From an uncultured Bacteroidales bacterium (GTDB taxonomy: Bacteria > Bacteroidota > Bacteroidia > Bacteroidales > UBA932), in the NCBI GenBank assembly GCA_900317845.1, contig ONII01000005.1, positions 62,001 to 126,000 of the forward strand: DNA of 64,000 bases. Reading direction: 5' to 3'. A program made the translations under genes and the position numbers. Of this stretch, positions 1 through 64,000 are shown piece after piece. Below the pieces are notes generated by a model. That model saw only the letters and a program-made list of their open reading frames with translations, made no database searches and was not told the origin of the DNA. The first letter of the stretch is position 1. Each line of letters begins with the position of its first letter.

Positions 1-1714
1 CTCCTTTGGCGGGGGCGTGGGCGACTTCTCCGTCAAGGCCAGCCTGAGCAAGGATTCCCTGAAAACGCACGACGCCGCGTCGCTCCTTGTCACCATTTCC
101 GGTAAGGGCAACATCGCCCTTCTGGAAGCCCCCAAGGTGAACTTCCCGCCGGACTTTGATGTGTACGACGTAAAGACCACCGTGAACACCGACAAAAGCG
201 GCACCACGGGCAGCAAAACCTTTGAGTATCCGTTTATTCCGCGCAGCCACGGAGACTTTACCGTGGGTCCGCTCCACTATAGTTACTATGACGTGAAGCA
301 GCGCCGCTACGAGACCGTCTCCACCCCGGCCTTGCCGCTCAAGGTTGCCCGTTCGGCCAATGCCGGCGCACCGGCCGCCAGCCAGGGGAACACGCTGGTA
401 GTGGACCGCAAGGGCGTCAAGAACCTGGGCGAGGACATTCGCTTTATCCGCACCAAGACGCACCTTACGGAGCCCAAAGGCTTTGTAGTATATTCCAATG
501 GCTGGTGGCTGAGTCTGTTAGCGCTTCTGTTTGCCGGCGCAGGCTGCTGGCTGGGCTTCCGCAAGGCCGCCGCCCGCCGGGCCGACGTAGCCGGAACGCG
601 CAACCGCAAGGCCACCCGCATGGCGCTCAAGCGGCTTTCCACCGCCCGTGAATTCCTGCAGAAAGACCTGTACACGGCCTTCTATGAGGAGCTGCACCGC
701 TCGCTGGTGGGCTTCATTGGGGACAAGCTGGCCATGGACATGGCCGACCAAAACCAGGAAAACATCCGCGCAGCGCTCCTTGCCGGCAGCGTACCGGAAG
801 CTACGGCTACGGAATTTGTGGACCTTCTCGCCGCCTGCGAGGAAGCCCGTTACTCCCCTGCCGCCGGCCACGATGCCATGAACGCCCATTACGACCAGGC
901 CGTAAAACTCATTACCGCCATTGACGCATCCATGAAGAAAACGCCCCTTAAGGCCACTGCACTGGCACTTTTGCTGCTTGCGGGCCTTCCTTTTGCCGCT
1001 CAGGCGCAAACCTCCTATCCGGATTCCCTGTGGAACGCCGGTGTCCAGGCCTATACGGATGGCAACTATGACCAGGCCCTGCAGGACTGGGAAGACGTCC
1101 GCGCTACGGGACTGATGTCCCGCGAACTGTACTACAACCTGGGCAACGCCTACTTCAAGACCGGAGAGCTTGCCCCGGCCATCCTCTGGTACGAACGCGC
1201 CCTGCGGCTGGACCCTTCCGATGCCGATGTGCGCTACAACCTGGAGTTTGCCAGGGCACAGACGCAGGATAAGATTGACGAAGTTCCGGAGATTTTCTTC
1301 GAGCAGTGGGGCCGCGCACTCTGTTACCTCCTGCCCTCGGACACCTGGGCCTGGCTGTGCGTGCTCTTCTTTGCGGCCACTGTGGGCCTGGTGCTGCTGT
1401 TCCTCATGGGACGCACCTCCGGGCAGCGCCGGCTGGGCTTTTTTGCCGCCATCGTCACGTTTATCCTGGCCTTCCTGGGCTGGGACTTCGCCCAGTGGCA
1501 AAAAACCGAGGCCGAGCGCCAGGACATGGCCATCGTGATGCGCCCCGTCTCCAGCGTAAAGAGTTCCCCCTCAGCGGATAGCGCCAAGGACCTGTTCATC
1601 CTCCACGAAGGCACCCGCGTGCGCATCCTGGACAATGTTTCCAGCTTCTCCAACATCGAGCTGGCCGACGGCCGCCAGGGCTGGATTGCCTCGGGTGATA
1701 TTGAGGTGATTTAA
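1..1714 (+). CDS. BatD-BatE fusion protein (5' end outside window)
   Basis: The open frame is already running at the window edge, so the N-terminus is missing. Counting from the first in-window Met at 17, residues 1-160 are the end of a BatD-type periplasmic beta-rich region, 162-180 form a membrane helix and 195-300 a charged cytoplasmic helical domain. A second unit starts at Met306 (position 932) with a signal-peptide-like stretch ending FAAQA. It continues with TPR repeats (about 333-412), two membrane helices (443-464, 473-490) and an SH3-like C-terminus (505-565), which is the architecture of BatE. There is no stop between the two units. Bat proteins are linked to aerotolerance and envelope stress in Bacteroidetes. 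The stop shares TTAA with the convergent next gene. Confidence 0.8.
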   Translation, partial: SFGGGVGDFSVKASLSKDSLKTHDAASLLVTISGKGNIALLEAPKVNFPPDFDVYDVKTTVNTDKSGTTGSKTFEYPFIPRSHGDFTVGPLHYSYYDVKQRRYETVSTPALPLKVARSANAGAPAASQGNTLVVDRKGVKNLGEDIRFIRTKTHLTEPKGFVVYSNGWWLSLLALLFAGAGCWLGFRKAAARRADVAGTRNRKATRMALKRLSTAREFLQKDLYTAFYEELHRSLVGFIGDKLAMDMADQNQENIRAALLAGSVPEATATEFVDLLAACEEARYSPAAGHDAMNAHYDQAVKLITAIDASMKKTPLKATALALLLLAGLPFAAQAQTSYPDSLWNAGVQAYTDGNYDQALQDWEDVRATGLMSRELYYNLGNAYFKTGELAPAILWYERALRLDPSDADVRYNLEFARAQTQDKIDEVPEIFFEQWGRALCYLLPSDTWAWLCVLFFAATVGLVLLFLMGRTSGQRRLGFFAAIVTFILAFLGWDFAQWQKTEAERQDMAIVMRPVSSVKSSPSADSAKDLFILHEGTRVRILDNVSSFSNIELADGRQGWIASGDIEVI

Positions 1715-2859
1715 GCCTGTCCGAGCAGCCGGAGATAATCCGAATAGACGTCGCGGACCACATCGTCCCAGGAGAGATAGAGGTCCCGGTGGGCAGCGGC
1801 ACAGACACGCGCGTAGCCGTCTTTATCGGCAAGGATGTCCAGGAGGGTGTGGGCGTAGGCTTCTTCAGTTGCGGGTGAGACATAACCGTTGACGCCGGGC
1901 GTAACGGTGGCGGCGGTGCGGGCACCTTCCAGGAAAACGGTGGGCGTGCCCTGGCAGGCGGCTTCTATCTGCACCAACGAATTGGCATCGTACAGGGACG
2001 GGAACAGGAAGAGCGAGGCGCGGGAGTACAACTTTTCCAGCATGGGCTTGTCCGTGAGGCCGCACATCACTACTTCTTCCGTCAGGCCCAGTTCCTGAAC
2101 CAGGACGGCGAGTTTCTCCTCGTCCTGCCCCTTACCGGCAAAGAGCATGCGGAAGTTGCTAAGGCCCAACTCTTTAGCCCGTGCCAATGCACGGACGGTA
2201 AAGTCGATGTTCTTGATAAAATTGATACGGCCCACAAAGAGGAAAACCGTGGCGTCGGCCGGAATACCGTACCGCGCATTCACCTCCCGCGCAGCCGCAG
2301 CCGGGTCCGACACCGGGACATGGTCCGTGGCATTGAGCCGCACCTTGCAAGGCGCCGTGAGACCATAGTCCCGCTGATAGAGTTCTTTGATGCCGCCGTT
2401 CACGGCCCAGCACTCGTCACAGGCATTGAACACGCGCATGATGCCGTCCATAGCTATGGAGGTGCTCAGCTTGAAATGCAGGTTCTGCTCAAAATCCTGC
2501 CGATACTGGCTGTGCAGCGTGGCCACCACCGGCAGCCCATTCATCTTGGCATAGGCCAAGCCGGCCATCCCGATGGTAAACGGGGAATGGATATGCACCA
2601 GGTCGATGCCGCTCCGGATAAGCCTGGCATCAAACACAGGGTCCAGCGCAGACAGCGGGACAGAATAATCGTTGGTAAAGAACGGAAGGCTGGAGCACTG
2701 CTCCACCTGATACGGCAATGCTTTCTCTACCTGGCCCGTGTCCGGGCAAAAAACCACTACATCGCAATAGTTTGTGAGCCGGCGGGCATAGTTGTCCACC
2801 ACCTTGATGACACCATCCACCATGGGATACCAGGTGTCAATGAATAACCCTACTTTCAT
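1711..2859 (-). CDS. Glycosyltransferase family 4 (GT-B fold)
   Basis: A 382-residue retaining glycosyltransferase of the GT4 type, probably transferring a sugar from a nucleotide- or phospho-activated donor to a lipid or envelope acceptor. The N-terminal domain opens with MKVGLFIDTWYPMVDGV, the glycine-rich acceptor-side loop. The C-terminal domain has FLFVGRINFIKNI and the donor-site segment YDANSLVQIEAACQGTP, a variant of the E-x7-E motif with Asp in the first position. The ATG at 2859 is preferred over in-frame codons up to 2895 because the protein begins properly there and 2896-2926 carries the promoter of the opposite gene. It is divergent from exbB. The acceptor cannot be told from sequence. 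Confidence 0.82.
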   Translation of the reverse strand: MKVGLFIDTWYPMVDGVIKVVDNYARRLTNYCDVVVFCPDTGQVEKALPYQVEQCSSLPFFTNDYSVPLSALDPVFDARLIRSGIDLVHIHSPFTIGMAGLAYAKMNGLPVVATLHSQYRQDFEQNLHFKLSTSIAMDGIMRVFNACDECWAVNGGIKELYQRDYGLTAPCKVRLNATDHVPVSDPAAAAREVNARYGIPADATVFLFVGRINFIKNIDFTVRALARAKELGLSNFRMLFAGKGQDEEKLAVLVQELGLTEEVVMCGLTDKPMLEKLYSRASLFLFPSLYDANSLVQIEAACQGTPTVFLEGARTAATVTPGVNGYVSPATEEAYAHTLLDILADKDGYARVCAAAHRDLYLSWDDVVRDVYSDYLRLLGQA

Positions 2860-2895
2860 GAGTGCAAAGTTAAGCATTTTCTTCTGGAGATGCAC

Positions 2896-2926
2896 TTGCC
2901 GGAGAAAGGCTTTTTTTGTATCTTTG
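2896..2926 (+). promoter_or_regulatory. Bacteroidetes-type promoter of the exbB-exbD-tonB operon
   Basis: A perfect -7 element TATCTTTG lies at 2919-2926 and a TTG -33 element at 2896-2898, separated by 20 bases. The exbB ATG at 2964 gives a leader of roughly 35 bases. No promoter of this quality appears again before the gene at 7089. Confidence 0.75.
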
Positions 2927-2963
2927 CAGATTGAAGTGATAATTAGTTAATTTTTAGTATAGT

Positions 2964-3689
2964 ATGTTATTCCCTCTTCTTCAAGCAGACGTGCTGGATG
3001 CAGCCGTAGACACCGTTGCACAGGCCCCGGAAGCGGCGGCCCCCATCCAGCCCACCGTAATGAGCGAAAGCCTCTGGTCCATGTTCAACATGGGCGGTCC
3101 CCTCATGTGGGTTCTCCTGGCCCTGAGCATCCTGGCCATCTACCTGATCGGCCGCAAATGGTGGGTGATCAACAACGCCTCCAAGATTGACCCGCACTTT
3201 ATGCAGGACATCCGTGACTACATGGGAGACGGCAAAACCAAGAGCGCCATCACCCTTTGCCAGAAGTACGACAACCCGGTGGCCCGCATGATCGAAACCG
3301 GTATCCGTCGCCTGGGCAGGCCCACCGCAGACATCCAGAGCGCCATCGAGAATATCGGCAATGTGGAAGTAGCCCGCCTGGAGAAGGGTCTTCCGCTTCT
3401 GGCCACCATCGCCGGCGGCGCCCCCATGATTGGTTTCCTGGGTACCGTAATGGGCATGGTGCAGGCCTTCTTCAACATGTCCAAAGCCGGCAACAACATT
3501 GACATTACCCTTCTCAGCGGCGGTATCTACACGGCCATGCTCACCACCGTGGGCGGTCTTATCGTAGGTATCATCGCCTACTTCGGCTACAACTGGCTCA
3601 CCTCCAAAATAGGCGACCTGGTGTACAAGATGGAAAGCTCCACCATGGAGTTCATCGACATTACCATCAACGAAGAAAAGGCCGAATAA
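2964..3689 (+). CDS. exbB: ExbB/TolQ-family proton channel protein
   Basis: 241 residues with three membrane helices (about 45-63, 143-170, 184-210), the MotA/TolQ/ExbB layout. The glycine-rich segment around IAGGAPMIGFLGTVMGM in helix 2 and TTVGGLIVGIIAYFGYN in helix 3 are the usual channel-lining regions. ExbB pentamers enclose ExbD and use the proton motive force to energise TonB for outer-membrane uptake. The N-terminal 40 residues form a short periplasmic Ala/Pro-rich tail. It is the first gene of an operon: exbD starts 3 bases after its stop and tonB 3 bases after exbD. The TonB-dependent receptor at 26442 is one possible client. Confidence 0.9.
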   Translation: MLFPLLQADVLDAAVDTVAQAPEAAAPIQPTVMSESLWSMFNMGGPLMWVLLALSILAIYLIGRKWWVINNASKIDPHFMQDIRDYMGDGKTKSAITLCQKYDNPVARMIETGIRRLGRPTADIQSAIENIGNVEVARLEKGLPLLATIAGGAPMIGFLGTVMGMVQAFFNMSKAGNNIDITLLSGGIYTAMLTTVGGLIVGIIAYFGYNWLTSKIGDLVYKMESSTMEFIDITINEEKAE

Positions 3690-3692
3690 CCT

Positions 3693-4103
3693 ATGGCACT
3701 CAAAAGAAACACCAAAGTCGATGCGCAGTTCGCGGTGTCCAGCATGACGGATATCGTGTTCCTGCTGCTGATCTTCTTCCTGGTGACGTCCACCCTCATC
3801 AACCCCAACGCCCTCAAGCTCCTGCTCCCCAAGAGCACGGGCCAGGTGAACGCCAAGGCAACGGTGAGCGTGAGCATCAAGGACTGGGGGGACCAAACCT
3901 ACACTTACCACGTGAACGGTGCCAAGGACCCCATCCCCTATGACCAGGTGGAAGAAGAACTCATTTACCTGCTCTCGCAGGAAGAAGACCCCACCTTCTC
4001 CATTTTCAGTGACCAGACGGTTCCCGTAGGAGAAGTTGTACAAATGATGAACATTGCCAAACGGAACCACTACAAAGTGATTCTGGCCACCCAACCCGAG
4101 TAA
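3693..4103 (+). CDS. exbD: ExbD/TolR-family energy-transducing protein
   Basis: 136 residues: a short cytoplasmic N-terminus, one membrane helix (about 19-36) and a periplasmic domain. Asp20 in SSMTDIVFLLLIFFLV is at the place of the conserved proton-carrying Asp of ExbD. The periplasmic part (about 60-136) ends in the usual mixed alpha/beta region. It sits between exbB and tonB with 3-base gaps, so stoichiometric co-translation is likely. The only alternative is TolR, but a tonB gene directly downstream favours ExbD. Confidence 0.9.
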   Translation: MALKRNTKVDAQFAVSSMTDIVFLLLIFFLVTSTLINPNALKLLLPKSTGQVNAKATVSVSIKDWGDQTYTYHVNGAKDPIPYDQVEEELIYLLSQEEDPTFSIFSDQTVPVGEVVQMMNIAKRNHYKVILATQPE

Positions 4104-4106
4104 AGT

Positions 4107-4895
4107 ATGCAACCTTACCAGCGCACCCGCGAAAAACGCGAAAAGAACGCCAACGTAACCGGTATCCTGGTCACGCTGGGCATTCATGCCGCCGCGCTGG
4201 TGGTGCTCTTTACCAGCGGACTCACCTACCTGGATCCCCCGCCGCCGGAGCGCACTTCCCTGCTCATCGAATTTGAAGAAGAGCCGGAGCAGGTGAAGCC
4301 CGTTCCAACCCGGATTGGCCGCCAGCCCCAGGCCGAGGAAGTGGACCGGACCAAGGATGTGGAACTGGTCCAGAAGGCAGAGGCCCCCACCGTGAATGAC
4401 CGGCCCAACGTAACGCCCGCTACCAAGCCGGACCCGCACGGAGATGTGGATGTCCCTACCCCCAAGGTGGAAGAGCCCAAGCTGGACCCGCGCGCCTCGT
4501 TCCCCGGCATGAGCCAGAAGGAAAACAGCGCCACCACCCCGCACAGTGCATCGGAAGCCACGGAAGGGTTCAAGGCCGGCCAGCCGGACGGCAACACCCG
4601 GGAGGGCAAGACGGAAGGCAGTGCCAACGCCCATGTAAAAGGGCGTAATGTAGTGGGGTCCCTGCCCCGCCCCACCTACGCCTCCCAGACGGAAGGCACG
4701 GTGGTGGTGCAGGTGAAAGTGGACCAGTACGGCAACGTCACAGAGGCCATCCCCGGTGCAGAAGGCACCACCGTTACAGACAAAACTTTATGGAACGCCG
4801 CGCGTAACGCCGCCATGAAAGCCCATTTCAACATGGACGCCCATGCCCCGGCCGTGCAGAGCGGCACCATTACGTATATTTTCAAACTCAAGTAA
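4107..4895 (+). CDS. tonB: TonB energy transducer
   Basis: 262 residues. A basic N-terminus (QRTREKREKN) precedes one membrane anchor (about 18-38). A long Pro/Glu/Lys-rich periplasmic spacer follows (about 45-165), and the C-terminal TonB domain (about 170-262) contains EGTVVVQVKVDQYGNV and ends at TYIFKLK. TonB carries energy from ExbBD to outer-membrane receptors by binding their TonB box. The spacer is acidic-proline in its first half and Gly/Ser/Asn-rich near 150-180. It is the third gene of the exbB-exbD-tonB operon. Confidence 0.88.
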   Translation: MQPYQRTREKREKNANVTGILVTLGIHAAALVVLFTSGLTYLDPPPPERTSLLIEFEEEPEQVKPVPTRIGRQPQAEEVDRTKDVELVQKAEAPTVNDRPNVTPATKPDPHGDVDVPTPKVEEPKLDPRASFPGMSQKENSATTPHSASEATEGFKAGQPDGNTREGKTEGSANAHVKGRNVVGSLPRPTYASQTEGTVVVQVKVDQYGNVTEAIPGAEGTTVTDKTLWNAARNAAMKAHFNMDAHAPAVQSGTITYIFKLK

Positions 4896-4925
4896 TCGAC
4901 GTGAGTCGAGTAGTGTATTTATCTT

Positions 4926-6155
4926 ATGGAAGAAAACAAAAAGCATACGCGCACGCGTATCGCGAGACGGCCTTCAGAAGGCCACGCAGAAAAAGTGGAT
5001 TACAGCACCAGCCGCAGTTTTGATTCGGACGAGCGGCCCGCCCGCCGCTATTCCCAGGACCGTAGCAACGCCAATCGTCCCCGTCGTACAGACGGCGATC
5101 ACAAACCTTTCGGAGAGCGCAAGGCCTACGGAGAGCACAAGAGCTATGGGGAACACAAGTCCTATGGTGAGCATCGCACCGGCGGTGAGCGCAAGACCTA
5201 CGGGGAAAACAAGCCCTACGGAGAGCGCAAAAGCTACGGAGACCGCAAGCCGTACGGCAGCAAGCCGGCCGGTCGCAGCGGCTACGGCAAGCCCAGCTTC
5301 GGTGGGCCAAAACCCGCCGGCCGCAAACCGTTCAACAAGCACAGCGAGGCAGAAGCCGGCATGAGCGCCATGCTCAGCCGCAAGCCCCAGGTGAACGGCC
5401 GCTACAGCGACGACGACACCGTAAAGACGGAAATCCAGGAAGTAGTACGCCTGAACAAATTCATCGCCAATTCCGGCGTTTGCTCCCGCAGGGAGGCCGA
5501 CACCCTCATCCAGAGCGGTGTGGTCACCGTGAACGGAGAGGTCGTCACGGAACTGGGCACCAAGGTGAATATCCTCAAGGACGATATCCGCTTCAACGGA
5601 GAACGCCTCAAAGGGGAAGAGAAAGTGTATATTGTGATGAACAAGCCCAAGGGTTACGTCACCACCGCCAGCGACCCGCACGCGGAAAAGACCGTGATGG
5701 ACCTCCTGAAGGGCTGCCCCACCCGCGTCTTCCCTGTGGGCCGGCTGGACAAAAACACCACCGGCGTGCTCATGTTCACCAACGACGGGGAAATGGCCGA
5801 GCACCTCACCCACCCCTCCTACAACAAGAAGAAGATTTACCAGGTGGTGCTGGACGCTCCCCTCAAGGAAGAGGACCAGCAGAAGATTCTCGCAGGCATT
5901 GAGCTGAGCGACGGCGTGGTGGCGGCCGATGAACTGGAATACATCGACGCCCACGACCACCGTCAGCTGGGCATTGAAATCCACTCCGGGAAAAACCGTA
6001 TCGTCCGCCGCATCTTCGAGTCCCTGGGCTACGAAGTCCGCGCCCTGGACCGCGTATACTTCGCCGGCCTCACCAAGAAAGGCCTCAAGAAGAGCGACTG
6101 GCGCTACCTCACGGAAGGGGAAGTGAACATCCTTAAAATGGGAGCTTACGTATAG
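4926..6155 (+). CDS. rRNA pseudouridine synthase (RsuA/RluB family) with repeat-rich N-terminal extension
   Basis: 409 residues. Residues 174-222 are an S4 RNA-binding domain (VRLNKFIANSGVCSRREAD). Residues 233-400 are the RsuA-type catalytic domain with the active-site Asp275 in FPVGRLDKNTTG. The family isomerises specific uridines in 16S or 23S rRNA; RluB-like is the most probable subgroup. The first ~165 residues are unusual: highly charged, low complexity, with about nine hexapeptide units of the form YGE(H/R)K(S/T) at 61-112. Such basic tails are common on Bacteroidetes members, but their length and repeat order vary. The gene follows tonB by 30 bases and precedes era by 3, so it is probably co-transcribed with era. 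Confidence 0.87.
   Translation: MEENKKHTRTRIARRPSEGHAEKVDYSTSRSFDSDERPARRYSQDRSNANRPRRTDGDHKPFGERKAYGEHKSYGEHKSYGEHRTGGERKTYGENKPYGERKSYGDRKPYGSKPAGRSGYGKPSFGGPKPAGRKPFNKHSEAEAGMSAMLSRKPQVNGRYSDDDTVKTEIQEVVRLNKFIANSGVCSRREADTLIQSGVVTVNGEVVTELGTKVNILKDDIRFNGERLKGEEKVYIVMNKPKGYVTTASDPHAEKTVMDLLKGCPTRVFPVGRLDKNTTGVLMFTNDGEMAEHLTHPSYNKKKIYQVVLDAPLKEEDQQKILAGIELSDGVVAADELEYIDAHDHRQLGIEIHSGKNRIVRRIFESLGYEVRALDRVYFAGLTKKGLKKSDWRYLTEGEVNILKMGAYV
5106..5262 (+). repeat. Coding tandem repeat: degenerate 18-base units encoding YGE(H/R)K(S/T)
   Basis: About nine consecutive hexapeptide units inside the pseudouridine synthase gene. Codon-level copies such as TACGGAGAGC and TATGGGGAACAC differ at third positions, so the array is old enough to have drifted or is selected at protein level. 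The units are alternately basic and aromatic, consistent with a disordered RNA-contacting tail. Confidence 0.8.
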
Positions 6156-6158
6156 CCT

Positions 6159-7040
6159 ATGGCACACAGAGCAGGTTTTGTCAATATCATCGGCAACCCC
6201 AACGTGGGGAAAAGCACCCTGATGAACGCCCTGGTGGGGGAAAAACTTTCCATTGTCACCGCCAAGGCCCAGACCACCCGTCACCGCATCATGGGCATTG
6301 TGAGCGGCGAAGACTACCAGATTGTGTATTCGGACACGCCCGGCATCCTCAAACCCAACTACCGCCTGCAGCAAAGCATGTTAAACTTTGTGGACACGGC
6401 CATCGGGGACGCCGACATTATCCTGTACGTGACGGACGTGGTGGAAAAGGGCGATAAAAACGATGCCTATATTGAGAAACTGCGCAAGGTGGGCTGTCCG
6501 GTGGTGGTGGTCATCAACAAGATTGACATTTCCACCCAGGAAAAGGTGGTGGAACTCATGGGCTGGTGGAAGGAACAGCTCCCCAAGGCGGAGATTATTC
6601 CGGCATCGGCCCAGGAGAAATTCAATCTGGAAAGCATCCTGGAGGCGGTGAGCAGCCGCCTTCCGGAGGCCCCGGCCTGGTTCGACAAAGACCAGTTCAC
6701 GGACAAGAACCTGCGCTTCTTTGCATCGGAAATCCTGCGGGAGAAGATTTTCCTCAACTACAGCGAGGAAATCCCCTACTCCTGCCAGGTAGAGATTGAA
6801 GCCTTCCACGAGGGCGAAGACCGCTATGAGATTTCCGCCGTCATTTACGTAATGCGGGATTCCCAGAAAGGCATCCTCATCGGCAAAGGCGGAAAAATGC
6901 TCAAAAAAGTGGGCACGGAGGCCCGCCTGGAAATGGAAGACTTCTTCCAAAAGAAGGTTTTTTTGAGTACCTTTGTAAAAGTGGACCCCGACTGGCGCGA
7001 GAGCCGCAAGGAACTCCGCCGCTTCGGCTACGAGTTTTAA
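6159..7040 (+). CDS. era: GTPase Era
   Basis: 293 residues, the normal length for Era. The N-terminal G domain has the G1 loop GNPNVGKST (12-20), the G3 DTPG and the G4 NKID. The C-terminal KH domain (about 200-290) has the GxxG loop in ILIGKGGKMLKK. Era binds the 3' end of 16S rRNA and acts in 30S subunit maturation. Its start lies 3 bases after the pseudouridine synthase, giving a small rRNA-maturation pair. No unusual features. Confidence 0.95.
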   Translation: MAHRAGFVNIIGNPNVGKSTLMNALVGEKLSIVTAKAQTTRHRIMGIVSGEDYQIVYSDTPGILKPNYRLQQSMLNFVDTAIGDADIILYVTDVVEKGDKNDAYIEKLRKVGCPVVVVINKIDISTQEKVVELMGWWKEQLPKAEIIPASAQEKFNLESILEAVSSRLPEAPAWFDKDQFTDKNLRFFASEILREKIFLNYSEEIPYSCQVEIEAFHEGEDRYEISAVIYVMRDSQKGILIGKGGKMLKKVGTEARLEMEDFFQKKVFLSTFVKVDPDWRESRKELRRFGYEF

Positions 7041-7042
7041 TG

Positions 7043-7069
7043 GTCATTCTGAGCGAAGTCGAAGAATCT
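7043..7069 (+). repeat. Dispersed short repeat, family TCATTCTGAGCGAAG (copy 1)
   Basis: A 27-base copy of a partly palindromic repeat (GTCATTCTGAGCGAAG followed by TCGAAGAATCT) fills most of the 48-base gap between era and the topoisomerase gene. Related copies occur at 12429-12455, 14208-14271, 37853-37879 and 44829-44856. Confidence 0.75.
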
Positions 7070-7088
7070 AAACCCTATAGTAGTTTTT

Positions 7089-9854
7089 ATGGCAGAAGAT
7101 TGGGACGATATCAAACCCTCCCCGGAAGAGGACGACGAGGAACTGGGAGAAGACGCTGCTGCGTCGGGCAAATTTGAGAAACTGCTGGGAAGCGACTCCA
7201 GCAAGTACAAGCTGTCCGGCATGTTCAAGGAATGGTACCTGGACTATGCGTCTTACACCATCCTGGACCGCGCCGTGCCGCATATCGTTGACGGTTTCAA
7301 ACCGGTTCAGCGGCGCGTGCTGCACACCATGGCCCAAATGGACGACGGCCGCTACACCAAGGTGGCCAACATCGTGGGCCAGGCCATGCAGTACCATCCG
7401 CACGGCGACGCCTCCATCCTGGGCGCCCTGGTCACGCTGGGCCAGAAGGGGCTCCTGATAGACTGCCAGGGAAACTGGGGCAACATCCTCACCGGAGACT
7501 CCAACGCCGCCCCGCGTTACATTGAGGCCCGCCTTTCCAAGTTTGCCAAGGAAGTGGTCTTCGACAAGAAAGTCACCCCCTGGATGACCTCCTACGACGG
7601 CCGCAACCAGGAGCCCACGGAACTGCCTGTGCGTTTCCCGCTGCTGCTGGCGCAAGGTACGGAAGGCATCGCCGCCGGCCTCAGCTCCAAAATCCTGCCC
7701 CACAACTTCAACGAGCTCATCGACGCCTCTATTGCCATCCTGCGGGGCAAGCCCTATGAGATTCTGCCGGACTTCCCTACCGGCGGCATCGCGGACTGCT
7801 CCAAATACAACCAGGGCAAGCGCGGCGGCATGGTAAAGGTGCGTGCCCGCATCAACAAGGTGGACAAGAGCACCATCACCATCACGGAAATTCCGTACGG
7901 CAAAACCTCGCACGCCATCATCGACAGCATCCTCAAGGCCAAGGACAAGAAGAAAATCAACATCAAGAAGATTGAAGACATGACCACCGACAAAGTGGAA
8001 ATTGTGATTCATCTTCCCGCCGATGTCTCTCCGGACAAAACCATCGACGCGCTGTACGCCTTCACCGAGTGTGAGACCAAGATTGCGCCCAATGCCTGCG
8101 TCATCCGGGACAACAAGCCGGTGTTCCTCACCGTGAACGAGATCCTGGAATACGATACTTATCACACGCGGGACATCCTCAAGGCCCAGCTGGAGTACAA
8201 GCTCGCAGAGCTGGAAGAGGACTGGCACTACACCTCCCTGGAGCGCATCTTCTTCGAAAACCGCATCTATAAGGTCCTGGAACAGAACCAGATGAGCTGG
8301 GAAGAGCAGCTGCAGGACATCCTGTCCCAGATGAAGAACTACGAGGACCTCCTCCACCGGGAAATTGTGATGGAAGACATCCTCAAGCTGGTGGAAAAAC
8401 CGGTGCGCAAGATTTCCAAGTTCGACACCAAAGCCCTGGACGAGAAAATCTATGCCCTGGAGGACCAAATGAAGGAAGTCCGGGACCACCTGGAGCACCT
8501 GACGGAATTCACCATCGACTGGTTCAAGGGCCTTAAACAGAAATACGGTGCCCAGTGGCCGCGCCTGACGGAAATCTCCTCGCTGGAGAACATCACCGTC
8601 ACCAAGGTGGTGTCCAACAATGCCAAGCTGTACGCCAACCTGGAAGAGGGCTTCGTGGGCATTGGCCTGCGCCGGGACGAGGGCGAATACGTGTGCGACT
8701 GCTCAGACCTGAGCGAGATTATCGTCATTGCAAAAGACGGCAAATTCCGTGTCACCAAGGTGGCGGACAAAGCCTTCTTCTGGAAAGACCTGCTGTACGC
8801 CGGCGTGTTCAACCGCGGCGACGAGCGCACCATTTATAACGTCATCTACCGCGACGGCAAGGGCCCGGCCCATTACGCCAAACGTTTTGCCATTACCTCC
8901 GTCACGCGTGACAAGGACTATGACATTACGCCCGGTGCCGATGGCACCCGCATCCTCTGGTTCACCGTGAACCACAACGGAGAAGCGGAAACCGTGCGCA
9001 TCCAGTTCCGTCCCAAGAAGGGCCTCAAGAAAACCAGCATGGAGTGGGATTTCAGTTCCCTCGCCATCAAGGGACGCGGCTCACGGGGCAACCTGGTCAC
9101 CAAAAACGCCATTGCCAAAATCCAGCTCAAGTCCAAGGGCATTACCACCCTGGAGGGCAAGGACATCTGGTGGGATCCGGACATCCAGCGCCTCAACGAG
9201 GAAGGCCGCGGGGAACTCCTGGGGAAATTCTCCGGCGAGGACCGCGTGCTGGCCATCTTTGCCGACGGCACCTACTACACCACCTCGTACGACCTGGTGA
9301 ACAAGTACCAGGGAGACGTAGTGCGCGTAGAGAAATTCGACCCTGCCCGCATCTACTCCGTCCTGTACTGGGACAATTCCGCCAAAGCGTTCTATGTCAA
9401 GCGCTTCAGCTTTGTGGAGAGCAATAATACGCCTGTGCTCTTCATTGCAGAGGGCCGGGGCTCCCGCCTGGTGGACATTTCCTCGGACCTGCACCCGCAG
9501 ATGGTCCTCACCTTTGGCGGCAAGTTCAAGCACCGGGAGGCGGAAACCGTTGACGTAGAGGAATTTATCGCCAAGAAAGGCCTTGCGGCCAAAGGCAAAA
9601 AGTGCTCCAACATGGACCTCAAGACGGTGGAATTCGGGGAGCCGCTCCACAAGCCGGAAGACGACCTGGAGCCGGAAGCCCCTGTGGTGGCGGAAGGTTT
9701 GGATGAAGAGCCCATCGACATGGATTTCCAGCCGGAAGACATCGCTGCAGAACCCATCGAACAAACCGGCCAGGCGGCAGACCTTTTGAAGGACAGTCCC
9801 GCCGCAGACCAGGGCGCCGTAGATTTTGACGACTGGGAACCTACGCTCTTCTAA
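7089..9854 (+). CDS. parC: DNA topoisomerase IV (or gyrase-like) subunit A
   Basis: 921 residues. The breakage-reunion domain runs from about 40 to 500 with the catalytic tyrosine Tyr144 in NAAPRYIEARL. The resistance-determining segment QYHPHGDASILG is at 101-112. A C-terminal beta-pinwheel follows (about 530-830), then an acidic tail (Glu/Asp-rich, about 850-921). With subunit B the enzyme relaxes or decatenates DNA in an ATP-dependent way. The N-terminal 30 residues are also very acidic. ParC is preferred over GyrA because the C-terminal domain lacks an obvious GyrA box, but this was judged by eye. No subunit B gene is adjacent. The 3' end converges on aroK. Confidence 0.85.
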   Translation: MAEDWDDIKPSPEEDDEELGEDAAASGKFEKLLGSDSSKYKLSGMFKEWYLDYASYTILDRAVPHIVDGFKPVQRRVLHTMAQMDDGRYTKVANIVGQAMQYHPHGDASILGALVTLGQKGLLIDCQGNWGNILTGDSNAAPRYIEARLSKFAKEVVFDKKVTPWMTSYDGRNQEPTELPVRFPLLLAQGTEGIAAGLSSKILPHNFNELIDASIAILRGKPYEILPDFPTGGIADCSKYNQGKRGGMVKVRARINKVDKSTITITEIPYGKTSHAIIDSILKAKDKKKINIKKIEDMTTDKVEIVIHLPADVSPDKTIDALYAFTECETKIAPNACVIRDNKPVFLTVNEILEYDTYHTRDILKAQLEYKLAELEEDWHYTSLERIFFENRIYKVLEQNQMSWEEQLQDILSQMKNYEDLLHREIVMEDILKLVEKPVRKISKFDTKALDEKIYALEDQMKEVRDHLEHLTEFTIDWFKGLKQKYGAQWPRLTEISSLENITVTKVVSNNAKLYANLEEGFVGIGLRRDEGEYVCDCSDLSEIIVIAKDGKFRVTKVADKAFFWKDLLYAGVFNRGDERTIYNVIYRDGKGPAHYAKRFAITSVTRDKDYDITPGADGTRILWFTVNHNGEAETVRIQFRPKKGLKKTSMEWDFSSLAIKGRGSRGNLVTKNAIAKIQLKSKGITTLEGKDIWWDPDIQRLNEEGRGELLGKFSGEDRVLAIFADGTYYTTSYDLVNKYQGDVVRVEKFDPARIYSVLYWDNSAKAFYVKRFSFVESNNTPVLFIAEGRGSRLVDISSDLHPQMVLTFGGKFKHREAETVDVEEFIAKKGLAAKGKKCSNMDLKTVEFGEPLHKPEDDLEPEAPVVAEGLDEEPIDMDFQPEDIAAEPIEQTGQAADLLKDSPAADQGAVDFDDWEPTLF

Positions 9855-9855
9855 C

Positions 9856-10353
9856 TTACAGGCAATCGATGATAATTTCGTCCGTGATTTGCTCCGGAGT
9901 TAGGCCGTCCGTGTCCACCGTGACATGGGCGGCTTGCGCGTAGAGGGGCTCCCGCTCCGCGAAGCGCTGCGCCAGGTGTGCATCGGCCAGGGGGCGTCCG
10001 CCGGGCTGGGTCGCCAAGCGCTCCTGAATGCACTCCTGGGAGGCTTGCAGATAGATGCAGGTGGTCTTTTCCTGCAGGATCCTAATGGCACCGGGGACCG
10101 TGACCGTGCCGCCGCCCAGGGCCAGGACGGCCGTGCTTTCCGCATATTTGCCCACCGTTTGCTCCAGCGCCTGCTTTTCCAGTTTACGAAACCCAGCCTC
10201 TCCATCTGCGGCAAAAATGGCCGGGATACTGCGGCCGGCTTTTTGGACGATTACCTCGTCCAGGTCCAGGAACGGGCAGCCCAGGGAGCTGGCCAGAAGC
10301 CGCCCTACCGTGGTTTTTCCGGAGGCCATGAAGCCTGTCAAAGCGATGAGCAT
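9856..10353 (-). CDS. aroK: Shikimate kinase
   Basis: 165 residues, a single-domain P-loop kinase. The Walker A is GFMASGKTTVG near the start. The shikimate-binding DLDEVI and the GGG segment (VLALGGGTV) are both present. It phosphorylates shikimate at the 3-hydroxyl on the way to chorismate. The ATG at 10353 is used; the in-frame GTG two codons upstream is less likely. A promoter reading leftwards is at 10376-10407. An aroE-like gene occurs 39 kb away, so the pathway is scattered. Confidence 0.9.
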   Translation of the reverse strand: MLIALTGFMASGKTTVGRLLASSLGCPFLDLDEVIVQKAGRSIPAIFAADGEAGFRKLEKQALEQTVGKYAESTAVLALGGGTVTVPGAIRILQEKTTCIYLQASQECIQERLATQPGGRPLADAHLAQRFAEREPLYAQAAHVTVDTDGLTPEQITDEIIIDCL

Positions 10354-10375
10354 AGGCACAAAGAATGGTGACGGG

Positions 10376-10407
10376 CAAAGGTACGCATCTTTGCGCGTAT
10401 TTGCAAA
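10376..10407 (-). promoter_or_regulatory. aroK promoter
   Basis: On the minus strand the -7 element TACCTTTG is at 10383-10376 and the -33 element TTTG at 10407-10404, 20 bases apart. The -33 element directly abuts that of the recJ promoter, forming TTTGCAAA. Confidence 0.72.
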
Positions 10408-10431
10408 AATGCCGCAGAATGGTTATCTTTG
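10400..10431 (+). promoter_or_regulatory. recJ promoter
   Basis: TTTG at 10400-10403 and TATCTTTG at 10424-10431 are spaced by 20 bases. The first ATG of recJ starts only 7 bases after the -7 element, so the transcript should have almost no 5' leader. Confidence 0.75.
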
Positions 10432-10438
10432 TAAGACT

Positions 10439-12175
10439 ATGGGTACGATGGACAGACAATGGACCGTGAAAGAAGCGCCGGCGCCGGAACGCGTTGAGCA
10501 GCTCTCTACGGAACTCGGGATAGACCGGGTTCTGGCGGCGCTGCTTATCCAGCGCGGCGTGTCCACCTTTGACCAGGCCCGTACCTTCTTCCGGCCCCGC
10601 CTGGAGGACCTCCATGACCCCTTCCTCATGACAGACATGGACAAGGCGGTGGAACGCCTGCATGCGGCCATCACTTCCGGTGAAAAAATCCTGGTGTACG
10701 GAGACTATGACGTAGACGGCACCACGGCCGTAGCACAGGTCTATTCCTTTGTCAAACAATTCACGTCCAAAGTACAGTTCTACATTCCGGACCGCTACGA
10801 CGAAGGCTACGGCCTGTCGTACAAGGCGCTGGACTGGGCCTCGGACAACGGGATCGGCCTGGTTATCACGCTGGACTGCGGAATCAAGGCCATCGACAAA
10901 GTGGAATATGCCCGCACCAAGGGCATTGAGGTCATCATCTGCGACCACCACCTGCCGGAGGACGAACTTCCCGGCGCCGTGGCCATCCTGGACCCCAAGC
11001 GGGAAGACTGCCACTATCCCTTCGACGACCTTTGCGGTTGCGGCGTGGGCTTCAAACTGGCCCAGGGTTATGTACAAAAGTACGGCCTGGAGTTCTCCCT
11101 GCTGGAGCCGCTGCTGGATTTGCAGGTGGTCTCTATTGCCTCGGACCTGGTGTCCATGACCGGCGAAAACCGCATCCTGGCGCACTTCGGCCTCAAACGC
11201 CTGAACGAGAATCCGCGCAAGGGCCTCCTGGCCATGATCAACCTGGCCAAGCTGGAGCCTGGGCATATCGGCATTGACGATATCGTCTTCAAAATCGGTC
11301 CGCGCATCAATGCGGCGGGGCGTATGGAAAGCGGCCGGCTGGCGGTGGAGCTCCTCACAGCCACGGATGACCGCACCGCCATCCGCATTGGCGAGCAAAT
11401 CAATGACAACAACAACGAGCGCAAGTCCATCGACCGGGAAATCACCCAGGAAGCGCTGGAAATGGTGCAGAACGGACTGGCGCTGGCCACGGAAAACGTG
11501 ACCATCGTCTATAACCCCACCTGGAACAAAGGCGTGGTGGGCATTGTGGCGTCCCGCCTGGTGGAGGCCTATTACAAACCCACCGTGGTACTCACCAAGA
11601 GCAACGGCTTTGTCACCGGCAGCGCCCGCAGCGTGCAGGGGTTCGACCTTTATTCCTCCATTGAGAGCTGCGCAGACCTGCTGGAGAACTTCGGCGGGCA
11701 CATGTACGCGGCTGGGCTCACCATGAAGGAAGAGCATCTGGAGGAATTCTGCCGCCGGATGGACAAGTTTGTGGAGGGAAATATCACGCGTGAGGAACTC
11801 ACCCCGGTAGTGGAAATTGACGCCAAGCTGGACTTCTCGCAAATTACGCCCAAATTTACGCGCATCCTCAAGCAGTTCCAGCCCTTTGGCCCCGGCAACA
11901 ACAACCCGGTGTTCCTCACGGAGGACGTGTACGATGCCGGCAACGGCCGCAAGGTGGGCGCCGGCGGCGTGCATCTCAAACTGGACCTCATGCAGGAAAG
12001 CCAGCCGTACCGACAAATCGCGGCTATCGGCTTTAATATGGCCGATTATTACGAGCACATCAAGGCCGGCAATCCCATCGACATCTGCTATTCCATTGTA
12101 GAGAACTTCTACCGCGGCTCTTCCACCGTCCAGCTTCGCCTCAAGGACATCCGCGAGCGCGACGAACTCATTTAA
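10439..12175 (+). CDS. recJ: Single-stranded-DNA-specific exonuclease RecJ
   Basis: 578 residues from the ATG at 10439. A longer reading frame upstream is discounted because it overlaps aroK and the promoter. The DHH phosphoesterase core has DYDVDGTTA and CDHHLPE. The DHHA1 domain carries a glycine-rich GSARSVQGFDLY and GGHMYAAGL. A C-terminal OB-like domain starts near residue 460 (PFGPGNNNP). RecJ degrades ssDNA 5' to 3' in recombination and mismatch or base-excision repair. An ATG at 10448 is the alternative start. Confidence 0.92.
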   Translation: MGTMDRQWTVKEAPAPERVEQLSTELGIDRVLAALLIQRGVSTFDQARTFFRPRLEDLHDPFLMTDMDKAVERLHAAITSGEKILVYGDYDVDGTTAVAQVYSFVKQFTSKVQFYIPDRYDEGYGLSYKALDWASDNGIGLVITLDCGIKAIDKVEYARTKGIEVIICDHHLPEDELPGAVAILDPKREDCHYPFDDLCGCGVGFKLAQGYVQKYGLEFSLLEPLLDLQVVSIASDLVSMTGENRILAHFGLKRLNENPRKGLLAMINLAKLEPGHIGIDDIVFKIGPRINAAGRMESGRLAVELLTATDDRTAIRIGEQINDNNNERKSIDREITQEALEMVQNGLALATENVTIVYNPTWNKGVVGIVASRLVEAYYKPTVVLTKSNGFVTGSARSVQGFDLYSSIESCADLLENFGGHMYAAGLTMKEEHLEEFCRRMDKFVEGNITREELTPVVEIDAKLDFSQITPKFTRILKQFQPFGPGNNNPVFLTEDVYDAGNGRKVGAGGVHLKLDLMQESQPYRQIAAIGFNMADYYEHIKAGNPIDICYSIVENFYRGSSTVQLRLKDIRERDELI

Positions 12176-12176
12176 T

Positions 12177-13355
12177 TTACCCCACCAGCCACTTGCCCAC
12201 GCGGGGAATGCGTTGAAGGAGGATGCTCACGAGGCCCACCACAACAAAGGCAGAGAAGGCTGTAGCGAGAACCTCCACAGGGGTGGTCCAGGCGCCCAGG
12301 AGGCCGTCAGGACCCACACCCAGCCAGCCGCGATAAAAGGCGGAGAAGGGCGCCAGGACCAGCATGTGCATGAGGTACATGCCGTAACCGGCCTTGGAGA
12401 GGGGAAGGAGGATGTGCCGATAGAAAGGAGATTCTTCGCTACGCTCAGAATGACAAGACCGGAAGGCCAGGGTGAGGCCCACCGTGGTGAGGACCACGGG
12501 AAGGCCGCAGAAGGCCAGCGGGTTTTCCCAGAAGACGGCTGTAGCGAGCGGACCGGTGAGTGGGAAAGCGTCCCCCGCCTGGGAAATATGCCCCAACACG
12601 CTGCTGAACAGCGCCAGAAAACCCATCAGAAACATACTCCAGCCCAGAAAACGCGTCCAGCGGTTGTTGGACAGGAACCTGCGCAGATACAACCCCACCA
12701 GCAGATACCCTACAAAACCGCTCACATAATAGAACAGGCCGAAAGGATTCCAGGCTGCCTCTCCCCACAGGGGGAACAGCGCCTGTGCAGGCAACCCGTC
12801 CGCAGCCTGGATAAGGGGCGCCTCTCCCCCGGCCCACTCCCGGATAAAGGGAATGAGCGTGGTAAAAAGCCAGATGCCCAGGTATACCTCCAACTCCCTC
12901 CGGGACACTTTTTCCGCCCAGGGGGAAAGCAGCGGCATCACAAGATAAAGGCCGATCAGCATGTACACAAACCACAAATGTCCGGCCGCATAGTTGAAGT
13001 TAAGCAGAAGACCCTTCAGGTTGGCCACCGGCTCTCCCCATACAAGGGCATACACCAGCGTCCAGAAGGCCATCGGCACCAGAACGCGCACCGCGCGGCG
13101 CCTGAAAAACTCCCCGGTGGAATAATGCAGCGGAAACTGTAAATAACTGGAGGCGACGACAAACAGCGGCACACAGCAGCGGCACAGCGCCTCAAAGGCC
13201 GACACCCAGAAGGCATCGGTGGCCGTTGCCATCCGTGCACCTTCCTCACAGATATAAAAAGGCTCGGTCCCATGGACCACCATCACCATAAAACACGCGG
13301 TCACCCGCAAATAATCCAGCCAGATTTCCCGTTTCACGCCCATTGATCGTGACAT
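12177..13355 (-). CDS. Acyltransferase family 3 membrane protein
   Basis: 392 residues, about ten membrane helices. It opens with REIWLDYLRVTACFMVMVVHG, the typical start of acyltransferase-3 proteins with the conserved Arg and His. Members O-acylate sugars, lipids or peptides; the substrate here is unknown. Residues about 300-309 (CHSERSEES) are the translation of a dispersed repeat (12429-12455) sitting between two late helices, so this loop is probably of repeat origin. Monocistronic by position; the upstream region holds a 15-bp hairpin at 13384-13420. The start could also be the fifth codon (ATG, MGVKR). Confidence 0.8.
   Translation of the reverse strand: MSRSMGVKREIWLDYLRVTACFMVMVVHGTEPFYICEEGARMATATDAFWVSAFEALCRCCVPLFVVASSYLQFPLHYSTGEFFRRRAVRVLVPMAFWTLVYALVWGEPVANLKGLLLNFNYAAGHLWFVYMLIGLYLVMPLLSPWAEKVSRRELEVYLGIWLFTTLIPFIREWAGGEAPLIQAADGLPAQALFPLWGEAAWNPFGLFYYVSGFVGYLLVGLYLRRFLSNNRWTRFLGWSMFLMGFLALFSSVLGHISQAGDAFPLTGPLATAVFWENPLAFCGLPVVLTTVGLTLAFRSCHSERSEESPFYRHILLPLSKAGYGMYLMHMLVLAPFSAFYRGWLGVGPDGLLGAWTTPVEVLATAFSAFVVVGLVSILLQRIPRVGKWLVG
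12429..12455 (-). repeat. Dispersed short repeat inside the acyltransferase gene (copy 2)
   Basis: On the minus strand the copy reads TGTCATTCTGAGCG then TAGCGAAGAATCT, nearly the same as 7043-7069. It is in frame and translates as CHSERSEES within an otherwise hydrophobic protein. Confidence 0.75.
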
Positions 13356-13383
13356 CTAATTACTTGTTTATCAATAACTTCTT

Positions 13384-13420
13384 GTATAATCCTCGTTCAA
13401 AATTCGAACGAGAATTATAC
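13384..13420. promoter_or_regulatory. 15-bp inverted repeat upstream of the acyltransferase
   Basis: GTATAATCCTCGTTC and GAACGAGAATTATAC pair with one mismatch around a 7-base loop. It lies 29 bases upstream of the acyltransferase start and downstream of birA. There is no T-run on either side, so an operator is as likely as a terminator. Its outer GTATAAT/ATTATAC halves match those of the hipB operator palindrome. Confidence 0.45.
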
Positions 13421-13460
13421 TATAAAACATTCTATTTCAATACTTTAGCAATCACGACTT

Positions 13461-14204
13461 TTACAAGATATATCCTACCTCCTTGAACTTATAGTAACGA
13501 CAAGGTTTGCCGGGGGCTTCCAGATCCCGGATACAAAGGCGGCCGTCGGGCTCTACGCCCTGAATGACGCCCACGTACTCCCGCTCCGTAAGATAGTCGT
13601 GATAGTGCGCCTGCACGTCTTTGTTGAACAGGTGACTGGAATAATTGGAAAACAGCCCCGCGCGCGCTTGGGCATCGAATAAATCCGGCAGCCTGTCCTC
13701 AAATGCGGCCGACAGGCGGTCCAGGCACTCCTCCAGGGAAAACGCTTCTCCCAGGCAGCGCCACAGGGAGGTGGCACTAGCCAGTTGCGGGAACTCCCGC
13801 TGGTTGACATTCAGCCCTACGCCCACAACCGCTGCGTGCACCCACTCCCCTTTCAGGCTGTTTTCGATGAGGATGCCGCAGATTTTATTTTTCCCCACAT
13901 ACACGTCATTGGGCCATTTGACCTTGCACCAGATGCCGAGGCTTTGCAGGAACTCCGCCACCACTACGGAAATCAGGTAATTGAGCCAATGCACCTGCGA
14001 GGCGTGCAGTTCCCCGTCCCCGAACTTTACTATAATACTGAAAGTGAGGTTTTTACCGGGCTCCGTGAACCAGGTATTGCCCCGCTGTCCCCGGCCGGCG
14101 GTTTGCTCCCGGGCGGCCAGGACGGTCATGGACGGCAGTTCCGCCAGCCGCCGCAGGGCCTCGGAATTGGTAGAGTCGATGGTGTCCAGCCAGATAATGT
14201 TCAT
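13461..14204 (-). CDS. birA: Biotin--[acetyl-CoA-carboxylase] ligase
   Basis: 247 residues from the ATG at 14204 (MNIIWLDTIDSTN). The biotin-binding signature is visible: EQTAGRGQRGNTW, then KVKWPNDVYVGKNKICGILIE. A short C-terminal domain follows (about 195-247). It has no N-terminal helix-turn-helix, so it is a ligase only and not a repressor. It activates biotin as biotinyl-AMP and transfers it to the biotin carboxyl carrier protein. Codons upstream of 14204 come from a dispersed repeat and are not thought to be coding. Confidence 0.9.
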   Translation of the reverse strand: MNIIWLDTIDSTNSEALRRLAELPSMTVLAAREQTAGRGQRGNTWFTEPGKNLTFSIIVKFGDGELHASQVHWLNYLISVVVAEFLQSLGIWCKVKWPNDVYVGKNKICGILIENSLKGEWVHAAVVGVGLNVNQREFPQLASATSLWRCLGEAFSLEECLDRLSAAFEDRLPDLFDAQARAGLFSNYSSHLFNKDVQAHYHDYLTEREYVGVIQGVEPDGRLCIRDLEAPGKPCRYYKFKEVGYIL

Positions 14205-14207
14205 ATG

Positions 14208-14271
14208 AGATTTCTCCACTCGTTTCACTCGGTCGAAATGACAAGGAATAATTCACTCGGTCGAAATGACA
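14208..14271. repeat. Dispersed short repeat, two partial units (copy 3)
   Basis: Between birA and the hydrolase gene. The 20-base unit TTCACTCGGTCGAAATGACA occurs twice, at 14224-14243 and 14252-14271. The first is preceded by GAGATTTCTCCACTCG, giving on the minus strand the TCATTTCGA...GAGAAATC arrangement of the family. Confidence 0.7.
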
Positions 14272-14274
14272 GGA

Positions 14275-14955
14275 TTAGAGGACCCTGTCATCTTCGTAGG
14301 GCTCGTTGAACGGCTCCAGGAAGGGATTGTACATACCTTCGCGGGCAATGGAGGTGGGCTGGCCGTGGCCGGGAATCACGTCTGTTTCCCCGGGCAGGTT
14401 CAGAAGCCGCTCCTTGATGGACTTCATGAGTTCATCGTAATCGCCGCCGTAAAGGTCTGTACGGCCAATGCTGCCGGCAAAGAGCGTGTCTCCGCTGAGA
14501 AGCAGGCTGTTTTCCGCCGAATAATAGCACACGCTCCCGCGCGAGTGTCCGGGCGTGTGAATCACCTTCCAGGCGGTGCCGGCCGAGGTAATGACATCGC
14601 CATCGGCAATATCCACCGTATTAAAGTTGTGCTGGAGGAAGGAAAAAGACGGCGTAGCGTGCGCACTGCCGGTTACATTGTTCATGGTGTCCACATCCAG
14701 CGGATGCAGGTACACCGGCACATTGTAAACGGCCAGGAGTTTGGCGACGCCCCAGAAATGGTCAAAGTGCCCGTGCGTGAGCAGGATGGCGTCCGGCGTA
14801 AGCCCATGGTCCTTGAAAAAACGTTGCAGCTGCTCCATGCCCTCCGGCGAGGACATGCCCGGATCCACCACCGTGCAGGCCTGCTGGCCATCTTCCCACA
14901 GCACTACGCAATTGGTTCCCAGCGGGTTAAAGGTAAATATTGAGGAATGTAACAT
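14275..14955 (-). CDS. Metallo-beta-lactamase-fold hydrolase (glyoxalase II-like)
   Basis: 226 residues. The zinc motif THGHFDH and the later metal ligands in HTPGHSRGS and the terminal GHG (IPGHGQPT) are present, the pattern of hydroxyacylglutathione hydrolase-like proteins. The family hydrolyses thioesters; members of this short type without the glutathione-binding C-terminal domain have mixed or unknown substrates. It reads leftwards and is separated from birA by the repeat. Divergent from the deoxynucleoside kinase pair. Confidence 0.85.
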   Translation of the reverse strand: MLHSSIFTFNPLGTNCVVLWEDGQQACTVVDPGMSSPEGMEQLQRFFKDHGLTPDAILLTHGHFDHFWGVAKLLAVYNVPVYLHPLDVDTMNNVTGSAHATPSFSFLQHNFNTVDIADGDVITSAGTAWKVIHTPGHSRGSVCYYSAENSLLLSGDTLFAGSIGRTDLYGGDYDELMKSIKERLLNLPGETDVIPGHGQPTSIAREGMYNPFLEPFNEPYEDDRVL

Positions 14956-15025
14956 AATCGGCTTTCAATTGGCATTGCAAATTTACGATAATTTTACCAA
15001 CTTTGTAGAATAAAGCGCCGCACGT

Positions 15026-15637
15026 ATGCACATAGGAATCGCAGGAAATATCGGCAGTGGAAAAACCACGCTCACTACCCTTCTGGCCCGCCATTACGGC
15101 TGGACGCCCAAGTTTGAGTCCGTCACCTATAATCCCTACCTGGCAGACTATTATGCAGACATTAAGCGCTGGTCCTTTGCTCTGGAAATGTACTTCCTGC
15201 AGCAGCGCCTGCACGATGTCCTGGAAATTTCCAAATCCAAGGACGTCATTATCCAGGACCGCACCCTCATGGAGGGCGTGAATATTTTTGTGGCCAACAA
15301 CTACGCCCAGGGCAACCTCACGGAACGGGACTACAACACCTACATGGACACCTACAACGTCATGATGGAAGTGGTGAAGGAACCGGACCTCATGATTTAC
15401 CTCCGCTCCGGCATCGAGCACCTGGTATACCAAATCCAGAAACGCGGCCGGGACTACGAGCAAAGCATCTCCATCGAGTATTTAAGCGGCCTGAACGAGC
15501 GCTACGAAAAGTGGATTGCCGGCTACAAGGGGAAGCTGATTATTGTAGATGCAGACAACCTGGACTTCTTGAGCCGTCCGGAGGATTTCGCCTCCATTAC
15601 GGACAGGATAGACGCAGAGTTGTTCGGCCTTTTTTAA
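15026..15637 (+). CDS. Deoxynucleoside kinase (first of tandem pair)
   Basis: 203 residues, dNK/dGK-dCK superfamily. The P-loop is GNIGSGKTT (7-15). The DRT segment is in IIQDRTLMEG, and the lid region has the Arg-rich QKRGRDYEQS. It phosphorylates deoxynucleosides in salvage; purine or pyrimidine preference cannot be assigned by eye. The next gene is a clear paralogue of nearly the same length, and 21 bases separate them. Confidence 0.87.
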   Translation: MHIGIAGNIGSGKTTLTTLLARHYGWTPKFESVTYNPYLADYYADIKRWSFALEMYFLQQRLHDVLEISKSKDVIIQDRTLMEGVNIFVANNYAQGNLTERDYNTYMDTYNVMMEVVKEPDLMIYLRSGIEHLVYQIQKRGRDYEQSISIEYLSGLNERYEKWIAGYKGKLIIVDADNLDFLSRPEDFASITDRIDAELFGLF

Positions 15638-15658
15638 TGGAATAAACTTTTTTTTATT

Positions 15659-16279
15659 ATGCATATCGCAATTGCAGGTAATATCGGCAGTGGTAAAACC
15701 ACGCTTACCAAAATGCTGGCGGCCCACTACGGCTGGACGCCCAAGTTTGAATCGGTAGACTTCAACCCCTACCTGGCAGACTTCTACGAGGACATGGAAC
15801 GCTGGTCGTTCAACCTCCAGATCTACTTCCTGAACAAACGCTTCCAGGACGTAGTAGAAATCTCCAAGCAAAAAGAAGTCATTATCCAGGACCGCACCAT
15901 CTATGAGGATGCCCGCATCTTTGCGCCCAACCTCCACGCGATGGGTCTGATGTCCACCCGCGACTTCGAGAACTACAGCGACCTGTTCGACCTCATGATG
16001 TCCCTGGTGAACCCGCCGGACCTCCTGATTTACCTCCGCTCCAGCATCCCCAACCTCATTTCCCAAATCCAGAAACGCGGCCGCGAGTACGAGCGTTCCA
16101 TCCGCATAGACTACATCACCGGCCTCAACCAGCGGTACGAAGACTGGATCAAGGACTACAAAGCCCGGCTGCTGATCGTGGATGTAGACAATATCAAATT
16201 CGAAAACAAACCGGAAGATTTCCAGCTCATTACGGACAAAATCGACGCAGAGCTGTACGGCCTTTTCCCTACTGAATAA
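15659..16279 (+). CDS. Deoxynucleoside kinase (second of tandem pair)
   Basis: 206 residues, strongly similar to its upstream neighbour along the whole length (same P-loop GNIGSGKTT, same WTPKFESV and QKRGREYERS). The two differ in the substrate-side segments around residues 75-110, where this copy has YEDARIFAPNLHAMG. Paralogous pairs with split base specificity are known in Bacteroidetes and Lactobacillus; a similar split is inferred here. The acyl-CoA synthetase starts 9 bases downstream. Confidence 0.87.
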   Translation: MHIAIAGNIGSGKTTLTKMLAAHYGWTPKFESVDFNPYLADFYEDMERWSFNLQIYFLNKRFQDVVEISKQKEVIIQDRTIYEDARIFAPNLHAMGLMSTRDFENYSDLFDLMMSLVNPPDLLIYLRSSIPNLISQIQKRGREYERSIRIDYITGLNQRYEDWIKDYKARLLIVDVDNIKFENKPEDFQLITDKIDAELYGLFPTE

Positions 16280-16288
16280 ACTTGAGCT

Positions 16289-18211
16289 ATGGCAGAAAGA
16301 ATCACCATCATCGACTTTGTAGAGAAATACTCTCACAAATACGAAAACTTCGTTTACCTCCGCGAAAAGGTAGACGGCAAGTGGAAAGAAATCACCCAGG
16401 GCCAGACGCGTGAGGAAGCCTACCGCATCGGTGCAGGCCTCATGTCGCTGGGCGTCAAGAAGGGAGACCGCATCGCCCTGCTCTCGGAAAGCCGCGCCAT
16501 GTGGATTCTGGCAGAACTGGGCGCCATGTATGCCGGTGCAACGGACGTTCCCCTGTCGGTGAACCTGGGAGAAGGAAAAGACCTGGTGTTCCGTATCAAC
16601 CATTCGGAAGCCAAATGGATCCTGGTGTCCGGCAACCACCTGCCCAAAATCCGCGCCATCCTGCCGGAATGCCCCGCCGTAGAGAAAGTGATTGTCTTTG
16701 ACGATACCGCCTTCGACTTCCCCTCCCTGGAGCCCAAGGAAATGCGCATCAGCGAAATCCAGAAGATGGGCGCAGAATTCCTCAAGGCCCACCGCGCAGA
16801 GTTCGAGGCCCGGTACAAGTCCATCGGCCCGGACGATTACGCCAACATCTCCTACACCTCCGGCACCACGGCAGACCCTAAAGGCATCCTCCTTACCCAC
16901 CGCAACTACACCGCCAACGTGGAGCAGGGCAACTCCGTCATCAGCATCAACGAAGGCGAGGTCATGCTCATCATCCTCCCGCTGGACCACTGCTTCGCCC
17001 ATGTGGCCGGCATGTACACCATGATGATTTACGGCGGCTCCATCGCCTTTGTTCCTATCGGCAAAAACGCCCTGGCAACGCTGCGTAACGTGCCCATGGC
17101 CATCTCGGAGGTGCGTCCGCACGTGATGCTTTCCGTACCGGCCCTGGCCCGCAACTTCAAGAAGAACATCGAGGGCGCCATCAAGAAGAAAGGCGGTTTC
17201 ACGGAAAAACTCTTCTACTTTGCCCTGGACAACGCCATCAAATACAACAAGGAATACTACAACCGCGGAACCGGCGGATCGGCCTGGCGTAAACCCCTGG
17301 TGGACCTTTTTGACAAACTGGTGTTCTCCAAGGTGCGCGAGAACTTTGGCGGCCGCATGCGCTTCTTCGTGGGCGGCGGCGCCCTGCTGGACATTGAACT
17401 GCAACGCTTCTTCTGCGCCGTGGGCATGCCCATGTTCCAGGGCTACGGCCTCACGGAGGCTACGCCCATCATCTGCGCCAACTCGGAAGGCCACGCCCGC
17501 TTTGGTTCCTCCGGCCGCATTGTCAAGCCCATGGACTGCGTCATCCTGGATGCAGAGGGCAAACAGGTACCCAACGGCACCAAAGGCGAGATTGTCATCC
17601 GCGGAGAAAACGTGATGGCCGGCTACTGGAAGAACCCCAAAGCCACGGCCGATACCATTATTGACGGCTGGCTCCACACCGGCGACATGGGCTACATTTG
17701 CCCGGAAGACCCTGATTTCCTGTATGTTGTGGGCCGATTCAAGAGCCTCCTCATCTCCTCCGACGGCGAAAAATACAGCCCGGAAGGCTTCGAGGACAAT
17801 TTCACGGAAACCTCCAAGTGGGTAAATGCCTGCGTGCTCCACAACAACCAGAACCCCTACTGCGTAGCCCTGGTGGTGCCGGACAAGGCCGCCCTGGCGG
17901 AAGCCTGCCAGAAGCATGGCCTGGACCCTGCCTCCCAGGAAGGCAAGGACTACATGCTGGATCTTATCCAGGCCGATGTAGACACCTACAAGAAGGGGGG
18001 CAAACACGAAGGCATGTTCCCGGAGCGCTGGCTGCCCAGTGCCATTGGCATCTGCGACGAGGAATTCACCATTGCCAACAAAATGATGAACTCCACCATG
18101 AAGATTGTTCGCGGCAAGGTGGAAGAGCACTATGAGGACCTCCTGAACTACCTGTATACCACAGAAGGCAAGGAACTCCACAACGAGCGCAACCGCAAGG
18201 CGCTGGCATAG
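16289..18211 (+). CDS. Long-chain acyl-CoA synthetase (AMP-forming)
   Basis: 640 residues of the ANL superfamily. The phosphate-binding loop is YTSGTTADPKG (189-199), followed by the usual GYGLTEATPI and WLHTGDMG motifs and a C-terminal swivel domain. It activates fatty acids as acyl-AMP and then acyl-CoA, probably on the inner membrane face. It closes a three-gene run with the deoxynucleoside kinases, with no obvious functional link. Two strong hairpins follow the stop. Confidence 0.88.
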   Translation: MAERITIIDFVEKYSHKYENFVYLREKVDGKWKEITQGQTREEAYRIGAGLMSLGVKKGDRIALLSESRAMWILAELGAMYAGATDVPLSVNLGEGKDLVFRINHSEAKWILVSGNHLPKIRAILPECPAVEKVIVFDDTAFDFPSLEPKEMRISEIQKMGAEFLKAHRAEFEARYKSIGPDDYANISYTSGTTADPKGILLTHRNYTANVEQGNSVISINEGEVMLIILPLDHCFAHVAGMYTMMIYGGSIAFVPIGKNALATLRNVPMAISEVRPHVMLSVPALARNFKKNIEGAIKKKGGFTEKLFYFALDNAIKYNKEYYNRGTGGSAWRKPLVDLFDKLVFSKVRENFGGRMRFFVGGGALLDIELQRFFCAVGMPMFQGYGLTEATPIICANSEGHARFGSSGRIVKPMDCVILDAEGKQVPNGTKGEIVIRGENVMAGYWKNPKATADTIIDGWLHTGDMGYICPEDPDFLYVVGRFKSLLISSDGEKYSPEGFEDNFTETSKWVNACVLHNNQNPYCVALVVPDKAALAEACQKHGLDPASQEGKDYMLDLIQADVDTYKKGGKHEGMFPERWLPSAIGICDEEFTIANKMMNSTMKIVRGKVEEHYEDLLNYLYTTEGKELHNERNRKALA

Positions 18212-18346
18212 TGCAAAAGGTTGGCACCTCATTTGTCAACGGTTGGTTTTTATGCCGCCAACCGTTGACATAAAATCGCCATTAAACATCACTCTACATC
18301 AATACTAATGCAAAAGGTTGGTTACTCAAAAGCCAACCTTTTGCAT
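18212..18346 (+). repeat. Three copies of a GGTTGG-containing motif forming two hairpins
   Basis: TGCAAAAGGTTGG occurs at 18212-18224 and 18309-18321. A first hairpin pairs 18234-18246 with 18258-18270 (TGTCAACGGTTGG and its complement, 13 bp). A second pairs 18308-18321 with 18333-18346 (14 bp). The shared core and identical first and third units are more than a terminator needs. Confidence 0.75.
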
Positions 18347-18353
18347 GTTTTTT
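18308..18353 (+). terminator. Rho-independent terminator after the acyl-CoA synthetase
   Basis: A perfect 14-bp stem (ATGCAAAAGGTTGG) with an 11-base loop is followed by GTTTTTT at 18347-18353. It separates the deoxynucleoside kinase/acyl-CoA synthetase run from the AT-rich region. Confidence 0.8.
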
Positions 18354-18365
18354 ATCGAAAAAGAC

Positions 18366-18373
18366 TAACTTTG
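18366..18373 (+). promoter_or_regulatory. -7 element of the TPR regulator gene
   Basis: TAACTTTG ends 8 bases before the ATG at 18382. A TTTG at 18340-18343, inside the terminator stem, is a possible -33 element at a slightly long 22-base spacing. Confidence 0.6.
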
Positions 18374-18381
18374 TAAACAGG

Positions 18382-20052
18382 ATGAAAAGAGTCTGGCTAT
18401 TATTTTGTATAATGCTGCTGTGCTCATGTGCACGGTATCCGCAACGCGTGTTCAGACAGGCGGAGACAATGCTCAATACGCAACCGGATAGTGCCAGAAT
18501 GCTACTGGAGAGTATTTCCCCGGAACAACTGAAAAGTCGTACCTCAAAGGCGCGCTATGGCCTGTTATTCACCATGGCCAAAGACAAAAGCTACCAGGAC
18601 GATTTGGATACGGCCCTCATTCAGGCGTCGTATGATTATTACCTGCATTGGGGCACAAAAAAACAGCGTATGCTGTCTGCATATTATCTGGGTGTAGCCA
18701 GACAGCACTACGGACAAGACATGGAGGCAACGTTGTTGTTTCGGGATGCTGAACATTTGGCCAATACGTTGGAAAACAACCGCTATGCAGGCCTCTCATG
18801 CGAGCATTTGAGTGCGCTCTACGCCCGCAATTATGATAACGATGAATCTCTCGCTGCGGCTAAAAGAGCTGTGCATTCATTTCAAAAGGCTGGAGAAACC
18901 CTTTCTGCAGATTTTTCCCGACTGGATGTTGCACGGCAATACTTCTCACTGGAACAATTCAGAAAAGCGGATAGTATTGTCGATTCCTTACTATCAATCG
19001 GTTCCGATACTAACATAGGCATTCAATATGCCCTCTATATCCTAAAGGCAGACTTATCTTACTATGAGGGTGACTATCTGACGGCGCATTCTTTTTATGC
19101 AAAAGCAGAAGAGATTGGAGGAATTATAGATGTAGGATGCCTGAGAAATGTCGCTTTATTGAGTGAACAAAATAAAGAAAGGAAGAGAACGGATAACCTT
19201 TTATCTCAGATGAACAGCCGCTGTATCACGGATGCAGACAGCGCTGCATATTATGACTGTATTCAACATGTTTCAATATTGCGTGGAGACACTGCAAAAG
19301 CATATGAAAATGTATTGAAGGTGAATGTGCTACAGGACAGGATTGTTCGTTCTCAACTGGAGCGTTCCATAGCGCATGCCCAGAAGAATTATTATGAGCA
19401 GCATTACAATCTTGAGCGGAAGAACAAGCAACTGCTGTTACTTTCAGGGGTGAGCATCATTTTAGCCTTGACGCTTATTCTGCTCATCATATTCACCGCG
19501 CTTCTCCGTCGCAAAAAACAAATCATCCTTGAGATGGCTAAAGTGAATCAGTTGACGGAGGATATCGAGGAACTTAATCAAACCCAGAAAGGAAATAATG
19601 CAGTTATTGCGACACTTCTGCAAGACAAGATAAAAGCCATGCAAGCATTGTCTGCGACTTATTTCATTTGGAGTGAAGATGCTTTCGCAAAACAGGAAGA
19701 GCATCAAGGGACGTTTACAAAAGACGAGATTCTCTCCTCATTCCGCAAGCATCTCCGAAAACTGAGGAACGATGAGCATTTTCTCAATTCGGTGGAAAGA
19801 GCACTGGACCTGTCATCCCAGAATTTGATTCATCGACTTCGAAACCAGATTAGCGGACCAGTTGTGGGGACCAAACTCAAGGAACTGGACATCCAATATC
19901 TTGTTCTCTTCTTTGCCGGATTCTCCTCCAAAAGCATCAGTTTTCTTATGGATAGTACAGAAGATGCCGTGAGGGCTCGTAAAAGTCGCTATCGTAAGTT
20001 CTTTAAGAGCATGGGAGAGGCTGGAAAAGAGTATTGCGATCGTTTAAGCTAA
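18382..20052 (+). CDS. TPR-containing lipoprotein/transmembrane regulator with C-terminal helical DNA-binding-like domain
   Basis: 556 residues. The N-terminus looks like a lipoprotein signal (LLCSCA, Cys16). Residues 20-335 are helical repeats of TPR type. A single strong membrane helix (about 350-375) is followed by a coiled coil (RRKKQIILEM onward) and a C-terminal helical domain with DIQYLVLFFAGFSSKSISF and AVRARKSRYRKFF. The last part resembles a LuxR/sigma-4-like helix-turn-helix. This layout matches Bacteroidetes one-protein membrane regulators that sense outside and act on DNA inside. The target may be the small exported proteins downstream. The gene is AT-richer than its left neighbours. 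Confidence 0.65.
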   Translation: MKRVWLLFCIMLLCSCARYPQRVFRQAETMLNTQPDSARMLLESISPEQLKSRTSKARYGLLFTMAKDKSYQDDLDTALIQASYDYYLHWGTKKQRMLSAYYLGVARQHYGQDMEATLLFRDAEHLANTLENNRYAGLSCEHLSALYARNYDNDESLAAAKRAVHSFQKAGETLSADFSRLDVARQYFSLEQFRKADSIVDSLLSIGSDTNIGIQYALYILKADLSYYEGDYLTAHSFYAKAEEIGGIIDVGCLRNVALLSEQNKERKRTDNLLSQMNSRCITDADSAAYYDCIQHVSILRGDTAKAYENVLKVNVLQDRIVRSQLERSIAHAQKNYYEQHYNLERKNKQLLLLSGVSIILALTLILLIIFTALLRRKKQIILEMAKVNQLTEDIEELNQTQKGNNAVIATLLQDKIKAMQALSATYFIWSEDAFAKQEEHQGTFTKDEILSSFRKHLRKLRNDEHFLNSVERALDLSSQNLIHRLRNQISGPVVGTKLKELDIQYLVLFFAGFSSKSISFLMDSTEDAVRARKSRYRKFFKSMGEAGKEYCDRLS

Positions 20053-20065
20053 ATCCGACCGTTTC

Positions 20066-20128
20066 TGTCACGCTATAAATTTATTAACAAACTAATAATC
20101 AATTGATTATTAGCTCATTTGTCACGCT
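20066..20128 (+). promoter_or_regulatory. Direct repeat TGTCACGCT flanking a 22-bp perfect palindrome
   Basis: TGTCACGCT occurs at 20066-20074 and 20120-20128. Between them CTAATAATCAA and its complement form a loop-less palindrome at 20092-20113. It lies between the TPR regulator and the small exported protein, upstream of a -7 element (TATTTTTG, 20159-20166) that has no recognisable -33 partner. An activator-binding site is a reasonable reading. Confidence 0.5.
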
Positions 20129-20191
20129 CTAACCGTGGCTTCCCAGCATATGATACACTATTTTTGCGATGTGTGATTAACATCCAAAAAT

Positions 20192-20575
20192 ATGAGAAAT
20201 CTATTATTAACATGTGCTGGGCTACTGGCTTCGAATGCTTTTTTATTTGCATCCGCATCCATCAGGCTGGACGATCCTCCTCGTCCAGTTATCATTAAAG
20301 ACGTAAAAACAAATCCTTTTCCGCCGATACGCCCACGAGCAATTGGGACTCCCGTTATTATAGTAGACGGCGAGTGGGGGGAGATTACGGTCTCAGTTCC
20401 AGAAGTGAGCGGACTAAGCCATCTGATAATCCAGAATCTTTATACCGGAGAGACACGTGTGTATGAAGTCTCATCCGGTAGGGACAGTGTTCCAGCGCCC
20501 AACGAACCGGGCGTATGGATGGTTGCCATTGAACAAAACGGGAACAGCTTGCAGGAGGAGATCCTGATTTTGTAA
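20192..20575 (+). CDS. Small exported protein of unknown function (DUF3244-like)
   Basis: 127 residues. A signal peptide is visible (LLLTCAGLLASNAFLFASA, cleavage near residue 23). The mature part is about 100 residues and predicted beta-rich. It has a proline cluster (NPFPPIRPRAIGTP) and a segment, EITVSVPEVSGLSHLIIQNL, that resembles the small immunoglobulin-like DUF3244 family of Bacteroides. Function is not known. It is preceded by the repeat/palindrome region and a -7 element 25 bases upstream of the ATG. Confidence 0.6.
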   Translation: MRNLLLTCAGLLASNAFLFASASIRLDDPPRPVIIKDVKTNPFPPIRPRAIGTPVIIVDGEWGEITVSVPEVSGLSHLIIQNLYTGETRVYEVSSGRDSVPAPNEPGVWMVAIEQNGNSLQEEILIL

Positions 20576-20725
20576 ACTTTTCTCTGACTTGACATCAAAC
20601 TATTAATTATCAACCAAAATTATTTATTTTAATTTCTTTCTTTCTTCAATACTTCGCACAGAAATAATAAATCAATGGGAGATCCGACGCCCAATACAAG
20701 TAGGAAAAACTAATACCAAAATTCA

Positions 20726-21313
20726 ATGAAACGTTATTTACATTATGCCATATCCGCGGTTCTGGGAATCGTCCTGATTGGCTGCCAGAAAGAAGAAACG
20801 GTTCCAGAGCCGACGAACGATGGAATTATCTTCAAATCCTACTACAAAGACGTCCTTATGACAGTTTCCAAAGGTTCCAAATTTGAAACCAAAGGCTTAT
20901 CTGAATGTAAACACTATACAATAACAGGCGAGCTCAATGATGCGGAATATTCACTATATCTGGAAATTGATGCACAAGATGATGGGTTATCAATCAACAG
21001 GACCTTCTGTGAAGATGGCACTCTACTCTTTACCCAGGCCATTCTTGACGGTAAACTCGTTTCCGTTGAATTCACAGATCTTGATGAACTCTGGGGAAAT
21101 GGAACAGGGAACGGTGGAGTTGTCGAAACAATGGGTGAACGTAGAAGAGGTGAAAAGTATAAAGACTGCGTAAAAAGAGTTCACAAAGATATGAAAGAAA
21201 AAATATTGAAAGCGAATGAATTCTGGTGCGACGCTTTATGGTTTTTTGACTGTGGCCATTTTGCGGCTGTCTATGCTATTGTTATGTGTAATGAATACGA
21301 AAACCAGAAGTAA
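20726..21313 (+). CDS. Lipoprotein of unknown function with Cys-rich C-terminal segment
   Basis: 195 residues. A lipoprotein signal ends at VLIGCQKEE (Cys20). Residues 30-125 look beta-rich. A short Gly/Asn linker (GNGTGNGGV) is followed by a basic helix (about 138-165) and a C-terminal part with Cys in YKDCVKR, EFWCDALWFFDCGHF and VMCNEY. The two halves look like separate modules. I do not recognise the family. It is followed by a terminator at 21337. AT-rich, like its neighbours. Confidence 0.55.
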   Translation: MKRYLHYAISAVLGIVLIGCQKEETVPEPTNDGIIFKSYYKDVLMTVSKGSKFETKGLSECKHYTITGELNDAEYSLYLEIDAQDDGLSINRTFCEDGTLLFTQAILDGKLVSVEFTDLDELWGNGTGNGGVVETMGERRRGEKYKDCVKRVHKDMKEKILKANEFWCDALWFFDCGHFAAVYAIVMCNEYENQK

Positions 21314-21336
21314 TATCAGCAATAAAGAACTAATCG

Positions 21337-21380
21337 GAAGAGACGGCCTAACGCATGTTGCGCTAATCGCGTCTCTTTTG
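21337..21380 (+). terminator. Rho-independent terminator after the Cys-rich lipoprotein
   Basis: AAGAGACG (21337-21344) pairs with CGTCTCTT (21370-21377), followed by T-rich sequence. It isolates the lipoprotein from the next operon. Confidence 0.6.
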
Positions 21381-21492
21381 TAAATAATAATTGATATTTT
21401 GTAAATTTTTATATACTTTTATGGAACATTCAAACTGAAATAGGTCAAAATGTTTAACCTTGCCAACTTGACAGAACAACCCCTTAGAAGTA

Positions 21493-21915
21493 ATGAAAAA
21501 GTATCTTTTCCCTCACAGCGCACAAAGAATTGCGATTGCAATCTTTGTAACATCTATGCTAACCATGTTTGTTATGACCTTCGTTCTCCTATGGAATCAT
21601 ATTTCCTACAGTAGGACGTTAATTTCAGTTCTCGGCGTCACTTCACAACTATCGCTTCTGGTGGCTATCCTTTCAAAAGAAAAAATAGAGGACGAATTTA
21701 TTTCATCACTTCGCTTGAATGCAGTTTCCATAGCCGCTGTTCTTGGCTTTGTTTACATCATTATACTTAACGTCATCCAAATGGTCCTGCCCGCAGAAGC
21801 ATACATCTCCTTCAAGGAATGGAGGATGAATCATTTCTGGAACGGAAGATTATATATGTCCCTTGCCATACTGTATTTCATTATCTTAAAAGTTAGCTTA
21901 AGGAAAAACAGGTAG
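21493..21915 (+). CDS. Four-helix membrane protein of unknown function
   Basis: 140 residues with four predicted membrane helices (about 12-35, 44-60, 75-98, 117-135). The cytoplasmic loop EKIEDEFISSLRLNA is typical of small membrane proteins (DUF2178-like) that sit next to XRE regulators in many Firmicutes and Bacteroidetes. An XRE gene indeed starts 11 bases downstream. The role of such pairs is unknown; membrane stress sensing is a guess. Confidence 0.6.
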   Translation: MKKYLFPHSAQRIAIAIFVTSMLTMFVMTFVLLWNHISYSRTLISVLGVTSQLSLLVAILSKEKIEDEFISSLRLNAVSIAAVLGFVYIIILNVIQMVLPAEAYISFKEWRMNHFWNGRLYMSLAILYFIILKVSLRKNR

Positions 21916-21926
21916 ACATCGTTCCT

Positions 21927-22127
21927 ATGAAAAACACACTCAAAATTGAACGGGCGAAGAAAAACGTGACACAGCAGGACCTGGCCGACGGGCTCGGCGT
22001 AAGCCGACAAACTATAGTTGCCATCGAATCCGGGAAATTCAACCCCTCAACAAAACTTGCGCTGAAACTGGCCGCCTTCTTCGGCTGCAGCGTCCATGAA
22101 CTGTTCCAACTGGAAGAGAACGAATAA
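21927..22127 (+). CDS. XRE-family helix-turn-helix regulator
   Basis: 66 residues, almost only the DNA-binding domain. The helix-turn-helix is NVTQQDLADGLGVSRQTIVAIESGK, here split as NVTQQDLADGLGV and SRQTIVAIESGKFN. The C-terminus CSVHELFQLEENE is the common ending of this minimal family. It lies in one operon with the membrane protein upstream (11-base gap) and the DUF1573 gene downstream (9-base gap). Confidence 0.85.
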   Translation: MKNTLKIERAKKNVTQQDLADGLGVSRQTIVAIESGKFNPSTKLALKLAAFFGCSVHELFQLEENE

Positions 22128-22136
22128 TACTGCCCA

Positions 22137-23282
22137 ATGCTACTCATTCGTAGATTATCCCTTTATGTACTTCTGCTATTTATCCCATTTGTACTAAAGG
22201 CACAACCCGAATCATCGGGCAGACAATATGAGATAAACACCCTAATACATGATTTTGGTATCGTCTATGACAACCAAGGTAAACTCAGTTGCAGTTTCGA
22301 AATCAAGAACACCGGAACACATCCATTGTTCATTATTGATATAAAAAAAGCATGCGGTTGCATGGAAGTAAAGTTCTCAAATAAGGAAATCAGGCCTGGT
22401 GAGACCGGCTCAATACAGGTCTGGTATGCCAACAACGAAGGTTCTCATCAATTTGACAAGACACTGACAGTCACATTCGCTGCAGAAACGAAGCCGCTCA
22501 TTCTTCATATAAAGGGGAATGTAGTCAGAGGTCCCATAAATCCTACCAAAGATTACGTCTACAAGATTGGCAAGAGTCTTCTTATCAGTGAAAAAGAATA
22601 CTCGGCCGGTATTCTGCATCCGTTTGAACAACATGGAAACATGCTCTGGTTTTATAACTCCTCTCGAAAATCTATAGAGGTCACTATAACCTCATCCAAC
22701 GAATTGATTGAACTTCAACGTACTTCTTTCATTATCCCGGGAAAAACACTTGACAGTTTAGCCTTCAATTTGACCGCCAATAGTAGTACGTACGGGAAAC
22801 GGCTAGACACACTGTTTATTTACGTCAAAAAACCAGGACGCATAAAGAAATATAGAAACGGACTCTGTACCATCAGCCATATTGTCGTTCCGCATCCTTC
22901 CAAGTTAAATCCTGGTCCCAAGGTTGTTCCCTCCACGAACCGCATTTCTTTAGGACCAATAAAACGCTCTCTTCCAATTCAAAAAACGTTTTCCATTACA
23001 AATAAAGGTGTCTCTCCCTTAAATTTATTCAGTATAACATGCAGCCCGAGCATAGATGTCAGCCTTAATCCTACAACACTATTACCGGATGAGACTCTCG
23101 AGCTAACGGCTACCATAACCTTCAATCAGAGACACTCACAAGAAAAAAATGTGGGCCTCATTACAATTTACTCCGACTCATCGCCCAATCCTGTCGAAAC
23201 AATATACGTGACTTATCAGGTAAAACTTACCTTCAAAGAACGATTAGAAAATCTCCTACGTTGGTTTAAACGTTTTAAATAA
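22137..23282 (+). CDS. DUF1573-domain exported protein
   Basis: 381 residues with a signal peptide (LSLYVLLLFIPFVLKAQ). Residues about 28-130 are a DUF1573 immunoglobulin-like domain with the hallmark HDFGIV, KKACGCMEVKFS and RPGETGSI. A second related domain lies at about 265-365 (NRISLGPIKRSLPIQKTF). The middle region is unassigned. These proteins are periplasmic or surface-located in Bacteroidetes and of unknown function. It ends the AT-rich block and converges on uvrA. Confidence 0.75.
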   Translation: MLLIRRLSLYVLLLFIPFVLKAQPESSGRQYEINTLIHDFGIVYDNQGKLSCSFEIKNTGTHPLFIIDIKKACGCMEVKFSNKEIRPGETGSIQVWYANNEGSHQFDKTLTVTFAAETKPLILHIKGNVVRGPINPTKDYVYKIGKSLLISEKEYSAGILHPFEQHGNMLWFYNSSRKSIEVTITSSNELIELQRTSFIIPGKTLDSLAFNLTANSSTYGKRLDTLFIYVKKPGRIKKYRNGLCTISHIVVPHPSKLNPGPKVVPSTNRISLGPIKRSLPIQKTFSITNKGVSPLNLFSITCSPSIDVSLNPTTLLPDETLELTATITFNQRHSQEKNVGLITIYSDSSPNPVETIYVTYQVKLTFKERLENLLRWFKRFK

Positions 23283-23428
23283 CATGAAGATGTATGAATT
23301 TCTTTCGCGATGCCAACTCTTACGCTGGGATTTATTACACAAAGAGTGCGACGGATGTGTCTATGATGCTGTCTATTCCTCGTTCGATTTCACCTATGAG
23401 GTGTCTGGAAGCAATACCACAAACAAAT

Positions 23429-23532
23429 AGGTCCCGCCACGGGCACGTTTTGGCGGGGAAACGTAGCACTGGCGGGCCGAAAGGTCCGCCAGCGGCGTAT
23501 TATGGGGCTAAAACGTGGCGGTGGAGGGACCT
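23429..23532. repeat. REPIN-like inverted pair of ~27-base repeats
   Basis: The unit AGGTCCCGCCACGGGCACG at 23429 and an inverted, slightly diverged unit at 23506-23532 (ending GGTGGAGGGACCT) bracket a 104-base stretch between convergent genes. A third unit in the first orientation lies at 33877-33903. Inside, 23469-23492 forms a 10-bp stem closed by a GAAA tetraloop. Confidence 0.6.
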
Positions 23533-23533
23533 T

Positions 23534-26326
23534 TTACAGCACGTCCTTCAGGAAGGGACCGGTAACAGAATGGGGGTCCAGGGCTAACTCTTCCGGAGTG
23601 CCCTGGGCCACTATTTTTCCGCCCAGGCGGCCGCCGGAGGGGCCCATGTCAAAGACGTAGTCCATGGATTTGAGCACGTCCAGGTTGTGCTCGATGACAA
23701 TCACCGTGTTGCCGGCGTCCACCAGGCGCTGGAGCACGCCCAGGAGCACGTTGATGTCCTCGAAGTGAAGGCCCGTGGTGGGCTCGTCCAAGATATACAG
23801 CGTTTTTCCGGTGGACGGGCGGGACAGTTCCGCGGCCAGTTTCATGCGCTGGCTCTCGCCGCCGGACAGGGTGACGGCGCTCTGCCCCAGGTGAATGTAG
23901 CCCAGGCCGACATCGACCAGGGCCTTTAACTTGGCGGCGATGCGGGGAACGGGTTTGAAGAACTCATAGGCCTCACTGATGGGCATTTCCAGGACGTCGT
24001 TGATGCTTTTGCCCTTGTATTTCACCGCCAGGGTTTCTTCCTTGTAGCGCTTGCCGCCGCAGACCTCACAGGCCACGTGCACGGACGGCAGGAAATTCAT
24101 TTCAATGACCTTGATGCCTGCGCCCTTGCATTCCTCGCAGCGGCCGCCGGGCACGTTGAAGGAGAACATGCCCGCCTTGTAGCCGCGCACCTTGGCATCC
24201 TGCGTTTCCTCAAAAAGCGCCCGGATGTCGTTGAACACGGCCGTAAAGGTGGCCGGGTTGGAGCGGGGCGTGCGGCCGATAGGGCTCTGGTCTATCTCGA
24301 TGAGCTTGTCAATATGCTCCACGCCCTCGATGGCCTTGTACGGCAGAGGACGCTCCTTGGAACGGTAGAACTTTTGCTTGAGGATGGGCATGAGGGTCTC
24401 GTTCACCAGCGAGCTTTTGCCGGATCCGGAGAGGCCCGCCACGCCAATGAGGCAGCCCAGCGGAAAGCGAACGTCCACGTCCTTGAGGTTGTTCCCCGTA
24501 GCGCCCTTGAGCGTGAGGAAAAGACCGTTTCCCTTGCGGCGCAGGGCCGGAACGGGAATGGACCGCTTCCCTTGCAGGTAATCCAGCGTTACGGACGGGC
24601 CGATGACCGCATGCGCTGCGGTATCGGCATCCATCTTTTTGCCTTTCAGAAGCGTTTGCAGCGGGGCATTCAGGCACACGTGGCCGCCATGCTCGCCGGC
24701 GCCGGGGCCCACGTCCACCAGCCAGTCTGCGCTGAGCATGGTTTCTGCGTCGTGCTCCACCACCATTACGGAGTTGCCCTCGTCCCGGAGGGCCTTGAGG
24801 GAAGCAATGAGTTTGCGGTTGTCCTTCTGGTGCAGGCCGATAGAAGGCTCGTCCAGAATATACAGCACATTCACCAGTTTGGAGCCAATTTGCGTGGCCA
24901 GGCGGATGCGCTGACTCTCGCCGCCGGAGAGCGATCCCGTGGGCCGGTCCAGCGACAGGTAGTCCAGGCCCACATCCAGCATGAACTGCACGCGTTCCCG
25001 GAGCTCCTTCAAGATGTCCCGCGACACGTTTTTCTCCCGCTGGTTGAAGCCTTCCGGGATGGTATCCAGCCACTTACGCAGCTCCGTCATTTCCATGGCG
25101 GCTACCTCCGGGATGGTCTTGCCGTCCACCCGAAAGCAAAGGGCCTCCGCATTCAGGCGTGTGCCCTTACAGACGGGACAGGTGACGGTATCCTCAATGT
25201 TGTCGATAACCCCGCCCCAGCTTTCCATCTCCGTGAGGTTGCCCTCTCCCACGCGGAAAAGGTCCTCGGAGCCAAATACGAGGAGGCTCACTACCTCGTC
25301 CGGGAGGGCGTCGATGGGGTCGTACAAACTGAAATTGTATTTGCGGGCGATGGCACGGATGATGTCGAATTTACGGTTTTCCCGCACCTTCCCCAGCGGC
25401 ACGATGCCACCGTCTGCGACGGACTTGCTGCGGTCCGGAATGATGGTGTCCATGTTCACGTCCACAATGGTCCCGAGGCCCTTGCAATGGGGGCAATAGC
25501 CCTGCGGCGAGTTGAAGGAGAAGCTGTGCGGCTGCGGTTCCTGCAGGGACAGGCCGCTCTCCGGGTCCACCAGGTGCTTGGAATAGTGGGAAAGGGAGCC
25601 GGTTTCCTGGTCCAGGATGGCAACGGAGCCCTTGCCCAGATTCAGGGCGCGGCTCACGGATTCCCGCACGCGGCGGTCGTCCCCGGCGGCGGGCTTGAGC
25701 CGGTCCACCACCAGTTCTATGAAGTGGGGCTTGTATCGGTCCAGTGCCGTAACGCTTTGCAGCTCAAGGATTTCTCCGTCTATACGCACTTCCGTGTAGC
25801 CGCGTTTGCGCATTTGGTCGAAGAGTTCCCGGTAGTGACCTTTTCGGCCCCGGATAAGCGGTGCGAGGAGGTAGCATTTGCGGCCGCTGTACTGGCTCAT
25901 GATGAGGTCCACGATCTGGGCGTCCGTATAGCGGACCATCTCCCGGCCGCTTTCCGGGGAATAGGCCCGGGAGCCTTTGGCATACAGCAGGCGCAGGAAG
26001 TCGTAGATTTCCGTGATGGTGCCCACCGTGGAACGGGGGTTGTTGCCGGTGGTTTTCTGCTCGATGGCAATGATGGGGCTCAGGCCGGTAATTTCCTCTA
26101 CCTCAGGCTTTTCCAGGATGCCCATGAAGTGCTTGGCATAGGTGGACAGGGTGTCCATGTAGCGACGCTGGCCCTCTGCGTAAATGGTGTCAAAGGCCAG
26201 CGAACTTTTTCCCGACCCGCTTAGCCCGGTCACCACCACAAATTCCCCCCTGGGAATGGCTACATCCATGTTTTTGAGGTTGTTGGCCCGGGCGCCCCGC
26301 ACCTGTATGTACTCTTTCTTTGCCAT
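23534..26326 (-). CDS. uvrA: Excinuclease ABC subunit A
   Basis: 930 residues from the ATG at 26326 ([17 protein letters not shown]). It is a double ABC ATPase with Walker A loops GLSGSGKSS in each half and LSGGESQR signatures in both. Zinc-finger cysteines are seen in [15 protein letters not shown] and in CEECKGAG with CEVCGGKRY. UvrA recognises bulky DNA lesions and loads UvrB. It stands alone here. A -7 element on the minus strand lies only 6 bases from the ATG. Confidence 0.96.
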
Positions 26327-26332
26327 AGACCA

Positions 26333-26340
26333 CAAAGATA
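26333..26340 (-). promoter_or_regulatory. -7 element of uvrA
   Basis: TATCTTTG on the minus strand ends 6 bases before the uvrA ATG. No TTTG is found at the expected -33 distance. Confidence 0.6.
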
Positions 26341-26425
26341 CGAAGAATTTGCCGAACCTTGTGAAAAAGCATAAAATATCCTAATCAGCGTTCCTATTAT
26401 ACTGAATCGTCCCAATTCGAAGCCC

Positions 26426-26433
26426 TAACTTTG
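26426..26433 (+). promoter_or_regulatory. -7 element of the TonB-dependent receptor
   Basis: TAACTTTG ends 8 bases before the ATG at 26442; no clear -33 element. Confidence 0.55.
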
Positions 26434-26441
26434 CAAACCTT

Positions 26442-28598
26442 ATGATATTGGCGGCCCTCATATCCTTTTTTCTGTCTACGCCCATCGACACGCTGGCGCC
26501 TTCGTATGCTACGGCGGCCAAGGAGGAAATGCCCGTTGGGGCGGCTGTGACGACGGTTTCGGCCCTGCAACTGAAGCAGTACGGCGTGAACAATCCCAAG
26601 GATCTGCAGGCGCTGGTGCCGGGCGTGCATCTGCCGGACTACGGCGCCTCCCTTACCTCGTCCATCTACGTGCGCGGCTTTGGCTCGCGCATGGAAAACC
26701 CGGTGATCGGCCTGTATGTGGACGATTTCCCTATCCTGGACAAGAACAGCTATGACCTGGACTACCTGGACCTTGCGTCCGTGAAGTTTTTGCACGGTCC
26801 GCAGGGCACCGCGTATGGCCGCAATGCCCTGTTTGGCGTACTGTCCGTCCGGACGCAGGCACCTGCCAGAGAGGAGATGCTACGCGCCCGGCTGGAGTAC
26901 GGCCTGGCCCACCATGTGCGGGCGCAGGTGTCCTGGCACCACGGGGAACATGCCTTCAGTCTGGGCTACAGGCACTCCAGAGGCTGGTTCAAGAACGAAT
27001 TCAAGGATGCCTGGGCCGATCCCTACAATGGCGGACAGCTCCGCTGGCGCTGGGACCGCAGATTGTCGGCAAGGTGGCAGATGAGTAACCTCCTGCAGGC
27101 GGGTCTGTCGGCCGAGGGCGGCTTTGCCTATGGCCTCTGGAAGGACGGCGTGCAGCATCCGGTAAGTTACAATGACGAAGGCAGTTATCGGCGCATCACT
27201 GTCCTGGAAGGCTTTAAGCTGCGGTATCTGGGAGAGAAGGTGCAGGTGGACGGCATTGCCTCGCTCCAATTCCTGGCCGACCGCATGCGCATGGACCAGG
27301 ACTATACGCCCCGGAGCATCTTCACCCTGCAGCAGGGGCAGCTGAGCCCTGCGCATACGGTGGAGTTCATTGTTCGTCCGGTCCGCGAATTTGCGCACTG
27401 GAAGCCCGTGAGCGGGGTTTTCGCCTTTTTCAAATACAACCGCATGGAGGCGCCGGTCCTGTTCAAGCGCGACGGCATCCAAAGCCTCATCCTGGACAAT
27501 GCCAACAAGGGCATTCCGGAGAGTATCGGCACGCTGGATATTCCTGATAATGAATTTCTTATCGGCAGTAACTTTGACATTTGCACCTGGAACGTGGCGC
27601 TTTACCATGAGTCGCACTTCCCGGTGGGCAAATGGCAGTTCACCGCCGGACTCCGGCTGGACTACGAAGGTGCGCTCATGGCCTATGACTGCACCGCTTC
27701 CCTCCATTACCAGCTCATCGGCATGATGAGCGCAGTCCGCCCCTTTACCGACCGGTACAGCGGTACCCTTTCCCATGGCGTCCCGGTACTCCTCCCCAAG
27801 CTCGCTGTCACGTACAACGGGTTTCCTTATACCAGGATATACACATCGGCCACCAAAGGGTACCGCGCGGGCGGTTTTAATACGCAAATCTTCTCCGACA
27901 TCCTCCAGAACCGCCTCATGAATGGCATGATGGCCGATTTAGGCGTGCACCTGGATAACGGCAGCGTCTCCATGGGCGCCGACCGCACGGAGTATAAGCC
28001 GGAAGAAGCATGGAACTTTGAGCTGGGCTTCAGCTTCCACAAGGGCGGTTTCAGTGCCGATGCCAGCGCGTTCTACATTACGGCGCTCCGCCAGCAGCTT
28101 ACGGTGTTCCCTCCCGGCATGTCCACCGGCCGCATGATGACCAACGCCGGCAAAAGCCGCAGTTACGGGGTCGAGGCCCAGGTCAGTTACAACCACGGCG
28201 GGTTTATGGCCCATGCCGCCTATGGATGGAACAATGCCCGCTTCACGGAATACGTGGACGGAGATGCCAACTATGCCGGGAATCGCATTCCCTACAGCCC
28301 GGCCCATACGCTCTTTGCCGCCCTGGGCTATCATTGGAGCAAGGTGAGCCTCCAGGCCCACATGCGCGGAATCGGCCCCATTGCCTGGAACGAGGAGAAC
28401 GCGCTGGTGGAGCCTTTTTATGTGACGTTGGGTGCCCGGGCCAGCGTTTCCATCGGCCGCGTACTCTTGTACCTGGAAGGAGAAAACCTTACCAATACGC
28501 GCTACAAAGCCTTTTACTTTAAATCTATGGGGAACGACTTTTTCCAGCTGGGAAAACCCATCAGCCTGCACGTAGGAATTCAAATTCGCATCATATGA
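26442..28598 (+). CDS. TonB-dependent outer-membrane receptor
   Basis: 718 residues. A short signal sequence is followed directly by a plug domain (about 35-140) with LQALVPGVHLPDYG, SSIYVRGFGSRM and HGPQGTAYGRNALFG. The remaining 570 residues are a 22-strand type barrel ending in an aromatic-rich C-terminus. There is no N-terminal carboxypeptidase-like domain and no SusD partner, so it is not a SusC type. A siderophore, vitamin or metal-complex transporter is more likely. Its stop overlaps the ATG of a small lipoprotein by 4 bases, suggesting the two work together. Confidence 0.82.
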   Translation: MILAALISFFLSTPIDTLAPSYATAAKEEMPVGAAVTTVSALQLKQYGVNNPKDLQALVPGVHLPDYGASLTSSIYVRGFGSRMENPVIGLYVDDFPILDKNSYDLDYLDLASVKFLHGPQGTAYGRNALFGVLSVRTQAPAREEMLRARLEYGLAHHVRAQVSWHHGEHAFSLGYRHSRGWFKNEFKDAWADPYNGGQLRWRWDRRLSARWQMSNLLQAGLSAEGGFAYGLWKDGVQHPVSYNDEGSYRRITVLEGFKLRYLGEKVQVDGIASLQFLADRMRMDQDYTPRSIFTLQQGQLSPAHTVEFIVRPVREFAHWKPVSGVFAFFKYNRMEAPVLFKRDGIQSLILDNANKGIPESIGTLDIPDNEFLIGSNFDICTWNVALYHESHFPVGKWQFTAGLRLDYEGALMAYDCTASLHYQLIGMMSAVRPFTDRYSGTLSHGVPVLLPKLAVTYNGFPYTRIYTSATKGYRAGGFNTQIFSDILQNRLMNGMMADLGVHLDNGSVSMGADRTEYKPEEAWNFELGFSFHKGGFSADASAFYITALRQQLTVFPPGMSTGRMMTNAGKSRSYGVEAQVSYNHGGFMAHAAYGWNNARFTEYVDGDANYAGNRIPYSPAHTLFAALGYHWSKVSLQAHMRGIGPIAWNEENALVEPFYVTLGARASVSIGRVLLYLEGENLTNTRYKAFYFKSMGNDFFQLGKPISLHVGIQIRII

Positions 28599-29035
28599 AA
28601 AAACTCATTTATCTGATTAGCCTGCTGGGCCTTCTTGCCTGTAACAAAAATACTGTTCCTGTCGACTATTCCGTGGGCCTTCACTACAAAGGCTCCGTAT
28701 GGGTGGAGTACAACGGTGGGAGCTACGAGAACAAGGATATTGAGGTGAATTTCACGCTCTCGGAGGACGGGAAATCGGCCGATATCCGGATGAACAACAT
28801 CCGTTTTGTGCCCCAGATGCCCGTCACCGTAACGACGGTTCTCCCCGTCAAGGTCAGCGGTAGCGGCAACAGCTACACGTTCTCCGCGCACGGCGTGTAT
28901 CCCCACTCTCCCGCCGGTGTGGAGCAGCAAAAGTACCTCATCAACAACCTCAGCGGCATGGTCACCGGCAACATGCTCAGTTTCTCCCTCTTCTTCGGGG
29001 ACTATCCCACCCGCTTCACCGGATCCCGGCAGTAG
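28595..29035 (+). CDS. Small lipoprotein coupled to the TonB-dependent receptor
   Basis: 146 residues. The lipobox is LLGLLACNK (Cys16). The mature part (about 25-146) is predicted all-beta, with alternating patterns such as KDIEVNFTLSEDGKSADIRM and GMVTGNMLSFSLFFGDYP. This is compatible with a calycin-like barrel. The ATGA overlap with the receptor gene implies translational coupling and a role in the same uptake system, perhaps as a surface ligand-binding protein. The ligand is unknown. Confidence 0.6.
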   Translation: MKKLIYLISLLGLLACNKNTVPVDYSVGLHYKGSVWVEYNGGSYENKDIEVNFTLSEDGKSADIRMNNIRFVPQMPVTVTTVLPVKVSGSGNSYTFSAHGVYPHSPAGVEQQKYLINNLSGMVTGNMLSFSLFFGDYPTRFTGSRQ

Positions 29036-29107
29036 TGGTTCCGCCACAGAGGAAGTAGGAAACGCCCATCCCGTACGGAGGAGTAGTGGAAAACCAATAT
29101 TTTTTGT

Positions 29108-29115
29108 ACCTTTGT
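29108..29115 (+). promoter_or_regulatory. -7 element of the serpin gene
   Basis: TACCTTTG, 59 bases upstream of the serpin ATG at 29175; a -33 match is not evident. Confidence 0.5.
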
Positions 29116-29174
29116 GCAAGCAAGGATTCGTCCCTGTTGGGGTTTTATGAGTGAACTGTAAATTGAACTGAACG

Positions 29175-30524
29175 ATGAAAAAGGGTTTTGTTTATGCTGT
29201 TGTCTGCCTGTTGGCTGTTGTGGCATGCTCAAAGGTGCCGGTGAACGTAAAGAATCCAATCACCATCTCATCGCCCAGCCCCACTGAGCAAGTGAACGTA
29301 AAGAATCCAATCACCATCTCATCGCCAAGCCCCACCGAGCAAATAACCAAAGTGGAGCTCTCCGACGCCCAGAAGGGGTATGTGCAGGCGGGAAACGCCA
29401 TGGCCTTCCGCTTCCTCAAGCAGCTCTACCAGGGAAAGAATCTGATTTGCTCTCCCCTCAGCCTCCAATATGCCCTGGCCATGACGGCCAATGGGGCTAG
29501 CGGCGAGACGCTGCAGGAGATTATTGACTTCCTGGGCTATGGGGACGAGGGCATGGACGCGCTCAATGCCTACAGCAAAATCCTGCTGGAACAGCTTCCG
29601 GCGGTAGATCTGGATATCACCCTGAAGGTAACGGACGCCCTGCTGGTGAACGATGAGTTTCCGCTGCTCCCGTCCTTTAAACAAGCCATGGAGGAAACCT
29701 ACTACGCAGCAGTGGACAACATGGATTTTTCCGACCCGGCGCAAGTGGCGGCCCGCATCAACGAGTGGGCCGGCAGGAACACCAACGGATTTATCGACAA
29801 GGTACTGGAAGCGGACGAGATTTCTGAAGATGCCGTTGCCTTCCTGATGAATGCGCTGTACTTCAAGGCCCAATGGGCAGGAAGCGCACATGATCCCATG
29901 TTCTTGGAAAGGAGTACCACCGAAGGGGACTTTACCCTGTCTAGCGGAACGAAGAGCAAGGTAAAGATGATGCGCAACATGGACTATCACCGCTATGCGC
30001 CCATGGACGGGTTCACCGTACTGGCATTGCCCTACGCCAACCGGAAGTTCTACATGTACTTCCTGCTTCCGGACGATAATAACCTGGAAGGATTACTGGA
30101 GAAACTGCAACGCACCTCCTGGGAGGAGATTCAGCAAAGCTTCCGGTCGGATGCCGAGGTCTATGTCAGACTTCCCAAGTTCGACATAGAAAACAAATTC
30201 AATTTGAACGAAACCCTGAAGGCGATGGGTATCAATCGTGCCTTCCGGGCCGGCATGGCTCAGTTTGACCGGATGTTTGCCCCGAAAGAGGAGGAATATT
30301 ATTATTGGATAGGGAAAGTGATCCAAAAGGCGCGTATTTCCGTGGCCGAGTGGGGTACGGAAGCCGCCGCCGTCACTGTTGTAGAAATGGAAGCAGCAAC
30401 GGAGGCCGGTCCGGGTGAAGAGCCCAAGCGGGTCTATTTCTATGCCGACCATCCCTTTGTATTCGCCATCGGGGAATCCACCTCCGGCACCATCCTCTTC
30501 GAGGGCGTCTTTTCCGGGGAATAA
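29175..30524 (+). CDS. Serpin-family protease inhibitor lipoprotein
   Basis: 449 residues. A lipoprotein signal (VVACSK, Cys18) is followed by a duplicated 17-residue segment starting VNVKNPITISSPSP. The serpin fold starts near residue 65 and keeps LICSPLSLQYALAMTANGA, NALYFKAQW and the C-terminal HPFVFAIGESTSGTILFEG. The reactive-loop hinge is GTEAAAVTVVEM, with small residues as in inhibitory serpins. The loop after it is long and acidic. As a surface lipoprotein it could protect the cell against host or competitor serine proteases. The target protease cannot be read from the loop. Confidence 0.87.
   Translation: MKKGFVYAVVCLLAVVACSKVPVNVKNPITISSPSPTEQVNVKNPITISSPSPTEQITKVELSDAQKGYVQAGNAMAFRFLKQLYQGKNLICSPLSLQYALAMTANGASGETLQEIIDFLGYGDEGMDALNAYSKILLEQLPAVDLDITLKVTDALLVNDEFPLLPSFKQAMEETYYAAVDNMDFSDPAQVAARINEWAGRNTNGFIDKVLEADEISEDAVAFLMNALYFKAQWAGSAHDPMFLERSTTEGDFTLSSGTKSKVKMMRNMDYHRYAPMDGFTVLALPYANRKFYMYFLLPDDNNLEGLLEKLQRTSWEEIQQSFRSDAEVYVRLPKFDIENKFNLNETLKAMGINRAFRAGMAQFDRMFAPKEEEYYYWIGKVIQKARISVAEWGTEAAAVTVVEMEAATEAGPGEEPKRVYFYADHPFVFAIGESTSGTILFEGVFSGE
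29241..29342 (+). repeat. 51-base tandem duplication in the serpin gene
   Basis: Positions 29241-29291 and 29292-29342 are the same 51 bases with about two differences. They encode two copies of a Pro/Ser-rich tether between the lipidated Cys and the serpin fold. The near identity indicates a recent event or active length variation. Confidence 0.88.
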
Positions 30525-30546
30525 TCGGCCCCGGGCTCTGAATCCG

Positions 30547-31164
30547 TCACCGGCTGCTTCCTGAAGGACGGGCTGTCGGTTGTCTGTTCCCTGCCGGTAC
30601 CGCGACTTCGTGGCCATTGATGAAGGTGGTTTTTCCTTTGTACCAGGCGCGGCTGCCAAAAAAGAAGGGAAGGTGCCGGATGCACCACTCCTGCCAGGCC
30701 GGAAGTTTTTCCCGCTCGAATTCGAGGGCAAGGGACTTGGCAAACTGCTCCATGGCCAGCTTTTGCCTTTCCGCCTCCCGCTCTTCGGGGCTCACATACC
30801 CTTCCGGCATTCCCAGTTTGTCGGGCAGCATTCTGCTTGCCGAGTAATAGTATTCCTCCAGGACGGGTTCGTTCACAGCCCGCAGCTGCTCTTCATACTG
30901 GTGGTCGATGAAATCCCGAACCTGAAAAAGAAGGTCGATCCCTGCTTGGATGGGCTTTTCGAGCGTGCCTATAGTGATGCTCTGGAGACTGTCGGCCTGC
31001 TCGATGGAGAGCACCTTGTCGCGCTGGGCCATCTGGATATACTGCCTGTTTTCCTGCAAGAGAACCTGTTCCTTCAGGACAAGGGAATCGGTCTCCTGGG
31101 CCAGCGCGCTCCAAGCGGATACCGCTAGGCTCACAGGTACAAGTATAAGGCACATTCGGTTCAT
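30547..31164 (-). CDS. Exported protein of unknown function
   Basis: 205 residues. A signal peptide (LILVPVSLAVSAWSALAQ) is followed by a mostly helical protein rich in Gln, Glu and Leu. A region near 150-175 is rich in Trp/Phe (AWQEWCIRHLPFFFGSRAWY). The C-terminus NRQPTARPSGSSR is disordered. I do not recognise the family. It converges on the serpin gene with a 22-base gap and diverges from the hipB promoter. Confidence 0.55.
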   Translation of the reverse strand: MNRMCLILVPVSLAVSAWSALAQETDSLVLKEQVLLQENRQYIQMAQRDKVLSIEQADSLQSITIGTLEKPIQAGIDLLFQVRDFIDHQYEEQLRAVNEPVLEEYYYSASRMLPDKLGMPEGYVSPEEREAERQKLAMEQFAKSLALEFEREKLPAWQEWCIRHLPFFFGSRAWYKGKTTFINGHEVAVPAGNRQPTARPSGSSR

Positions 31165-31274
31165 GCGGGCAGGAATAAACGCCTGCTACAAAACAAATTG
31201 CGTGCCTTCCTGTCATGCCCGGCGGTCCTAAGATCCCAAAGCTTAGATGAAAGTATAAAATAGTAAACTTTTTA

Positions 31275-31304
31275 TTGTTATTTCGGACAGAATGCCTATA
31301 TTTG
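31275..31304 (+). promoter_or_regulatory. hipBST promoter
   Basis: TTG at 31275-31277 and TATATTTG at 31297-31304 are 19 bases apart. The element lies inside an apparent upstream extension of the hipB frame, which argues for the ATG at 31334 as the real start. Confidence 0.7.
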
Positions 31305-31314
31305 CAATCGAAAA

Positions 31315-31330
31315 GTATAATATATTATAC
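31315..31330. promoter_or_regulatory. Perfect 16-bp palindrome, probable HipB operator
   Basis: GTATAATATATTATAC is its own reverse complement. It sits between the -7 element and the hipB ATG, over the expected transcription start, where bound HipB would block initiation. HipB proteins are known to autoregulate through palindromes of this kind. Confidence 0.7.
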
Positions 31331-31333
31331 CTA

Positions 31334-31543
31334 ATGCGTATAGGTGAAGAAATAAAAGAGCGCAGAAAAGTACTTTCCATTTCCCAAAGCGATTTGGCTG
31401 AGATGGCAGGTGTTTCCCTTGCCACCGTGAAAAACATTGAGAGGAGCACTGGAAATCCCTCTTTCGAGACCGTTGCCAAGTTGCTTGAGGTTCTTGGAAT
31501 GGAGGTTGTATTCAAGGTTCGTAATCCTTTTGACCAAGCATGA
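31334..31543 (+). CDS. hipB: HipB-like antitoxin / XRE regulator
   Basis: 69 residues, a single XRE helix-turn-helix: ISQSDLAEMAGVSLATV followed by KNIERSTGNPSFETV. It ends VVFKVRNPFDQA. It is the DNA-binding, autoregulating component of the three-gene module. Its stop overlaps the next start (ATGA at 31540). The frame is open upstream to 31292, but that would place codons over the promoter. Confidence 0.85.
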   Translation: MRIGEEIKERRKVLSISQSDLAEMAGVSLATVKNIERSTGNPSFETVAKLLEVLGMEVVFKVRNPFDQA

Positions 31544-31866
31544 GACAACTGGCCGTTTATCAGAACAATTGCCTGGCCGGGATTCTGACGGAAAAAACTC
31601 CCGGGAGAGGCTTTGTCTTTGCCTACGACAAGGAGTACCTGTCTATGGGCAGGCCCCCCATCTCTGTAACCCTGCCTTTGAGAGAGATGCCCTATGAGTC
31701 CGATGCCTTGTTTTCGTTTTTCGAGAACATGATTCCCGAGGGCGCCAACCGGAAAATGATTTGCCGGTCCGGAAAGATTGATGAAAGTGATTTTTTCGGG
31801 ATGCTTATGGCTTTGGCCGGGAAAGACGCGATAGGAGCTGTAAATCTGCGTAGCATAGAGCAATGA
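31540..31866 (+). CDS. hipS: HipS-like protein (stand-alone HipA N-terminal subdomain)
   Basis: 108 residues corresponding to the N-subdomain 1 that forms the start of single-chain HipA. Recognisable are GILTEKTPGRGFVFAYD, YLSMGRPPISVTLPLRE and FFENMIPEGANR. In the E. coli O127 HipBST system the equivalent separate protein HipS is the antitoxin for the HipT kinase. The same role is inferred here from gene order and length. It overlaps hipB by 4 bases and hipT by 4 bases. Confidence 0.82.
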   Translation: MRQLAVYQNNCLAGILTEKTPGRGFVFAYDKEYLSMGRPPISVTLPLREMPYESDALFSFFENMIPEGANRKMICRSGKIDESDFFGMLMALAGKDAIGAVNLRSIEQ

Positions 31867-32834
31867 TGGAAGCGTTTTCCACATATAGTCCCAAGGTCAT
31901 CAGGACGTTGTTCTCCGGGAAGAGGGTATCTCCTTTCCTGGATTTCAGCATCGAAGGCCTCAAGAAATCGGATGCTGCCCAGGCTGCAGGCCGACTATCC
32001 GTGTCGGGTGTTCAAGAGAAGTTTCCAGCTGTTGTCGACAAGGGAGTTATCCGACTAGCAAAGGAAGGCGAACGGTCAACGCATATCCTGAAACCGGCCC
32101 CTTGGGATGAAACCATCGCGACACGCAAGCATATCCCCGCCAATGAGCATCTAACCATGCAAATCGCCTCCCAGGTATATGGCATAACGACGGCCGATAA
32201 CGGGCTTTGCTTTTCCGCAGACGGGCAGGTGGTCTATATTACCCGCCGGTTTGACATCCTGCCGGATGGCAGCAAAGCGGAAATGGAAGATTTTGCATCC
32301 GTGCTGGGTAAACGGGAATCGGAGGATGGTCTGAACTTCAAGTACTCAGGTTGCTACGAGGACATCGCAGACGGTATCAAGACGCATGTAGTAGCCTGGA
32401 TGGTGGACATGGAAAGGTTCTTGGACCTGGTTGTGTTCAACTATATCTATGGGAATGGCGACGATCACCTGAAGAATTTCTCGCTTATCCGCAGCGGAGA
32501 AGACTACCGGCTGGCCCCTGCCTATGACCTGATAAATACGAGCCTACACGTTAACGGAGACGATTTCGGGCTGGATGGGGGCTTGTCCAGGCACATGTTC
32601 AGGAGCGATATTTATGACAAGACGGGGCATCCTTGCCGGAAAGACTTTGAGACATTCGGCACGTTGATTGGGCTCCGCGAGTCACGTGTGAAAAAACTGC
32701 TGGACCGCTATACCGTACTCCCGGATGCCTCTCTAACCTTGGTCGGACAATCTTTGCTCCCGGAGAAATACAAGCGTCTGTACCTCAGGATTGTCAAAGA
32801 ACGGACAGCGCGTTTTTCCCGTCTGTCAGAATAG
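31863..32834 (+). CDS. hipT: HipT-like serine/threonine kinase toxin
   Basis: 323 residues, a HipA-fold kinase without the N-terminal subdomain. The Gly-rich loop RLSVSGVQEK carries an S-x-S motif (Ser46, Ser48), the pair autophosphorylated in HipT proteins. The catalytic loop is YIYGNGDDHLKN (Asp200), and the metal site is APAYDLINT (Asp222). HipA phosphorylates glutamyl-tRNA synthetase and HipT of E. coli phosphorylates tryptophanyl-tRNA synthetase; the substrate here is unknown. All catalytic residues appear intact, so the toxin should be active. Confidence 0.87.
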   Translation: MMEAFSTYSPKVIRTLFSGKRVSPFLDFSIEGLKKSDAAQAAGRLSVSGVQEKFPAVVDKGVIRLAKEGERSTHILKPAPWDETIATRKHIPANEHLTMQIASQVYGITTADNGLCFSADGQVVYITRRFDILPDGSKAEMEDFASVLGKRESEDGLNFKYSGCYEDIADGIKTHVVAWMVDMERFLDLVVFNYIYGNGDDHLKNFSLIRSGEDYRLAPAYDLINTSLHVNGDDFGLDGGLSRHMFRSDIYDKTGHPCRKDFETFGTLIGLRESRVKKLLDRYTVLPDASLTLVGQSLLPEKYKRLYLRIVKERTARFSRLSE

Positions 32835-33250
32835 CCAACGGTCTGTTCTGCGACACGGTTATGGGGTAAATTGCTCCGGTGAGAGCCCTATCGAGCGTGT
32901 ATTCAAGAACATGACGCTGTTTGAGTCCTACATGGCCCGGAGTGTGACATTTCGGGTGCCATTACCATTTGAACTATATGCGACATTTAGACCCGCAAAA
33001 TCCAGTATGGCCCTAATGTACAGATGGTCAAGCAGCCTGTATGTGAGCATGGGCTTCGCATAAATAGATATCGAATACGTTTTTCGGAAGAGTGTTGCGC
33101 CAAGAGAATGGGAGGGCGAATCTGATAATTAGGCTGCCGCAAATCCTCCTCCCACAAACACCTGGCAAAATGCACTTACGCACACGAGCCCTTAAAGAAC
33201 AGAGAGTATTATCTTTTTCATAAAGAGACACTTAATTATTCATGATAGAA
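32835..33250. other. 416-base stretch with no recognised gene
   Basis: Short frames on both strands (for example 67 codons at 33028-33231 minus) show no signal, motif or coupling and look random. Base composition is mixed. No RNA gene or clear hairpin was found. It may hold decayed sequence next to the toxin-antitoxin module. Confidence 0.5.
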
Positions 33251-33796
33251 TTACCAAATTTTAATATCTCCATTGTAGGGCCAGTACGGGGCGTCTTCTT
33301 TGGTCAAATAGGACCAGGCAGCAATTGTATAATTTTCAACACAGAAGTAAACGGAACAATACTCGCTCTCGTAGACAACATAATTGGCGGGATACCCAAA
33401 CACCTCGTATGAAAAAGAGTCGAAGGTTTTCAGTCTGTTTGAGGACTTCGATCTCCCATAGGCGGTTTGGGCAAAATCAATGCTCTGCAATCGGGCAAAA
33501 CTGTCACCCACTTTGATTCCTCCGGAAATCAAATTTGAAAATATACAATACTTGTTGGAGGTTGTTTCAAAAAAATCTAAACCTCTGGTATTCTTATAAA
33601 TGGCGAGTCGTGTGTCTTGATATGTCAGAATATCCGCATCTTCGGTCGTATCATCTCCTTCCAGAAGCACAAGTGGACTTCCAATCATGTCAGTGAGCGC
33701 GGATGTGGTTTTCCCCTCAAACGTTTTTATATCCCTTTGAGCAAAAGCGGCTAAAGGAAGAAAAAGTGTAATGAGAATAATGATATACTCTTTCAC
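33251..33796 (-). CDS. Exported protein of unknown function
   Basis: 181 residues from a GTG at 33796, giving a clean signal peptide (VKEYIIILITLFLPLAAFAQ). An upstream TTG at 33853 is rejected because a -7 element (TATCTTTG, minus strand, 33832-33839) lies between. The mature protein is about 160 residues with a repeated aromatic pattern near the end (NYVVYESEYCSVYFCVENY, WSYLTKEDAPYWPYNGD). I do not recognise it. AT-rich, like the 18-23 kb block. Confidence 0.6.
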   Translation of the reverse strand: MKEYIIILITLFLPLAAFAQRDIKTFEGKTTSALTDMIGSPLVLLEGDDTTEDADILTYQDTRLAIYKNTRGLDFFETTSNKYCIFSNLISGGIKVGDSFARLQSIDFAQTAYGRSKSSNRLKTFDSFSYEVFGYPANYVVYESEYCSVYFCVENYTIAAWSYLTKEDAPYWPYNGDIKIW

Positions 33797-33831
33797 ATTA
33801 GTTGCATTTTTATCAGTTATTATTCCTTCTG

Positions 33832-33839
33832 CAAAGATA
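33832..33839 (-). promoter_or_regulatory. -7 element of the exported protein gene at 33251-33796
   Basis: TATCTTTG on the minus strand, about 35 bases upstream of the GTG at 33796. Confidence 0.5.
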
Positions 33840-33876
33840 CTTCTTTCCGGCAAAAATAAACTATATAAAGGAGGAC

Positions 33877-33903
33877 AGGTCCCTCCACCGCCACGTTTTG
33901 GCC
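33877..33903 (+). repeat. Single unit of the 23.4-kb REPIN-like repeat
   Basis: AGGTCCCTCCACCGCCACG followed by TTTTGGCC matches the complement of 23506-23532 with one difference. It is itself bracketed by AGGACAGG (33872) and CCTGTCCT (ending 33909), which pair. Confidence 0.65.
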
Positions 33904-33908
33904 TGTCC

Positions 33909-33982
33909 TGTCATACCGAGGCCGAAGGCCGAGCGTATCTCATGCGGCGGGAGATGCCCGGGGCCAGGGCCGGGCATGACAG
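33909..33982. repeat. Palindromic intergenic repeat TGTCAT...ATGACA
   Basis: About 74 bases starting TGTCATACCGAGGCCGAAGG and ending CCGGGCATGACA, directly after the stop of the nucleoside kinase gene. A partial relative, TGTCATGCCCGG, is at 31211-31222. Elements of this look are common between genes of Bacteroidales. Confidence 0.5.
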
Positions 33983-35656
33983 TTACAGCGTTTGGCCGCC
34001 GATGAATTCGCGGAGGATGGAGGTGGGCGGGATGGCGCTTATCTCCAAAGGCTGCAGGGGCAGGATATAGGAGAGGAAGCGCAGCAGGCGCACGGTCTCC
34101 GCATAGGCCGGCGAGGACGGGACGATGCGGCGAAGGAGCGGTTCCGCGTAATAGCGGAGCAGCGGCAGCTCGTACAGCAGGGCCGTGTTGAACTGGGCAT
34201 CGGCATTCTCCTGGAAGGGGAAAATGTACTTGTCCTCTCCCCTGCGGACAGAAGGCCAGCGCAGGAGCGTATCCTCCGGGGTGATGCCCCGTACGCGGTT
34301 GTCGCGCACCATACGCCGCAGCAGGCGGTTGTCCGTGGTGGAAATGCAACAGTTCTCGTCCAGTTTAAGGGAGGTAAGGGCCGATGCATAGATGCGAAAA
34401 ATGCGGCTCTGGTCCACCGAGGGAACCATGGCCGGATCCAGGGCATGGATGCCTTCCATGATGAGGATGTCGTTCTCCTCCAGGTGCATTTTCTTGCCTT
34501 CGAAGAACGGCCGTCCCTGTTTGAAGTCGAAGCGGGGCAACTCCACCTCCCCGCCGGCGAGCAGGGTATTGAGCTGATTGCCAAGGAGTTCCAAATCCAT
34601 CGCCTCCAAGGCCTCGTAGTCAAAATTGCCGTCCTCATCCAGCGGCGTGCGTTCCCGGGGCACAAAATAATTGTCCAGTTCAATGACCTTGGGGTTCATT
34701 TCCCGCACCATGCACTGCTGGGCCAGACGCAGCGAAGACGAGGTTTTGCCACTGGACGACGGGCCCGCCAGGAAGACAATCTTCACGCGGTCGCGGACCG
34801 CATATATTTTGTCGGCCAGGTCGGCGTAGCCGCGCTCCTGCCGGGCTTCGCAGAGGTTGATGAGGTTCACCGCTCCCCCGCCGCGCAAGCGCTCGTTCAG
34901 GGCCCCCACGCTCACGACCCCCGTTGCCTTGCACCAATAGCCGTATTCCTTCAGCGTTACCGTCAGCTTCTTCTGCTTCTGGCGCGGGATGGTACGGGAA
35001 ATATCGTCATTGGACGGATACTGCAGGCAGAACCCGTGGTGGAAAGGCATGAGGTCGAACACCTTCAGATAGCCCGTGGAAGGCACCAGCGCGCCGTAGA
35101 AGTTATCGGCCACCCCGTCCAAGAAATACACCGAGCAGAAGTACGTGCCCAGCGATTCCTGCAAGTCCGCCTTCAGCTTCTGGTGCTGCGCGCGGAACAG
35201 TTTGGTGGCCTCCTCCGTACGCAGTTTCTTTTTGGTGAACGGCAGGTCCAGTTCCACCAGGCGGCGCATCTCGTCCCGGAGGCGGAGGATGTCTTCATCG
35301 GCGATATGCTCTCCCCGGAACTTGCAATACATGCCACTGGGCAGGGAGTGGTTGATCTTGAACACTTTGTCCGGGAACAGGTTGCGCGCCGCCCGTTGAG
35401 CCAGAAAACTCAGCGAACGAATATAGGCCCGCCGGCCTTCCGGGTGATTATAGCCGATGAACTCCACGCTGTGCGGGAAGAACAGCTGAAAGTCCAGCTG
35501 CTTGAGCTGATGGTCCACCAGGGCCGCCAGCACGGGATATTCCTTCCCGGTTTTGGGATCGACAACCGTCTTGGGGGCAATGACCGAGAGCTTCTCCCCT
35601 ACGGGAAGCTCGTAGTCTTTTCCGTCGTTAACGCAGGTAATCGTCAGTGTTTCCAT
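33983..35656 (-). CDS. Nucleoside (uridine-type) kinase with N-terminal TGS/ThrRS-like domains
   Basis: 557 residues. The N-terminus (1-70) is TGS-like, residues 60-200 resemble the second additional domain of threonyl-tRNA synthetase, and the C-terminal half (about 285-500) is a uridine-kinase P-loop domain with FLAGPSSSGKTSSSLRL and VIELDNYFVPRERTP. The arrangement is a conserved bacterial family annotated as nucleoside kinase; the natural substrate is not settled. Its ATG overlaps the stop of the GH97 gene by 1 base (TAATG), so it is translationally coupled to a starch enzyme. Confidence 0.82.
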   Translation of the reverse strand: METLTITCVNDGKDYELPVGEKLSVIAPKTVVDPKTGKEYPVLAALVDHQLKQLDFQLFFPHSVEFIGYNHPEGRRAYIRSLSFLAQRAARNLFPDKVFKINHSLPSGMYCKFRGEHIADEDILRLRDEMRRLVELDLPFTKKKLRTEEATKLFRAQHQKLKADLQESLGTYFCSVYFLDGVADNFYGALVPSTGYLKVFDLMPFHHGFCLQYPSNDDISRTIPRQKQKKLTVTLKEYGYWCKATGVVSVGALNERLRGGGAVNLINLCEARQERGYADLADKIYAVRDRVKIVFLAGPSSSGKTSSSLRLAQQCMVREMNPKVIELDNYFVPRERTPLDEDGNFDYEALEAMDLELLGNQLNTLLAGGEVELPRFDFKQGRPFFEGKKMHLEENDILIMEGIHALDPAMVPSVDQSRIFRIYASALTSLKLDENCCISTTDNRLLRRMVRDNRVRGITPEDTLLRWPSVRRGEDKYIFPFQENADAQFNTALLYELPLLRYYAEPLLRRIVPSSPAYAETVRLLRFLSYILPLQPLEISAIPPTSILREFIGGQTL

Positions 35657-37848
35657 TATTTCTCTCTAAGGGACAGGCCGAAGCCGCCCGAGCGGGCCAT
35701 ACGGACCGTAAGGACATCGGCCGATGTAACGGTGCTGTGCGTGATGGTATAGGCCTGCGGATTGGTCTCGTAATCCGCATCCGGAGCGTCTGCGTACAGC
35801 GTAGCTTCATAGGAGACGCCGGGCTTCAGGAAGTCCAGCTTGAAGGTGGTCTCGTGGGCGTTTTCGCCACAAACGCCACCCACATACCAGACGTCGTGCG
35901 GACGTCCGCCGGCATACACGAAGTCATACGCGCCGGAAGTGCCGCTCAGGCGGCCGGCATTGAGCGTGGAGAGCTTGGGATGACGGGCCGTGACGATGTA
36001 CTCGCCGGGCTCTGCCTCCAGGTACAGGCTCTTGTCCCAGTCCACTGCCACGTCCTTGATGAACTGGAAGGCGTCCATGAAGCGGGCGTAGTTCTCCGGC
36101 AAGTCCGCGGCCATCTGCAGCGGGCTGTAGAAGGTGACATACAGGCCCAGCTGATTGCCAATAGTGTGGCGCATCTTACCGGTCTCTCCGGGGGCGGTGA
36201 TGGACATATCCTGCTCGAAAATACCGGGTGTAAAGTCCATGGGACCGCCCTGCAGGCGCGTGAACGGCAGGATGCAGGTGTGACCGGGGTTGATGTCCAT
36301 GCGGAACTCGTTGCCCATGGCGCTTTCGTTGCCAATCATGTTGGGCCAGGTGCGGCAAAGGCCGGTGGGACGCACGGCCTCGTGCGCATTCACCATAATA
36401 TGATGCTTGGCGGCCTCTACCACGGCACGGTGATAGTGGGTGATGAGCGGCTGGCTGTAGTGATGCTCCCCGAACGGGATGATGTCGCCCACATAGCCGC
36501 TCTTCACGGCGTCATAGCCGTACTGGTTCATGAGGGTATAGGCCTGTTCCATCCAGCGCTCGTAATTAACGGTGGATGAAGAGCTTTCGTGGTGCATAAT
36601 CAGGCGCATGCCCTTGCTGTGGGCATATTCGTTCAGGGCCGGCAGGTCAAAGTCCGGATACGGGGTGATGAAGTCGAACACAAACTCCTTCTGGCAGCCG
36701 AACCAGTCTTCCCAGCCTTCGTTCCAACCCTCGATGAGCAGGGCATCGAAGCCGTTGGCTGCGGCAAAGTCAATATACCTGCGCACATTCTCGTTGTTGG
36801 CGCCATGGCGGCCGTGCGGCTTGGCCTTGGAGTAATCCGTTTCTCCCAGCTTGACGGAAGGGAAATCGGAGGTGTAGGACCAGTGCGTTTTACCGGTAAT
36901 CATCTCCCACCATACGCCCATGTACTTCACCGGGTGAATCCAGCTCACGTCTTCCAGGACGCAAGGGTCGTTCAGGTTCAGGATGAGGCGCGAAGCCAGC
37001 ACGTCGGTGGCCTTCTCACACACCTGCACCGTACGCCAGGGGCTCACGCAGGGGGCCTGGAGGCGGGCTTTGATGCCCTGAGCGTCCGGGGTAAGGGCCG
37101 TGCGGAACACCATTTTCTTGTCGTCCAGCAGGAGGCTGGTGGTGGAATAATCCAGTACGCGGGCCTCGTGCAGGTTGATGTAGAGGCCCTCGTCCGTCTT
37201 CATCTGCAGGGCCGTCTGTACGGCAGTGGGGCCGATATAGGACTGCGACGCGTTGTACGGACGGTCTGCGCCGTTGATGCCGCGGATTTCAGACAGGCGG
37301 GACTTGTAGTAGTTGTACTCCTGGGTGTCGTAGTCTCCGCTGATCCACCAGGCCGTATGGTCCCCGGCGAGGGCAAATTCCGTCAGTTCATCGGCCACCT
37401 TGAAATAGGTGAGCTTGTTCTCCATGGGGAACTCGTAGCGGAAGCCCAAGCCGTCGTTGTACAGGCGGAAGCGGATGTTCATCCGGACGCCGTCCTCGCG
37501 GGAGAGCTTGAGGAGCATCTCGTTGTAGCGGTTGCGGATGTGATCTTCCTCGCCCCAGACGGGCGTCCAGGTTTCGTCGAAGGAGCTATAGCTTACATCG
37601 TCCAACTTAAAGCCATCCTTAAGGTCGATATCACCTACCAGGTCATAGCCCAGGCGGGAAGGCAGGATTACGTCCGACTGGCCGTGCTTGAGGGAATACA
37701 TGGGGACGCCGTCCAAGACGTCGGCGCGAAGCTCCAGCGTGCCGTCCGGGCTCTGAAGCGGGTTGCGGTCCAGGGGTTTCACCTGGGGAGCGGAGCAGGC
37801 GGCAAACGCCAGAATGCTTGACAAAATCAATGAAATGGATTGTTTCAT
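35656..37848 (-). CDS. susB: GH97 alpha-glucosidase, SusB-like lipoprotein
   Basis: 730 residues from the ATG at 37848. The signal ends LAFAACSAP (Cys18). An N-terminal beta-sandwich (about 25-270) precedes a TIM barrel with RLIMHHESSSSTVNYERW and VNAHEAVRPTGLCRTWPN. The Glu residues in HHE and HEA occupy the positions of the acidic pair in inverting SusB-type enzymes, so cleavage of alpha-glucosides with inversion is expected. SusB frees glucose from malto-oligosaccharides in the periplasm. Codons upstream of 37848 derive from a dispersed repeat. Confidence 0.87.
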   Translation of the reverse strand: MKQSISLILSSILAFAACSAPQVKPLDRNPLQSPDGTLELRADVLDGVPMYSLKHGQSDVILPSRLGYDLVGDIDLKDGFKLDDVSYSSFDETWTPVWGEEDHIRNRYNEMLLKLSREDGVRMNIRFRLYNDGLGFRYEFPMENKLTYFKVADELTEFALAGDHTAWWISGDYDTQEYNYYKSRLSEIRGINGADRPYNASQSYIGPTAVQTALQMKTDEGLYINLHEARVLDYSTTSLLLDDKKMVFRTALTPDAQGIKARLQAPCVSPWRTVQVCEKATDVLASRLILNLNDPCVLEDVSWIHPVKYMGVWWEMITGKTHWSYTSDFPSVKLGETDYSKAKPHGRHGANNENVRRYIDFAAANGFDALLIEGWNEGWEDWFGCQKEFVFDFITPYPDFDLPALNEYAHSKGMRLIMHHESSSSTVNYERWMEQAYTLMNQYGYDAVKSGYVGDIIPFGEHHYSQPLITHYHRAVVEAAKHHIMVNAHEAVRPTGLCRTWPNMIGNESAMGNEFRMDINPGHTCILPFTRLQGGPMDFTPGIFEQDMSITAPGETGKMRHTIGNQLGLYVTFYSPLQMAADLPENYARFMDAFQFIKDVAVDWDKSLYLEAEPGEYIVTARHPKLSTLNAGRLSGTSGAYDFVYAGGRPHDVWYVGGVCGENAHETTFKLDFLKPGVSYEATLYADAPDADYETNPQAYTITHSTVTSADVLTVRMARSGGFGLSLREK

Positions 37849-37852
37849 AGTA

Positions 37853-37879
37853 AGATTCTTCACTTCGTTCAGAATGACA
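37853..37879 (-). repeat. Dispersed short repeat between the two glycosidase genes (copy 4)
   Basis: Minus-strand reading TGTCATTCTGAACGAAG then TGAAGAATCT. It fills nearly all of the 32-base gap between the GH13 stop (37881) and the GH97 start. Confidence 0.75.
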
Positions 37880-37880
37880 A

Positions 37881-39857
37881 CTATCGGGAAAATTCTACAA
37901 TTAGCGCACTCTTGGGGGCCACGGAAACGCCGTTTTGCAGCGTAACGGGCTCGCCGGTGAGAACATCCGTACCTTTGACAGGGCCGCTGACAAACTCACT
38001 GTAGTGGTCCCAGTCCAGGGTGCGGGGTTCCTCGTTGTTGTTGATATAGACAAACACGGCATCCGTGTCCGTGTAGCGGAAATAGGAATAGCTGTTGTCC
38101 GTGATGTTGCGGGCGCCCTCGTTGCGGCGGGACAAAAAATGCAGGGTCTTGCCTTCTTGCACGGCCTTGGAGCCTTTACGCCAACGGAAGAGGGTGCGGG
38201 TGTAGTCGTGCAGGTCCGCGGCGCTTGCATACAGTTCCGGAGCCTGGGCACGGCCAAGGGCGGTAAACAAGTCACAGCCGTCCCCTTCCCAGCCGCCCGG
38301 GAAATCGATACGCTTAGCGCCGTCGTGCGAGGGGCAGTCCTTGCGCTCCAGGAACATCATTTCGTCCCCGTAATACAGCTGCGGGATGCCGCGGAGGGTG
38401 GCCAGCAGGGCCAGGCCCAGTTTCATCTTCCTAGGATCGCCCCCCCAGGTGTCGCCGCTGCGGGCGTGGTCATGGTTGGCAAAGAAGATGAGCATGTGGG
38501 AAAGGTCCTCATACACAAAGTCTTGCGCCAGCACCGTGTAAATCCGGGTCATGCCTTCGTCCCAGTACACTTTTTCCTCGCACAGGGCCGCATGGATGGC
38601 GTGCTCCAGCGGGAAGTCCATGATGGACGGCAGGTTGGAATTGAAGCCGTTCTTGTTGGGATTGTCCTTTTGCCAGTAGGCCACCTGCGGGATGTTGTAG
38701 TCCCAGCACTCCCCTACGATGTTCATGTTGGGATACTCGTCCGTAACGGCCTTGCACCACTTGGACATGGGCTCCGGCTCGTTGTACGGATAGGTATCCA
38801 CCCGAAGGCCATCCAGGCCGGCGTACTCCGTCCACCAAATGGCCCACTGCTGGAAATACTTGAGCACGAAGGGATTATCCAGGTTCATATCCGGCATGGA
38901 GGGCACAAACCAGCCGCTTTCCTGACGGTCGCGGTCCACCTGGGCGGCGTTGGGGTCCATGTACACGGAGAACAGGGCGTTCATCTGCATGTAAGGATTG
39001 TTCACATGGTACCAGTCCTTGAACGGAGCGTCCTCCATCCACCAGTGCGCCGTGCCGCAGTGGTTGGTGACAATGTCCATAATCACCTTGAGGCCTTTCT
39101 CGTGCGCCTTGGCTACAAAGGTCTTGTAGTGCTCGTTATCACCAAAACGCGGGTCGATATGATAATAGTCGGCGCAGGCATAGCCGTGGTAGCTCTCGTG
39201 CGGCTGGTTGTCCAGCAGCAGCGGGGTGCACCAGATGGCCGTGGCGCCCAGATCGGCAATATAATCCAGGTGGTTGATGAGGCCCTGGATGTCGCCGCCG
39301 TGGCGGGCCACCGGGTCCTGCCGGTCCACCTTGTCCGGCGTAGCGGGAACGGCCCAGGGACGGGCAGAACCGTCCAGGTATTCCCCGCCCTGCCAGGCCT
39401 CGTCATTGTCCTGGAAGGCCGATGCAAAGCGGTCCGGCATAACGAGGTAAATCATATCGGCCGTGGTGTAGCTCTCGCGGTCTGCGCTCCCTTTTTCCCG
39501 CTGACGGATGATGTACGGGTATTTGAAGGACTGTCCGTCCTTGGAGAACACCAGGTAGTAGGTATCCGCCGGGGCCTGAGCGGCCACTTCCACATCCACA
39601 AAGAGGAAGTTGGGGCTGTCGGCCTTGTGAATCTGTTTTACCTTGAGCCCGCCGCCGGGGATGGACACTTCATACGAGGCAATGTCCGGTCCCTGGACCA
39701 GGAGCTGAAGGTCCGTTTTCATGCCCGTCCACCAGCTCAGGGGCTCCACACGGGTTATTTGTGTTGTCGCTTCTTCCACATCGGCGGGATTCAGCGCTTG
39801 CGGAGCCGAGCAGGCAGCGGAAAGGGCGACAGCAGCCATCAGAACAGTCTTTTTCAT
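37881..39857 (-). CDS. susA: GH13 neopullulanase/alpha-amylase, SusA-like lipoprotein
   Basis: 658 residues. Lipobox ALSAACSAP (Cys16). Residues 30-118 form a cyclomaltodextrinase-type N-terminal domain, and the barrel begins near 130 (YLVMPDRFA). Catalytic residues are Asp354 (GLRVDTY), Glu383 (IVGECW) and Asp463 (ANHDHAR). A C-terminal beta domain ends the protein. It should cut alpha-1,4 bonds in starch fragments or pullulan. It starts directly after the stop of the second GH13 gene (0-base gap) in one leftward operon with GH97. Confidence 0.9.
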   Translation of the reverse strand: MKKTVLMAAVALSAACSAPQALNPADVEEATTQITRVEPLSWWTGMKTDLQLLVQGPDIASYEVSIPGGGLKVKQIHKADSPNFLFVDVEVAAQAPADTYYLVFSKDGQSFKYPYIIRQREKGSADRESYTTADMIYLVMPDRFASAFQDNDEAWQGGEYLDGSARPWAVPATPDKVDRQDPVARHGGDIQGLINHLDYIADLGATAIWCTPLLLDNQPHESYHGYACADYYHIDPRFGDNEHYKTFVAKAHEKGLKVIMDIVTNHCGTAHWWMEDAPFKDWYHVNNPYMQMNALFSVYMDPNAAQVDRDRQESGWFVPSMPDMNLDNPFVLKYFQQWAIWWTEYAGLDGLRVDTYPYNEPEPMSKWCKAVTDEYPNMNIVGECWDYNIPQVAYWQKDNPNKNGFNSNLPSIMDFPLEHAIHAALCEEKVYWDEGMTRIYTVLAQDFVYEDLSHMLIFFANHDHARSGDTWGGDPRKMKLGLALLATLRGIPQLYYGDEMMFLERKDCPSHDGAKRIDFPGGWEGDGCDLFTALGRAQAPELYASAADLHDYTRTLFRWRKGSKAVQEGKTLHFLSRRNEGARNITDNSYSYFRYTDTDAVFVYINNNEEPRTLDWDHYSEFVSGPVKGTDVLTGEPVTLQNGVSVAPKSALIVEFSR

Positions 39858-41282
39858 TTATTTGATTTTAGTTAATACCATGTAATCGCCGGGGGCGAGG
39901 GTGATATCGTAAGGAGTCTTGATGACCTCTCCGGTGAACACATTCTTGTATTCTCCCAGCAGGTTGAGCGTCATGGTGACCGGGGCGGACTCCAGGTTCA
40001 GGAACGGGACGGCCACTTTGTCGCCCTGCGGACGGTTGTCGTTGGCATCGGCCTTCTCCTCTGCGGCCTCCTGCTTTACGGGAATGCCAAAGTTGGCCAG
40101 GACAATGACCATATTGTCCTTTACCTCACGGTGGAACGCCACCCAGCCTTCCGGAGCTTCCCACCAGACAATGTCGCCGCCTCTTTCACCGGCAGCAAGG
40201 GCCGGGTTCTGGTGCTTGAGGCTTACCAGCGTTTTCCAGAAGGTGGTGTATTTGTTGGGGGCCCAGTCCGTAATGGGGTCTTTCTCAAAGAATTCCAGCC
40301 GGCGGTCCAGGCCAATCTCCTGACCGGTGTAGATGAGCGGCTGGGAACCGGGAAGGGTGAAGCAGAGCACGGCGCAGGCATCGGCCGCCTTGCCTTCGCG
40401 TTCAAACTCGGTACCGGCCCAGGAGTTTTCGTCGTGGTTGGAGGTGAAGGTGAGACGGAACGCTTCCTTGGGGAAACGGGCGGCGTCGCGGGCGACGTAG
40501 GCCTTGAGGTCATCTACGGTCTTGCTACCCTGGGCCAGGCCGTTGAGCAGGTGATGCAGTTCCCAGGCGTAGTTGGCGTCGAAGGTGACCAGCGGGTCTG
40601 CCAGGTTGTCGCGCTCGGCCTCTGCCAGCAGGTATGCATCCGGATAGTCCTTGTTGATGCCGGGCAGGATGCCGTACCAGAAGGCGGCGGGCACTTCACC
40701 GGCGGCGTCGCAGCGGAAGCCGTCCACACCCTTTTCCAGCCAGAAACGCATGGCGTCGTCCTGGGCCCACCACACTTCCTCGTTCTCGTAATTGAGACTG
40801 CGGGTGTCTGTCCAGTCATACTCCCAGATGGCGTTGCCTTCTGCATCCCGCTCGTAGAATTCGGCCGGTTTTTCTTTCATCCACACGTTGTCCGGGGCGG
40901 TCTGGTTGGCCACCCAGTCCAGGATGACCTTGAAGCCCAGGCCATGGGCGGCGTCCAAAAGGTCCTGGAAGTCCTCCATGGTGCCAAACTCCGGATTCAC
41001 TTTTTTGTAGTCCGATATGGCATAGTAGGAGCCCAGGGTTCCCTTGCGGCCTTCCGTGCCAATCTCATACATGGGCATGAGCCAGAGGACGTCTACGCCC
41101 AGGTCCTTGAGGCGGGGCAGCTGGGCTTCCACGCCCTTGAAGGTGCCTTCCTCCGAGAACTGACGGATGTTCACTTCATAGACCACGGAGCTGTAGGTCC
41201 ATTCGGGATGATACTGCGGTGCTTTGGGGGCGCAAGCGGCCAGAGCCAGCGCTGCGCAAAGGGCAAAAAGGATTCGTTTCAT
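39858..41282 (-). CDS. GH13 alpha-amylase-family lipoprotein
   Basis: 474 residues from the ATG at 41282. Lipobox ALALAACAP (Cys17). A plain (beta/alpha)8 barrel with Asp192 (DGFRCDAAG), Glu221 (LLAEAE) and Asp284 (SNHDENSW), and a short C-terminal beta domain. Specificity (alpha-amylase or glucosyl-transferring) is not clear. A frame extension upstream to 41408 is disregarded; an ATG at 41294 is the alternative. First gene of the starch operon. No SusC, SusD or SusR gene is near. Confidence 0.85.
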   Translation of the reverse strand: MKRILFALCAALALAACAPKAPQYHPEWTYSSVVYEVNIRQFSEEGTFKGVEAQLPRLKDLGVDVLWLMPMYEIGTEGRKGTLGSYYAISDYKKVNPEFGTMEDFQDLLDAAHGLGFKVILDWVANQTAPDNVWMKEKPAEFYERDAEGNAIWEYDWTDTRSLNYENEEVWWAQDDAMRFWLEKGVDGFRCDAAGEVPAAFWYGILPGINKDYPDAYLLAEAERDNLADPLVTFDANYAWELHHLLNGLAQGSKTVDDLKAYVARDAARFPKEAFRLTFTSNHDENSWAGTEFEREGKAADACAVLCFTLPGSQPLIYTGQEIGLDRRLEFFEKDPITDWAPNKYTTFWKTLVSLKHQNPALAAGERGGDIVWWEAPEGWVAFHREVKDNMVIVLANFGIPVKQEAAEEKADANDNRPQGDKVAVPFLNLESAPVTMTLNLLGEYKNVFTGEVIKTPYDITLAPGDYMVLTKIK

Positions 41283-41391
41283 ATGCTTGGTCATTGGTTT
41301 TATGTTAATCATACAATAATACGCATTTTTGGGCGGAAACACAAGGGAGTTCCCCTTTTTCCGGACCAATGGCACAATCCGGGGGACGAAT

Positions 41392-41423
41392 TTTGGCAAA
41401 TGCAACAAAATGGTCTATTTTTG
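41392..41423 (+). promoter_or_regulatory. Promoter of the 41465 lipoprotein gene
   Basis: TTTG at 41392-41395 and TATTTTTG at 41416-41423, spacing 20. The leader to the ATG is about 40 bases. Confidence 0.7.
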
Positions 41424-41464
41424 CATCTAATAAGTTAGTAAAGATTATCAATATTTATTCAACC

Positions 41465-42718
41465 ATGAAAAAACTGTATCTAATCCTCTGCGCCGGCATC
41501 CTTGCCCTCGCAGCCGTATCCTGCAAAAAGGACGCGCAACCCGTTGAGCCCGCCAAGCCCATGTCCGCCACGGAAATCAAGCAAAAACTGGCCAACACGG
41601 CCGTGGACGCCATCAAGGAAGTGGACCCGGACAACTGGAACGCCTGGGCCCAGACCGGTCTTAAACTTTACAACGGCATCCGCGAGGTGGAAGGGGGCAA
41701 CATGAATGATCTCTCCAAAGACCTGGAGGAAGCCATGACCAGCATCGTGGAAGGAGACACGAAGACCACTACCACCACCCTGATCAAGCTTTCCCTGGTG
41801 AAAGGCGATATCACCGTAGAGGATAACAACTTCAAGTACACCAAGAGCAACAATCCGCTCAATATCACCTATGTGCTCAACGGCAAAACCTACAAGGCCC
41901 AGCTGGAAAGCGAAGGTGACAACGGGGATGGCATCACCGTCTCCACGCGTGAGTACGAGCCCATTGAAGCGGGTAAAACGGAAGTCAAGATTGTGAAAGT
42001 GGCCGTCCCTACCAAGGCTGCCATCCACGTAACCGAAAACGGCAAACTGTTCCTGGATGCCGTCATCTATCCCACCGTGGAAGACAAGAATGGTAACGGC
42101 GAACTGGACGAGAACGATGCCATCAAGGGCAGCGCCACCATCCAGATTCCGGATTACACCCTCACCCTGATCGACCTCCTCATCAGCGATGCAAGCGTCA
42201 AGGCTGCCATCAGCCTCTCCCACTCCGGCAAAGCTGTCCTGGCTATTGATGCCCAGGCATCGATGGACCTGTTCGTAGAGCGTGTGAAATCCTTCGACGA
42301 GGTTACCCTGAACTACATTCCCAAAGACCTGAACGGCAATGTCTCCGTCCTGGGCGGCACCGCTCTCCTCAAGGCCAATGCAAATGTGGAAAAACTGCAG
42401 GAAATCAAGGTCCACTACGAGAGCGAAGACCTTGCCAAGAGCGCAGCGGCTACCATCGCCCAGAACTTGAAGGCAGACCTTTACTTTGACAACAACCCTA
42501 CCATCCAGGCCAGCCTGTGTGTCATGGTTCAGAAGAACGTCAGTCAGGGCTGGGATGTCGTTGCCGGCGTTCACCTGTATGACGGGTCGGCCGATGTTCC
42601 CGCTTCCGAATTCTTCGACCTTAAGGACGAAGTCTGGGAGCCCGTAGTCGGTAAGGCCAATTCCTTCGTGACCAAGATTAAAGAGTACTTCGGCGGCAAG
42701 CAACCGGCCGCACAGTAA
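41465..42718 (+). CDS. Lipoprotein of unknown function
   Basis: 417 residues from the ATG at 41465. Lipobox ALAAVSCKKD (Cys20). The protein is Lys/Asp/Ala-rich and probably mixed helical and beta. Around residues 205-220 DKNGNGELDENDA matches a calcium-binding EF-hand or dockerin-type loop. The second half (about 235-380) has repeating amphipathic patterns suggestive of a lipid- or surface-associated barrel. The family is not recognised. It is monocistronic, with its own promoter and terminator. Confidence 0.6.
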   Translation: MKKLYLILCAGILALAAVSCKKDAQPVEPAKPMSATEIKQKLANTAVDAIKEVDPDNWNAWAQTGLKLYNGIREVEGGNMNDLSKDLEEAMTSIVEGDTKTTTTTLIKLSLVKGDITVEDNNFKYTKSNNPLNITYVLNGKTYKAQLESEGDNGDGITVSTREYEPIEAGKTEVKIVKVAVPTKAAIHVTENGKLFLDAVIYPTVEDKNGNGELDENDAIKGSATIQIPDYTLTLIDLLISDASVKAAISLSHSGKAVLAIDAQASMDLFVERVKSFDEVTLNYIPKDLNGNVSVLGGTALLKANANVEKLQEIKVHYESEDLAKSAAATIAQNLKADLYFDNNPTIQASLCVMVQKNVSQGWDVVAGVHLYDGSADVPASEFFDLKDEVWEPVVGKANSFVTKIKEYFGGKQPAAQ

Positions 42719-42739
42719 TACAACATCATGAATCTTTTA

Positions 42740-42766
42740 CCCGGCCCCGCAAAGGCCGGGTTTTTT
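42740..42766 (+). terminator. Rho-independent terminator
   Basis: CCCGGCC (42740-42746) pairs with GGCCGGG (42754-42760), followed by TTTTTT. Ends the lipoprotein transcript. Confidence 0.85.
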
Positions 42767-42779
42767 CGTGATTTTTTCT

Positions 42780-42787
42780 TACCTTTG
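42780..42787 (+). promoter_or_regulatory. -7 element of lysS
   Basis: TACCTTTG, 26 bases upstream of the lysS ATG and just after the terminator. Confidence 0.6.
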
Positions 42788-42813
42788 TATGTTTTAGTGC
42801 AAATTGAATCATT

Positions 42814-44328
42814 ATGGCATATTATGAACTGAACGAGCAGGAGCTCGGACGCAGAGAATCGCTTGGCAAGCTTCGCGAGCTGGGCATCAACCCCTACCCC
42901 GCACCGCAGTACCCGGTAAACACCACCACCACGGAAATTGCCGCCGGCTTTAAACCGGAGGAAGGCAATTTCCAGGATGTGTGCATCGCCGGCCGCATCA
43001 TGAGCCGCCGCATCATGGGCGCAGCTTCCTTCATGGAACTGCAGGACCATGCCGGCCGTATCCAGGTGTATGTAAAACGGGACGAGATTTGCCCCGGAGA
43101 GGACAAAACCCTGTACAACACCGTTTTCAAGAAACTGCTGGATATTGGCGACTTCGTGGGCATCAAGGGCTTCGCCTTCTTCACCCAGACCGGCCAGCTG
43201 AGCGTCCACGCCAAGGAGCTTACCGTCCTGAGCAAGTCGCTCCGCGTGCTGCCCATCGTCAAGACCGATGCCGACGGCACCGTGCACGACAGCTTCGAGG
43301 ATCCGGAGCTCCGCTATCGGCAGCGCTATGTGGACCTGGTGGTGAACCCTTCCGTGAAGGAGACCTTCGTCAAGCGCACGCTCATCATCAACACCATGCG
43401 CCAGTGCTTCAACGAGGCCGGCTGCCTGGAGGTGGAAACGCCTATCCTTCAGCCCATTCCGGGCGGTGCAACGGCCCGTCCGTTCATCACGCACCACAAC
43501 GCCTTGGACGTGGATATGTACATGCGTATCGCCAATGAGCTGTACCTTAAGCGCCTGATTGTAGGTGGCTTTGCCGGCGTGTACGAATTCGCCAAGAACT
43601 TCCGCAACGAGGGCATGGACAAAACCCACAACCCGGAATTCACCTGCGTAGAGATGTACATTGCCTATAAGGACTACATCTGGATGATGGAATTCACGGA
43701 AAAGATGCTGCAGCGCGTGGCGGAGGCCACCGGCGGCGTGAAAAAACAGATCGGCGGGAACGAAATTTCCTTCGAGGGGCCGTTCCGCCGCCTGCGCATC
43801 CTGGACGCCATCCAGGAGTATGCCGGCGTGGATGTAAAGGGCATGTACGAGGCCCAGCTGCGGGAGGTTTGCAAAAAGCTCAACGTGGAAGTGTCGCCGG
43901 AGATGGGCGTCGGCAAGCTGATCGACGCCATTGTGGGCGAATACGTGGAGAAGAACCTGGTGCAGCCTACCTTCCTGATCGACTACCCCGTGGAGATGAG
44001 CCCGCTCACCAAGCGCTGCCGCTACGACGACACCCTCACCGAGCGCTTCGAGCTCTTCGTGAACGGTAAGGAACTGGCCAACGCCTACTCGGAGCTCAAC
44101 GACCCGGTGGACCAGCTGGAACGCTTCGAGGAGCAGGCCGCCCTCAAGAGCAAGGGGGACGACGAAGCCATGTACATTGACTATGACTTCGTGCGCGCCC
44201 TGGAATACGGCATGCCGCCCACCAGCGGCATCGGCATCGGCATCGACCGCCTTACCATGTTCATGACCGGTGCAGAAAGCATCCAGGATGTGCTGTTCTT
44301 CCCCATGATGAGACCCGAAAAATTTTAA
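42814..44328 (+). CDS. lysS: Lysyl-tRNA synthetase (class II)
   Basis: 504 residues, normal length. An N-terminal OB-fold anticodon domain (about 55-150) is followed by the class II core. Motif 2 is in [20 protein letters not shown] and motif 3 in [15 protein letters not shown]. Charges tRNA-Lys. It is followed after 6 bases by a PspC-domain gene and then a SpoU methyltransferase. Confidence 0.96.
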
Positions 44329-44334
44329 CAAGCT

Positions 44335-44529
44335 ATGGCAAAAGTATTTACCTTAGACAAGCAGAATAAAAAGATTGCCGGTGTGTGCGCCGGCCTGGCC
44401 AATTATTTTGACATTGACGTCACGCTGGTGCGCGTCCTGTTCCTGGTTGCCCTCATCGTGGGTTGCTCCCTGGGCTTCTGGGCATACATTATCCTGTGGG
44501 CCGTGGCCCCCGACCCGAGCCGTTCCTAA
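44335..44529 (+). CDS. PspC-domain small membrane protein
   Basis: 64 residues, the whole protein being one PspC domain: VFTLDKQNKKIAGVCAGLAN and a membrane helix (about 29-55, VLFLVALIVGCSLGFWAYIIL). PspC domains in other bacteria take part in envelope-stress signalling; stand-alone copies have no firm role. It lies between lysS and the methyltransferase in one probable transcript. Confidence 0.85.
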   Translation: MAKVFTLDKQNKKIAGVCAGLANYFDIDVTLVRVLFLVALIVGCSLGFWAYIILWAVAPDPSRS

Positions 44530-44538
44530 CAGGGAATA

Positions 44539-45429
44539 ATGCGGGTAGAGACCATCACATCGGCCCAAAATCCGAAGATTAAAAATCTGCTCCTGCTGCA
44601 GGAAAAATCCAAAGCGCGGCGGGAGCAGGGACTTTTTGTGGTGGAAGGCGTGCGGGAGCTCTCGCACTGCCTGGAGGCCGGTTACACCCTGCGCACGCTG
44701 TTCGTTTGCCCGGAGATCACAGGGACATCGGCCCTTGATTTTGGGGGCTCTGCAGAAAATTATTTTTTGTGCAGTAGCTCAAAAAACCAATTTTCTGCAG
44801 AGCAGCATCTGCCTCCGGCCGAACTTTCTGTCATTTCGAGCGAAGCCGAGAAATCTTTAGTCGTGGAGCTTCCGGAGCAGCTTTACCGGAAGGTGGCTTA
44901 CCGGGAAAGCACAGAGGGCATTCTCGCAGAGGTGGAGTATAAAACGCTCGGACTCAAGGATTTGCAGCTTCCGGAGAATCCGCTTATCATGGTGCTGGAG
45001 AGCGTGGAGAAGCCCGGTAACCTGGGCGCAGTGCTCAGAAGCGCCGACGCCGCCAAGGCAGACGCCGTCCTTATCTGCGACCCGCTCACGGACTTGTACA
45101 ACCCCAACCTCATCCGGGCTTCCATCGGCGCGGTATTCACCGTTCCCACCGTGGCGGTATCGTCAGAGGAAGCCATCGCCTTCCTGCAAGCGCGTGATAT
45201 TCAGATTCTTACCGCCCAGCTGCAGGATTCTTCACTGTACTACGATGTGGACATGAAGCGCGGCACGGCGCTGGTGATGGGTACGGAATCCACCGGCCTC
45301 ACTCCCCTGTGGCGCAAGGCGGCAACCTCCCACATCCGCATCCCCATGCTGGGCCGCCTGGACAGCCTCAACGTCTCCGTGAGCGCCGCCATCCTCCTGT
45401 TCGAAGCCGTTCGCCAACGGCAGGGGTAG
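44539..45429 (+). CDS. SpoU/TrmH-family rRNA 2'-O-methyltransferase with repeat-derived insertion
   Basis: 296 residues. The N-terminal substrate-binding domain (1-65) starts ITSAQNPKIKNLLLLQEKSK. The SPOUT domain has EKPGNLGAVLRSADA, LVMGTESTGL and RIPMLGRLDSLNVSVS. Both are intact. Between them residues about 69-107 are not family-like. They are the translation of a 57-base hairpin (44747-44803) and a dispersed repeat (44829-44856, VISSEAEKS). The reading frame is kept through both. The enzyme methylates a ribose in rRNA or tRNA using SAM. The insertion lies in a domain linker, where it may be tolerated. Confidence 0.85.
   Translation: MRVETITSAQNPKIKNLLLLQEKSKARREQGLFVVEGVRELSHCLEAGYTLRTLFVCPEITGTSALDFGGSAENYFLCSSSKNQFSAEQHLPPAELSVISSEAEKSLVVELPEQLYRKVAYRESTEGILAEVEYKTLGLKDLQLPENPLIMVLESVEKPGNLGAVLRSADAAKADAVLICDPLTDLYNPNLIRASIGAVFTVPTVAVSSEEAIAFLQARDIQILTAQLQDSSLYYDVDMKRGTALVMGTESTGLTPLWRKAATSHIRIPMLGRLDSLNVSVSAAILLFEAVRQRQG
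44747..44803 (+). repeat. Hairpin insertion inside the methyltransferase gene
   Basis: A perfect 15-bp inverted repeat (GCTCTGCAGAAAATT at 44747-44761, complement at 44789-44803) encloses 27 bases. Within these TTTTTTG and CAAAAAA pair again. The total is 57 bases, a multiple of three. Confidence 0.8.
44829..44856 (+). repeat. Dispersed short repeat inside the methyltransferase gene (copy 5)
   Basis: TGTCATTTCGAGCGAAG followed by CCGAGAAATCT, the same family as copies 1-4, translated in frame as VISSEAEKS. Confidence 0.78.
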
Positions 45430-45457
45430 CGCCATTTCAGGCCAGCACAAGCCGCCC

Positions 45458-45560
45458 GTGGAGCGAAGTGCTTGATTCATAGCAATTTACGTAAGATGAC
45501 TTACCCGGTTCGGGATAAGTCATTTTACATAACGTGCCGATAATCAGCGGTTTATCTCCA
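45458..45560 (-). repeat. REP/REPIN-like element, copy A (3' flank of RAYT)
   Basis: From GTGGAGCGAAGTGCTTG to TTATCTCCAT. The centre has AAGATGACTTACCC and GGATAAGTCATTTTAC as imperfect inverted arms. It shares ends and core with 46585-46692 and 50784-50887. Confidence 0.85.
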
Positions 45561-45565
45561 TGCGG

Positions 45566-46495
45566 CTACTCGGGGATAGAGAGGGGCAGGTGCAGAAAGG
45601 CTGCGATTTGCTTGGACATAGCTGTTGTTTGTCGCCGAAGCAACTGGAAAAGTTCCGTTTTCTTCGGCGTGGGCAGGGAGAGAATTTCATGAAGGTCTGT
45701 GAATTGGCCCGTTTGTCGGATTGCTCTGCGCATGGTGGCATATACGGCATCGGACTTGCCGACAAAGACCTCGTTCAAGTCATACTCGCTTCCCGTATTT
45801 GCATGAGCCGCAATGAGTTCCTCTTCGTAGGAGCCAAAAAACCGAATTGCTTCCTTATGGCCAATGACCGAGTAAGTTGTGATGATATAATCGGTGAGTT
45901 GATTGCGTTCCCGGTCGTCGGGAAGGGAATCAAAAAGACGCCGGAGCAGGTTGTAATTCATGGGAAGTCCGCCTTTGTGTTGTGCCTGAACGGTTTTCAG
46001 GGCACGTCGAAGGGGCATGGATGCTTCTCTGAGAATAATCTTGTCAGAAAAAGGGTGGTCACTGTTGCCATAGGCCAGAAAGTTCCATTGATAGTCCTCG
46101 GCCTTTTGCACAAGTTGCCGCTCCTGCGGGTTGTTGTCCAGGTAGAGCAGAATGGTCCGGGCTTTTTTTGCTCCCACTTTAGGGACGCTTTGGAAAGGAT
46201 GTTCAAACAAAGGGCCTTTGAGTCCCCATCGTTTGTTATACATATTGGCAAAACGGCTGGCATAGTCATGGCAGAATGCCGACAATTCCCCCGATGCCAG
46301 TTCAACCGTTGCATGGTGTATGTGATCTGGCATTTGGACCAGTTTGAGCACCTTAACCTTGTGTTTGGATGCGCAGATGCAGAATGTGGTAAAGAATACC
46401 AAATGATCACTGACTGAATAAAAAAGAACGCCCCGGTCCTCCAGCCTTTGGTAGCAGTGATTGATGATGTCTTTGTAAACTTTTCTTTTTTTCAT
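45566..46495 (-). CDS. REP-associated tyrosine transposase (RAYT, Y1/HUH type)
   Basis: 309 residues from the ATG at 46495; ATG at 46525 is an alternative. The HUH motif is QMPDHIHHAT (His58, His60). RAYT-type context follows in NKRWGLKGPLFEHPFQS and ILLYLDNNPQ, where Tyr118 is the candidate nucleophile. The C-terminal ~140 residues look helical, with a possible helix-turn-helix around HKEAIRFFGSYEEEL. RAYTs are single-copy IS200/IS605 relatives that bind REP hairpins. Here REP-like elements lie directly on both sides. It may mobilise or maintain these repeats without moving itself. Confidence 0.87.
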   Translation of the reverse strand: MKKRKVYKDIINHCYQRLEDRGVLFYSVSDHLVFFTTFCICASKHKVKVLKLVQMPDHIHHATVELASGELSAFCHDYASRFANMYNKRWGLKGPLFEHPFQSVPKVGAKKARTILLYLDNNPQERQLVQKAEDYQWNFLAYGNSDHPFSDKIILREASMPLRRALKTVQAQHKGGLPMNYNLLRRLFDSLPDDRERNQLTDYIITTYSVIGHKEAIRFFGSYEEELIAAHANTGSEYDLNEVFVGKSDAVYATMRRAIRQTGQFTDLHEILSLPTPKKTELFQLLRRQTTAMSKQIAAFLHLPLSIPE

Positions 46496-46584
46496 ACAGA
46501 CAGTGCATAGAGAGAGTTTAAACATTCTCCCATCTCTGTCTGCTGGGTTCAAAGGTCGGTAAAAATTTTGATTTCTCCAAATGC

Positions 46585-46692
46585 GTGGGGCGAAGTGCTT
46601 GATTCATAGCAGGTTACACAAAAAGACTTACTCCGAACCGGATAAGTCATTTTACATAAGATGATGATAATCAGCAAGTTATCTCCACACGG
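46585..46692 (-). repeat. REP/REPIN-like element, copy B (5' flank of RAYT)
   Basis: Starts GTGGGGCGAAGTGCTTG and ends TTATCTCCACACGG, same orientation as copy A. The central arms AAGACTTACTCC and GGATAAGTCATTTT are partly diverged. It includes the region upstream of the RAYT gene. Confidence 0.82.
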
Positions 46693-46752
46693 ACTGGAGA
46701 AGTGCGGGACTTGCGCCAAGGGCGGCGGGGTGCAAGTCACGCCCCCGGATCG

Positions 46753-47226
46753 CTATTTCACCAGATTGATGGCGCCGAAGACGCCCAGGGAGGCGGCGAG
46801 CATGATGGCGCCGGCCAGCAGTACGCCAAGCAGGACAAACAGGACGCTTTTCTTGAAATCCATGTTCAGGATGCTGGCGGCGAGGGTGCCCGTCCAGGCG
46901 CCTGTGCCGGGAATAGGAATGCCCACAAACAGCAGCAGGGCCCAGTAGAGCCCGCGGCCCGCCTTGGCTTCCAGCTTGCGGCCGCCCTTTTCCCCTTTTT
47001 CCAGACACCAGGTGAAAAAGCCGCCGATCACCTTTTTGTTCTTGCCCCATTCCAGAACCCGGCGGGCAAAGAGGAAAATAAACGGCACCGGCAGCATATT
47101 GCCCACCACCGAAATGATGATGGACGGGACAATAGGAAGGCCCAGGCCCACGGCCACCGGGATGGCGCCCCGAAGCTCGATGAGCGGCACCATGGAAATG
47201 AGGAATATCCAGAGGTATTTTTTCAT
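46753..47226 (-). CDS. Small multidrug export family membrane protein (COG2426-like)
   Basis: 157 residues with about four to five membrane helices. The sequence begins MKKYLWIFLISMVPLIELRG and contains GNMLPVPFIFLFARRVLEW and GIPIPGTGAWTGTLAA, the conserved blocks of the family. The name is historical; transport function is unproven. It lies 6 bases downstream of the PfkB kinase gene and is probably co-transcribed with it. Confidence 0.82.
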   Translation of the reverse strand: MKKYLWIFLISMVPLIELRGAIPVAVGLGLPIVPSIIISVVGNMLPVPFIFLFARRVLEWGKNKKVIGGFFTWCLEKGEKGGRKLEAKAGRGLYWALLLFVGIPIPGTGAWTGTLAASILNMDFKKSVLFVLLGVLLAGAIMLAASLGVFGAINLVK

Positions 47227-47232
47227 GGAAAA

Positions 47233-48231
47233 TCAGGCAGATTGGTTGGCGGCGATAAGGGCACGGATTTCCTCTTTGGCGTCCCGCCAGCGGGGAATGT
47301 CTATTTTGGTGCCGATTACCTCTACCACCTTGGCGGCAATGATGGAGCCAATCTCTCCGCACACGCGCAATGGCATGCCCAGTGAATGGGCGTAGAGAAA
47401 ACCGGCCGCATAGGTGTCTCCGGCACCGGTAGCGTCTATCGGCGTAGCGGGCCAGGGCTCAATGAAATGGTATTCCTCCCCGGACTTGACCATCGACCCG
47501 GCTTTACCTACCTTTACTACGGCAATGTCGCACACGTTTGCGAGCTCGTCAATGGCTGCACGCGGGTCCTTTTTGGTAAAAGCTTTGGCTTCTGACTCAT
47601 TGGCAAAGACAATGTCCACGTAGTTCTCTACCAGGTTGTGGAAGAAGGCGTCGTTGGATTCCACTACATTATAGGAGGCCATGTCGATGGAAATGGTGCA
47701 CCCGGCCTGCTTGGCCAGCCGGGCCGCCTTGGAGATAAGTTCCTGGTTCTGCACCAGATAGCCTTCGATGTGGAAATAGTCGTAGCCTTGGAACTGCTCC
47801 AGCGAAAGGTCCTCCGGTCCCAGTTCCAGCGTGGCGCCCATGTAGTCTGCAAAGGTGCGTTCCGCGTTGGCCCCCGTGATGAACACCATGCATCGGCCGC
47901 TGGACTTTTGGCTGTAGAGCATCTGGGCACGCACGCCGTATTGCTCCATGGTGCTCTTGAACAGGTTACCTAAATCGTCATTGCCGATTTTTCCGAGGAA
48001 GCCGGAAGGCATCCCGAAGATGGCCGTGCAGGTGATGGTGTTGGCCGCCGACCCGCCGGGAACGTATTTGACGCCATAGTCTTTGAGGGCGTCCCAGATG
48101 CGGTCGCCGGTTTCCATGTCCACGTGCTGCATGCTGCCCAGCGGAAGATGGTACTTTTTCAGGAGGCTGTCGTCCGGAAGGACGGCCAGGATGTCTGTAA
48201 GGGCATTGCCAATGCCAAGGATGGATTTCAT
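47233..48231 (-). CDS. PfkB-family carbohydrate/adenosine-type kinase
   Basis: 332 residues from the ATG at 48231. A ribokinase-like fold with the N-terminal GIGNALTDILA and PGGSAANT, and the C-terminal PfkB signature DATGAGDTYAAGFLYAH holding the catalytic Asp. The lid and sequence length fit the adenosine-kinase-like or ribokinase-like branch found in Bacteroidetes. The sugar or nucleoside substrate is not certain. Confidence 0.85.
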   Translation of the reverse strand: MKSILGIGNALTDILAVLPDDSLLKKYHLPLGSMQHVDMETGDRIWDALKDYGVKYVPGGSAANTITCTAIFGMPSGFLGKIGNDDLGNLFKSTMEQYGVRAQMLYSQKSSGRCMVFITGANAERTFADYMGATLELGPEDLSLEQFQGYDYFHIEGYLVQNQELISKAARLAKQAGCTISIDMASYNVVESNDAFFHNLVENYVDIVFANESEAKAFTKKDPRAAIDELANVCDIAVVKVGKAGSMVKSGEEYHFIEPWPATPIDATGAGDTYAAGFLYAHSLGMPLRVCGEIGSIIAAKVVEVIGTKIDIPRWRDAKEEIRALIAANQSA

Positions 48232-48270
48232 ATTCGTCACAGTTACTTACAAAATTAGTCATTTTTTCCG

Positions 48271-48278
48271 TATCTTTG
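48271..48278 (+). promoter_or_regulatory. -7 element of the flippase-like gene
   Basis: TATCTTTG ends 1 base before an ATG at 48280 and 7 bases before the ATG at 48286. The first is too close to be transcribed, which favours 48286 as the start. Confidence 0.65.
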
Positions 48279-48285
48279 CATGCTC

Positions 48286-49293
48286 ATGGATAAGAAAACG
48301 AAAAATATCCTGCGTTCCCTCTTCTGGGTTGCCGTGGCGGTGGTGCTGGTGTACTTCTGTCTGCGCAGCGTGGACTGGGAGCAGTTTATGCTGGCCATGG
48401 AGCAGTGCAGGTGGGAATACGTCATTCTGTCCATGCTCCTGGGGGCGCTGGTGTTCTATGTGCGCGGCAACCGCTGGCGCATGCTCCTGTTGCCCTTCGA
48501 CCCTTCCACTTCCCGCATCACCACGTTCAACGCCTATAACATTTGCATGGCGGTGAACCTGGCCATTCCGCGTGCCGGAGAGGTGGCCAGACTGGGCTAT
48601 GTAGTGGGACATTCGGCCCTGGACAAGGATGGACGGCGGCTGCTTACACTGGACAAAGCGCTGGGAACCCTCCTGATTGAGCGCGTGTGGGACGGCCTGG
48701 TTACCCTGGGCATGGCCGCCGCGCTGGTGGTGCTCATGTGGGAAACATTCGGCGCCTATCTTGTGGAGAGCATGGCCGGTCTGGGCAGCAGCAACGCCCT
48801 CTGGTGGGCGCTGGGCGGCGTAATCGTGTTTATCGGCGCATTCCTCTGGCTCTGCTACTCCTTCCGTGAAAAGGGTGGCCTATGGGGAAAAGTCTGGGGA
48901 TTCATTGCGGGTATCGGCAGCGGCCTCAGCTCGTTCATGCATATGAAGCGCGTATGGCTGTTTTTTGTGTACACAGCCCTTATCTGGCTCATTTACTGGC
49001 TCATGAGCGCCTGCATCGTATGGGCGCTGCAGGATATCGAGGCCTTTTCCCACCTTACCCTGGCCGATGCCTTCTTCCTGATGATTGCCGGCAGTATCAG
49101 TTCTGTGGTGCCGGTGCCGGGCGGCTTCGGGGCCTATCACGGCCTGGTGTGCGGGGCCATGCTCAGCATCTGGAACATACCCGTGGGTACGGGAATGATT
49201 TTCGCCACGCTCAACCATGAGTCGCAGGTGCTTACGCAGGCGCTCTGCGGCCTGGCTTCCTATATCCACGAATCCTTCATCCGCCGCAAATGA
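48286..49293 (+). CDS. Lysylphosphatidylglycerol synthase TM-domain-like (UPF0104) membrane protein
   Basis: 335 residues with eight or nine membrane helices. Family blocks are MLLGALVFYVRGNRWRMLLL, NIPRAGE-like in AVNLAIPRAGEVARLGYVVG, and SSVVPVPGGFGAYHGLV. Proteins with only this domain lack the aminoacyl-transferase part of MprF and are thought to flip or transport lipids or isoprenoid-linked sugars. The gene is coupled to aroE by an ATGA overlap. Confidence 0.82.
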   Translation: MDKKTKNILRSLFWVAVAVVLVYFCLRSVDWEQFMLAMEQCRWEYVILSMLLGALVFYVRGNRWRMLLLPFDPSTSRITTFNAYNICMAVNLAIPRAGEVARLGYVVGHSALDKDGRRLLTLDKALGTLLIERVWDGLVTLGMAAALVVLMWETFGAYLVESMAGLGSSNALWWALGGVIVFIGAFLWLCYSFREKGGLWGKVWGFIAGIGSGLSSFMHMKRVWLFFVYTALIWLIYWLMSACIVWALQDIEAFSHLTLADAFFLMIAGSISSVVPVPGGFGAYHGLVCGAMLSIWNIPVGTGMIFATLNHESQVLTQALCGLASYIHESFIRRK

Positions 49294-50006
49294 AAAAATT
49301 CGCCCTTATCGGCCATCCGGTGGCCGGTTCCCTGAGTCCCGTTCTTATAAAGGCCGCCTATCAGGGCCGATACACTTATGACCTGGTGGACCGCGAGCAC
49401 TTCGAAGAGGCCTGGGACGTATTTGTGCATGAGTACGATGGCATCAATGTCACGGCGCCGTTCAAGCAGGACGCCTTTGCCAAGGTAGACTTTCTGGACC
49501 CGCAGGCGCAGGCTACCGGCGCGGTGAATCTGGTGATTCCGCGTAGCGGCGGGTATGCCGGCTACAACACCGACGTAGATGGCGTGCTGGTGGCGCTACG
49601 GGAAACGGGGCTTTCTTTTGCCGATGCCCTTGTGGTGGGGAACGGCGGGGCGGCACGGGCGGCGGTGTATGCGGCGCGTGCGCTGGGATGCACGGTAACG
49701 GTGTGCGGCCGCTCCGTGGAAAAGGCTGCGGCACTCCGATGCCCGGCCGTGTCGCTTGAAGACGCTTCCCGCCTGCATCCGGACCTTATCATTTATACCC
49801 TCCCCGGGCGGGCGCCGGTGCCGCAGGGCTTGCCGTTTTCCGGAGCTGTCGTGCTGGAGGCGGAGTATCGGATTCCGCAGCTGTCGGCCGGGGATTGCCG
49901 CCTGTACGTGAGCGGACGGCGCTGGATGCTGGGCCAGGCTGTGGCAGGGTATCGGCTCTTCACCGGAGAGGAGCCCGATGTACAGGAAATGTTGCGGGCC
50001 CTGTAA
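49290..50006 (+). CDS. aroE: Shikimate 5-dehydrogenase
   Basis: 238 residues, slightly short for AroE. The substrate site is seen in GHPVAGSLSP and NVTAPFKQDA (catalytic Lys), then GYNTDVDG. The NADP-binding loop is VVGNGGAARAAV. It reduces 3-dehydroshikimate. The C-terminal region ends MLGQAVAGYRLFTG, containing the conserved Gln. It supplies aroK's substrate although the two genes are far apart. Confidence 0.88.
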   Translation: MKKFALIGHPVAGSLSPVLIKAAYQGRYTYDLVDREHFEEAWDVFVHEYDGINVTAPFKQDAFAKVDFLDPQAQATGAVNLVIPRSGGYAGYNTDVDGVLVALRETGLSFADALVVGNGGAARAAVYAARALGCTVTVCGRSVEKAAALRCPAVSLEDASRLHPDLIIYTLPGRAPVPQGLPFSGAVVLEAEYRIPQLSAGDCRLYVSGRRWMLGQAVAGYRLFTGEEPDVQEMLRAL

Positions 50007-50086
50007 CAAATCCCAAAAATATTTTGTAACTTGCAGGTGCGTAGTGGAGCAGGATGCCCGCGCGTAACCTTTTAATTTATTGTATT

Positions 50087-50755
50087 ATGTCACTGAACAA
50101 AGTCATGCTAATCGGTAACGTTGGAAGCGACCCGGAAGTACGTTACCTTGAGAACAACCCCCAGAATCCCGGAAACAACGTAAAAGTGGCCACCGTGCGC
50201 CTGGCCACCACAGAACGCTACAGAGACCGCAACGGCGAGCAGCGGGAAAACACCGAATGGCACACGGTTGTGCTTTGGCGCAACAATGCCGATGTCGCAG
50301 AAAAATACGTGCACAAAGGCTCCCAGATTTACATCGAAGGCAAACTCCGCACCCGCCAGTGGACGGACCAGACCGGCAACAAGCGCTACACCACGGAAGT
50401 GGTGGCAGACACACTGCAGCTGCTGGGAAAACGTCCGGAAGGAGAATCCCAGGCCCAGGGCGGGTATCAGGGCGGCTATGCCCAGGGTGGCCAGCCGGCC
50501 TATCAAGGCCAGGGCGGATATCAGCCGCAGGGCGCTTATCAGCCTCAGGCTCCAGTTCAGTCGCAGTACGCTGCACAGCCCCAGTATGCCGGTCAGCCCG
50601 GCGCCGCTCCGTCGGCCCAAGCTGCGGCGCCTGTCGCCCAACCAGCCGGCCCTGCAGCCCCTGCCGGTGCCCCGTCTCCGGCCGCTCAGCCCGTGAACCC
50701 CGCCTACCAGGGCCCGCTCCCGGCCGCCGAGCCCTCGGACGATCTCCCGTTCTAA
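50087..50755 (+). CDS. ssb: Single-stranded DNA-binding protein
   Basis: 222 residues from the ATG at 50087 (MSLNKVMLIGNVGSDPEVRY). The OB fold occupies 1-115. A long Gln/Gly/Pro/Ala-rich linker (about 125-213) contains repeating GGYQ- and QPQYA-like units. The protein ends DDLPF, the conserved acidic tip that binds partner proteins such as RecJ. The linker is longer than in typical SSB. Single gene, followed by a REPIN copy. Confidence 0.94.
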   Translation: MSLNKVMLIGNVGSDPEVRYLENNPQNPGNNVKVATVRLATTERYRDRNGEQRENTEWHTVVLWRNNADVAEKYVHKGSQIYIEGKLRTRQWTDQTGNKRYTTEVVADTLQLLGKRPEGESQAQGGYQGGYAQGGQPAYQGQGGYQPQGAYQPQAPVQSQYAAQPQYAGQPGAAPSAQAAAPVAQPAGPAAPAGAPSPAAQPVNPAYQGPLPAAEPSDDLPF

Positions 50756-50783
50756 GCCCTGCCCCCTGCCGGGGAGTGGCGTC

Positions 50784-50887
50784 GTGGAGATAAACCGCTG
50801 ATTATCGGCATGTTACGTAAAATGACTTATCCCGAACCGGATAAGTCATTTTACGTAAATTACTATGACTCAAGCACTTCGCTCCAC
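50784..50887 (+). repeat. REPIN-like element, copy C (remote from RAYT)
   Basis: 104 bases starting GTGGAG and ending CTCCAC. The core is a perfect 20-bp inverted repeat (50813-50832 and 50839-50858, arms around TAAAATGACTTATCC) with a 6-base loop. Orientation is opposite to copies A and B. It sits between ssb and the AI-2E-type transporter. Confidence 0.88.
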
Positions 50888-50973
50888 GGATGGGCGGGCG
50901 GGTGTGTCGTCGTCCGGCAATGCAGTGCTGGTCAGGCACAGCGCAGTGAAGCACGGCACAGCGCAGATTGGCT

Positions 50974-52122
50974 TTACAGCAGCCAGTCGGTTTTTTCCTC
51001 GTCAATGTCCGGCATCAGGCGACGGACAGCCTTGTGCTGATAGAAGAAGCGCGCGGCAATGACGCGCACCACGGTATAGACCGGGATGCCCACCAACAGG
51101 CCCGCCGTACCGCCAATCTGACCCGCGACAAGCAGGACGATGAAAATCTCCAGCGGCGTAGACTTGATACTGGTAGAGTAGATAATGGGCTGATACACAA
51201 AGTTATCGATCAGTTGCGCGGTGAGCATGACGGCCAGGACAATGAGCGCAAAGATCCAGATGGGAACGGCCAGCCCCACCCCGGCGCCATATTTGAGCAC
51301 CACGCACAGCAGCACGCCAATCACTTCCCCGATGAGCGGGCCCACATACGGGATAATATTGAGCACGCCGGCAATGAAGGCGATGCCGATCGCATAGTCT
51401 GCACCAATCCGGGCAATGAGCCATAGGCCCAGAAAATCAACCAGGATAACGCCCATCACCTCAATGACCAGGCCAAGGAAATAGCGGGACAGCAGGTGGG
51501 TGATTTCATCGATGGTCTTTTGCACGGAAGCCTCTATCTTGTCCGGCACCAGGGCGCTGATAATCTTGCCAAAGAGTTTCTCGTCCTTGATGAAGAAGAA
51601 AGAGATGAACACCACGGAGAACAGGCCGATGGCCACATCCGCCGCCACCGAAGCCACCGAGCCGATGAGCGACGTCACGCTGGACACGCTCATCACCGAA
51701 CGGATTTGCTCCAGGATGAAGGACACCAGATTGAAGTTTTTTCCGAGGGCCGGGAACACGCTCACCAGCCATTCGTCCACCTGATCCAGCAGCGAGTTAT
51801 ACGGAACATCCTGCGCATTCATGGCCGATGCATCCCGCACAATGTGCACCACCACAGGAATGAGCTGCGTCACCAGGAGGGACACGGCCAGCAAAATCAC
51901 GAGGATGGTAACCACCGCAAGGAAGGCATCCGGCAGGGACTTGCCCTTAATTTTGATTTTCCGGAACAGCTGCATGATGGGCTGCCCCAGCAGCGACACC
52001 ACAAAGGCGGCCAGCACATACACCAGCACGCTCCTGAAATACCAGCAGGCAGCGCAAATAACCGCCACCACCGCCAGTTTCATAATCCATCCGGACAGTT
52101 TGTCAACGTTTCTTTCTTCCAT
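50974..52122 (-). CDS. AI-2E/PerM family transporter
   Basis: 382 residues with seven to eight membrane helices. The C-terminal half has the family blocks YFLGLVIEVMGVILVDFLGL and NIIPYVGPLIGEVIGVLL. Members export small molecules or, in one branch, exchange sodium and protons; the AI-2 name comes from a single member. The substrate is unknown. It follows the EamA gene by 9 bases and ends the four-gene cluster started by exonuclease III. Confidence 0.85.
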   Translation of the reverse strand: MEERNVDKLSGWIMKLAVVAVICAACWYFRSVLVYVLAAFVVSLLGQPIMQLFRKIKIKGKSLPDAFLAVVTILVILLAVSLLVTQLIPVVVHIVRDASAMNAQDVPYNSLLDQVDEWLVSVFPALGKNFNLVSFILEQIRSVMSVSSVTSLIGSVASVAADVAIGLFSVVFISFFFIKDEKLFGKIISALVPDKIEASVQKTIDEITHLLSRYFLGLVIEVMGVILVDFLGLWLIARIGADYAIGIAFIAGVLNIIPYVGPLIGEVIGVLLCVVLKYGAGVGLAVPIWIFALIVLAVMLTAQLIDNFVYQPIIYSTSIKSTPLEIFIVLLVAGQIGGTAGLLVGIPVYTVVRVIAARFFYQHKAVRRLMPDIDEEKTDWLL

Positions 52123-52131
52123 ACTGCAAAA

Positions 52132-53058
52132 TTACGAAAATCGGCCCTTACTTCCAACGGAAGCGGCCGCCCGGCTCCGGGAGACCAGCACCACGCCACC
52201 CACCACCAGGGCCGATGCCAACACCTTTTGCCAGGAGAGCGTATCCACTCCCGCCCAAATGCTCACGACAGCCGCAATGATGGGCTGCACGTAGGAGTAC
52301 ATGCTCACGAGCGTGGGCCGGATGAACTTTTGTCCGTAAGGGATGAGGAAATACGCAAAGAAGGTGGCAAAAAGGATGAGATAGCCTATCTCCCAGCGCA
52401 CATTCACGGGAATGGCGGCAAAGTCCGTCGTCACAAGCCCCCGGGCCGATATCGGCAAAGACAGCACCAGCGAGAACAGGAAACTCCACTTCATGAACGT
52501 AATCACGCTGTATTTGGAAATGAGCGGCCGGAACAGCCCCAGGTACAGGGAAAAGCTCAGGCTGTTGACCAGTAGCAGAATCACGCCCCAGGGCGAAGTA
52601 GCCGCCGCTCCGCCGGAATGCACCGAATTGAAAATCAGGAAAAGAATGCCCACAAAACTGAGCGCCACTCCCCCGGCCTTCTTCCCGGTAATGGGCTCCC
52701 CCAGGAAAAAGAAGGCGAAAAACATGGTAAAAATGGGCCCCAGGGTACCGATGATAGCGGTGTCGATGGCCGATGTCATGGTAATGGCCATGAGAAAAGT
52801 CATCTGCGGGACAAACAGCCCCACCAGCGAGGCCGCGGCTATTTTCCAGTAATCTCCCCGTTCCACCTTTTCCCGAGGCATCAGCATCGACAGCAACCAG
52901 AAAAGGACGCTGGCCCCGATGGCCCGCAGCGTAAACAGCACATACGGCGACACCGTCTGGGAGTTCGCAATGTCCTTGCAAAACACCAGATTGAGGCCGA
53001 ATATCGTATATGCGGCCGCAATGGAAAGATGCCCCTTGAGTTTGTCGCTTGTTTTCAC
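52132..53058 (-). CDS. EamA/DMT-superfamily transporter
   Basis: 308 residues, ten membrane helices in two EamA repeats (about 10-145 and 155-300). A GTG start overlaps the stop of the threonine aldolase gene (GTGA). The family exports metabolites, often amino acids. Coupling to a threonine aldolase makes a role in amino-acid efflux plausible, but this is inference. Confidence 0.85.
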   Translation of the reverse strand: MKTSDKLKGHLSIAAAYTIFGLNLVFCKDIANSQTVSPYVLFTLRAIGASVLFWLLSMLMPREKVERGDYWKIAAASLVGLFVPQMTFLMAITMTSAIDTAIIGTLGPIFTMFFAFFFLGEPITGKKAGGVALSFVGILFLIFNSVHSGGAAATSPWGVILLLVNSLSFSLYLGLFRPLISKYSVITFMKWSFLFSLVLSLPISARGLVTTDFAAIPVNVRWEIGYLILFATFFAYFLIPYGQKFIRPTLVSMYSYVQPIIAAVVSIWAGVDTLSWQKVLASALVVGGVVLVSRSRAAASVGSKGRFS

Positions 53059-54083
53059 GGCAGCAAAGCGGCCAGCGCCTCAATTTGATCCGGAGTGGTG
53101 GCCCAGCTGGTGGCAAAGCGCACCACGGCGCGGCCATCCGGGCAGCGTTCCCAGACTTCGTAGGCCACCTTCCCCTCCAGGGCCTTGGCAGCAGCCTCCG
53201 TGAGGAGGATAAACTGCTGATTGGTAGGAGAATCCAGGAAGAGCTGGTACCCGCGGGAGACAAAGAGTTGTTTGAGTTCCATGGCGCGGTCAATGGCATT
53301 CCGAGCAATCTCAAAATACAGTCCGTCCGTAAAAAGTGTCTCGAACTGAATACCCGTCAGGCGGCCTTTGGCCAAGAGGGCCCCGTGCTGTTTGACCATG
53401 GTGAAAAAGTGCTCCGGGGCGTTCCCTGCAGGGAACACTACGGCCTCTCCGCACAGCGCGCCCACTTTGGTTCCGCCAATAGTGAACACGTCGCAAAGGC
53501 CGGCGAGTTCCTGCAGCGTAATGTCGCAGGCGGGACTCATGAGGCCGTAGCCCAGGCGGGCGCCATCGACAAACAGCGGGAGCTTATAGGCCTCGCAAAC
53601 GGCCTTGATAGCCTGGAGCTCCGCCTTGGAATAGAGGGTGCCGTACTCCGTGGGAAAGGAGATGTACACCATGCCGGGAAAGACCATGTGCTCATAGGAG
53701 CCATCGGCATAAAAGCCTTCCAGACAGGACTTTAAGTTCCGGGCCGATAATTTTCCCTCCTGCTGAGGCAAGGTGAGAACTTTATGGCCGGTATATTCCA
53801 CGGCGCCGGCCTCATGCACGGCAATATGGCCCGTCTGTGCCGCCACAACGCCCTGGTAGTCCCGGAGCATGGTGGCAATAATAGTGGAATTGGTCTGGGT
53901 GCCGCCGGTAAGCAGGTACACATCGGCCCCGGGACAACCGCAGGCCGCCTTGATTTTTTCGCGGGCCGATGCGGTGAAGACGTCTTCCCCGTAGCCGGGT
54001 TCCTGCTGGAAATTGGTCGCTACCATGCGCTCCAGAATGCGGGGATGGGCGCCCTGCGTGTAATCACAAGTAAAGGAAATCAT
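53055..54083 (-). CDS. Low-specificity threonine aldolase-like PLP enzyme
   Basis: 342 residues from the ATG at 54083 ([17 protein letters not shown]). Fold type I PLP enzyme. The cofactor lysine is in FTIGGTKVGALCGEA, and HIAVHEAGAVEYTGHKV and DGARLGYGL are the usual threonine-aldolase blocks. It splits threonine or allo-threonine to glycine and acetaldehyde. Overlaps exonuclease III by ATGA. Frame codons upstream of 54083 belong to that gene's end. Confidence 0.87.
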   Translation of the reverse strand: MISFTCDYTQGAHPRILERMVATNFQQEPGYGEDVFTASAREKIKAACGCPGADVYLLTGGTQTNSTIIATMLRDYQGVVAAQTGHIAVHEAGAVEYTGHKVLTLPQQEGKLSARNLKSCLEGFYADGSYEHMVFPGMVYISFPTEYGTLYSKAELQAIKAVCEAYKLPLFVDGARLGYGLMSPACDITLQELAGLCDVFTIGGTKVGALCGEAVVFPAGNAPEHFFTMVKQHGALLAKGRLTGIQFETLFTDGLYFEIARNAIDRAMELKQLFVSRGYQLFLDSPTNQQFILLTEAAAKALEGKVAYEVWERCPDGRAVVRFATSWATTPDQIEALAALLP

Positions 54084-54832
54084 AGGTTCGCGATCAGTTC
54101 TACGGGACAATGGTCGGAGCCGAAAATCTCATTATGAATCTCGGTGGAGACGATGGCACCTTTGAGGGAATCGGACACCACAAAATAGTCGATGCGCCAC
54201 CCGGCGTTCCGGGCACGGGCGTTCATGCGGTAGCTCCACCAGGAGTATTTTACCTCCTTCGGGTGCTGGAAGCGCCAGCTGTCCACAAAACCTGCGGCGA
54301 GCAGTTCCGAGAATTTACCCCGCTCCTGGTCCGTAAAACCGGCATTCATGCGGTTGGTGGAAGGGTTTTTCAGGTCTATCTCCTCGTGCGCCACGTTAAG
54401 GTCTCCGCACATAATGACGGGTTTTGAGAGAGACAACAGGAACGCCCGGAAGGCGTCTTCCCACTGCATGCGGTAGTCCAGGCGTTTGAGGCCGTCCTGG
54501 GAATTGGGTGTGTAACAGCACACCAGGCAGAACTGTTCGTATTCCAGGGTAATTACACGGCCTTCCTGGTCATGCTCCGGAATGCCGATGCCGTAGTTTA
54601 CGGAAAGGGGCGTATGCTTGGTGTAGATGGCCGTTCCGGAGTAGCCTTTTTTCTGGGCATAGTTCCAGTAGGACTGGTAGCCGGGGAATTCCAGGTCTAG
54701 CTGCCCGGCCTGCATTTTGGTTTCCTGCAGGCACACGAAGTCTGCGTCCAGCTCCACGAAAATATCCGCAAAGCCCTTGCCCGCCACAGCCCTGAGGCCG
54801 TTTACGTTCCAACTTATGAATTTAATGTCCAT
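54080..54832 (-). CDS. xth: Exodeoxyribonuclease III (AP endonuclease)
   Basis: 250 residues of the exonuclease-endonuclease-phosphatase fold. Motifs are [26 protein letters not shown] and the terminal [10 protein letters not shown]. It cuts at abasic sites and degrades 3' ends in base-excision repair. Its start lies inside the cysS 3' end (19-base overlap), so it is translated in the same message. Confidence 0.92.
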
Positions 54833-56292
54833 GTCGCGCCGTCTTTGGTGTCTCTGACCGTGATGCCGAAGGAGGCGAGGGTGTCGCGGATGCGGTCGCT
54901 TTCTGCCCAGTTCTTTTCCTCGCGGGCCTTCTTGCGGGCTTCCAGGACCAGGCCCATCACGCCGTCCAGGGCTTTTTCCGCCTTGCCGGAGGCGCCGGCT
55001 TCCTCGTCCTTGAGACCCAGCACGCCGCCTACGACATCGTCAAAGAAGACCTTGAGGGCGGCTTTGTCCGCATCGGCCAGTTTGCCGCCGTTGATGAGTT
55101 TGACGGCGTCGAACAGGTGGGCGATGGCGATGGGAGTGTTGAGGTCGTCGCAGAGGGCGTCCAGGACGGCCTCCAGGATATTGCGGACCACCGGAGACAC
55201 CCGATCGGGGTCGGGTGTGACGTCATTGCCGGCTTGACCGGCAATCTCCCGCCAGGCCTGCATCAGGCGTTTGTAGCCTTTCTCGGCGGCTTGCAGGGCC
55301 TCGTTGGAGAAGTCCAGCGTGCCGCGGTAATGGGCCTGCAGGATAAAGAAACGGATGGTCATGGGCGTGTAGGCCTGGGCCAGCAGTTTGTGCTCTCCGC
55401 TGAACAGCTGGGGCAGGGTGATGAAGTTTCCGAGGGACTTGCCCATCTTTTGCCCGCCGATGGTAATCATGTTGTTGTGCACCCAGTAGTGCACGCCCTG
55501 GGTGCCGCGGGAGGCTACATTCTGGGCAATTTCGCACTCGTGGTGCGGGAACATGAGGTCCATGCCGCCGCCGTGGATGTCGAATTCTTCTCCAAGGTAC
55601 TTGGCGCCCATCACCGAGCACTCCAGGTGCCAGCCCGGGAAGCCGTCGCCCCAGGGGGAAGGCCAGCGCATGATGTGCTGCGGCTCCGCCTTCTTCCAAA
55701 GGGCAAAGTCGTACGGGGCATGTTTGTCTCCCTGGCCGTCCAGGCTGCGGGTCCCTTCCAGCGTAGCTTCCAGCGTACGGCCGCTGAGCACGCCGTAGTG
55801 GTGGTCCCGGTTGTATTTGCGCACATCGAAATAGATGGAGCCGTTGCTCTCATAGGCATAGCCGGCCTCCAGGATTTTCTTGATGGCCTCGATCTGCTCG
55901 ATGATATGGCCGCTGGCGCGGGGCTCGATGGAGGGCGATTCCACGTTGAGCAGGCGCATGGCCTCATGGTAGCGCTCCGTGTAGTACTGCACCACCTCCA
56001 TGGGCTCCAGCTGCTCCAGGCGGGCCTTCTTGGCAATCTTGTCCTCGCCTTCGTCGGCGTCGTGCTCCAGATGGCCTACATCCGTGATGTTACGGACATA
56101 GCGCACTTTGTAGCCCAGATACTTGAGCAGGCGGAACAACACATCGTACGTAACCCCCGGACGGGCATGGCCCAGGTGGGCATCTCCGTACACGGTGGGA
56201 CCGCACACATACATGCCTACCCGCCCCTCATGGATGGGCTTGAACAGTTCCTTGTTCCGGGTAAGCGTATTGGTAAGGTATAAAGCTCTCAT
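54814..56292 (-). CDS. cysS: Cysteinyl-tRNA synthetase
   Basis: 492 residues, class I. The HIGH motif appears as HLGH in [15 protein letters not shown] and KMSKS as KMGKS in [12 protein letters not shown]. Zinc ligands include the first Cys in YVCGPTVY and HHEC in [10 protein letters not shown]. Charges tRNA-Cys. First gene of a leftward run cysS, xth, threonine aldolase, EamA, AI-2E-type transporter, joined by overlaps or short gaps. Confidence 0.95.
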
Positions 56293-56313
56293 AATACTTT
56301 CTTCTCAAACATA

Positions 56314-56321
56314 CAAATATA
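56314..56321 (-). promoter_or_regulatory. -7 element of cysS
   Basis: TATATTTG on the minus strand, 21 bases from the cysS ATG. It lies 12 bases from the folD -7 element of the other strand. Confidence 0.6.
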
Positions 56322-56333
56322 CGCATTTTTGAC

Positions 56334-56341
56334 TAACTTTG
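56334..56341 (+). promoter_or_regulatory. -7 element of folD
   Basis: TAACTTTG ends 5 bases before the ATG at 56347. The two divergent -7 elements are so close that polymerases on cysS and folD should exclude each other. Confidence 0.62.
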
Positions 56342-56346
56342 CACCT

Positions 56347-57204
56347 ATGAAACTCATCGACGGAAAACAAGTTTCGGCCTCCATCAAAGAGGGGCTGGCG
56401 GAGCAGGTGGCTACGTTCCCGGAAAAATACGGGCGCGTGCCGCATCTGGTGGTTGTGCGTGTGGGCGAAGACCCCGCCAGCGTGGTGTATGTGCGCAACA
56501 AGGCCAAGGCCTGCGAGGCGTGCGGCATCCAGAACACCACCCTGGTACTGCCGGAAGAAACCTCGGAAGAGGCGCTCCTGGAAAAAATCCGGGCGCTCAA
56601 TGCCGATGACAGCGTAGACGGCCTGTTGGTGCAGCTTCCCCTCCCCCGGCACATCTCAGAGGCCAAGGTCATTGAGACCATCGACCAAAGCAAAGACGTG
56701 GACGGTTTTCACCCCTACAACGTAGCGGGCCTGTGGCAGAAGACGCCGCACATGAGCCCCTGCACGCCGCAGGGCATCATGAAGCTCCTGGCCGCAGAAG
56801 GGGTGGATCCCAAGGGCAAACGCGCCGTTGTGATTGGGAGGAGCAATATTGTAGGCCTCCCGGTTGCCAAAATGCTGCTGGACGCCAATGCTACCGTTAC
56901 TCTGTGCCATACCCGCACGGTGGACCTGCCGTCCGTCACCCGCCAGGCAGAAATCCTGGTCGTGGCCGCCGGACGCGCAAAAATGGTTACAGGAGACATG
57001 GTTTCACCCGGCTGCGTGGTCATTGACGTGGGCATGGACCGGGATCCGGAAACAGGCAAACTCTGCGGCGACGTAGACTTCGACTCCGTTGCGCCCAAAG
57101 CGGCGGCCATTACGCCCGTCCCGGGCGGCGTGGGCCCCATGACCATTGCCTGCCTGATGGAAAACACCGTACAATGCTTCCTGAATAAACAAAACAAACG
57201 ATAG
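56347..57204 (+). CDS. folD: Bifunctional methylenetetrahydrofolate dehydrogenase/cyclohydrolase
   Basis: 285 residues from the ATG at 56347 (MKLIDGKQVSASIKEGL). Motifs: YVRNKAKACEACGI with the catalytic Lys, DGLLVQLPLPRH, CTPQGIMKLL, VVIGRSNIVGLPVAKML and TPVPGGVGPMT. It converts 5,10-methylene-THF to 10-formyl-THF. The frame is open 6 codons further upstream across the promoter, which is not coding. A small lipoprotein gene starts 2 bases after its stop. Confidence 0.95.
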   Translation: MKLIDGKQVSASIKEGLAEQVATFPEKYGRVPHLVVVRVGEDPASVVYVRNKAKACEACGIQNTTLVLPEETSEEALLEKIRALNADDSVDGLLVQLPLPRHISEAKVIETIDQSKDVDGFHPYNVAGLWQKTPHMSPCTPQGIMKLLAAEGVDPKGKRAVVIGRSNIVGLPVAKMLLDANATVTLCHTRTVDLPSVTRQAEILVVAAGRAKMVTGDMVSPGCVVIDVGMDRDPETGKLCGDVDFDSVAPKAAAITPVPGGVGPMTIACLMENTVQCFLNKQNKR

Positions 57205-57206
57205 AC

Positions 57207-57674
57207 ATGAAAAAATTTCTCCTTCCGCTTGCCGCCGTGCTCCTCATGGCATCCGGCTGCACCAAAGAGTACGTGACCAAGCAGTATGTCACGGAACAAA
57301 CCATTGTCCAGGGCATGGACATGTCCCTGATTGATTTTGAGGTAAAAAGTGAAAACTGGACCCAGCGGTACATGGACAACCTCAACGACGACGAAGGCTA
57401 CTATGAGGCCATCCTGCAGGTACCCGAAATCACCGACGAGGTGATTAAGAAAGGACTGGTTCTGGTGTATGAGCGCCTGGAAGAGGGTATCTGGACTCCC
57501 CTTCCCGCCCAGCGCACAGAAAGAGCCACCGTGGATGGCAATCCGTTCAATTACACCACCTTCACCGACTTTGAATACCAGAAGGGCCAGGTGAATGTTT
57601 ATGTGACCACCACGGACCTGTATGCCGGTACTATGCCCGGTCCGAAATACTTCCGCGTAGCAGTACAGCTGTAA
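57207..57674 (+). CDS. Small lipoprotein of unknown function
   Basis: 155 residues. Lipobox LLMASGCTKE (Cys18). The mature protein has two short VTK/VTE repeats (EYVTKQYVTEQ) followed by about 115 residues of predicted beta structure, ending KYFRVAVQL. Similar small lipoproteins are widespread in Bacteroidetes without known function. It sits 2 bases after folD. Its terminator is split by the IS element. Confidence 0.62.
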   Translation: MKKFLLPLAAVLLMASGCTKEYVTKQYVTEQTIVQGMDMSLIDFEVKSENWTQRYMDNLNDDEGYYEAILQVPEITDEVIKKGLVLVYERLEEGIWTPLPAQRTERATVDGNPFNYTTFTDFEYQKGQVNVYVTTTDLYAGTMPGPKYFRVAVQL

Positions 57675-57690
57675 ATCGACAAATAAATAT

Positions 57691-57706
57691 AAAAAAAATC
57701 CCGAGG
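57691..57706 (+). terminator. Left half of a bidirectional terminator interrupted by an IS element
   Basis: AAAAAAAATCCCGAGG here pairs with CCTCGGGATTTTT at 59424-59436. Without the 1.7-kb insertion plus one target copy the two arms would face each other around the loop TCTCAA, with runs of A and T on the outside. It would have served the lipoprotein on one side and rpoC on the other. Confidence 0.75.
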
Positions 57707-57712
57707 TCTCAA
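57705..57712 (+). repeat. Target-site duplication, left copy (GGTCTCAA)
   Basis: The 8 bases GGTCTCAA precede the left inverted repeat of the IS and recur at 59416-59423 after the right one. Confidence 0.85.
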
Positions 57713-59415
57713 GAGGGCACTGAAAAAGTCCCTTTAGAGGCTTCCTAAATTAATCGAGGAAATGTTCAATTTATTTGGATATTTCCTCGATTTTTCGTAA
57801 CTTAACCTTTAGAAATCAAAGAGTTATGTTACCGACACAAGGCAAAATACAGTTCAGTGAGCATGCTGTTCTTTATGATATGTTGGTTCCTAAAAACCAC
57901 GTTCTGAGGCAAATCAATGATCTTATTGATTTCAGCTTTGTAAACGAAGAGCTGACGAGTAAATATTGCTTGGACAATGGTCGTGTGGCAGAGGATCCGA
58001 TCAAGATGTTCAAGTATCTTCTGCTGAAGACGATTTACACATTGTCTGATGTTGATGTGGTGGAGCATTCCCGCTACGATCTGTCGTACAAGTACTTTTT
58101 GGGGATGATGCCAGAAGACGATGTCATCAACCCGAGTTCTCTGTGCAAGTTCAGGAGAATGCGTCTGAAGGATGTTGACCTGCTTGATATGCTGATTAGC
58201 AAAACGGTCAGTATCGCGATAGAGAAGGGCATCATCAAGAGTGGGACAATCATCGTAGATGCGACTCATACGGCATCCCGCTCCAATCCTTATGCTCCTG
58301 TAGATATCCTGAAACAGCGTTCCAAGTTGCTTAGGAAAGCGGTCTACACAATAGATGAGGGCAGAAAAGGGACGCTGCCCCAGAAGAATGAAGATGACAA
58401 CCTTGAACATGAGATGGAATATGCAGGGGACCTGTTAATCCATCTTGCATCAGAACCGCTCATAAGTGAAATCCCGGCAGTGAAAGAGAAGATGAACCTG
58501 CTGGCCGAAACTGTTGATGACATTAAAGATCATTACAACACGTCCAAAGATAGGGAGGCAAGAGTTGGTCATAAGAGTACCGATGACGCATTCTTTGGGT
58601 ACAAGACGCATATTGCCATGTCTCCGGAGAGGATAATTGTTGCGGCGACAGTCACGTCCGGGGAGAAGGGCGATGGCCCGGAATTGGACAACCTCGTCAG
58701 AAAGAGCCGTAATAACGGAGTGAAGGTAGATGTCGTCGTTGGTGACGCGGCTTACTCTGGCAAGGAGAATATCCTGATGGCTGCAGAGGAGGACATTGAA
58801 CTGGTTGCGAAACTCAACCCATGTATCAGCCAGGGCTTCAGAAAAGAGGAAGATAAGTTCGATTACAACAAAGATGCGGGAATGTTCGTATGTCCTGCAG
58901 GACATATGGCAATACGAAAGGCTCGCCAAGGGAAGAAAGGCGAAACAAAAAATCAAGTAATGACCTACTACTTTGATGTCGAGAAATGTAAAACATGCGC
59001 CTTAAGACAGGGATGCTATAAAGCCGGGGCCAAGACGAAGTCGTATTCGGTATCCATTAAATCTGATGAGCATCGGTCGCAGATGAAGTTCCAAGAGACA
59101 GAACGCTTCAAACTTCTGTCAAAAGAACGTTATAAGATCGAAGCCAAGAACTCAGAGCTTAAGAATGTGTTAGGATATGACAGGGCCGTGTCATACGGAC
59201 TCTCATGCATGGAAATGCAGGGTGCAATGGCAATCTTTGCTGCGAATCTTAGAAGAATAGTCAAGATACTGGGATAATACCAGAAATATACCCTTAAATC
59301 CGACAATCATCACATTGAGAATCGAAAAAATCGAAGGATACCGAAATATCTCGATATCCTTCGATTGTCTTAATTGTCAGAGGCCTTCTGGTTAGGCACC
59401 TTTTTCAGTGCCCTC
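57713..59415 (+). mobile_element. IS1182-family insertion sequence, complete
   Basis: 1703 bases. The terminal inverted repeats are GAGGGCACTGAAAAAG (57713-57728) and its exact complement at 59400-59415. Each end also holds a subterminal 12-bp hairpin (57752-57763 with 57781-57792, and 59329-59340 with 59355-59366). One transposase gene fills the inside. The exact ends and 8-bp target duplication suggest a recent, possibly active insertion. Confidence 0.9.
57826..59277 (+). CDS. IS1182-family DDE transposase
   Basis: 483 residues from the ATG at 57826; an upstream codon at 57775 overlaps the left-end hairpin and is less likely. The N-terminal part (about 20-125) is the DUF772-type region: DPIKMFKYLLLKTIYTLSD and SLCKFRRMR. 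The DDE catalytic core includes IIVDATHT and VVGDAAYSGKEN, with the last acid in the C-terminal KERYKIEAKNSELK. A Cys-rich segment (CKTCALRQGC) lies at about 390. The frame is intact. Confidence 0.9.
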   Translation: MLPTQGKIQFSEHAVLYDMLVPKNHVLRQINDLIDFSFVNEELTSKYCLDNGRVAEDPIKMFKYLLLKTIYTLSDVDVVEHSRYDLSYKYFLGMMPEDDVINPSSLCKFRRMRLKDVDLLDMLISKTVSIAIEKGIIKSGTIIVDATHTASRSNPYAPVDILKQRSKLLRKAVYTIDEGRKGTLPQKNEDDNLEHEMEYAGDLLIHLASEPLISEIPAVKEKMNLLAETVDDIKDHYNTSKDREARVGHKSTDDAFFGYKTHIAMSPERIIVAATVTSGEKGDGPELDNLVRKSRNNGVKVDVVVGDAAYSGKENILMAAEEDIELVAKLNPCISQGFRKEEDKFDYNKDAGMFVCPAGHMAIRKARQGKKGETKNQVMTYYFDVEKCKTCALRQGCYKAGAKTKSYSVSIKSDEHRSQMKFQETERFKLLSKERYKIEAKNSELKNVLGYDRAVSYGLSCMEMQGAMAIFAANLRRIVKILG

Positions 59416-59423
59416 GGTCTCAA
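59416..59423 (+). repeat. Target-site duplication, right copy (GGTCTCAA)
   Basis: Identical to 57705-57712; directly outside the right terminal inverted repeat. Confidence 0.85.
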
Positions 59424-59436
59424 CCTCGGGATTTTT
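59424..59436 (-). terminator. Right half of the IS-interrupted bidirectional terminator
   Basis: CCTCGGGATTTTT, the partner arm of 57691-57706. It lies immediately downstream of the rpoC stop (59439). With the IS present rpoC transcription must end elsewhere or run into the element. Confidence 0.72.
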
Positions 59437-59438
59437 CA

Positions 59439-62400
59439 TTAAAGCTCGTTCATCATTTCCATGGCGTCTGTCTTGGACCCTACCACAATGTCCTGGTAGC
59501 GGGCCAGACCGGTGCCGGCGGGAATGAGGTGACCGCAGATGACGTTCTCCTTCAGGCCCTCCAGGTGGTCTACACGGGCGCGGATAGCGGCCTCGGACAG
59601 CACCTTGGTGGTTTCCTGGAAGGAAGCGGCGCTGATGAAGGAACCGGTCTTGAGGGCGGCGCGGGTAATACCCTGCAGCACCTGGGATGCGGTAGCGGGC
59701 TTGGCCGGACGGGCCACCACCAGCTTGGCACCCTGACGTTCCAGAGAGGCGTTCTCGCTGCGAAGGTCGCGTGCGCTGATAATGTCGCCTTCCTCGAACT
59801 TGGTGCTGTCGCCACCATCTTCCACGTAGAACTTACCGAAGATGGCGTCGTTCCTGTCCATGAAATCCCACTTGTCCACCAGTTCCTCGGTGAGGAATTC
59901 GGTGTCGCCGGGATCGTCGATCTGGACCTTGCGCATCATCTGGCGGACGATGATCTCGAAGTGTTTGTCGTTGATCTTTACGCCCTGCAGACGGTACACC
60001 GCCTGAATCTCGTTCACAATGTATTCCTGTGCCTTCACCGGACCCAGAATGTTCAGGATGTCGGTAGGCGAAGTGCCGCCGTCGGACAGACGGGTACCGG
60101 CCTTCACATAGTCGTTCTCCTGCACCAGGATCTGCTTGGTCATGGGAACCTCATAGTGGCATTCCTTGCCGCTGCGGTTCTTGACGATGATTTCACGCTT
60201 ACCGCGCTTGACCTTGCCCATGAGCACCTCACCGTTGATTTCGGAGAGAATAGCCGGGTTGGACGGAGTACGGGCCTCGAAGAGTTCCGTCACACGCGGC
60301 AGACCGCCGGTGATATCGGAAGCCTTGCCAATGGCACGCGGGATCTTGATGATGACATCGCCCACCTTCACGGTGTCGCCGTCGTTCATCATAATGTGTG
60401 CACCTACAGGCAGGTTGTACTGACGGAGGATGGTGCCACCCTCGTCCACGATGAGCATGGAAGGACTCTTGGTCTTGTCCTTGCTTTCGATGATGACCTT
60501 GTCCGTATTGGTGGCGAATTCATCGGCACTCTCCTCACGGTAAGTGACACCCTCTACCATGTTCTCGAAGCGGATGGTACCGTCGGCTTCCACGATGGTG
60601 GTGGCGTTGTAGGCGTCCCATTCGCAGATGAGATCCCCTTTCTTCACCTTGTCACCATCCTTGAAGTACAGCGTGGAACCGTAAGGGATGTCGTACTGGG
60701 AGTACGTCATGCCGGTGCGCTCGTCCACAATGCGGAGTTCCGTCATGCGGGACACAACCACCTGCTTCACGCTGCCGTCCTCGTCCTGACGGTCGATGGT
60801 ACGGAGTTCCTCGAAGGCGAGTTTACCTTCATACTTGGACTCGATGGAGTTGTCGGCCACGGAACCGGAAGCGGTACCACCCACGTGGAAGGTACGCAGG
60901 GTAAGCTGGGTACCGGGCTCACCGATGGACTGGGCGGCGATAACGCCCACCACTTCACCGGTTTCCACCATACGGGAGGTAGCCAGGTTACGGCCGTAGC
61001 ACTTGGCGCACACGCCCTTGCGGGATTCGCAGGTAAGAACGCTCCGGATTTCCACCTGTTCGATGGGCAGGGAGTCGATAAGTTCTGCGGTATCCTCGCG
61101 GATTTCTTCACCTGCGGCGATGATCAGTTCACCGGTAAGCGGGTTGAAGATATCGTGCACGGAGGTGCGGCCGAGGATTCTCTCACCCAGGGATTCCACT
61201 ATCTCGTCCTTGTTCTTGATGGCGGTGGCGATAAGGCCGCGGAGGGTGCCGCAGTCTTCCTCGGTGATAATCACATCGTGGGAGACGTCTACCAGACGAC
61301 GGGTCAGATAACCGGCATCCGCGGTCTTCAGAGCGGTATCGGCCAGACCCTTACGGGCACCGTGCGTGGAGATGAAGTACTCCAGCACCGTCATGCCTTC
61401 CTTCAGGTTGGAGACGATGGGGTTCTCAATGATCTCTGCGCCGGCAGCGCCGCTCTTCTGGGGCTTGGCCATGAGGCCACGCATGCCGCAGAGCTGCTTG
61501 ATCTGCTGGGTTGAACCACGGGCACCGGAATCCAGCATCATGTACACCGGGTTGAAGCCCTGCTGGTCGGCAGAGATTTGCTTCTTCACAATGCCGGTGA
61601 GCTGGTTGTCGATGGAGGTCCACAGGTCAATAACCTTGTTGTAACGCTCGTTGTTGGTGATGAAACCCATGGCGTAGTTGGCCTTGATGGATTCCACCTC
61701 GCCGTAGCCTTTCTCGATGAGGGCCACCTTCTCCTCGGGGATGAGGACATCGCCCAGGTTGAAGGAGATACCGGCACGGAACGCCTGGTCGTAACCCAGG
61801 TTCTTGATATCGTCCAGGAACTGGGCGGTACGGGTAACACCGGTGTGCTTGATGACGTTGGTGATGACGGAACGCAGGGACTTCTTGCCCAGGACCTCGT
61901 TCACGTACGGAACCTCATCCGGCATATACTGGTTCACGATGATGCGGCCGGCGGTGGTTTTCACCATCTCGGTGCCCTGGCTCAGGTCCTGCTTGTCCTT
62001 GGGCAGGCGGACCCAGATGGGGGCGTGCATGTCGATTACCTTTTCATTGTAGGCAATAATCACTTCCTCGGGACCGTAGAACTTGAGGCCGTCGCCCTTG
62101 GCACCGGGACGCTCCTTGGTGATGTAGTACAGACCCAGCACCATATCCTGGGAAGGCACGGTAATAGGAGAACCGTTGGCCGGATTCAGGATGTTGTGCG
62201 AGCCCAGCATCAGGAGCTGTGCCTCCATGATGGCGGCATTGCCCAGCGGCAGGTGGATAGCCATCTGGTCACCGTCGAAGTCTGCGTTGAAAGCGGTACA
62301 GGCGAGCGGGTGCAGCTGGATGGCCTTACCCTCGATCATGCGGGGCTGGAAGGCCTGGATACCCAGACGGTGCAGGGTAGGTGCACGGTTCAGGAGCACC

Positions 62401-63734
62401 GGATGGCCCTTCATCACGTTCTCCAGGATGTCCCAGATAACGGGATCGCGGCGGTCTACAATCTTCTTGGCGCTCTTCACGGTTTTGACGATGCCGCGCT
62501 CGATGAGCTTACGGATCACAAACGGCTTGTAAAGCTCTGCAGCCATGAATTTCGGGAGACCGCACTCGTGCATGTTGAGTTCCGGACCCACGACGATAAC
62601 CGAACGGGCGGAGTAGTCTACACGCTTACCCAGGAGGTTCTGACGGAAGCGGCCCTGCTTACCCTTGAGGGAATCGGACAGGGACTTGAGCGCACGGTTG
62701 CTCTCGCTCTTGACGGCGGAACTCTTCTTGGAGTTGTCGAACAGGCTGTCCACGGCTTCCTGCAGCATACGTTTTTCGTTGCGCAGAATCACCTCCGGAG
62801 CCTGGATCTGGATGAGTTTCTTCAGGCGGTTGTTACGGATGATGACGCGACGATAGAGGTCGTTCAGGTCACTGGTAGCGAAGCGGCCGCCATCCAGCGG
62901 AACCAGCGGGCGCAGGTCCGGAGGGGTGACGGGAATCACCTTCATGATCATCCATTCCGGACGGTTCACGTCCTTGGACTCCTGGAACCACTTCACGACG
63001 CTCAGACGCTTGAGGACGTCTGCCTTGCGCTGCTGAGAGCCTTCCGAACGCATCTGGCGGCGAAGGTCGCGGCCCAGCTCGTCCACGTCGATTTCCTTGA
63101 GCAGGTCGTAGATGCCCTCGGCGCCCATCTTGGCCACCAGGTTCATCTCGTCTTCCCACACCAGGCCTTCTTCCGTCTTTTTGCGGCGGAGTTCCGCCAG
63201 ACGGTCCTGTGCGGTGAAGTACTCGTCCTCCGAGAGGAGGTCCATCTTGTGCAGACGGAACTCTTCGGCTACCTCGTCCGTACCCAGCAGGCCCGGGTTC
63301 ACTACGATGTATTTCTCGTAGTAGATAACGGATTCCAGCTTCTTGGACGGAACACCGAGCAGGGCGCTGATTTTGTTGGGAGCGCTCTTGAAGTACCAGA
63401 TATGGGCCACCGGAACGGTAAGGGTGATATGACCCATCCGTTCGCGGCGTACCTTCTTCTCCGTCACTTCCACACCGCAGCGGTCGCAAACGATACCGCG
63501 GTAGCGGATGCGCTTGTACTTGCCGCAATAGCACTCGTAATCTTTGGTGGGACCGAAGATTTTCTCGCAGAACAGACCTTCACGCTCCGGCTTGTAGGTT
63601 CTGTAGTTCACCGTTTCCGGCTTGAGAACCTCGCCGCAGGAACGCTCGGTGATGTCTTCCGGAGAAGCGAGCGAAATGGCAATGCTGGAGAAATTGCTCT
63701 TTTGCTTATTATCCTTATTGTTAAAAGCAGGCAT
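59439..63734 (-). CDS. rpoC: DNA-directed RNA polymerase subunit beta'
   Basis: 1431 residues from the ATG at 63734 ([13 protein letters not shown]). The catalytic magnesium site is [13 protein letters not shown]. The N-terminal zinc cluster is [19 protein letters not shown], and the second cluster is in [16 protein letters not shown]. The length is typical for Bacteroidetes. The core enzyme is completed by rpoB just upstream, 25 bases away, in the usual rpoBC operon. The downstream terminator is disrupted by the IS. Confidence 0.97.
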
Positions 63735-63759
63735 ATTCAATACTTTTATTTGTCCACGA

Positions 63760-64000
<241 letters not shown>

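Follow-up and report, generated by a model that had tools for sequence, protein, structure and literature searches.

A probable RAYT/REPIN-type system with several palindrome families in one genus of Bacteroidales

The window, a stretch of 64,000 nucleotides from an uncultured Bacteroidales bacterium (contig ONII01000005.1, positions 62,001 to 126,000), contains a RAYT-like transposase gene with a palindromic element on each side and a third, inverted element about 4 kb away (Table 1). The locus raises the question whether gene and palindromes belong to one system, and how the third palindrome came to lie apart from the gene.

Table 1. Positions of the gene, the palindromic elements and their neighbours in the window
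Feature	Position	Strand	Remarks
trmH-like rRNA methyltransferase gene	44539..45429	plus	left neighbour of element 1
Element 1, family A	45455..45564	minus	between trmH-like gene and RAYT 3' end; 77.9 bits
RAYT-like HUH/Y1 transposase gene	45566..46495	minus	309 aa; HUH H58/H60, tyrosine Y118
Element 2, family A	46582..46691	minus	upstream of RAYT, oriented as element 1; 70.9 bits
ssb	50087..50755	plus	synteny anchor
Element 3, family A	50781..50890	plus	inverted, downstream of ssb; 81.1 bits
5.2-kb block between inverted elements 1 and 3	45566..50780	none	synteny with relatives
Solitary CGTTC-family element	13347..13457	minus	58.7 bits

The gene and its palindromes

The RAYT reading frame was uninterrupted from an ATG at 46495 to a stop at 45566, and its product carries the motifs DHIH and YLDNNP. 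H58, H60, Y118, N121, N122 and W137 were kept in all 95 homologs compared, and the D of DHIH in 88 of them. By analogy, H58, H60 and Y118 are the putative catalytic residues, and the gene is predicted to encode a HUH single-tyrosine nuclease. The best NCBIfam match was the REP-associated transposase model (matched at E ≤1 by all 17 members scanned, best 1.9e-13), which together with the conserved HUH and tyrosine residues agrees with the original prediction of a HUH-type RAYT. The window protein scored 35.2 bits against NF047646 (NCBIfam), under the cut-off of 80, and 18.7 against PF01797 (Pfam Y1_Tnp), under the cut-off of 23; since a profile cut-off is a naming threshold and not a biochemical feature, RAYT membership was not taken as excluded. 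Profile matches to solved transposases, which we take to be IS200-type, were obtained at E 0.007-0.03. For a comparison with the fold of E. coli TnpAREP, the predicted structure was too poor for a fold search (mean pLDDT 52), and a profile match to 4er8 was obtained at E 0.35.

The three palindromes were found where they had been predicted, elements 1 and 2 co-oriented around the gene and element 3 inverted, and the perfect 20-bp core stem of element 3 was present at 50813-50832/50839-50858. Elements 1 and 2 were 81% identical without gaps in like orientation, and elements 1 and 3 were 91% complementary across 116 nt; gapped pairwise identities were 0.91 (1/3), 0.79 (1/2) and 0.77 (2/3). Family A starts with CGTGGAG and finishes with CTCCACG. 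An Rfam search of the stretch returned no family for the elements and one chance match elsewhere. The 5.2-kb block holds the RAYT, element 2 and the genes for a small membrane protein ('dedA'), a sugar kinase, a flippase-like protein, aroE and ssb; these neighbours, as well as trmH, lysS, AI-2E and threonine aldolase, were named by eye.

Each element consists of two inverted half-units, spans about 110 nt and is two-fold symmetric with inner half palindromes. A half-unit runs from an end box (CGTGGAG in the window) through TAA, the small palindrome YTGATTATCAR and TTA to one arm of the core stem. The inner boxes are common to all families, and ends and core differ by family. A palindrome scan of RAYT flanks gave 81 elements, 53 of them 85-145 nt long; 35 elements of 100-122 nt with a score of ≥16 were trimmed for alignment, keeping 110 nt around the core, and L044U was dropped. 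Box-to-core spacing was constant in the 34 selected elements aligned, a result that concerns spacing and not uniform length because the elements had been pre-selected and cropped. Pair cells formed pairs in 82.5% of cases versus 58.0% after shuffling, and covariation was 0.657 versus 0.208, in a test that is partly circular because the elements had been found by palindromy. Judged from sequence, the element resembles a REPIN in having two inverted repeat units with a spacer and a predicted hairpin fold.

A plain sequence search of the genome detected four copies in total, one of them outside the window (C15:33964-34069, 71%). This count is misleading because the families have few exact bases in common, and taken alone it would nearly have spoken for an absence of further copies. 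With a structure model derived almost entirely from sequences of relatives, at least 80 elements were located in the same genome (79 at E ≤0.001, the E-values being rough) and at least 77 in the sister genome G005; both numbers are lower bounds because 150 of 554 and 150 of 541 candidates, respectively, were scored. The further copies anticipated in the original prediction therefore exist. Its view of one repeat in three copies held for the three copies; the single repeat gave way to a population of several RAYT-specific families, at least four by our own core patterns, with different ends and core stems and one architecture.

In the window's genome, 77 of the 80 elements were 109-111 nt long, and 52 were of the CGTTC type. 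One RAYT of this genome is CGTTC-flanked; the solitary CGTTC element of the window likely belongs to the RAYT at C32:58603-59511, on another contig. This assembly, which is 97.75% complete, yielded no RAYT for the GTAAAATG family; elements of the GTAAAATG family flank RAYTs in other genomes (L027, L069, L072). A recent copying burst as source of the CGTTC family was not favoured, its halves averaging 60% identity. Neither was a fast clock in all elements, as two same-family shared sites retain 0.79 and 0.85 identity (n=2, one site with a changed half).

Replaced families, mosaics and inversions

G005 was 95% identical to the window's genome over the 5.2-kb block of Table 1, and the RAYTs at the locus common to both were 72.5% identical. 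Sequence was in hand for 56 of the 77 G005 elements; a CGGC half was found in 42 of these and a CGTTC half in none, and the RAYT of G005 is CGGC-flanked. Where a flank could be matched (30 G005 elements), 26 faced an element of the other family, CGTTC in the window's genome and CGGC in G005, with flanks 85-99% identical. On the side of the window's genome the pairs involve 24 elements, two of which are supported by matches of just 75-76 bases; some of the G005 elements lie next to each other in tandem. Residual similarity between elements at family-replaced sites was 0.592, versus 0.588 for random pairs. Shared sites differed between genomes in the presence or absence of elements as well as in family, and some elements were mosaics that have exchanged halves.

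The part from the membrane-protein gene to ssb was inverted in the window relative to seven relatives. Inter-element intervals other than that between elements 1 and 3 were inverted as well, and the two elements that bound the inversion on C38 have an identical 44-nt half in common. The third copy does lie remote and inverted, as predicted, with the amendment that this is owed to the reversed orientation, compared with relatives, of the block that elements 1 and 3 enclose; in sequence terms, the position of element 3 fits a 5.2-kb inversion. G005 was considered as an empty site and rejected, its RAYT site being a run of N and its contig ending at the ssb/element 3 site. The analysis gave no sign of cleavage or excision and no clean empty site.

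Very probably, these features belong to a system of the RAYT/REPIN type, comprising an enzyme, family-specific half-units, exchange and inversion. The substrate of the RAYT would be the element of two inverted half-units, and the half-units would be recognised when folded in single-stranded DNA. Cutting and rejoining of half-units could bring elements or halves into sites that already hold elements, which would account for mosaics, family replacement at fixed sites and the inversion of inter-element segments. Element 3 of the window would have been moved away from the RAYT when the segment between it and element 1 was inverted. We infer the cleavage, the mobility, the direction of replacement and the role of the RAYT as agent. 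CGGC elements with a CGGC RAYT in the sister, set against CGTTC elements with a CGTTC RAYT here, lead to a bolder and tentative reading: the recognition code of the RAYT might be swappable, the palindrome population then being overwritten at the same sites with the half-element as exchange unit, and RAYT strand exchange might also flip segments, so that the whole would be an evolving genome-wide system of inversion and site replacement.

Ordinary homologous recombination between repeats, without a role for the RAYT, might also have produced the inversions and the half-exchange. Elements 1 and 3, as inverted repeats of about 110 bp with 91% identity, would suit it, as would the identical half at the C38 inversion. 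We consider this explanation rather unlikely, because the identity of CGTTC halves offers little for such recombination and because replaced sites lack residual similarity.

Association of gene and elements across relatives

RAYT homologs were present in 92 of 151 same-genus genomes. The best 90 of more than 150 matches were taken, plus L049, L053-L056 and L012, giving 95 loci; L050-L052, L057, L058 and L097 were left out as cut, duplicate or remote, the gene of L097 lying in L012. An element was located within 650 bp of the gene at 87 of the 95 loci (both sides 48, one side 39, none 8). With 1,092 mismatched pairs as reference, similarity between upstream and downstream flank lay above the 95% point at 57, and above the 99% point at 50, of 91 homolog loci with both flanks. 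Of 186 flanks, 104 exceeded in palindromy the best among shuffled flanks (one mononucleotide shuffle each). Pairing around the gene is therefore beyond chance, and these flanking elements, together with the population in the window's genome, support the predicted Bacteroidales RAYT/REPIN-like system.

A genus-wide scan (≤25 candidates scored per genome, strict filters, both strands counted) found RAYT and elements in 88 genomes, RAYT only in 4, elements only in 22 and neither in 37 (Fisher 1.6e-15, relatedness ignored). Elements were thus, as had been expected, not equally common in relatives without the gene (22 of 59, versus 88 of 92 with it). In a profile search of these 22 genomes, 15 had distant Y1 genes and the other 7 had no match at E 0.001. 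Core similarity tracked RAYT identity (r 0.32; maximum of 999 permutations 0.16; p = 0.001), and for the outer ends the relation was weak (Mantel r 0.15; rank correlation 0.07). No element match at E 1e-4 was obtained in 294 other genomes of the order (183 genera in all; 13 candidates scored each, strict filters, both strands counted).

The palindromes might instead be host elements, such as bidirectional terminators or mRNA-stability hairpins, with the RAYT simply using them or lying in their midst; their strong stem-loops, the location of element 3 and of some relatives' elements directly downstream of ssb, and the seven element-bearing genomes lacking a RAYT-profile match would agree with this. 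Such an origin is nevertheless very improbable, as the family tracks the RAYT both between the sister genomes and genus-wide, conserved boxes at constant spacing would be superfluous for a terminator, and the 294 other genomes gave no match. Least probable, and already unlikely, is a true IS200/IS605-type insertion sequence with the flanking elements as left and right ends that move with the gene, which would fit the HUH/Y1 relationship, the 48 loci with elements on both sides and the near relatives of the window RAYT at different ends of the same gene block, but not the identity of at most 78.8% between paralogs inside one genome (56 pairs, among the loci taken), the two close RAYTs versus at least 80 elements in the window's genome, or the lack of a TnpB-like ORF beside the gene as judged by eye. 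By these sequences, the RAYT gene appears to behave as a single copy, unlike a multiplying insertion sequence.

Under the RAYT/REPIN-type explanation, the many enzyme/palindrome pairs and a close genome pair differing in the pair used amount to natural matched experiments. They could tell what part of a palindrome the enzyme reads, and whether elements undergo copying, conversion or the swapping of halves. The system further suggests where small inversions in these Bacteroidales may come from.

Comparison with known systems

RAYT/TnpAREP proteins with REP and REPIN are described from Pseudomonas, E. coli and Stenotrophomonas (PMC3116915, PMC8266576, PMC6006769), and REP dimers also in PMC3733652. 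As in those accounts, an HUH/Y1 protein is combined here with a repeat family of its own and flanking repeats, and as in REPINs, for which coevolution of gene and repeat has been proposed, inverted doublets enclose a structured spacer. Unlike in those systems, the unit has 109-111 nt, an inner small palindrome box and a family-specific core, the protein has 309 aa with a long C-terminal part, exact repeats are few, and many paralogous RAYTs, each with its own families, are present in one genus.

TnpAREP subclass 2.6 (Bertels group 5) is described from Bacteroidetes, with 179 aa, NH[LIV]H and YIH[QN]NP, and 'atypical secondary structures' flank its genes and recur at other places in the genome (PMC6006769). 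Host and flanking structures with copies elsewhere are alike; by that subclass description, the 309 aa, DHIH and YLDNNP set the window protein apart. In subclass 2.4 (Bertels group 4), with NH[IFV]H and YIxNNP, a 'double foot' REP carries 5' GT[AG]G and 3' C[TC]AC on one palindrome (PMC6006769). The double foot is fitted by CGTGGAG/CTCCACG of family A, so that the original statement that the repeats share no sequence with the classical REP was too strong, at least by this description. The tyrosine motif is close to YIxNNP; DHIH differs from NH[IFV]H, and other families have GTGA, CTGG or GTAA feet. With IS200/IS605 (IS608), HUH/Y1 chemistry would be common by homology, but recent gene duplicates are lacking in the loci taken and solitary elements are in excess. 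On these comparisons, the system would be placed neither in subclass 2.6 nor in subclass 2.4, nor with the near-identical mobile copies of IS200/IS605; it is a new variant of the RAYT/REPIN type, seen here in one genus.

The RAYT protein and its relatives

The HUH/Y1 transposase gene and the three palindromic elements of the original prediction were all recovered at the positions claimed, with elements 1 and 2 on either side of the gene in the same orientation and element 3 inverted, 4.1 kb from element 2 and with a perfect 20-bp core. The encoded protein (309 aa) matched Y1_Tnp alone in Pfam (18.7 bits, cut-off 23) and REP_Tyr_transpos alone in NCBIfam (35.2 bits, cut-off 80); each model matched 17 of 17 diverse members at E-values up to 1. 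Solved transposases were reached by a profile at E 0.007-0.03, and TnpAREP of E. coli (4er8) at E 0.35. The residues H58, H60, Y118, N121, N122 and W137 were invariant in all 95 homologs. The predicted structure was of low confidence (mean pLDDT 52). Judged by sequence, the system displays the features that define the RAYT group.

Homologs were present in 92 of 151 same-genus genomes (own genome counted), with a maximum of nine per genome. An order-wide profile search (295 genomes, 183 genera) gave matches in 41 other genomes (E 9e-11 to 5e-25), confined to profile positions 1-182. Full-length matches were obtained from the own genome only, the one further genome of its genus in this set having none. 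Eight of ten named matches belonged to Bacteroidales or Bacteroidia bins, several rumen-derived, and two weak ones came from elsewhere.

The own genome also contains a second, distant Y1 gene with inverted hairpin units of ~51 nt in tandem on both sides. A search with one stretch of these units gave 19 genome matches, some overlapping, and gene and units may form a separate RAYT-like pair. A third distant Y1-like gene had no obvious flanking repeats.

Coordinates of RAYT genes, elements and associated features (C-numbers, contigs; L-numbers, loci; G005, sister genome)
Feature	Location	Position	Remark
RAYT gene	window	45566-46495	minus strand
Element 1	window	45455-45564	family A
Element 2	window	46582-46691	family A
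Element 3	window	50781-50890	family A
CGTTC element	window	13347-13457
Second close RAYT	own genome, C32	58603-59511
Three tandem repeats, 56-nt spacing	L012	639-807	beside second RAYT locus
Second, distant Y1 gene with hairpin units	own genome, C25 (L015)	62864-65622
Third, distant Y1-like gene	own genome, C29 (L013)	7435-7632
CGTTC/CGGC hybrid	own genome, C30	47701-47809
CGTTC/CGGC hybrid	G005, C141	311-419
Element apparently inside open gene	own genome, C34 (L139)	13949-14058
Element apparently inside open gene	G005, C1 (L241)	19653-19762
Inversion-type interval	C32	119016-123762
Inversion-type interval	C38	62277-64686
Inversion-type interval	C24	3942-5679

Structure, number and pairing of the elements

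Of 91 homolog loci for which both the upstream and the downstream flank were available, 50 had flanks more similar to each other than the 99% point of 1,092 mismatched pairs, and 57 more than the 95% point. From these flanks, 34 elements were selected on length and score, trimmed to 110 nt and aligned nearly gap-free. Each half-unit consists of a CGT-bearing end box, TAA, 4 free bases, YTGATTATCAR, 4 free bases, TTA and a core-stem arm, with most information in TAA, TTA and the YT/AR borders. In the named pairs of the alignment 82.5% of cells pair (58.0% shuffled), both sides change in 37 of 40 pairs, and covariation is 0.657, compared with 0.208 after shuffling and no more than 0.183 after sliding. 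Because elements were found by palindromy, these statistics are partly circular for the outer and core stems; the two small inner hairpins, with 74.5 and 69.6% paired, are less affected.

Searched by plain sequence, the 2.4-Mb assembly yielded a single additional copy, matching at 71% across 106 nt. A covariance model built from the 34 elements, one of them from the own genome, gave 149 strand matches at 80 or more distinct places, nearly all full length (109-111 nt in 77 of 80), a lower bound with 150 of 554 candidates scored. By core patterns defined for this analysis, the 80 comprised 52 CGTTC, 8 CGGC, 8 GTAAAATG/AAATCGTCTATG and 4 family A elements, one CGTTC/CGGC hybrid and 7 other or unclear ones. 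The second close RAYT is framed by the CGTTC family. In 12 of 79 cases, an own element falls within a reading frame that stays open for at least 90 nt on each side, where chance frames are possible.

At E 1e-3, elements were found in 110 of the 151 genomes of the genus; at E 1e-4, under strict filters and with 13 candidates scored each, the own genome was alone among the 295 of the order. RAYT and element occurred together in 88 of the 151 genomes, RAYT only in 4, element only in 22 and neither in 37 (Fisher p 1.6e-15, not to be taken literally since the genomes are related and partly incomplete). Profile search of the 22 element-only genomes detected distant Y1 genes in 15, which say little because the own genome has such genes too; the other 7, with no match at E 0.001, count against a strict gene-element link. 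Among 95 RAYT genes, elements lay within 650 bp on both sides in 48, on one side in 39 and on neither in 8. In 3,354 between-genome pairs from 83 loci, core similarity rose from 0.48 at RAYT identity below 40% to 0.78 in the 17 pairs with at least 70% identity (Mantel r 0.32, p 0.001). For the outer ends Mantel r was 0.15 (p 0.001), with a rank correlation of only 0.07.

Inversions and family differences at shared sites

In seven relatives (G028, G077, G140, G141, G038, G148, G126) lysS and trmH are followed in one direction by ssb, aroE, a flippase-like gene, a kinase and a membrane-protein gene. The block from the membrane-protein gene to ssb is reversed in the window and in G005 (95.3% identity over 4,039 bp), as well as in G122, G133 and the named contig L049, each judged at one junction. 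In L025 (G125) and L053 (RUG722) a further rearrangement places a RAYT directly upstream of ssb. The block ends in the window bear elements 1 and 3, whose trmH-facing and AI-2E-facing halves are 0.90 alike, as are the RAYT-facing and ssb-facing halves; cross-comparisons gave 0.63-0.67, so that these are two directional elements in inverted orientation. The arrangement in G077 fits the predicted earlier state, with an element at trmH/ssb and element-RAYT-element at the other end of the block. All four readable inverted cases (window, L049, G122, G133) have an element at the ssb/downstream junction. Of the seven standard-order relatives, two have an element at trmH/ssb and two have one at the other junction; these sites are therefore often empty. 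For the window's own inversion, plain recombination between inverted repeats is a good alternative to the favoured mechanism, in which folded half-units would be exchanged with RAYT help at sites already holding elements.

G005 has at least 77 distinct elements, of which 62 are 109 nt and none 111 nt long; in the own genome, by contrast, 48 of 80 are 111 nt. Among 56 G005 elements with sequence, 42 had one or both halves scored as CGGC and neither as CGTTC, one scored as hybrid and none as pure CGTTC. Thirty of the 56 could be matched to an element of the own genome by a flank (85% or more over a minimum of 70 bases): 26 CGGC elements face CGTTC, touching 24 own elements, two CGGC face one same CGGC element, and two of the GTAAAATG kind face the same kind. 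At some sites (C178:737) the flanks stay alike almost up to the element, to a few bases from its edge; at others the adjoining bases are changed as well. Seventeen facing pairs were no closer to each other (0.592) than random CGGC/CGTTC pairs (0.588, sd 0.030). At the shared C32/C18 locus, the RAYTs of the two genomes are 72.5% identical and oppositely oriented between their elements; the corresponding figures for RAYTs of G037 and G038, in which the single flank compared is from this same site, are higher, at 86.5 and 83.5%. Three further intervals show an inversion-type flank pattern between two elements.

The 104 CGTTC halves form 5,356 pairs, with a mean identity of 0.60 and a 99.9% point of 0.92. 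Five of these pairs reached 0.91-1.00 while their partner halves were at 0.45-0.77; another pair of elements (C28:148654/154288) is similar from end to end. Element C34:13949 matches G005 at 0.91 in its left and 0.67 in its right half. This element appears to sit within an open gene, and the sequence to either side of it is similar in the two genomes.

Relation to known systems

Searches of open-licence full texts listed no account, for Bacteroidales, of palindrome families specific to individual RAYTs, of one family replacing another site by site, or of inversions. 'Atypical secondary structures' with genomic copies have already been reported for Bacteroidetes RAYTs (PMC6006769), and the motifs published there for Bacteroidetes TnpAREP subclasses differ from those of the window RAYT. 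The present elements have the build of REPINs as defined in PMC3116915, with core stems whose sequence is family-specific.
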